From Gemmatimonadota bacterium (lineage in GTDB: Bacteria > Latescibacterota > UBA2968 > UBA8231): 21,648 bases of DNA. The notes under the pieces were generated by a model. That model did no database searches. It had not been told where the DNA came from and saw nothing but the letters and a program-made list of their open reading frames with translations. A program made the position numbers and the translations under genes. Shown piece by piece: positions 1 through 21,648 of the stretch. Position 1 is the first letter of the stretch, and the number at the start of each line of letters is the position of its first letter. The DNA lies in the NCBI GenBank assembly GCA_002712305.1, contig PATE01000057.1, forward strand, positions 17,400 to 39,047, given 5' to 3'.

Positions 1-29
1 GCTCAAATCCCTGGACGGGGGTCGTGTCG

Positions 30-887
30 TCAGTCGCTGGGCCCATCGGTTCCTTCGCTCGCTGGTTGTGGGTGGTCCGGCAGTCCATAGCACGCCTTGG
101 CATTGTCCCAGAAGAACTTCTCCGATGTATCCCTGGCCTCAAAGTAGTCGCGAACGATACCGATGCAGGTCTCGTAGGTCGCCGACCGCTCGCAGACCGG
201 CCAGTTGCTGCCGAAGAACAGGCGGTCTTCGCCGAAGGCGGCCCACAGCGTGTCCAGGGTTGGCCGGTAGTAGTCGGTGTCGGCCGGAGCCGGCTGCTGG
301 GCGCTGTTCTCGACCAGGGCCGAGACCTTCAGATACACCTGGGGCTGTTCGGCGACCGCCTGGATGAAGCTGACCCACTCGGGGTCAGGCGCCTCGCCGT
401 CGACGCGCACGGCGGCGATGTGCTCGACCACGAGTCGCAAGGCGGGCAGCTGGCGGGCGAGCCGCAGACATTCGTCCCAGGTCTGCACGTTCGGGGCACA
501 GTCGAGAACCAGTCCTTTGTCGGCCATCAGCGCCATGTCGTCGAGAAAGCCGCCGTCGAGGTCTCCCCAGGCACGGATGCCGCGGAACACGGGATGGCGC
601 GCGAAGCGCTCGATCTGCTCGGCGAACTGGGGCGTGCCGACATCGCACTTGCCGATGAGCCCGAGGATGACCGGGTCGTCGTCGGCCATGTCGAGGATCC
701 ACTGGTTGTCCTCAACCCAGCTGGCGGCCTCGACAACGACGGTGCCCGTGACGCCATGCGGTGCCGCCACTTCCTTGAAGTGCTCGGGCAGCACGGTACG
801 GTACAGCTGTTCTTCCTGTGGACTGGGCCACGGACAGCCCTCGGGACGAAAGGGGTCGTAGAAATGGGTGTGCGTGTCGATGATCAT
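30..887 (-). CDS. Amidohydrolase-2 family (TIM-barrel) metal-dependent hydrolase
   Basis: This 285-aa protein belongs to the amidohydrolase_2 family, cytoplasmic TIM-barrel hydrolases or lactonases that act on lactones, amides or carboxylates. The start shows the metal-binding HxH motif (DTHTH, H6 and H8). A barrel histidine follows at VVEH (H156), and the C-terminal GSNWPVCERS motif lies near residues 226-235. Most relatives have Asp in GSDWP, the usual metal or catalytic acid; here it is Asn228. The ATG at 887 is chosen because an AAAGGAG Shine-Dalgarno lies just upstream and the HxH motif then sits at the N-terminus as usual; an upstream extension runs into a degraded gene. The gene directly follows the decayed ORF at 900-1219. 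The family is clear but the substrate is unknown; L-rhamnono- or fucono-lactonase-like enzymes are the nearest named relatives I recall. Confidence 0.92.
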   Translation of the reverse strand: MIIDTHTHFYDPFRPEGCPWPSPQEEQLYRTVLPEHFKEVAAPHGVTGTVVVEAASWVEDNQWILDMADDDPVILGLIGKCDVGTPQFAEQIERFARHPVFRGIRAWGDLDGGFLDDMALMADKGLVLDCAPNVQTWDECLRLARQLPALRLVVEHIAAVRVDGEAPDPEWVSFIQAVAEQPQVYLKVSALVENSAQQPAPADTDYYRPTLDTLWAAFGEDRLFFGSNWPVCERSATYETCIGIVRDYFEARDTSEKFFWDNAKACYGLPDHPQPASEGTDGPSD

Positions 888-899
888 GGACGCTCCTTT

Positions 900-1219
900 G
901 GATGGTAACTGCCAGGAAGATGTGGTGCTCGGCGAGCAAAGGGAACCATCTATCGTACCGGTCGCTACGAGCAACGTTCGCGTCGTTGACCGGCATTGCC
1001 CCCTTGGAGATGTCGGTGATGTGGTAGGTCTGGCGAGCCACCTGCCCAGCCTCCGAGTGAGGGTTCCATGGCCACGAACACATAGTCGACCGGGCCAGTA
1101 GGTCCGGGATTCGGCAGGTAAACTGAGCCATCGTGCTCCGCCTGGTCACGAAACTTGGCTTCAAGTGTTTGGTACGCAGCCTTGAAGGTTTCGTGGAATG
1201 GTTCCAGGCGAGTCGTCAT
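900..1219 (-). pseudogene. Internally deleted, frameshifted remnant (tentatively uracil-DNA-glycosylase-like)
   Basis: The ATG at 1219 has an AAGG Shine-Dalgarno and opens a plausible N-terminus of about 55 residues ending in VDYVFVAMEPSLGGWA. Near 1035-1060 the coherent protein sequence moves to another frame, continuing as TYHITDISKGAMPVNDANVA and then RSDRYDRWFPLLAEHHIF before running into the amidohydrolase start region. Both halves look like one family, which from memory is an uncharacterised uracil-DNA-glycosylase-like group carrying an MEPSL motif and a later YHITDISKGAM motif. About 30 residues that should lie between them appear to be missing. I read this as an internal deletion that also shifted the frame, plus loss of the 3' end. 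The family name is a weak recollection; the frame break is directly visible. Confidence 0.6.
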
Positions 1220-1232
1220 TTAGCCTTCGGCG

Positions 1233-1888
1233 CTACCAAGGCGTCGTGCGAAGCGCCGTTGATAGTCTCATTTCTCGTTCTGCTATGTAGCATCGGAAAG
1301 AGAAGAGCTCCTTGACTATCTGTGAGGTTACTTCGTCAACTACCTTGTCATAGGCCAGACGAGGTGGTAAACCCTCCCCTGACAGGCAGTTTGCGGTCCC
1401 TTCGATAATCGTCTCATCGGTCGATGTTCCGACTATAGAATCCGACACGACTACCGCGGCCTGCTCACCTGTTCCGAGAGCGCCAAAGAGAATGGCGCGA
1501 CAGTTTATCCATGAACATCCTCTTGTCACCATACTCGAATACGTCAACGACTATGAGCACTTGGATATCCGCGTTCCCCGGGTCGCCGACTTGAAATAGG
1601 TTCGGAATTTCCTTTGAGAAACTCCCATCGCAAGCGGTCCGTCGAGTGATCGTTACCCTCCGTCTGCGGAGTGACTTCTCTATCCGCACCTTAACACCTC
1701 CAAGATCGTACTTGGCAAGTGTTGGCTCGTAGTCGGCATAGTCCCTGGGTGAAATGATGGCTACTCGAATCGGACTGTCCGGCTCGTAGTCGAGACTTGA
1801 TCGTGAAGATTTGGAGAGACGCAACGTCTACCGACGATCCGAGGAGACAACCAGAAAGGAGAGCCACAAGGGATGTCAGAAGTCGCAT
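1233..1888 (-). pseudogene. Lipoprotein gene broken by two frameshifts
   Basis: The ATG at 1888 follows a GAGGTGAG Shine-Dalgarno. It opens a short lipoprotein signal, MRLLTSLVALLSGC, with lipobox LSGC and lipidated Cys14. After about 25 codons (near 1810-1835) the sensible sequence shifts to a second frame: SLDYEPDSPIRVAIISPRDY, then GGVKVRIEKS and ADIQVLIVVDVFEYGDKRMF. Near 1490-1515 it shifts again into a third frame: ILFGALGTGEQAAVVVSDS, then a stretch ending VVDEVTSQIVKELFSF, with a stop at 1233. The three pieces join into a single exported protein with alternating strands, which suggests a periplasmic or outer-membrane-attached domain. No family is recognised. It overlaps the phosphatase tail upstream, so the two were probably once co-translated. 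Sequencing or assembly error at two points is the main alternative to true decay. Confidence 0.65.
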
Positions 1889-1890
1889 TC

Positions 1891-2036
1891 TCACCTCGCC
1901 TTCAGCACCACCAACGTGATGTCATCGTCCTGCGGTCGGTCCTCGGCCCAGTCATCTCCGCCCAGAAGGAGTTGCTCACAGATATCTTTTGGGGCGACAA
2001 GAGCGGAGTTGGCGAATAGTCCCATGGTCTTGTCGT
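1891..2036 (-). pseudogene. C-terminal fragment of RsbU/SpoIIE-type PP2C serine phosphatase
   Basis: Reading the minus strand from about 2033 to the TGA at 1891 gives about 47 residues: TMGLFANSALVAPKDICEQL followed by DDWAEDRPQDDDITLVVLKAR. The PQDDDITLVVL ending is the hallmark C-terminus of SpoIIE/RsbU-like PP2C phosphatases, where the acidic pair binds metal. These enzymes dephosphorylate anti-anti-sigma factors. The N-terminal regulatory domain and most of the catalytic domain are missing; the sequence stops at a sharp junction with a recombinase fragment on the opposite strand. Its stop overlaps a GTG of the lipoprotein pseudogene (GTGA), the remains of a coupled pair. It is too short to be listed as an open reading frame but is recognisable by motif. 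Confidence 0.75.
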
Positions 2037-2210
2037 AATTTGCGCCACAGCTTTGCATTGGCCTATATCGAGAATGGTGGTGATCCGTTTTCCCTGCAGA
2101 AAATACTAAGTCATACGGATCAAACTACCACCTCCAAGTATGTGAATATAGCTCGTAGTAATGTGAAAGCTCAGCATAGCAAGTATTCGCCGGGCGAACG
2201 GTTCGGTTAG
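2037..2210 (+). pseudogene. C-terminal fragment of tyrosine recombinase/phage integrase
   Basis: From 2037 the plus strand reads NLRHSFALAYIENGGDPFSL, then QKILSHTDQTTTSKYVNIAR and on to a TAG at 2208-2210. This is the catalytic C-terminus of a tyrosine recombinase: the RHSFA box (Arg and His of R-H-R-H-Y), the second box His in LSHTD (usually LGHS), and the nucleophile Tyr in SKYVNI. Everything N-terminal, including the core-binding domain and the first catalytic Arg, is gone, replaced at about 2034-2037 by the reverse-oriented phosphatase tail. Base composition is AT-richer than the flanking catabolic genes. It is a clear relic of an integrated element and cannot be active. Confidence 0.85.
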
Positions 2211-2465
2211 CGCATTCCATTCACAACGGAGATGCAAAAATTATGAACCGGATGGTCTGAGATAATGATGGGGCTTTCGGTGAGAGGTTTGAGTGGCTCC
2301 AACGCTCTAATCGAGAAAGATTCCATAGTCGACCGAGCCCTTTAGGCCTGGAAGACTTTATACAGACCAAAACCCTCGAATTCTAATAGGGCCGGTTCTT
2401 AATAGGGCCGGTTCTGTGGTCTCGCACTTAGTGAATATTTCTCAATAAAAACTACAGGATATGTT
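2211..2465. other. Intergenic, AT-rich; no gene seen
   Basis: These 255 bases lie between the recombinase relic and the outer-membrane protein gene. No coding signal is evident in either direction. The only clear structure is the 16-bp tandem duplication at 2384-2415. The promoter of the downstream gene should lie here, but no convincing -35/-10 pair was found. Confidence 0.6.
2384..2415. repeat. Perfect 16-bp tandem direct repeat
   Basis: TAATAGGGCCGGTTCT occurs twice with no spacer, at 2384-2399 and 2400-2415, 50 bp before the outer-membrane protein start. It could be a double regulator site, a replication-slippage duplication or an end scar of the lost element. The sequence alone does not decide. 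Confidence 0.95.
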
Positions 2466-3056
2466 ATGAAAACTATTCGCAAAGAAGTTTTCTTCTCATT
2501 ACTACTTCTTGTATCGGCAGGGAACGTCGAAGCCGCTGAAAACGAGATAGAAAATTGGTATACGTATTGGGGTTTAGGAATCTCAAGAGTTACGTGGCCG
2601 GACGAAGACCTGAATGCCGCGGTAAAATTGTTGGCCGCTCTTCCAGGTGTCTCTCGCACACAGTTAAGTTTGGATCTCTTGGGTTTTTACAAACCGATAA
2701 ACCCGAACACGATGGTGGGCTTTATAGCCAACGGTGCGGCTGACCGCCTGGAAATTTCCGAAGAGGGTGACCTCCAGGTGAACCTCACTACTTACGCTGC
2801 TAGCGCACAATATTTTCCAGAAAAAATCGGGCAAGGAATATTTGGCCGGGCCGATATTGGACTCGCATTGGGAAATGTACAGGTAGATAGTGAATCTGAG
2901 ACCTCAGACCCGGGCTTCGGCTTACTTGTAGGCGTAGGCTACGCTCATCCCATCATGGATGGCACTCGACTTGCACTGAATGTCAATTATGCAATACGCC
3001 AGATTGAAGGTGAAACCTGGAAAACATTGGGAATTTCAATAGGGGGGCTCTTTTAG
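2466..3056 (+). CDS. Small outer-membrane beta-barrel protein (OmpW-like size)
   Basis: This 196-aa protein begins with a Sec signal peptide: MKTIRKE, a hydrophobic FFSLLLLVSAG core, and a likely cleavage after VEA near residues 23-24. The mature part alternates polar and hydrophobic residues, for example WYTYWGLGISRVTW, QVNLTTYAASAQYF, FGLLVGVGYAH and LALNVNYAIRQ. It ends ISIGGLF with the C-terminal Phe typical of barrels handled by the BAM complex. About eight strands would fit, so it should sit in the outer membrane, supporting a Gram-negative host. The ATG at 2466 has AGGA seven bases upstream. The gene is AT-richer than the metabolic genes and lies beside a recombinase relic, which suggests it was acquired. 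Function is unknown; OmpW/OprF-like or OMP_b-brl proteins are the nearest guess. Confidence 0.85.
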   Translation: MKTIRKEVFFSLLLLVSAGNVEAAENEIENWYTYWGLGISRVTWPDEDLNAAVKLLAALPGVSRTQLSLDLLGFYKPINPNTMVGFIANGAADRLEISEEGDLQVNLTTYAASAQYFPEKIGQGIFGRADIGLALGNVQVDSESETSDPGFGLLVGVGYAHPIMDGTRLALNVNYAIRQIEGETWKTLGISIGGLF

Positions 3057-3160
3057 AACCAAACGAAAACACGTCTCCTATCACATCATAAACCATAGAT
3101 AAGGGTTGGGTCCCCACTTTCACACAATCGACGAAAGGGGGGTGCCCGTCTTGGGGGCGG

Positions 3161-3187
3161 GGCGTCCCCGGTCGGGGACAGGACGCC
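3161..3187. repeat. GC-rich hairpin with two alternative pairings
   Basis: GTCCCCG (3164-3170) pairs with CGGGGAC (3173-3179) over a 2-nt gap. Alternatively GGCGTCC (3161-3167) pairs with GGACGCC (3181-3187). The two stems share bases, so they are mutually exclusive in part. It could help terminate transcripts in this convergent region or be a palindromic-repeat relic. No T-run follows. Confidence 0.6.
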
Positions 3188-3258
3188 GGAATGATGCCAA
3201 ACCAGATTCCTGGTGAGTTCGCTGACCCGGAAGCTCGCCAAGTGTTACATAGGTGTTA

Positions 3259-3299
3259 GCAATCCTTCACCAGCTCCAGCCTCTACCTCAGAGGATTGC
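3259..3299 (-). terminator. Possible terminator or 3'-end stem of the membrane-protein operon
   Basis: GCAATCCT (3259-3266) is perfectly complementary to AGGATTGC (3292-3299) with a 25-nt loop. It begins 11 bp past the stop of the gene at 3311. There is no T-tract, so a factor-independent role is doubtful. Confidence 0.3.
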
Positions 3300-3310
3300 C
3301 CACTAGGACA

Positions 3311-5299
3311 TCAGAAGTTGAAGATCATGTTCCCTTCGAATCCATAGATCCCGTCAAGGAACACCCACAGACAGGCCGTGGCGAACTCGCCAAGAATCAA
3401 CCCGAGAAAGAACGGCTGCATCGATCGATACACGGCGATCCCGCCATATCTGAGCACGACACTCTTGATCAGCCACGCGAGAAAGATCGACAACCAGCCG
3501 TAGTAGACGATCGTATACGTGTTGGCAATGGGAAAACCGATCGGGTGCAGTGGCCACCAGATGAACCGGTGACGCAGCACCAGCAGCAGTGCCATCACAC
3601 CCGCGCCGATACTGGTGAATCCAAGCCGTGGCAGGAACGGCTCAGGGGCGCCGTGCACGGACTTCATGTAGTCGAAGGGCCACCGCGGCGCTCCTCCGTA
3701 GTACCAGCTGTGCAGGTTGATGCCACCGTACGTGTAGGCCATCTCCATCGTAAACCAAACCGAACCGGCGATCCCCACCACGACGGCGATGGCCATGGCG
3801 ATCGGCAGCCACCGGTAGCGTCCTGAGCCATCTTCATCCGTCGTCAGCTTCAGCGAGTGCACGACGGCATTCATCATGTTTGCTGCCGTCTCACCGATCC
3901 AAACGGTGCTCAGTCCGAGTCCGGTCATGTTCTTGAGACCCAGCACTTCCGGTCCGAAGCCACGTGTGATGAAGGCCTGGGGAACCATCGGAGTCTGGCA
4001 GCCGGGCAGGCCCGCTTCGGCGACGATCCTCGACAACCCGATAAAGGCACCAAGGGCACCCGTCAGCAGAAGAAGGGCGACGTAGAAGGACAGACCCGAG
4101 GCAGTAAGCCAGGACAGCAAAAACAGATACCCCACGGCCAATCCTGCGAAAGCGAGGCGAGGCGAAATCACTTCGCCACCGTCAACGGGCTGCTGACCAC
4201 GGGCTTGACGCCACAGCCCTATGATGTGACCGCGCGCCGTCCACAGGAGGAACAGGACGAAGACCGTCATGCCCCCCGCCGCCTGATGCAGGATGGAAGG
4301 CGCCCCGCCACCGGAATTCCAGATGTCACCGCTGCCGATCTGAATTCCGAGCCGGGCGAAGATGAGCGTCTGCAGCACACCGATGAGGAAGAAAAACCAG
4401 ACGCTGAAGGCCACGTTTAAAGGCATCAGGTAAGCGAGTCCCAGAACGGGGAAATTCAGCCGAACGGGAACATTTACCAATCCAGGCAGTAGCGACCACG
4501 TGCCATTCAGCGCCAGTTTCTGGAAGGCGTCGGAGTAGTTGCCCGTCGAATTCCACGAGTGGATCAGCAGTGGAATGGCAAACCCCATCCACATGACACG
4601 ATTCGTAAACAGCTTCGCAACCCGTGATCGCCTGCCCGATGCGTCCGCTTCGGGCTCTTCGACCATCGATAGAGGAAGTCGCGTAAGAGGAAAGACGAGC
4701 CGCTCGTTCTCCACCCACTGACCTCGAAGGATCGCGCCGATGCAGAAAAGGACCCAGTAGAACACGAGGATGAAACTGATCCACGTGACCAGGGGGCGGA
4801 TCCACGCATCCCAGGGAATGACCTGGCCTTTGGGCAGACCCTCGTAGAACAGGCGGATCGACTCGGTGTCGTCCGGTGATAACCAGCGACTCAGGTAAGG
4901 GACAAAGAGCGAGTTCCACTCATTCTCCGGCGTCGCGTAGTACACGGCACCTGTGATGACAGAGAGGAAGGTGCCCGCGAAACCGGTGGTCACCACCACG
5001 GAGCCGACGAGCATCATGACATAGATGGTGATCAACTCAGGACGCGTGAAGCACCCCCGGTCTCCCAGCCATCGCAGCAGTGGTTGCATAACAGCTGTCA
5101 TCAGAAACAGCAGGAAGATGGCGATGATGGGAATCGCGTTCGACGTGAGTTGCGATCCCTTGACCACCAGAATCGCCCACGGACTCATAACACTGATCAC
5201 CGCCACCAACACGGTCCCGAACAACAGAGACCGAGCCGTAACGCCGCGATCGATCTCTTCCAGGCGATCTGTTCGGGGATTCTGTGTCACAGCGGACAT
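3311..5299 (-). CDS. Large polytopic membrane protein, DUF6785/DUF6784-type
   Basis: This 662-aa integral membrane protein has about 12-14 predicted hydrophobic helices, for example residues 24-46 (LLFGTVLVAVISVMSPWAIL), 55-75, 89-118, 170-192, the VLGLAYLMPLNVAFSVWFFF region, AGLAVGYLFLLSWL, and the last two helices at the C-terminus. Length and the GNYSDAFQKL, NVPVRLNFPVLGLAYLMPLN and HSWYYGGAPRWPFDYMKSV stretches match what I recall of the DUF6785 (N-terminal) plus DUF6784 (C-terminal) family common in Planctomycetes and Poribacteria-like genomes. A transport role, perhaps like OPT oligopeptide transporters, is inference. It is the last gene of a five-gene operon, 12 bp after the FAD dehydrogenase. 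The ATG at 5299 has only a weak GAGTGTAAG Shine-Dalgarno, consistent with coupling to the gene before. Confidence 0.9.
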   Translation of the reverse strand: MSAVTQNPRTDRLEEIDRGVTARSLLFGTVLVAVISVMSPWAILVVKGSQLTSNAIPIIAIFLLFLMTAVMQPLLRWLGDRGCFTRPELITIYVMMLVGSVVVTTGFAGTFLSVITGAVYYATPENEWNSLFVPYLSRWLSPDDTESIRLFYEGLPKGQVIPWDAWIRPLVTWISFILVFYWVLFCIGAILRGQWVENERLVFPLTRLPLSMVEEPEADASGRRSRVAKLFTNRVMWMGFAIPLLIHSWNSTGNYSDAFQKLALNGTWSLLPGLVNVPVRLNFPVLGLAYLMPLNVAFSVWFFFLIGVLQTLIFARLGIQIGSGDIWNSGGGAPSILHQAAGGMTVFVLFLLWTARGHIIGLWRQARGQQPVDGGEVISPRLAFAGLAVGYLFLLSWLTASGLSFYVALLLLTGALGAFIGLSRIVAEAGLPGCQTPMVPQAFITRGFGPEVLGLKNMTGLGLSTVWIGETAANMMNAVVHSLKLTTDEDGSGRYRWLPIAMAIAVVVGIAGSVWFTMEMAYTYGGINLHSWYYGGAPRWPFDYMKSVHGAPEPFLPRLGFTSIGAGVMALLLVLRHRFIWWPLHPIGFPIANTYTIVYYGWLSIFLAWLIKSVVLRYGGIAVYRSMQPFFLGLILGEFATACLWVFLDGIYGFEGNMIFNF

Positions 5300-5311
5300 C
5301 TTACACTCAAC

Positions 5312-6799
5312 TCACCGCACCCCTGCCAGTTGTCTTCCCACAAGTCGGCCGCTGGTCATCGCCCAGGCGATGTGCAACCCGTGCCCCCAGAGGATCTGCC
5401 CACCCAGACCATTCTGCCCGATCGCATACAGCCCCTCGATCGGCTGATTCGCCTCGTCGAGCGCTCGAAACTGCTCATCGATGGCCACACCGCCTTCGGT
5501 GGTGGTGAAGTAAGCCTTCGCCGGACCGAGCAGGGCCCAGTCTTTGCCTTCCAGGTGGGGCAGGACGCCCACATCACCACGCTCCACATTCACATTTTCC
5601 ACTGCTTGTTGGATCGAATCGAGAGGTAGTTGCCGTCGCCGAGCGACCTGCTCCAGCGAACCTCGCACAGCCACATCGGGTCGCAGACGCTGATAATCCT
5701 GCACGTACGCATAGGCGATCTTGGGGGCCGTGGAGATGAAGTTGGGCCATTCGCTATAACGGACCTGCAGCGCTTCATCGAGGAGAATGTAACACTGCTT
5801 GTCCGGCTGGTCAGCGATGGCCAACTCGCGCTCAACCGGCACTCGCTCGTCGCAGAACCGCTCTCCCCGGTTGTTCAGCAGGATCGCCCCATCGTCGAAA
5901 AGGGCATCCTCCGGATGTTGCCACGTGACCAGCAGTCGACGAATGAGCCCTGACATGATCGACTTGGGCATCATCGGCAGAATCTTACCTGCCAATCCCA
6001 GCAACGGGCCACGGCTTGGCAATAACTGTTGAAACGTACGTTTCCCCAAGGGAGCGACGAAGCGCAACTCCGGGCCATACGTGATGTCCATGTTCACAAG
6101 TTGTGCACCAACAGACTCACACATCAGGTGGCCGTCGCCGGTGGATCGCGGATTGATGCCCTCCACCCCACTGAAACGTTCGCCTTTGAAGCGCGAGATC
6201 AACGTCGGTGAATTGGTGTAGTCACCGGCGGCCATGACGACACCTCTTCGAGCGAGGAAGGGTCGATCCGAGCCGTCAACCTGTGCCAGAACCCCTTCGA
6301 CACCGTCGTCGCCGCGCAGGATCTGTCGAACGTCGGCGTCGAAAATCACACGCCCACCGTGTTGCAGCAGCCGGGTCTGCAAGGCCGCGATATAGGCCTT
6401 AGCACCGGGCACGACGTTGTGCATTCGGGGTACGCGGTTGGGTGGTTCGTGACTGGGGCCATGGAACGTGAGTCCCATCTGCTCGAGCCACTCCAGTGTT
6501 TCGGCTGCGTGCGTGAGGAAGAATCGGCGCAGGGGTTCATTGTTGCACGCCTCGATCTGTGTAGGCGCGAATTGCCCCGCATCGACCGCGTGGTCGTCGA
6601 GGGTGTCGACGATGCTGGCGGCCTGCTGATGCCGAGTTCGGTTGGCCGTAAAGGATCCGACGGCGATGCCAGTTGTTCCACCGAGAGCGGACTCCCGCTC
6701 CAGCAACAAAACGGACGCTCCGTGTTCGGCAGCGCTCGCGGCGGCGGCCAGTCCGCTGCCCCCACCTCCGACGACGATGACGTCGGCCTCGTCGCTCAT
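5312..6799 (-). CDS. FAD-dependent oxidoreductase, FAD_binding_2 family
   Basis: This 495-aa flavoprotein resembles fumarate reductase flavoprotein subunits and 3-ketosteroid 1-dehydrogenases. The N-terminus has the dinucleotide fold ADVIVVGGGGSGLAAAASAA with an acidic strand end at LLLERE, then GGTTGIAVGSF. A GDYTNSP stretch sits mid-protein, and the C-terminal FAD contact reads GLYAIGQNGLGGQILWGHGL followed by a helix ending in GRQLAG. The usual role is dehydrogenation of a carbon-carbon bond next to a carbonyl; the substrate here is unknown. The ATG at 6799 is chosen because it places the GGGGSG motif at residues 11-16; a longer upstream frame is low-complexity Arg-rich shadow sequence. 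Only GAGG next to the ATG serves as a ribosome site. It lies 62 bp after the transglutaminase-like gene. Confidence 0.93.
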   Translation of the reverse strand: MSDEADVIVVGGGGSGLAAAASAAEHGASVLLLERESALGGTTGIAVGSFTANRTRHQQAASIVDTLDDHAVDAGQFAPTQIEACNNEPLRRFFLTHAAETLEWLEQMGLTFHGPSHEPPNRVPRMHNVVPGAKAYIAALQTRLLQHGGRVIFDADVRQILRGDDGVEGVLAQVDGSDRPFLARRGVVMAAGDYTNSPTLISRFKGERFSGVEGINPRSTGDGHLMCESVGAQLVNMDITYGPELRFVAPLGKRTFQQLLPSRGPLLGLAGKILPMMPKSIMSGLIRRLLVTWQHPEDALFDDGAILLNNRGERFCDERVPVERELAIADQPDKQCYILLDEALQVRYSEWPNFISTAPKIAYAYVQDYQRLRPDVAVRGSLEQVARRRQLPLDSIQQAVENVNVERGDVGVLPHLEGKDWALLGPAKAYFTTTEGGVAIDEQFRALDEANQPIEGLYAIGQNGLGGQILWGHGLHIAWAMTSGRLVGRQLAGVR

Positions 6800-6861
6800 C
6801 CTCGAGCTTGGATTCGAGTCGATACTCGGGCCGGAACCTAAGTCCCGGTCGCCGGCCAGGC

Positions 6862-8793
6862 TCAAACCACGATCGTCACGTGGCTGACGGCGCCGACGCG
6901 ACCATGATCGTTGACGGCACGAACCTCGATGCGATTCTCGCCAGCGTGAACGATCAGATCGAAACCGGCGGGTCTCTCTTTCCAGAAACCACCATCGATG
7001 CGAATCTCGAACCGCGCGAGATTCGGTGTTTCCGTGTCGAGGTCGATCCACAGTCTCTCACCTGCGGCCTGAAGACGCAGATGGACTCGCTGCAGATCCC
7101 AATACAGATCGCCGACCCGGTCGGTGTGTCCGGAGAAATGCGGTAGGGGCGGCGTCGCCTCGTCCTGCCAGAACAGGTATCCGTCATAGTGGTAGGCGCC
7201 CTGGCCATGCTCGGGCTCCCCCGGCTCGAGAGTCACCGTTTCATCGTTGCGCAGACTGATCATGAAGCGCTGCCAGAGCTGAATCCGATTCGCCACCGTG
7301 AAACGATCTTTCGTCTCAGGCGGCGGCGTCGGACTCATTCGCACATCATCCAACTCATCATGCACGTAGGCCAGGTGAGCCTCAAGGGCGCTCAAGGGGA
7401 TCCCATCCCGTTCGAAGTGATACGTGTGTTTTGTGCTGTCGTCGCTGTCGCCTCCCGGGTCCATGGTCACCCACTTGCCATAGTCGTTCGACCAGACCTC
7501 GCTGATACAATGGGCTTGCATGATCTGCGTACGGGCGTAGAAACCGAGGGCTGCACAACACTGTGTATACACCGTGGCGTAGTGCGTACACATGCCCAGG
7601 GCCAGCTGCTGTGAGGCCAATTCGAGGATGACGGGCGCGTCCCAGGGCGGTACGTAGGAGAGGGGCCCCATGTTCCATCCGTCCTCCCACTGGTCTCGCA
7701 CCCACTGCCGCAGAAGAACCAATGCCTCGAACTCGGTCTTTGCGGGCCCCACGACTTTGTCCAGCTTCCAGCGTTCACGCAGAATCTTGCCACGCACATC
7801 ATCAGATGCCATATGGGCAAACCGAAAGGAACTGCGCACCAGGGGCCGATTGGCTGCATCGTCAGCAACGGTCCAGCCGGGCAGTGGATCGCCCTCGGCC
7901 TCGACGCGCAGTGTCACGCCGGTAACGGTCGGTGTCTCCGACGGATCCGTCGTTGCCAGTTGTAGTCTCCACTGGCCGTACCGGGCCCCCTCCCAGGCCA
8001 CACTTTCAGCCGGCTTCCACGCCGACCACGTCGATGGCGAGTAGGCGGGCGTCGAGCCGTGGCGCCATTCGACAGCCCAGGATGTCCCCGTGGGCGTCTC
8101 GCCGACTACGTCGACATCGACACTCGTCACGCTTCCTTTGGGGGCGATACCAAGTCCACTGCCACCGTGGCCGGCTGCGATCGACAACAGATCTACGGGC
8201 GATGATGCAATCTCACCAGACGCCGCGTACTGATCCAGCCAGAGACGCGCGACATACTCCCCGTCGCCGCGATCGTTCTCACCGATTTCCTCACTGCGCC
8301 ACGTCTGCCCCCCATCGTCGCTGACGGCACTGCGATCGGGCAGCATGCCATTCTCCATCAGCAGACGCCATTCGCCCTCACCTTCGGCGCGAAACACGAC
8401 TTCGTTCTCTCCCTCATGCAGATGCTGCACGGGGAGGGGAATCCGTTTCCAGGCGCCTGACCAATATTCTGGTTTTTCGTCCCATTCGGGCTCTACCGTG
8501 TGTCCATTCAGGTCGATTCGCAGACTGGAGGGATCGGCCGGCCCCGAGATATACGGACACAGATGGGCCTGCTGGAGTGCAGACCCCACCTTCTCCACGA
8601 CAAAGGTCTTGCGCGCCCAGCGTGTGGCGGTGATCAGTTCACGATTCCTCGTGTTCGTCCGCCCCATCTCATCGCGCACCGTCGTGCCCCGACGCAAGCG
8701 AAGCCCGTCGCCCTCTCGTTCGACGTGACGACGCGTGGCGGCCGTATCGAAATCATGTGCATCACACCAGCTGTGTTCACCTCGGTAGGACAT
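6862..8793 (-). CDS. Transglutaminase-like cysteine hydrolase with N-terminal beta domains
   Basis: This 643-aa protein has an N-terminal half rich in beta-sandwich features: LRIDLNGHTVEP, VVFRAEGEGEWRLLMENG, and SDDGGQTWRSEEIG, a sialidase-type repeat motif. A transglutaminase-like core spans about residues 350-450, with nucleophile Cys402 (LALGMCTHYATVYTQCCAAL), His428 (MQAHCISEVW) and Asp445 (WVTMDPGGD), the Cys-His-Asp triad of the papain-like fold. A further beta domain ends the protein (RFEIRIDGGFWKERPAGFDL). Such enzymes usually act as proteases or amidases rather than cross-linkers. No signal peptide is visible, so it appears cytoplasmic, which is odd for this architecture. The ATG at 8793 has a good AGGAG eight bases upstream. 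It is the third gene of the operon, 67 bp after the aminotransferase. Confidence 0.9.
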   Translation of the reverse strand: MSYRGEHSWCDAHDFDTAATRRHVEREGDGLRLRRGTTVRDEMGRTNTRNRELITATRWARKTFVVEKVGSALQQAHLCPYISGPADPSSLRIDLNGHTVEPEWDEKPEYWSGAWKRIPLPVQHLHEGENEVVFRAEGEGEWRLLMENGMLPDRSAVSDDGGQTWRSEEIGENDRGDGEYVARLWLDQYAASGEIASSPVDLLSIAAGHGGSGLGIAPKGSVTSVDVDVVGETPTGTSWAVEWRHGSTPAYSPSTWSAWKPAESVAWEGARYGQWRLQLATTDPSETPTVTGVTLRVEAEGDPLPGWTVADDAANRPLVRSSFRFAHMASDDVRGKILRERWKLDKVVGPAKTEFEALVLLRQWVRDQWEDGWNMGPLSYVPPWDAPVILELASQQLALGMCTHYATVYTQCCAALGFYARTQIMQAHCISEVWSNDYGKWVTMDPGGDSDDSTKHTYHFERDGIPLSALEAHLAYVHDELDDVRMSPTPPPETKDRFTVANRIQLWQRFMISLRNDETVTLEPGEPEHGQGAYHYDGYLFWQDEATPPLPHFSGHTDRVGDLYWDLQRVHLRLQAAGERLWIDLDTETPNLARFEIRIDGGFWKERPAGFDLIVHAGENRIEVRAVNDHGRVGAVSHVTIVV

Positions 8794-8860
8794 ATCGCTT
8801 CACTCCTGTGGCCGACTGCAGAAAGGGATGAGTCAACAAAGGCGGGGTTGGGCCGGAGCG

Positions 8861-10201
8861 TCAACTCACCATGCGACGGAAGGAATCCTCTTGTACCTGC
8901 GTATCGAGACGTGAAGCCAGATCGCCCCGCTCCAACCCCTCGGCGATCAACGCAAACGTCTCCGTGACGACGCGTTCCGTATGATCGAGGGCCGTCACGT
9001 CCTCGTGCCCACAGTTGAAGAAAAACCCCGTGGACAGAATCAGACCCCGCCGTGCGTTTTCCTGCACAAAGACAGACGTCACAAGACGAGCCGTATCCGG
9101 GTCGTCGATGTCAAAACGGATCCCCGGATGGGCGTCGACGCCGACACAGCTTGCCGCCAGTCCGGCTTCGCTCGCGGCCCGATCGATCCGTGCTCGAAAG
9201 TCGCTTCCCAGACGTTTGAAGACCGCCGGTGCATCGCGCCGCTCCAATTCACCGATCGTGGCGATGGCCGCAGCGATGCCGACGTTGTCGTCCCAGTAGG
9301 CACTTGAGATAAACATGCGCTCCGACGTAGCCATGATGTCTCGGCGACCCACGACGGCGGCCATGGGATAGCCGTTCGAGATCGCCTTCGCAAAGACCGA
9401 GATGTCGGGTGTGACCCCCGCCACCTCCTGAACGCCGCCGAGTGAGACCCGCCAACCACACGAGACTTCATCGAAGATCAGAACCGCACCGTGTCGATCT
9501 GCCAGCTCGCGCACGCCCTCGAGGTAACCGGACGGGGGCATCTCCGTGCGCATGGGCTCCATGATGATGCAGGCGACCCGTCCGTCATTGGCCTTGAGCT
9601 GACTTTCCAATTGATCGAGATCGCCGTATTCGAAGGGTTCGATCGTGCCCTCGAGTGCGGCGGGAACACCGATCGGGTCGATCCCATTGAATAGATGGCC
9701 CTGCAGGCCTTCGCTGCCGAGGTTGGCCGCCAGATACCAATCATGCCAGCCGTGATAGCCGCAGAACAACACCTTGTCGCGACCGGTGAATCCTCGAGCG
9801 ATGCGGACCGCCATCGTACACGCCTCTCCCCCTCCCTTGCAGTAACGAACCATCTCGGCAGAGGGAATCAGCCGTACCAGCGTCTCGGCCAAGGCCAGCG
9901 AATTCTCGTGCACGATGCTGTACACCGAACCCCGATCGATCTGCTCCTTCACGGCGGTATCGACGACGTCATCTGCATAACCCAGCACGATGGGGCCAAC
10001 GGCACTCATCCAGTCCACATACTCATTGCCGTCCACGTCCCAGATCCGACAGCCCTTCGCGCGCTCGGCGTAGATCGGACTGACCCCCAACGCGGCGCGA
10101 GATGGACGCCGGCTGATCAACTGCGATGTGCCCGGAATCAGTTCGCGGGCGCGTTCGTAGATCTCGAAGGATCGTGCAACCGAATGCGTTGTTGCTGTCA
10201 T
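8861..10201 (-). CDS. Class III aminotransferase, glutamate-1-semialdehyde aminomutase-like
   Basis: This 446-aa PLP enzyme of the class III fold I group is closest in motif to glutamate-1-semialdehyde 2,1-aminomutase. Visible features are IPGTSQLISRRP at the start, the PLP-phosphate-binding region CKGGGEACTMAVRIAR, GYHGWHDW (148-155), the acidic motif LIFDEV (Asp244) and the Schiff-base lysine in VFAKAISNGYP (Lys272). Its place between an MlrC-like peptidase and catabolic oxidoreductases argues against a haem-synthesis role and for transamination or aminomutation of an operon-specific amine or amino acid. The ATG at 10201 gives a standard N-terminus (MTATTHSVARSFEIYERARE); a longer frame is extra non-family sequence reaching into the gene before. 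It starts 40 bp after the MlrC-like stop. Confidence 0.93.
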   Translation of the reverse strand: MTATTHSVARSFEIYERARELIPGTSQLISRRPSRAALGVSPIYAERAKGCRIWDVDGNEYVDWMSAVGPIVLGYADDVVDTAVKEQIDRGSVYSIVHENSLALAETLVRLIPSAEMVRYCKGGGEACTMAVRIARGFTGRDKVLFCGYHGWHDWYLAANLGSEGLQGHLFNGIDPIGVPAALEGTIEPFEYGDLDQLESQLKANDGRVACIIMEPMRTEMPPSGYLEGVRELADRHGAVLIFDEVSCGWRVSLGGVQEVAGVTPDISVFAKAISNGYPMAAVVGRRDIMATSERMFISSAYWDDNVGIAAAIATIGELERRDAPAVFKRLGSDFRARIDRAASEAGLAASCVGVDAHPGIRFDIDDPDTARLVTSVFVQENARRGLILSTGFFFNCGHEDVTALDHTERVVTETFALIAEGLERGDLASRLDTQVQEDSFRRMVS

Positions 10202-10241
10202 GACAGACCTTGTGAAAGGGCGAAATCGGGCATCGTGGGTG

Positions 10242-11735
10242 CTACTCAGCAGGAAGATCTTGCAGATGACGTCCATCGGCGTCCAGTGGATACAGGCGTC
10301 GGCCGATGTTCTGGAAGTGCAGATTCCATTCACTGTGCACACAGGGCTCTGCAACTATGTGCACGGCCCCTGCCCACGACTCGAATCCTGCACGGAAGTG
10401 GGCGGCCGACTTCACCGCGATCGTCGACATCTGACGCGGATCCAGATCGAGGGTGCGCGCAAAAGCGGTGCAGAACGGCTGCTCACGTCGGGTCACGAGC
10501 AACACATGCACGCCATCCTGCTCGATATGGGCGGACGGCCCCATACATCCTTCGAGGCCGGCATACATGGGTCCGTCGTAGCGAAAACGCCCCTCGCGTG
10601 AGACAGCGACCACGTGCACACGCATGGCCACCGGTTCGCCCTGCATCGGACTCGACTTGGCGCCCACCTGTAGATCGATCTGGGCTCCGGCACCTGCCGC
10701 CAGGCACTGCTCGACCGCTTCGGGATCGACGATGTAGAGGACACACGCATCCTGCAGACCTCGCTCAATGAAGGTGCGCAGGATGCCGGTGCTGTCTCCC
10801 GGGGCGCCACCACCGGTGTTGTCATCTCGATCGGCCAGTACCAGAGGCCGTGGAGGATTCTCTCCAAGCTGGTCGAGGGTTTTGGCCGTTGTATAGCGTG
10901 GGAAATGCCACGTAGCACGCCGCTCCCAGATCCAAGCCCCCAGTTCGTCGGCCAGACGCTGAGCCTGATCCAGATCTCCATCGGTCACGACGTAGACGGA
11001 GGCCCCCAGACAGGGCACATCGGCCAGGGGATAGCAGGTAGCGATGGAGGCACAGACCACACCGGGCAGTGCTTCGATTCGATGCAGTTCTGCAATCGCC
11101 TCCGACATGGGGGGATGGGCTGTGACCTGATTCATCCCCCAGATCATGGGGATTCGGTGGACGGCCATGATCGGCACGAGCCCCTCGGTGAGGATCCGCA
11201 TCAGGACATCAGCGCATTCCCGCCCACGCTCGGCCATGTCGATCTCGGGGTACGTCTCTCTGCCGATCAACACATCTGCAGCGTCGACCATCTCTTGTGA
11301 CATGTTGGTGTGGATGTCGAGTTGCGCCAGGATGGGCACGCCACCCACGACCTCGCGCACTGCACGCAACACGTAACTCTCGGCGTCATCGATCCCCTCC
11401 ACCGCCATCGAACCGTGCAACTCGAGCAACACACCGTCGAGTTCACCTGCTGCGCGAAGCTCGGCCAGCAGTTCGCCGAGAATCTCGTCGAACAACGCGC
11501 GTGACGTACGGCCACTCGGGTGTGGTTCGGCGAAATAAGTAGGGATTAGTTCGAAGCCGTGTACTTCGGCACCTTCGATGAAACCACCTATCGGTGTGTT
11601 CGTGTCTGCGAAGGTGTCGATGATCTGTTGGCCCCGTTGCAGGCCACCAAGGCGTTCTTCGTAGTCCTGCCGCGTCGTCGGGACGGGCGTAAACGTGCTC
11701 GTTTCGTGGCTGATGGCGCCGATGGCGACACGCAT
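10242..11735 (-). CDS. M81-family metallopeptidase, MlrC (microcystinase C)-like
   Basis: This 497-aa protein is a full-length member of the M81/DUF1485-MlrC family, named for MlrC, which cleaves linearised microcystin. Hallmarks are ISHETSTF (9-15), LLELHGSM (around His107), the metal motif DIHTN (Asp140, His142), and the C-terminal-domain signature DRDDNTGGGAPGDSTG. In MlrC a third metal histidine lies 22 residues after the DxH histidine, in a YPH motif; here that place is Glu164 in TYPEIDMAERG. Glu can also bind zinc, so activity is not excluded. The ATG at 11735 gives the typical MRVAIGAISHE start with GGAG about 10 bases upstream. It is the first gene of the operon, divergent from the aldolase. 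The substrate is unknown, probably a peptide-like or amide compound. Confidence 0.93.
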   Translation of the reverse strand: MRVAIGAISHETSTFTPVPTTRQDYEERLGGLQRGQQIIDTFADTNTPIGGFIEGAEVHGFELIPTYFAEPHPSGRTSRALFDEILGELLAELRAAGELDGVLLELHGSMAVEGIDDAESYVLRAVREVVGGVPILAQLDIHTNMSQEMVDAADVLIGRETYPEIDMAERGRECADVLMRILTEGLVPIMAVHRIPMIWGMNQVTAHPPMSEAIAELHRIEALPGVVCASIATCYPLADVPCLGASVYVVTDGDLDQAQRLADELGAWIWERRATWHFPRYTTAKTLDQLGENPPRPLVLADRDDNTGGGAPGDSTGILRTFIERGLQDACVLYIVDPEAVEQCLAAGAGAQIDLQVGAKSSPMQGEPVAMRVHVVAVSREGRFRYDGPMYAGLEGCMGPSAHIEQDGVHVLLVTRREQPFCTAFARTLDLDPRQMSTIAVKSAAHFRAGFESWAGAVHIVAEPCVHSEWNLHFQNIGRRLYPLDADGRHLQDLPAE

Positions 11736-11864
11736 GAATCTCGACTCCGAATTGGTGCATGAATCTATTGATCACCCCCACGTGCGATCTGACCTGTGCC
11801 TGATCACAAAGGGGCAACCCTTCCGAGGCCGAGTATACAGCCACCGGAGGCGCAACAACAGGCA

Positions 11865-11876
11865 GGTGACGTCACC
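11865..11876. promoter_or_regulatory. 12-bp perfect palindrome, candidate operator
   Basis: GGTGACGTCACC reads the same on both strands and lies 47-58 bp before the aldolase GTG start and about 130 bp before the MlrC start. A dimeric repressor such as a GntR- or LacI-type protein could bind here. No regulator gene is present in the window. Confidence 0.4.
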
Positions 11877-11911
11877 GGTTTCAGCCGCTACCATATCGGC
11901 CTCACTCAGAC

Positions 11912-11917
11912 GGGAGG
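11912..11917 (+). promoter_or_regulatory. Ribosome-binding site that fixes the aldolase GTG start
   Basis: GGGAGG lies five bases before the GTG at 11923. No ATG start in the frame lies close to the family N-terminus, so this site decides the start. Confidence 0.8.
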
Positions 11918-11922
11918 TCCTC

Positions 11923-12705
11923 GTGTTCTTCGAAGGCATCGAACGATTTCGGCAGCGACTGGCTGCTGGCGAAACATTGTGCGGGATCAGCATCTACGTC
12001 ACCGATCCGCAGGTGACCGAAGCCGTCGCTGACAGTGTCGATTTTCTCTGGATCGACCTCGAACACGCTGCCATGGGGATCGAGGCGATGCGTGGCCATC
12101 TGCTGGCAGCACGATCCCGGCGTTGCCCCGTCGTCGTGCGCACGGCCAGTTCCGACATTGCGTCGATCAAACCGATCCTCGACGCAGGCGCACCGGGGAT
12201 CGTCGTCCCCCAGGTCACTTCGGCTGCAGAGGTCCAGCACGTCGTCGATGCCTGTCGATATCCGCCCCAGGGCAAACGTGGGTTCGGCCCCTTCACACCG
12301 ACTGACTATGGTCGCCAGGAAGAGGGATACGTCGAGCGCGCGAACGATGCGGTGTTTGTTGCCGTCATGATCGAGTGTGTCGAGGCGGTGGACGCCATCG
12401 ATGAGATTGTGGCCATTGACGGGCTCGATTCCATCGTCATCGGCCCCATGGATCTGTCGGGCTCCCTTGGAGTACTGGGCCAGGCGGATCATCCTGACGT
12501 GGTAGGTCGCATGGAGAAGGCCATTGGCGCGGCCCGGGCGAAAGGATTGCCCGTCGGCTCAGGAATGCCGGCCGATCCCGCCTTCGCCGCCCGGCAGGCG
12601 GCACGTGGCATTCAGTGGATGCAGGTCGGTGTCGATCTCGCCTATCTCACAAGTGGTGTCGATGCCACCATGCGATCTCTCGGCGACGCCCTTGGAACGG
12701 ACTGA
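11923..12705 (+). CDS. HpcH/HpaI-family class II aldolase
   Basis: This 260-aa protein has the phosphoenolpyruvate/pyruvate TIM-barrel fold of 4-hydroxy-2-oxoheptanedioate aldolase and 2-dehydro-3-deoxyglucarate aldolase. The active-site residues line up with HpaI: His48 in IDLEHAA (HpaI His45), Arg73 in VVVRTA (Arg70), metal ligand Glu151 in MIECVEAV (Glu149) and Asp177 in GPMDLSGSLG (Asp175). GKRGFGPFTPTDYG is also typical. The reaction is reversible aldol cleavage of a 4-hydroxy-2-oxo acid into pyruvate and an aldehyde. The GTG start at 11923 is supported by GGGAGG. One base separates its stop from the GTG of the next gene, so the two are translationally coupled and likely work on the same carbon skeleton. 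The exact substrate cannot be told. Confidence 0.95.
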   Translation: MFFEGIERFRQRLAAGETLCGISIYVTDPQVTEAVADSVDFLWIDLEHAAMGIEAMRGHLLAARSRRCPVVVRTASSDIASIKPILDAGAPGIVVPQVTSAAEVQHVVDACRYPPQGKRGFGPFTPTDYGRQEEGYVERANDAVFVAVMIECVEAVDAIDEIVAIDGLDSIVIGPMDLSGSLGVLGQADHPDVVGRMEKAIGAARAKGLPVGSGMPADPAFAARQAARGIQWMQVGVDLAYLTSGVDATMRSLGDALGTD

Positions 12706-12706
12706 C

Positions 12707-13774
12707 GTGTCAGACGGCATGGAGAGATACACCGAGGAAGATCTCCAGCGCGTCGGCATGGAGCTTCTCACCGCCTGCGGTGCCCCCGAAGAAGAGGCAG
12801 AACTCGTCGTCCACCATCTCGTGGAGGCGAGCCTCATGGGCATCGATTCCCATGGCGTGGTGCGGTATGTCATGTACGTTGAGGAGTGCCTGCAGGAGCG
12901 ACTTCGCCCGGGCGCGCCGGTCACCATCGAACGTGAAACTCCGAGTTTGATCGTGGTGGATGGGGGCAACAACTTCGGCCAGGTTGGCGCCTATCGCATG
13001 GCCAAGGAAGTAGAACGAAAGGTAGCCGACACGGGCATCGCCTTCGCTGTCAGCCGGCGATGCCATCACGTGGGTCGCCTCGGTGCCTATCCGCAGAAGT
13101 TGGCCGAAGCGGGATTGTTCGCCTTCGCCGTAGCCAACAGCCATGCAGCGGGCCACTTCGTCGTTCCCTGGGGAGGTCGCGAGGGTCGGTTGGCGACCAA
13201 TCCCCTCGCATGGGCGGCACCCACCAGCGGCCATCCCGTGTTGTTGGACATGTCCACCAGCATGATGCCCGAGGGCAAAGTGCGCACAGCACTACACGCA
13301 GGCACCCAGGTGCAGACCGGTGCGATCATCGATGCACACGGCGAGCCCACAACCGATCCTGCTTCGTTCTACGGCCCACCAAGAGGCGCGATTCTACCAT
13401 TCGGGGGTGATCTCGGCTTTCGCGGTTTCGGGTTGGGCCTACTGGTCGAGGTCCTGGGCAGCACGATCGCCGGCGAAGAACTGACCGAGAGTTTTCGTTA
13501 CGTGAATGGTTTGGGTCTTCTGGCCATCGATGCTGCCGGCCTGTGCGGCGACAAGGCGAGATTCTCAGATCTCGTCGACGACCTGGCTTCGTATGTGACG
13601 GACACCCCCCCGGCACCCGGACACGACGAGGTCATCATGCCGGGCGAGCGAGAATTCCGCCTTCTTCATGAACGCCGCCAAACCGGCATTCCCCTGGCCG
13701 ACGAAAGTGTTCGCCAGATCATCGACGTCGGTGAGCGTGTGGGTGTCCGTGTGGAACTATCCCCTCAAGCGTAA
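12707..13774 (+). CDS. Malate/L-lactate dehydrogenase, Ldh_2 (YlbC/ComC) family
   Basis: This 355-aa NAD(P)-dependent 2-hydroxyacid dehydrogenase belongs to the Ldh_2 family, unrelated to classic lactate dehydrogenase. Motifs are SLMGIDSHGVVRY (substrate Arg and His), SRRCHHVGRLGAYPQ (catalytic-His region), GREGRLATNPLAWAAPT and LLDMSTS. It would interconvert a 2-hydroxy acid and the 2-oxo acid, which suits a partner of the oxo-acid aldolase just upstream. The GTG at 12707, one base after the aldolase stop with GGAA about nine bases upstream, is preferred; the in-frame ATG at 12719 is an alternative that removes four residues. The last 10 bases overlap the end of the convergent carboxypeptidase gene. 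Family assignment is firm; the substrate (malate, lactate, ureidoglycolate, sulfolactate or other) is open. Confidence 0.93.
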   Translation: MSDGMERYTEEDLQRVGMELLTACGAPEEEAELVVHHLVEASLMGIDSHGVVRYVMYVEECLQERLRPGAPVTIERETPSLIVVDGGNNFGQVGAYRMAKEVERKVADTGIAFAVSRRCHHVGRLGAYPQKLAEAGLFAFAVANSHAAGHFVVPWGGREGRLATNPLAWAAPTSGHPVLLDMSTSMMPEGKVRTALHAGTQVQTGAIIDAHGEPTTDPASFYGPPRGAILPFGGDLGFRGFGLGLLVEVLGSTIAGEELTESFRYVNGLGLLAIDAAGLCGDKARFSDLVDDLASYVTDTPPAPGHDEVIMPGEREFRLLHERRQTGIPLADESVRQIIDVGERVGVRVELSPQA

Positions 13775-14904
13775 CGCTCCTCAAACACACCCACGGCGGA
13801 TCGCACGGTGGTCAGCGCCATGTCGACGCGGCCATCGAAGGTACCGAACATGCCCATCTCGGTGCCGAAGGCCAGACCGTACGTGCGAGAGCAGAAATCC
13901 ATCAGATTGAAGCCCTCTCCACGGCGGGACGCGTCGAGCCAGAACACTGCTTGCGGGGACATGTCGAACCACTTGGAGGGTGCGTCCTCCTCGGTGGCCA
14001 GCGTGGCGCCCGAGTCGGCGATCGCCTGAATCGTAGCCATGGCTGCTTTCTCTTCCCACTTCTGGCTCTCCGGATCAGGCTGGGTCCGTGCAGACAACCA
14101 GTAGCGGTCATCCATCCCTGCCGATTCGTGTAGATCGAAGCTGATGCCGGGTCGGATCTGATCCAGGAGTTGTCTCGTCACGCGCGGCTCGACCGGTGCC
14201 CACGCGGTGTCGTGAAACCGGTTGATATGGAGGATCTCTCCCTCCAGCGAGACGATCAGCGTGTAGGCGCGATCGAAGAGATTCGTTCCGTCGACGCCGA
14301 TCTGTCCCGGTGGTTGATAGACCCTGCGACCGAGTAGCGGCGCCAGGATCTCTGGCTGATCGCGATAGAGGGCCTTCATGCGACCGTAGCCATAGCCCTG
14401 CGGGTTCTTGCGCTTTGGTCCTGCCCGGAACCGGATGTCACCATCTTCGACGACCTCTCCCTTCGTCTCGGGTCGGGCACTTGCATACCCGTAGTCGCCG
14501 ATCAGAGCGAGAAGGAAGTCATCATCCTCGAACAGGATCTGCCCCGCTCCCCGCAGGATCTCATCCAGTTGATCGAAGTCGTCGAAAGAAGGACGCTCAC
14601 CCAACCCGAGACTCAATGCGTGCGCAAAACCATCGTGCCCGACGGGGTCGCGTGTTGGAATGACGTACACCTGGTGTTCTGTATCGAGTTCATCGATCAA
14701 TTGCACAGCGGCCGATACACCGGCGTGTTCGGTGGAGTGACTCCCGGCGGTGATGAAGATGCCCGGCGTCTTGTCTCCCCCACCGCGCGCCACAACGATG
14801 GGTGACCCATCCACGCTGTTGCCCAGTACCGTCACATCCTGCGCCCGCCGACGCACATCGGCGAGAAGCTCTTCGTATTTGTTGTAGATCGTAGCCACTG
14901 CCAT
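13765..14904 (-). CDS. M14-like zinc carboxypeptidase/succinylglutamate desuccinylase-fold hydrolase
   Basis: This 379-aa protein shows the zinc site of M14 hydrolases: His56 and Glu59 in AGSHSTEHAG (HxxE), His259 in SFDLHES, and a likely catalytic Glu349 in FGTEMGMFG. The start region NSVDGSPIVVARGG resembles the usual N-terminal strand pair of this family. It should remove an amino acid or acyl group from a small substrate in the cytoplasm; no signal peptide is seen. The ATG at 14904 follows GGGAG closely; a GTG six bases on (14898) is better spaced and is a real alternative. A longer upstream frame crosses the palindrome and hairpins and is rejected. The gene overlaps the Ldh_2 gene by 10 bp at its 3' end and follows the SDR by 94 bp. 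Confidence 0.88.
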   Translation of the reverse strand: MAVATIYNKYEELLADVRRRAQDVTVLGNSVDGSPIVVARGGGDKTPGIFITAGSHSTEHAGVSAAVQLIDELDTEHQVYVIPTRDPVGHDGFAHALSLGLGERPSFDDFDQLDEILRGAGQILFEDDDFLLALIGDYGYASARPETKGEVVEDGDIRFRAGPKRKNPQGYGYGRMKALYRDQPEILAPLLGRRVYQPPGQIGVDGTNLFDRAYTLIVSLEGEILHINRFHDTAWAPVEPRVTRQLLDQIRPGISFDLHESAGMDDRYWLSARTQPDPESQKWEEKAAMATIQAIADSGATLATEEDAPSKWFDMSPQAVFWLDASRRGEGFNLMDFCSRTYGLAFGTEMGMFGTFDGRVDMALTTVRSAVGVFEERYA

Positions 14905-14920
14905 TCTCCCGTTTTCAAAG

Positions 14921-14934
14921 ACGTCTATAGACGT
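14921..14934. promoter_or_regulatory. 14-bp perfect palindrome before the carboxypeptidase start
   Basis: ACGTCTATAGACGT is perfectly symmetrical and ends 17 bp before the ATG at 14904. Imperfect outer arms (TTTC at 14913-14916 and GAAA at 14937-14940) extend it. It could be an operator for a dimeric regulator or a leader stem near the ribosome site. Confidence 0.45.
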
Positions 14935-14944
14935 TCGAAAGCCT

Positions 14945-14963
14945 GGCCAATCTCCGATTGGCC
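14945..14963. repeat. 8-bp stem, 3-nt loop hairpin
   Basis: GGCCAATC (14945-14952) pairs perfectly with GATTGGCC (14956-14963). It stands next to the larger hairpin at 14967-15007, making two tandem stems in the SDR-carboxypeptidase gap. Confidence 0.6.
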
Positions 14964-14966
14964 CAA

Positions 14967-15007
14967 GCGATCTGAAAAGCGACGCAGTATGTCGCTTTTC
15001 AGATCGC
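14967..15007 (-). terminator. 17-bp perfect hairpin over the SDR stop codon
   Basis: GCGATCTGAAAAGCGAC (14967-14983) and its exact reverse complement (14991-15007) flank a 7-nt loop. On the minus strand the SDR stop codon TGA sits inside the first arm. The stem is long enough to stop or stabilise the SDR transcript. The T-rich part lies inside the second arm and no T-run follows, so attenuation or RNA protection between SDR and carboxypeptidase is as likely as termination. Confidence 0.5.
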
Positions 15008-15775
15008 CGTCCATCCCCCATCTACCAGAAGCGTGTGACCCGTGATCATCGCCGACGCATCACTGGAGAGAAAAACGACGGCACCCACCACGTCCTCCGG
15101 TTGCCCCACCCGGCCCTTGGGGATCCGCTTCAGCAGGTCCTCCCGCATCTGTGGATCATCGAACGTGGACTGCGTCAGTGGCGTCAGGATGAAGGTCGGC
15201 CCTACAGCGTTGACATTGATATCGTATTGCGCCCACTCGAGCGCCAGCACGCGGGTCAGATTGACCACTCCCGCCTTGCTCGAACAGTACGCGGCGCGCC
15301 GGTAGTATCCAACAACACCATTGATGGAGGCCATGTTCACAATGCGACCTCCGCCTGCCTCTCGCATATGGCGAGCACACCGTTGGGACAGAAAGAACAA
15401 CCCCTTGAGGTTCACATCCTGCACCTGATCCCAGTCCTTCTCTTCCAGATCCAGCGCGTCGGCCGGGATATTCACCCCCGCATTGTTGACGAGAATATCT
15501 ACGCCTCCAAGCTGGTCGATCGCCCCCGCCACAAAATCATCGATACTGGTCAGGCCGGGCAATGCCAGCGGCAAAGGGACAGCGCGACGACCATTGGATT
15601 CGATCGCCTTACAGACCTCGTCCAGTGCACCGACTCGATCGGGCAACTCGCTGACGGCCACATCGGCTCCGGCCTCCGACAGCGCGATGGCGACGGCCCG
15701 ACCGATTCCGGAGCCGGCGCCACTGACGACGGCGCGACGTCCATCCAAGCCGAGACTTGGCAACAGATTCGTCAT
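14999..15775 (-). CDS. Short-chain dehydrogenase/reductase (classical SDR)
   Basis: This 258-aa NAD(P)-dependent oxidoreductase has the classical SDR layout: cofactor motif GAGSGIG (19-25), VNNAG (97-100), Asn122 in VNLKG, Ser150 in NMAS, Tyr163 and Lys167 in YCSSK, and the family ending HTLLVDGGWTAI. The complete Asn-Ser-Tyr-Lys tetrad argues for activity. It should oxidise an alcohol or reduce a ketone, substrate unknown. The start ATG at 15775 overlaps the stop of the hydroxyacid dehydrogenase upstream (ATGA), so the two are translationally coupled. Its last codons form one arm of a long perfect hairpin. It is also a useful intact comparison for the collapsed SDR ORF at 20048-20119. Confidence 0.96.
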   Translation of the reverse strand: MTNLLPSLGLDGRRAVVSGAGSGIGRAVAIALSEAGADVAVSELPDRVGALDEVCKAIESNGRRAVPLPLALPGLTSIDDFVAGAIDQLGGVDILVNNAGVNIPADALDLEEKDWDQVQDVNLKGLFFLSQRCARHMREAGGGRIVNMASINGVVGYYRRAAYCSSKAGVVNLTRVLALEWAQYDINVNAVGPTFILTPLTQSTFDDPQMREDLLKRIPKGRVGQPEDVVGAVVFLSSDASAMITGHTLLVDGGWTAI

Positions 15776-16671
15776 CGTGTGCCTCCGCGCACTTCGACCT
15801 CAAGGGCTTGCTCCCACACTTTGATCATGGCCGCCTTCGACTCGCCGCCGAATCCTTGTGCCAGAGCCATGCGATAGGTCTGCATAGCCGCCGAAGCGAC
15901 GGGCATTGCGGCGTGCTGCTCATTGGCCCGTTCCACGAGGGTTGTCATGTCCTTGTAAGCGCTGGCCAGCGGATATCCCTGGTCAAATCGCCGCACCATC
16001 GCTCGCGCGGCGTGATAGTCAAAGCCAAAGCTCTGGCCCGAACCGGTGGACACGACCTGGTACACCTTCTCTGGATCCAGGCCGAGTCGCACGGCCAGGG
16101 GTAACATCTCGGCCATGGCAGCAATGGAGATATTGTAGAGCACATTGTTCGTCATTTTCATCAGCTGACCACTGCCGGACGGGCCCATGTGAAGGACCAG
16201 CTCGCCCATCTCCTTGAGCAAGGGCTCGCATCGCGAGTAGGCTGCGGCATCGCCGCCGACCATAATCGTCAGCGTTCCGTCGGCGGCACGTGTCTCCATG
16301 CCACTTACGGGGGCGTCGAGAAAGGCCACATCCTCTTCCATCAGGCGCTGTGCGATGTCACGCGTCTTGTCCGGATGGGTCGTGCCACAGTCGATCACAT
16401 CAGATCCGGGTTGCAGGCTCTGCAACAGCCCTCCCTCACCGAACAGGACACGTTCTACGACGACGACATCGGGCAACGACAGGATGATCCGTTTGCAGGA
16501 TTGACCGAGTCGCGCCACATTCTCTGCCACGATGGCACCCTCTCGCTCCAACGGCTCACAAGCATCGGGGCGAGTATCGTAGACCCAGAGGGGAACATCC
16601 ATCGCGACCAATCGAGCGGCCATGCCACTGCCCATCGAGCCAAGTCCGATGAATCCGATATTTTCGACCAC
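15772..16671 (-). CDS. Beta-hydroxyacid dehydrogenase (3-hydroxyisobutyrate dehydrogenase family)
   Basis: This 299-aa NAD(P)-dependent enzyme of the 3-hydroxyisobutyrate/tartronate-semialdehyde reductase family opens with the Rossmann motif NIGFIGLGSMGSGMA. The substrate loop reads FLDAPVSGMETRAADGTLTI, with the typical GTTHPDKTRD stretch before it and the catalytic Lys172 in GQLMKMTNN. It oxidises a 3-hydroxy acid to the semialdehyde or the reverse. The GTG at 16671 is chosen because a perfect AGGAGG stands six bases before it and it gives the usual short N-terminus; an earlier in-frame start would add 25 unconserved residues. It is the first gene of its group, divergent from the gene at 16755, and coupled by ATGA to the SDR. 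Confidence 0.95.
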   Translation of the reverse strand: MVENIGFIGLGSMGSGMAARLVAMDVPLWVYDTRPDACEPLEREGAIVAENVARLGQSCKRIILSLPDVVVVERVLFGEGGLLQSLQPGSDVIDCGTTHPDKTRDIAQRLMEEDVAFLDAPVSGMETRAADGTLTIMVGGDAAAYSRCEPLLKEMGELVLHMGPSGSGQLMKMTNNVLYNISIAAMAEMLPLAVRLGLDPEKVYQVVSTGSGQSFGFDYHAARAMVRRFDQGYPLASAYKDMTTLVERANEQHAAMPVASAAMQTYRMALAQGFGGESKAAMIKVWEQALEVEVRGGTR

Positions 16672-16677
16672 CTTGAT

Positions 16678-16683
16678 CCTCCT
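16678..16683 (-). promoter_or_regulatory. Perfect ribosome-binding site that fixes a GTG start
   Basis: On the minus strand AGGAGG lies six bases before the GTG at 16671 of the beta-hydroxyacid dehydrogenase. Confidence 0.85.
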
Positions 16684-16732
16684 GCTGATCTGTGTTCTAT
16701 GAACGAGCTCGTACGCTGCTACCTCTACACAC

Positions 16733-16745
16733 TGGCCCTGGGCCA
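16733..16745. promoter_or_regulatory. 13-bp inverted repeat in a divergent gap
   Basis: TGGCCC T GGGCCA is symmetrical around one base and lies ten bases before the ATG at 16755, in the 83-bp gap between divergent genes. It could hinder or mark translation initiation or be an operator. Evidence is symmetry only. Confidence 0.3.
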
Positions 16746-16754
16746 AGGTTCACG

Positions 16755-17324
16755 ATGAGCAAGAGCCGCATTCGCCAGCTCGACACCGACGCACTTGACG
16801 ACGACCAGCGTCGCGTATACGACACCATCATCGCCTCCCGTGGCAATACGCACGGCCCCTTCCGGATCTGGCTGCACAGTCCCGAGTTGGCCGACAAGGC
16901 GCAGCAATTGGGAGAATATGTCCGGTTCCGGTCACGGCTCGAGCCGCGATTCTCAGAGCTGGCCATTCTCGTGACATCGAGAGCCTGGGACTGCCAGACC
17001 GAATGGTCCCTCCATGAACCGCATGCGCTCGAGGCCGGTATCGCACCCGAACTGCTTGAGGCGGTCCGCCTGTCCCAGTATCCGGAGTTCGAGCGCGAAG
17101 ACGAACAGAGTGTCTACGACTTCACGGCCGAACTCGTGTACAATCGGTTCGTGCAGGAGCGCACCTTCGCCAATGCCGTCGCTACCGTCGGCGACGCCGG
17201 TGTCGTCGACCTAACGGGCCTCGTCGGCTACTACTCAATGGTAGCCATGACGCTGAATGCGTTTCAGGTGCCCCTGCCCGAAGGCACGAAACCTCTGCTC
17301 GTCGACTGCCCCACCTTTCGATAG
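16755..17324 (+). CDS. Carboxymuconolactone decarboxylase (AhpD-like) family protein
   Basis: This 189-aa all-alpha protein resembles the carboxymuconolactone decarboxylase/AhpD fold. The core reads FSELAILVTSRAWDCQTEWS then LHEPHALEAGI, matching the family pattern Cys-x-x-Glu-Trp-x-x-His, with only one Cys, so it is not a CxxC peroxidase. A second characteristic stretch is LVGYYSMVAMTLNAFQVPLP. Members act as decarboxylases, ring-cleavage helpers or peroxidases. The ATG at 16755 follows CAAGG about seven bases upstream. The gene stands alone on the plus strand, divergent from the hydroxyacid dehydrogenase and convergent with the cysteine hydrolase, 23 bp apart. Its natural substrate is unknown. 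Confidence 0.88.
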   Translation: MSKSRIRQLDTDALDDDQRRVYDTIIASRGNTHGPFRIWLHSPELADKAQQLGEYVRFRSRLEPRFSELAILVTSRAWDCQTEWSLHEPHALEAGIAPELLEAVRLSQYPEFEREDEQSVYDFTAELVYNRFVQERTFANAVATVGDAGVVDLTGLVGYYSMVAMTLNAFQVPLPEGTKPLLVDCPTFR

Positions 17325-17335
17325 ACCGAGGTTCC

Positions 17336-17347
17336 GGGAGCACTCCC
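17336..17347. terminator. Small hairpin in the convergent gap
   Basis: GGGAG (17336-17340) and CTCCC (17343-17347) pair over a 2-nt loop and fill half of the 23-bp gap between two convergent stops. It could serve both directions, but the stem is short and no clear T-run follows. Confidence 0.3.
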
Positions 17348-18133
17348 TCAGACTGACGGGAGACCTTTGAGCAGTTCGTCGGCGCTCACAGAATACTTGC
17401 CGAACATTTCGAGAAGCATGACGGCGCCCCTCGTCTGCCACAACCCGTCGTGTGTCTGGGCAGACTCCATGCCCGTCGTACAGTCGCGAACGATCACGAC
17501 ATCATATCCCCGCCTCGACATGTCCAGGGTCCCATAGTCTCGATGCAGGATGCAGGCGTTGGTATTGAAACCGGCGTAGACGAGGCTCATCACGCCCTCC
17601 TGCTTGCACCACAGGTGTAACTCCTCTCCAGTGGCCACCACCGGCTCATCACCCACGGGCCGGACATCTGGGTGGAGACCCTTGCCTGCACGAAGCTGCT
17701 CACGCTCCGCATCGCGGGGCTCGTGAGGCAGCGCGTATCTGGCGTATTCCCCTTGCCGCTTGCGGAACGCCTGGGGAGGCCAATCCTGCTCGACAGGCCA
17801 GGTCGGGCGGTCCCATCCCTCCAGTTGCAGCCAGTTTGGGTGCCCGTCGGCCTGCTCCGGTGAGGGGGCGTGGACCATGCGTACACCAGCCTCGCGACAA
17901 GCGCTCACGAGGGGCCGCAGCTTCTCCTGAATGATCTGCTCGGCTCGCTGCTCGGTGTCTTTCAGGTAGTGTCGATCCCACACGTCCAGCAGCACGAAGG
18001 CGACCTGTGACAGAGGGACTTCCCAGTCGAGATGGGCATACTCTGTGTTCGCTTCGATCCAGTCGACCCCCTCGTCGACATGCCAGCGGTGATATCGGGC
18101 AGGAAACTGCCAAGTTCTCTCATCAGACGTCAT
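17348..18133 (-). CDS. Cysteine hydrolase, isochorismatase-like superfamily (copy A)
   Basis: This 261-aa protein has the isochorismatase/nicotinamidase fold. The first catalytic Asp is Asp50 in FVLLDVWDRHY, and the nucleophile is Cys194 in AGFNTNACILHRDYG, followed by RRGYDVVIVRDCTTGME. The catalytic Lys of the usual Asp-Lys-Cys triad is not evident where expected, before GEELHLWCKQEG. Relatives hydrolyse amide or vinyl-ether bonds, including N-carbamoylsarcosine amidase. The ATG at 18133 overlaps the stop of the small chimeric ORF upstream (ATGA). It shares HAPSP, DWPP, HRDYG and GYDVV blocks with copy B at 18491-19261, so the two are paralogs within one operon that begins with a creatininase. 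The substrate is unknown. Confidence 0.92.
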   Translation of the reverse strand: MTSDERTWQFPARYHRWHVDEGVDWIEANTEYAHLDWEVPLSQVAFVLLDVWDRHYLKDTEQRAEQIIQEKLRPLVSACREAGVRMVHAPSPEQADGHPNWLQLEGWDRPTWPVEQDWPPQAFRKRQGEYARYALPHEPRDAEREQLRAGKGLHPDVRPVGDEPVVATGEELHLWCKQEGVMSLVYAGFNTNACILHRDYGTLDMSRRGYDVVIVRDCTTGMESAQTHDGLWQTRGAVMLLEMFGKYSVSADELLKGLPSV

Positions 18134-18489
18134 GAGTCGCTCATTCTCGAATCGGGGGTCTCGGGTTTGCCCGTTTGGGCCTCCATTTCGATAGCTCGCA
18201 GAATCATCGCCTCCGCTTCACGTGCGTCGAAAGGTTTCTGCAGGGCCAGGTCGAAACTGGCCAGTCGTGGATCGGTCGGAGCAAGGGACCAACCCGTCAT
18301 GAGCACCAGAGTCAGGGACTGTTCGAGTTTCGCCAGACGGGCAACCTCGTCACCACTGACGCCTGGCAGAAGGGTTGTCGCCAGCGTGCTCGTCGTCCGG
18401 TGTCGGCGAAAGACGATGGCGGTCAGCGTCAGACAGGCTGCCGCCGTGATCAGCAGAAACGGCGTATAGGGCGTAAACTGCCAGTTCAT
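18130..18489 (-). CDS. Chimeric membrane-segment/receiver-domain-tail ORF (collapsed hybrid kinase)
   Basis: This 119-aa ORF joins two ends of what looks like a hybrid sensor kinase. Residues 1-32 (MNWQFTPYTPFLLITAAAC, then LTLTAIVFRRHR) match the start of the 7TM sensor region often found before histidine kinases. From about residue 42 it reads LLPGVSGDEVAR, LTLVLMTGW and FDLALQKPFDAREAEAM, the last part of a response-regulator receiver domain with the conserved Thr (about 68) and Lys (about 88). The phospho-Asp, the kinase core and most TM helices are absent. The ATG at 18489 is preferred to the TTG at 18498. The stop overlaps the next ATG (ATGA), so it is still in a coupled operon. It may be a dying gene or a small membrane peptide; phosphorylation is not expected. 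Confidence 0.7.
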   Translation of the reverse strand: MNWQFTPYTPFLLITAAACLTLTAIVFRRHRTTSTLATTLLPGVSGDEVARLAKLEQSLTLVLMTGWSLAPTDPRLASFDLALQKPFDAREAEAMILRAIEMEAQTGKPETPDSRMSDS

Positions 18490-18490
18490 C

Positions 18491-19261
18491 TCAGGCAAGC
18501 TCCGCAGATTCGATCAGATCGCCCGTCAGAACTGAGTAACCCACTCCGACTTCGACATCCCGCACCGACGCGGCTGTGATCTCGAGGTTATCGAGCGTGT
18601 CGGCCATCTCGATGGCGGATGTGGCGTCGCGCACGAGTACGACGTCGTATCCACGGGCCGCCATCGCCCGCATGCCGTAGTCGCGGTGAAGGACACACAT
18701 ATTGGCCGCGAACCCCACGTAGAAGAGTGTGTAGACCTCGCGAGCATGCAGGAGTCGATGGAGCTGATCGCCATCGAAGATGACCTGGTCGCCTTCAGAT
18801 GGCTCTACATCATCGATGACCCGACGCTCAGTGATGATTCGTTCGAACTCTTCGTCTCGTGCCTCCTGAGGACGACCCAGTTCGGCATAAGGCCCCGTCT
18901 TGGAGCGGAATTCCTCCGGGGGCCAGTCATCGCGCCCCTCACCGGTACGCCGCGGCCCTGCTTCGTCGGGGACCAGATGCGAATACCGGGGTTCACAGTT
19001 TGGGCTCGGTGCATGGATCACCTGCGCGCCGAACCGATCAAAGGTCTCTATCAGAGGCGCGATTCTTTCCCGCGTGATCTTCTCACCGCGTGCCAGATGG
19101 GTTGTGATATAGTGCTCACTCCACACGTCGACGAGAATCAACGCCGTGTGTTGCGTCGGCAGCCGCCAGTGCAATTGGCGACGCTCGAAGCGTGCCTCCA
19201 CCATCCCCGACAACCGCGGGAGGTAGTAATAATCCACTTCCACATTCCACACGTGCCCCAT
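18491..19261 (-). CDS. Cysteine hydrolase, isochorismatase-like superfamily (copy B)
   Basis: This 256-aa protein is a paralog of copy A. It has Asp45 in LILVDVWSEHY and nucleophile Cys189 in VGFAANMCVLHRDYG, then ARGYDVVLVRDATSAIE. As in copy A, the triad Lys is not apparent near FDGDQLHRLLHAR. The middle insert with DWPPEEFRSKTGPYAELG is also shared, so both belong to one subfamily longer than the usual 180-220 residues. The ATG at 19261 shares its A with the TGA of the unknown gene upstream (TGATG overlap), and only one base separates its stop from the chimeric ORF start. Two neighbouring copies with this divergence probably act on related substrates or form a mixed complex; that is inference. 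Confidence 0.92.
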   Translation of the reverse strand: MGHVWNVEVDYYYLPRLSGMVEARFERRQLHWRLPTQHTALILVDVWSEHYITTHLARGEKITRERIAPLIETFDRFGAQVIHAPSPNCEPRYSHLVPDEAGPRRTGEGRDDWPPEEFRSKTGPYAELGRPQEARDEEFERIITERRVIDDVEPSEGDQVIFDGDQLHRLLHAREVYTLFYVGFAANMCVLHRDYGMRAMAARGYDVVLVRDATSAIEMADTLDNLEITAASVRDVEVGVGYSVLTGDLIESAELA

Positions 19262-20034
19262 CAGAAGGCCAGCAACTCGTTCTGGGCATCGATGCGCCGG
19301 GAACGATTGAAGTGGTAGACAGAAACGCCCTGCGACACTTCGACAGGTTCACGAATCAGCAGTTCGGCCCAGCTGTCTCGATGGAAGGCGATGTAGGCTA
19401 GCTGCATACCTTGAATCAGATCGCCGAAGGGCAGCGAGGCGTCGACGACCAATACCGGCCCCGTATCGGGTTGGGTGAAACCCTCGTCATCGTTCGCATT
19501 CACGGTCTTGACCGGATACTCGATAGTGATCTCATAGGGGCCGTCCGTGTACTGCGTGCGTGCCACCATGATTCGATTGTCGAGCACTGCTTGCGCGGAA
19601 CCGGCCCGATCGAGCGACTCCGCCTCAGCATGGGTCAGATCGATCCGAGCGAACTCATACACATCTGCCGTACGCACGACCTGGCGTTCCGGCTGCATCC
19701 CCAGTTCGGGCGGGTGAAAGGGAATCTGCTTACCAGCGATCTCGTAGGTCTTGATACCGATCGCTTCGCCATCATCGCTCAACACCTGAATGAAATCAGA
19801 ATTGGGCTGGGGCCAGATATCACGCTCGGCGCCAACAGCTTCTGTCTTGCAGCTGTCCCCGAGAGCGAACTGACGTTGTCGCGTCCCCTCCCGTACCGTA
19901 CAGAGGCAGTCCAGAGGCATCCGCGCGTTGTTGGTTGGGTATGGCGGTGGCAGCGTTACGGTACCCAGGGGCAACTTGCTGGTGTCGATACGCCACCACA
20001 GAAACGAACGGGCAAAGTCGATGGCCTGCGTCAC
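19261..20034 (-). CDS. Uncharacterised 257-aa protein of the creatininase operon
   Basis: I do not recognise this family. The protein has no signal peptide or membrane segment. It shows FLWWRIDTSKLPLGTVTLPP near the start, a closely spaced Cys pair in DCLC (about 43 and 45), and a C-terminal half with strand-like stretches such as GPYEITIEYPVKTV and GPVLVVDASLPFGDL. The GTG at 20034 is preceded by GGAG seven bases upstream, good support for the start, and its stop overlaps the ATG of cysteine hydrolase B. The coupling suggests a partner or accessory subunit of the hydrolases, or an enzyme of the same route. Base composition is like its neighbours. The start is well supported; the function is open. 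Confidence 0.8.
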   Translation of the reverse strand: MTQAIDFARSFLWWRIDTSKLPLGTVTLPPPYPTNNARMPLDCLCTVREGTRQRQFALGDSCKTEAVGAERDIWPQPNSDFIQVLSDDGEAIGIKTYEIAGKQIPFHPPELGMQPERQVVRTADVYEFARIDLTHAEAESLDRAGSAQAVLDNRIMVARTQYTDGPYEITIEYPVKTVNANDDEGFTQPDTGPVLVVDASLPFGDLIQGMQLAYIAFHRDSWAELLIREPVEVSQGVSVYHFNRSRRIDAQNELLAF

Positions 20035-20047
20035 TCAGGTGCTCCAC

Positions 20048-20119
20048 TCACAAGGTCGTCCAGCCGCCGTCGGCGACAGCGACCCGGCCTTTCAATGAGA
20101 ATCGATCGAGAATACCCAT
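20048..20119 (-). pseudogene. 23-codon collapsed SDR: first and last residues joined in frame
   Basis: The ATG at 20119 has AAGGTGA just upstream. It encodes MGILDRFSLKGRVAV, the usual beginning of a short-chain dehydrogenase just before its TGxxxGxG motif. Without a break it goes on to ADGGWTTL and a TGA at 20048, the usual SDR ending (compare DGGWTAI at the end of the intact SDR at 14999). About 230 residues, including the cofactor and catalytic motifs, are missing and the frame is kept. The ORF lies between the creatininase stop (32 bp) and the unknown gene (13 bp) with ribosome sites on both sides, so a tiny peptide may still be made. Deletion through a short shared sequence near VAV is the simplest origin. 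Confidence 0.75.
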
Positions 20120-20151
20120 TCAGTCACCTTGGCGGTTGGAGCTGTCCATAA

Positions 20152-20967
20152 TCAGTGTTGATCTCGACGTGGAAGGATCGGTTGTGCCTTGAGTTCACGA
20201 ATCAGATCGACGAGACCATCCACGGCGGCTTCGAGCCACGCCGTGCCCTTCTCTGGAGTCGCCTTCGTCGCGTCCCCCAGAACGCCGCTGGCTGTCTGTG
20301 AACTCCAGAACGGCACCAGTCGTGCCCCCGACCCCTCGGGGTGGGTGCCGGCGAGCAGATCTGTGCGGAAGCTGTTCTGCATGGGCGAACGCTCGTCGAC
20401 GGCTTTGTCCATCTCCACCAGCTCGGGCTTGAGCGCCAGGTAGAGCGCTGTTTCATACTCCCCGCCATGTGACGTGCCTCCGTAATCGGAATCGCGCAGC
20501 TCGGTGCCCGCCGTCTTCGCCTTGCGCAGATCCCAGTGATTCACTGAAGCACAGTAGGCTTGCCCCTCGTTGGCAAGCACCGTGAGGCGCGCCGCCAGAT
20601 CGAGGGGTGACGCGTTCGAGCCATGTCCATTGACGATCAGAATCCGTTCAAAACCATGGTGCGAGAGACTCTTGCACACGTCACGCACGTATTTGATGAA
20701 CGTGTCCCATTCGATCGTCAACGTACCGTGGAAGTCCATGTGGTGAGGGCTGTAACCATGGGGAATCGCCGGAACCAACACCGCCTCGTCTGGAATCTGA
20801 GCCACGGCCCGTTCGCAGATCCCCGTGCACAGAACGACGTCCGTGTCCACGGGCAGGTGGGGGCCATGGTCCTCATAGGTGGCCACGGGCAGGACGGCCA
20901 CCTTACCGGCCTGGGCCGCGTCACGAATCTCATTCCAGATCATCTCGGCGAAGCGATACTTGCCCAT
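20152..20967 (-). CDS. Creatininase-family amidohydrolase
   Basis: This 271-aa protein belongs to the creatininase (creatinine amidohydrolase) family, which also includes MftE and other metal-dependent cyclic-amide hydrolases. Metal-ligand pattern: Glu32 and His34 in TYEDHGPHLPVDTD with Asp43, equivalent to Glu34, His36 and Asp45 of Pseudomonas creatininase. Later motifs are GTLTIEWDTF, IVNGHGSNAS (usually NGHGGN, His115) and SHGGEYETAL. The ATG at 20967 is taken because it gives the typical short N-terminus and has AAGGTGAC upstream; an extension would cross the divergent promoter. It leads an operon with two isochorismatase-fold cysteine hydrolases, a combination recalling creatinine or N-carbamoyl amino acid breakdown. 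Substrate is inferred only at the level of small cyclic or linear amides. Confidence 0.94.
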   Translation of the reverse strand: MGKYRFAEMIWNEIRDAAQAGKVAVLPVATYEDHGPHLPVDTDVVLCTGICERAVAQIPDEAVLVPAIPHGYSPHHMDFHGTLTIEWDTFIKYVRDVCKSLSHHGFERILIVNGHGSNASPLDLAARLTVLANEGQAYCASVNHWDLRKAKTAGTELRDSDYGGTSHGGEYETALYLALKPELVEMDKAVDERSPMQNSFRTDLLAGTHPEGSGARLVPFWSSQTASGVLGDATKATPEKGTAWLEAAVDGLVDLIRELKAQPILPRRDQH

Positions 20968-21134
20968 CTCGTCACCTTGTGGCCAATAGGTTCGTGTTCT
21001 GAGAGGCGGAAAACTAACACATCCCTCAGTGTGCCGCGATGGATTGACCACCTTCGGCGACAGGTGCTTCTTCAGCGCTACTTGGCAATCCAAGCAGGAC
21101 CTGACCCCGCCTCACCGTCTGGAGCCACGCCGTC
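20968..21134. promoter_or_regulatory. Divergent gap between creatininase operon and unknown gene
   Basis: The 167-bp region should hold promoters for both directions. GTGTT (20994-20998) and AACAC (21016-21020) form a spaced inverted repeat, and TTGACC near 21046 could be a -35 for the plus-strand gene, without a matching -10. No gene is seen. Confidence 0.35.
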
Positions 21135-21648
21135 ATGCCCCCACTCTGCGCCTCAGTTCCGTGTCACGAGCCACCCGCCTGGGCCGTCTGGCAGCGCCGC
21201 CTGTTCGAAACGATGGAAGCTGCAATCGATCCGTATACGGAAGCGTACTGCGAAGAGGATGGCCGGCTCATCTACCGTCACGAGACCGCCCACAGTCTCG
21301 ATGATTTCTACGAAGCCTTCTTCAACTGGCCCCTGCTCTATCAGCTGGGCGGTGGCGATCACCTGATGGAACGCGCCCATCGCCACTTCGAGGCGGTGAC
21401 GCGCCAGCTCACCGACTTCGGTCTGGTCGACCAGGAGTATGCCGTCACGGACGATCAGTTTCACCAGGCCGAAAGTGACATCTTCTTCTACAACCTGTGC
21501 CTCGCCGATCCAGGTAATGACAGATCGATCGAACGCGCCGCACGATTTGCTGATTTCTACACCGGCCACGACCCCCGTGTCGACAACTGGGATCCGCAGC
21601 ACCGCATCATCCGTTCGGCCTACAATGGTTCGGGGGGTGCACGCCTCG
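21135..21648 (+). CDS. Start of a large uncharacterised protein (runs off the window)
   Basis: An open frame from the ATG at 21135 continues without a stop to the window end, giving 171 residues. It begins MPPLCASVPCHEPPAWAVWQ and includes DDFYEAFFNWPLLYQLGGGD, DDQFHQAESDIFFYNLCLAD, RAARFADFYTGHDPRVDNWD and PQHRIIRSAYNGSGGARL. The helix-rich pattern with repeated aromatic and acidic residues suits an alpha/alpha-barrel enzyme; I associate it with an uncharacterised family of Poribacteria-like genomes but cannot name it. No signal peptide is obvious. GGAG at 21121-21124 lies ten bases before the ATG, and an in-frame TGA at 21102 rules out an earlier ATG; the ATG at 21212 is an alternative. Divergent from the creatininase operon. 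Confidence 0.8.
   Translation, partial: MPPLCASVPCHEPPAWAVWQRRLFETMEAAIDPYTEAYCEEDGRLIYRHETAHSLDDFYEAFFNWPLLYQLGGGDHLMERAHRHFEAVTRQLTDFGLVDQEYAVTDDQFHQAESDIFFYNLCLADPGNDRSIERAARFADFYTGHDPRVDNWDPQHRIIRSAYNGSGGARL

Follow-up and report, generated by a model that had tools for sequence, protein, structure and literature searches.

A 23-codon open reading frame as the probable in-frame remnant of an SDR gene in a metagenome-assembled Latescibacterota genome

Results

How does an open reading frame (ORF) of 23 codons come to hold both ends of an SDR protein, and is it debris or a retained peptide? The question arises at positions 20048 to 20119 of the 21,648-nucleotide stretch of contig PATE01000057.1 that we analysed (the window), part of an assembly deposited as a Gemmatimonadota bacterium and placed by GTDB in the Latescibacterota (G000 below). 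A sequence-only reading had seen here an SDR N-terminus joined in frame to an SDR C-terminus, lying in a compact operon, with start, ribosome site and stop directly visible. All three signals, ATG, AAGGTGA and TGA, are found on the minus strand, and the operon and flanking genes are as described, except that the creatininase gene, by comparison with a relative, begins at ~20967 and not at 21093. The locus reads as follows:

20152..20967, minus strand: creatininase-family amidohydrolase (PF02633), 94% identical to that of L009, upstream of the remnant; the mechanical ORF reaches 21093
20124..20130, minus strand: Shine-Dalgarno-like AAGGTGA, 4 nt before the remnant ATG, common to L009 (GAAAGGTGAGTGATG)
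20048..20119, minus strand: 23-codon SDR remnant ORF, MGILDRFSLKGRVAVADGGWTTL, ATG to TGA, from alignment to the ends of the L009 SDR
20075..20119, minus strand: remnant codons 1–15, the N-terminal part of the SDR as far as the Rossmann V-T-G-G; 14 of 15 residues equal those of L009
20072..20074, minus strand: codon 16 at the junction, GCC, 1 nt off the GTC expected from a simple cross-over
20048..20071, minus strand: last seven remnant codons and stop, the SDR C-terminus DGGWTTL; orthologue C-termini read VDGG[WF]T.[LV]
19261..20034, minus strand: 257-aa conserved protein, 86% identical to its G001 orthologue, downstream of the remnant; GTG start with its own GGAG upstream
18491..19261, minus strand: isochorismatase-domain protein (PF00857)
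17348..18133, minus strand: isochorismatase-domain protein (PF00857)

Compared with the 260-aa SDR of L009 (the same record as G001, the sole other genome of the genus that we compared), the remnant consists of codons 1–15 and the final seven, with one changed codon between them; exactly 237 codons, or 711 nt, are missing. Its sequence is identical at 56 of 72 nt to the first 48 and last 24 nt of the L009 gene, a score that none of 200,000 shuffles matched, bearing out the in-frame join of two SDR ends; together with synteny, this rules out a chance likeness. The 23 residues contain neither the TGxxxGxG cofactor motif nor the catalytic YxxxK, no Pfam family matches them, and a plasmid search with the 23-mer returned only weak generic SDR-type and unrelated matches. 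While the peptide is probably still translated, to judge by its sequence it cannot act as an SDR: hardly any of the fold remains, and the glycine motif and catalytic Tyr-Lys are gone.

The sequence-only reading had proposed searching relatives for a full SDR between the creatininase and the 257-aa gene, and such a gene exists. Relatives were gathered by a creatininase scan with one genome per species, giving 53 loci, and an intact SDR directly follows the creatininase in four of them (L009/G001, L056/G022, L012/G023 and L011/G024). L009 has the order creatininase, intact 260-aa SDR, 257-aa orthologue, isochorismatase, and L056 the order creatininase, SDR, 257-aa gene; in L011 and L012 the creatininase and SDR are followed by different genes. 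An uninterrupted orthologue, which matches PF13561 at 2.2e-49 and has as its nearest NCBIfam model, below the cut-off, NF006070 (gluconate 5-dehydrogenase), is present in 10 of the 24 other genomes of the family. The G000 assembly itself (90.9% complete) yielded no SDR orthologue: its best SDR is 40% identical, and nothing matches at 1e-90. Among the relatives examined, none has a short ORF at the place of the SDR, with or without SDR homology; a full-length SDR stands there instead.

The next gene begins with a GTG 13 nt past the remnant stop (window 20034–20050, minus strand). L009 and L056 differ: there the stop of the SDR overlaps the following start (ATGA), whereas in the window the 257-aa gene has a GTG and its own GGAG. 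The 257-aa protein has no Pfam or NCBIfam match, and homologues ~27–31% identical to it occur elsewhere in G000 and G001; it represents a family not yet described, next to creatininase and isochorismatase genes.

Where the break falls bears on how odd the outcome is. From the codons of V16-x-G-G (V-[T/S]-G-G) to those of V-D-G-G, the distance in L009, L056, L011 and L012 is 711 nt, in phase and equal to the missing length. Aligning the ends, as had been suggested, thus located the deletion, but the shared repeat proved to be partial: the L056 pair, GTCACCGGCGGC and GTCGACGGCGGC, agrees at 10 of 12 nt, with no higher-scoring 12-mer pair between the ends, whereas agreement in L009, L011 and L012 is just 7–8 of 12, and 128 of the 6162 window pairs in L009 score as well as the motif pair. 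A cross-over inside the motif predicts the junction GTCGTCGACGGCGGC; the window reads GTCGCCGACGGCGGC, 1 nt apart. Within single genes of the sister genome (G001), 45%, 53% and 63% of exact repeats of 4, 6 and 8 nt, respectively, are in phase, so a deletion at short repeats would keep the frame about half the time without selection. Because the break sits on an in-phase partial repeat, the in-frame loss is less odd than it appears, and calling the precise collapse an unusual outcome was an overstatement. With a match judged from relatives, and weaker in three of the orthologues, the V-x-G-G repeat is a plausible cause of the deletion; a literature search on the mechanism found nothing specific.

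The substitutions in the remnant speak to its age. Over 22 comparable codons, pS is 0.65 and pN/pS 0.13, against medians of 0.68 and 0.17 over 321 intact pairs. Since both values resemble those of intact genes, the substitutions would have arisen under selection on the full gene, and, amino-acid changes not being in excess, the deletion appears to be recent.

The SDR is not the only collapsed gene in the window. A second remnant, missed in the earlier reading, lies among the isochorismatase genes:

18130..18498, minus strand: 122-aa ORF, ATG at 18489, made from both termini of a 714-aa hybrid histidine kinase

It joins ~41 aa of the N-terminus to ~80 aa of the C-terminus of a kinase with HisKA_7TM, PAS, HATPase and receiver domains. 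The kinase is intact at the same place in G001; here ~1812 nt are missing in frame, with the junction near 18366. G022 has neither the histidine kinase gene nor the first isochorismatase gene.

We aligned ~400 kb of G000 with G001 (L086, L092–L111 and L132–L151 against L084–L085, L112–L131 and L152–L171). At the protein level, 9 internal gaps appear in G000 among 475 G001 ORFs with a counterpart, 11 with the two in the window, against 0 among 490 ORFs in the reverse comparison; the rate is rough, as some overlapping frames are counted among the ORFs and the sampled regions were picked for their SDR genes. Several of the 11 gapped genes cluster on contigs C71, C41 and C83. Eight gaps are in frame (the SDR, four histidine-kinase-type genes, and DHDPS-family, peptidase M61 and FliG_C-domain genes) and three are not (an Lhr-type helicase and two others), with frame judged from ORFs, as a DNA-level breakpoint scan gave nonzero remainders for genes plainly open across the junction. 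In-frame loss as proof of selection was considered and rejected: 8 of 11 is high against one third (binomial estimate ~0.01) but not against the 0.45–0.63 in-phase share of 4–8 nt repeats (~0.16). Frameshifts were also compared (22 against 15), but with many lying at ORF ends the counts were too noisy for use. Pooled, six remnants have a pN/pS of 0.29 against the median of 0.17, mildly raised and within the upper 14% of intact genes.

Discussion

The explanation that we consider very likely is that the 23-codon ORF is a pseudogene of an SDR, produced by a recent in-frame internal deletion in which 711 nt were lost through illegitimate recombination or replication slippage. An intact SDR would once have separated the creatininase gene from the 257-aa gene; its middle would have been lost by a break between in-phase codons, those of V-T-G-G, where the Rossmann fold begins and the cofactor binds, and those of V-D-G-G, the conserved SDR C-terminus, with start, ribosome site, frame and stop surviving the deletion. 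Such a loss may have been tolerated since translation of the downstream gene stays unbroken. The only substitution pattern in the remnant is the one left by the former full gene, in support of the plain decay that had been offered as one outcome, and it is probably debris without function.

Real at the assembly level, the deletion is known from one metagenome-assembled contig, and its strongest competitor is that the cells carry a full SDR, the junction having come from chimeric reads, from contig merging or from a minority deletion allele chosen by the assembler. The G000 contigs give some grounds for this. Several (for example L092, L093, L111 and L142) bear patches of scattered single Ns, which suggest merged contigs, and among the 53 relative loci only L040 and L057, whose accessions (PAQK and PBOD) fall within the range of a Tara Oceans set (PMC5769542), share the pattern. 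That set was assembled with Megahit and Minimus2, the latter requiring a 100-base overlap at 95% (PMC5769542), and because the N pattern is common to L040 and L057, G000 probably comes from a pipeline of the same type. The one-sidedness of the internal gaps, 11 in G000 against none in G001, points the same way. The window, however, contains no Ns; the shared motif, at most ~12 imperfect nt, is far shorter than a de Bruijn k-mer or the Minimus2 overlap; and no intact copy of the SDR was found elsewhere in the G000 assembly. A control comparison of the N-bearing G025 with a complete relative showed 0 such gaps in 99 genes, a weak test given that ~2 were expected. On balance we regard an artefact or strain variant as unlikely, and infer that the loss took place in real cells.

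The other outcome that had been offered, selection for a leader-like peptide whose translation, ending 13 nt ahead of the next start, drives that of the 257-aa gene, is very improbable. In its favour, the Shine-Dalgarno-like site, the ATG, the frame and the stop have all survived at that short distance from the GTG, and coupling was probably ancestral, given the overlap of SDR stop and next start in L009 and L056. Against it, a short ORF at this place occurs in no relative examined, the 257-aa gene has its own GGAG, the substitutions reflect the former full gene, and the similar collapse 1.6 kb away, with others in the genome, fits decay better.

As an internal-deletion pseudogene, the remnant resembles bacterial pseudogenes that arose when the DNA between short direct repeats was lost. 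It shares with them its lost middle, its joined ends, the short partial repeat at the break and its syntenic intact orthologues; it differs in being in frame, with an open 23-codon ORF and a ribosome site, and in having an imperfect repeat judged from relatives only. Both ends derive from a gene for a classical SDR (PF13561 / PF00106), but glycine motif and catalytic residues have gone, along with almost the entire fold. With leader peptides and short upstream ORFs that couple translation it shares a short ORF and ribosome site near a gene; unlike them, it originates from an enzyme gene, and none of the relatives examined keeps it as a short ORF.

By itself the remnant is ordinary: a clear example of gene loss, with a deletion whose position, size and reading frame agree with a codon-phase repeat of two conserved SDR motifs. 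The one-sided excess of gaps in G000 is a more interesting lead than the single remnant, and may reflect either a burst of deletions or an assembly problem. As a tentative and rather doubtful proposal, the lineage could recently have entered a burst of deletions that remove large internal parts of genes, mostly in frame (~2% of sampled genes). They would strike accessory genes, hybrid histidine kinases among them, and yield two-ended mini-proteins; the share in frame would follow from how short repeats sit in codon phase, perhaps aided by selection against losses with polar effects. Should the wider pattern be an artefact, some merged metagenome assemblies hold false mini-genes. If it is real, the make-up of genes biases internal deletions in coding DNA toward keeping the frame, and some of the short ORFs met by gene finders are the joined ends of larger genes, not new small proteins.
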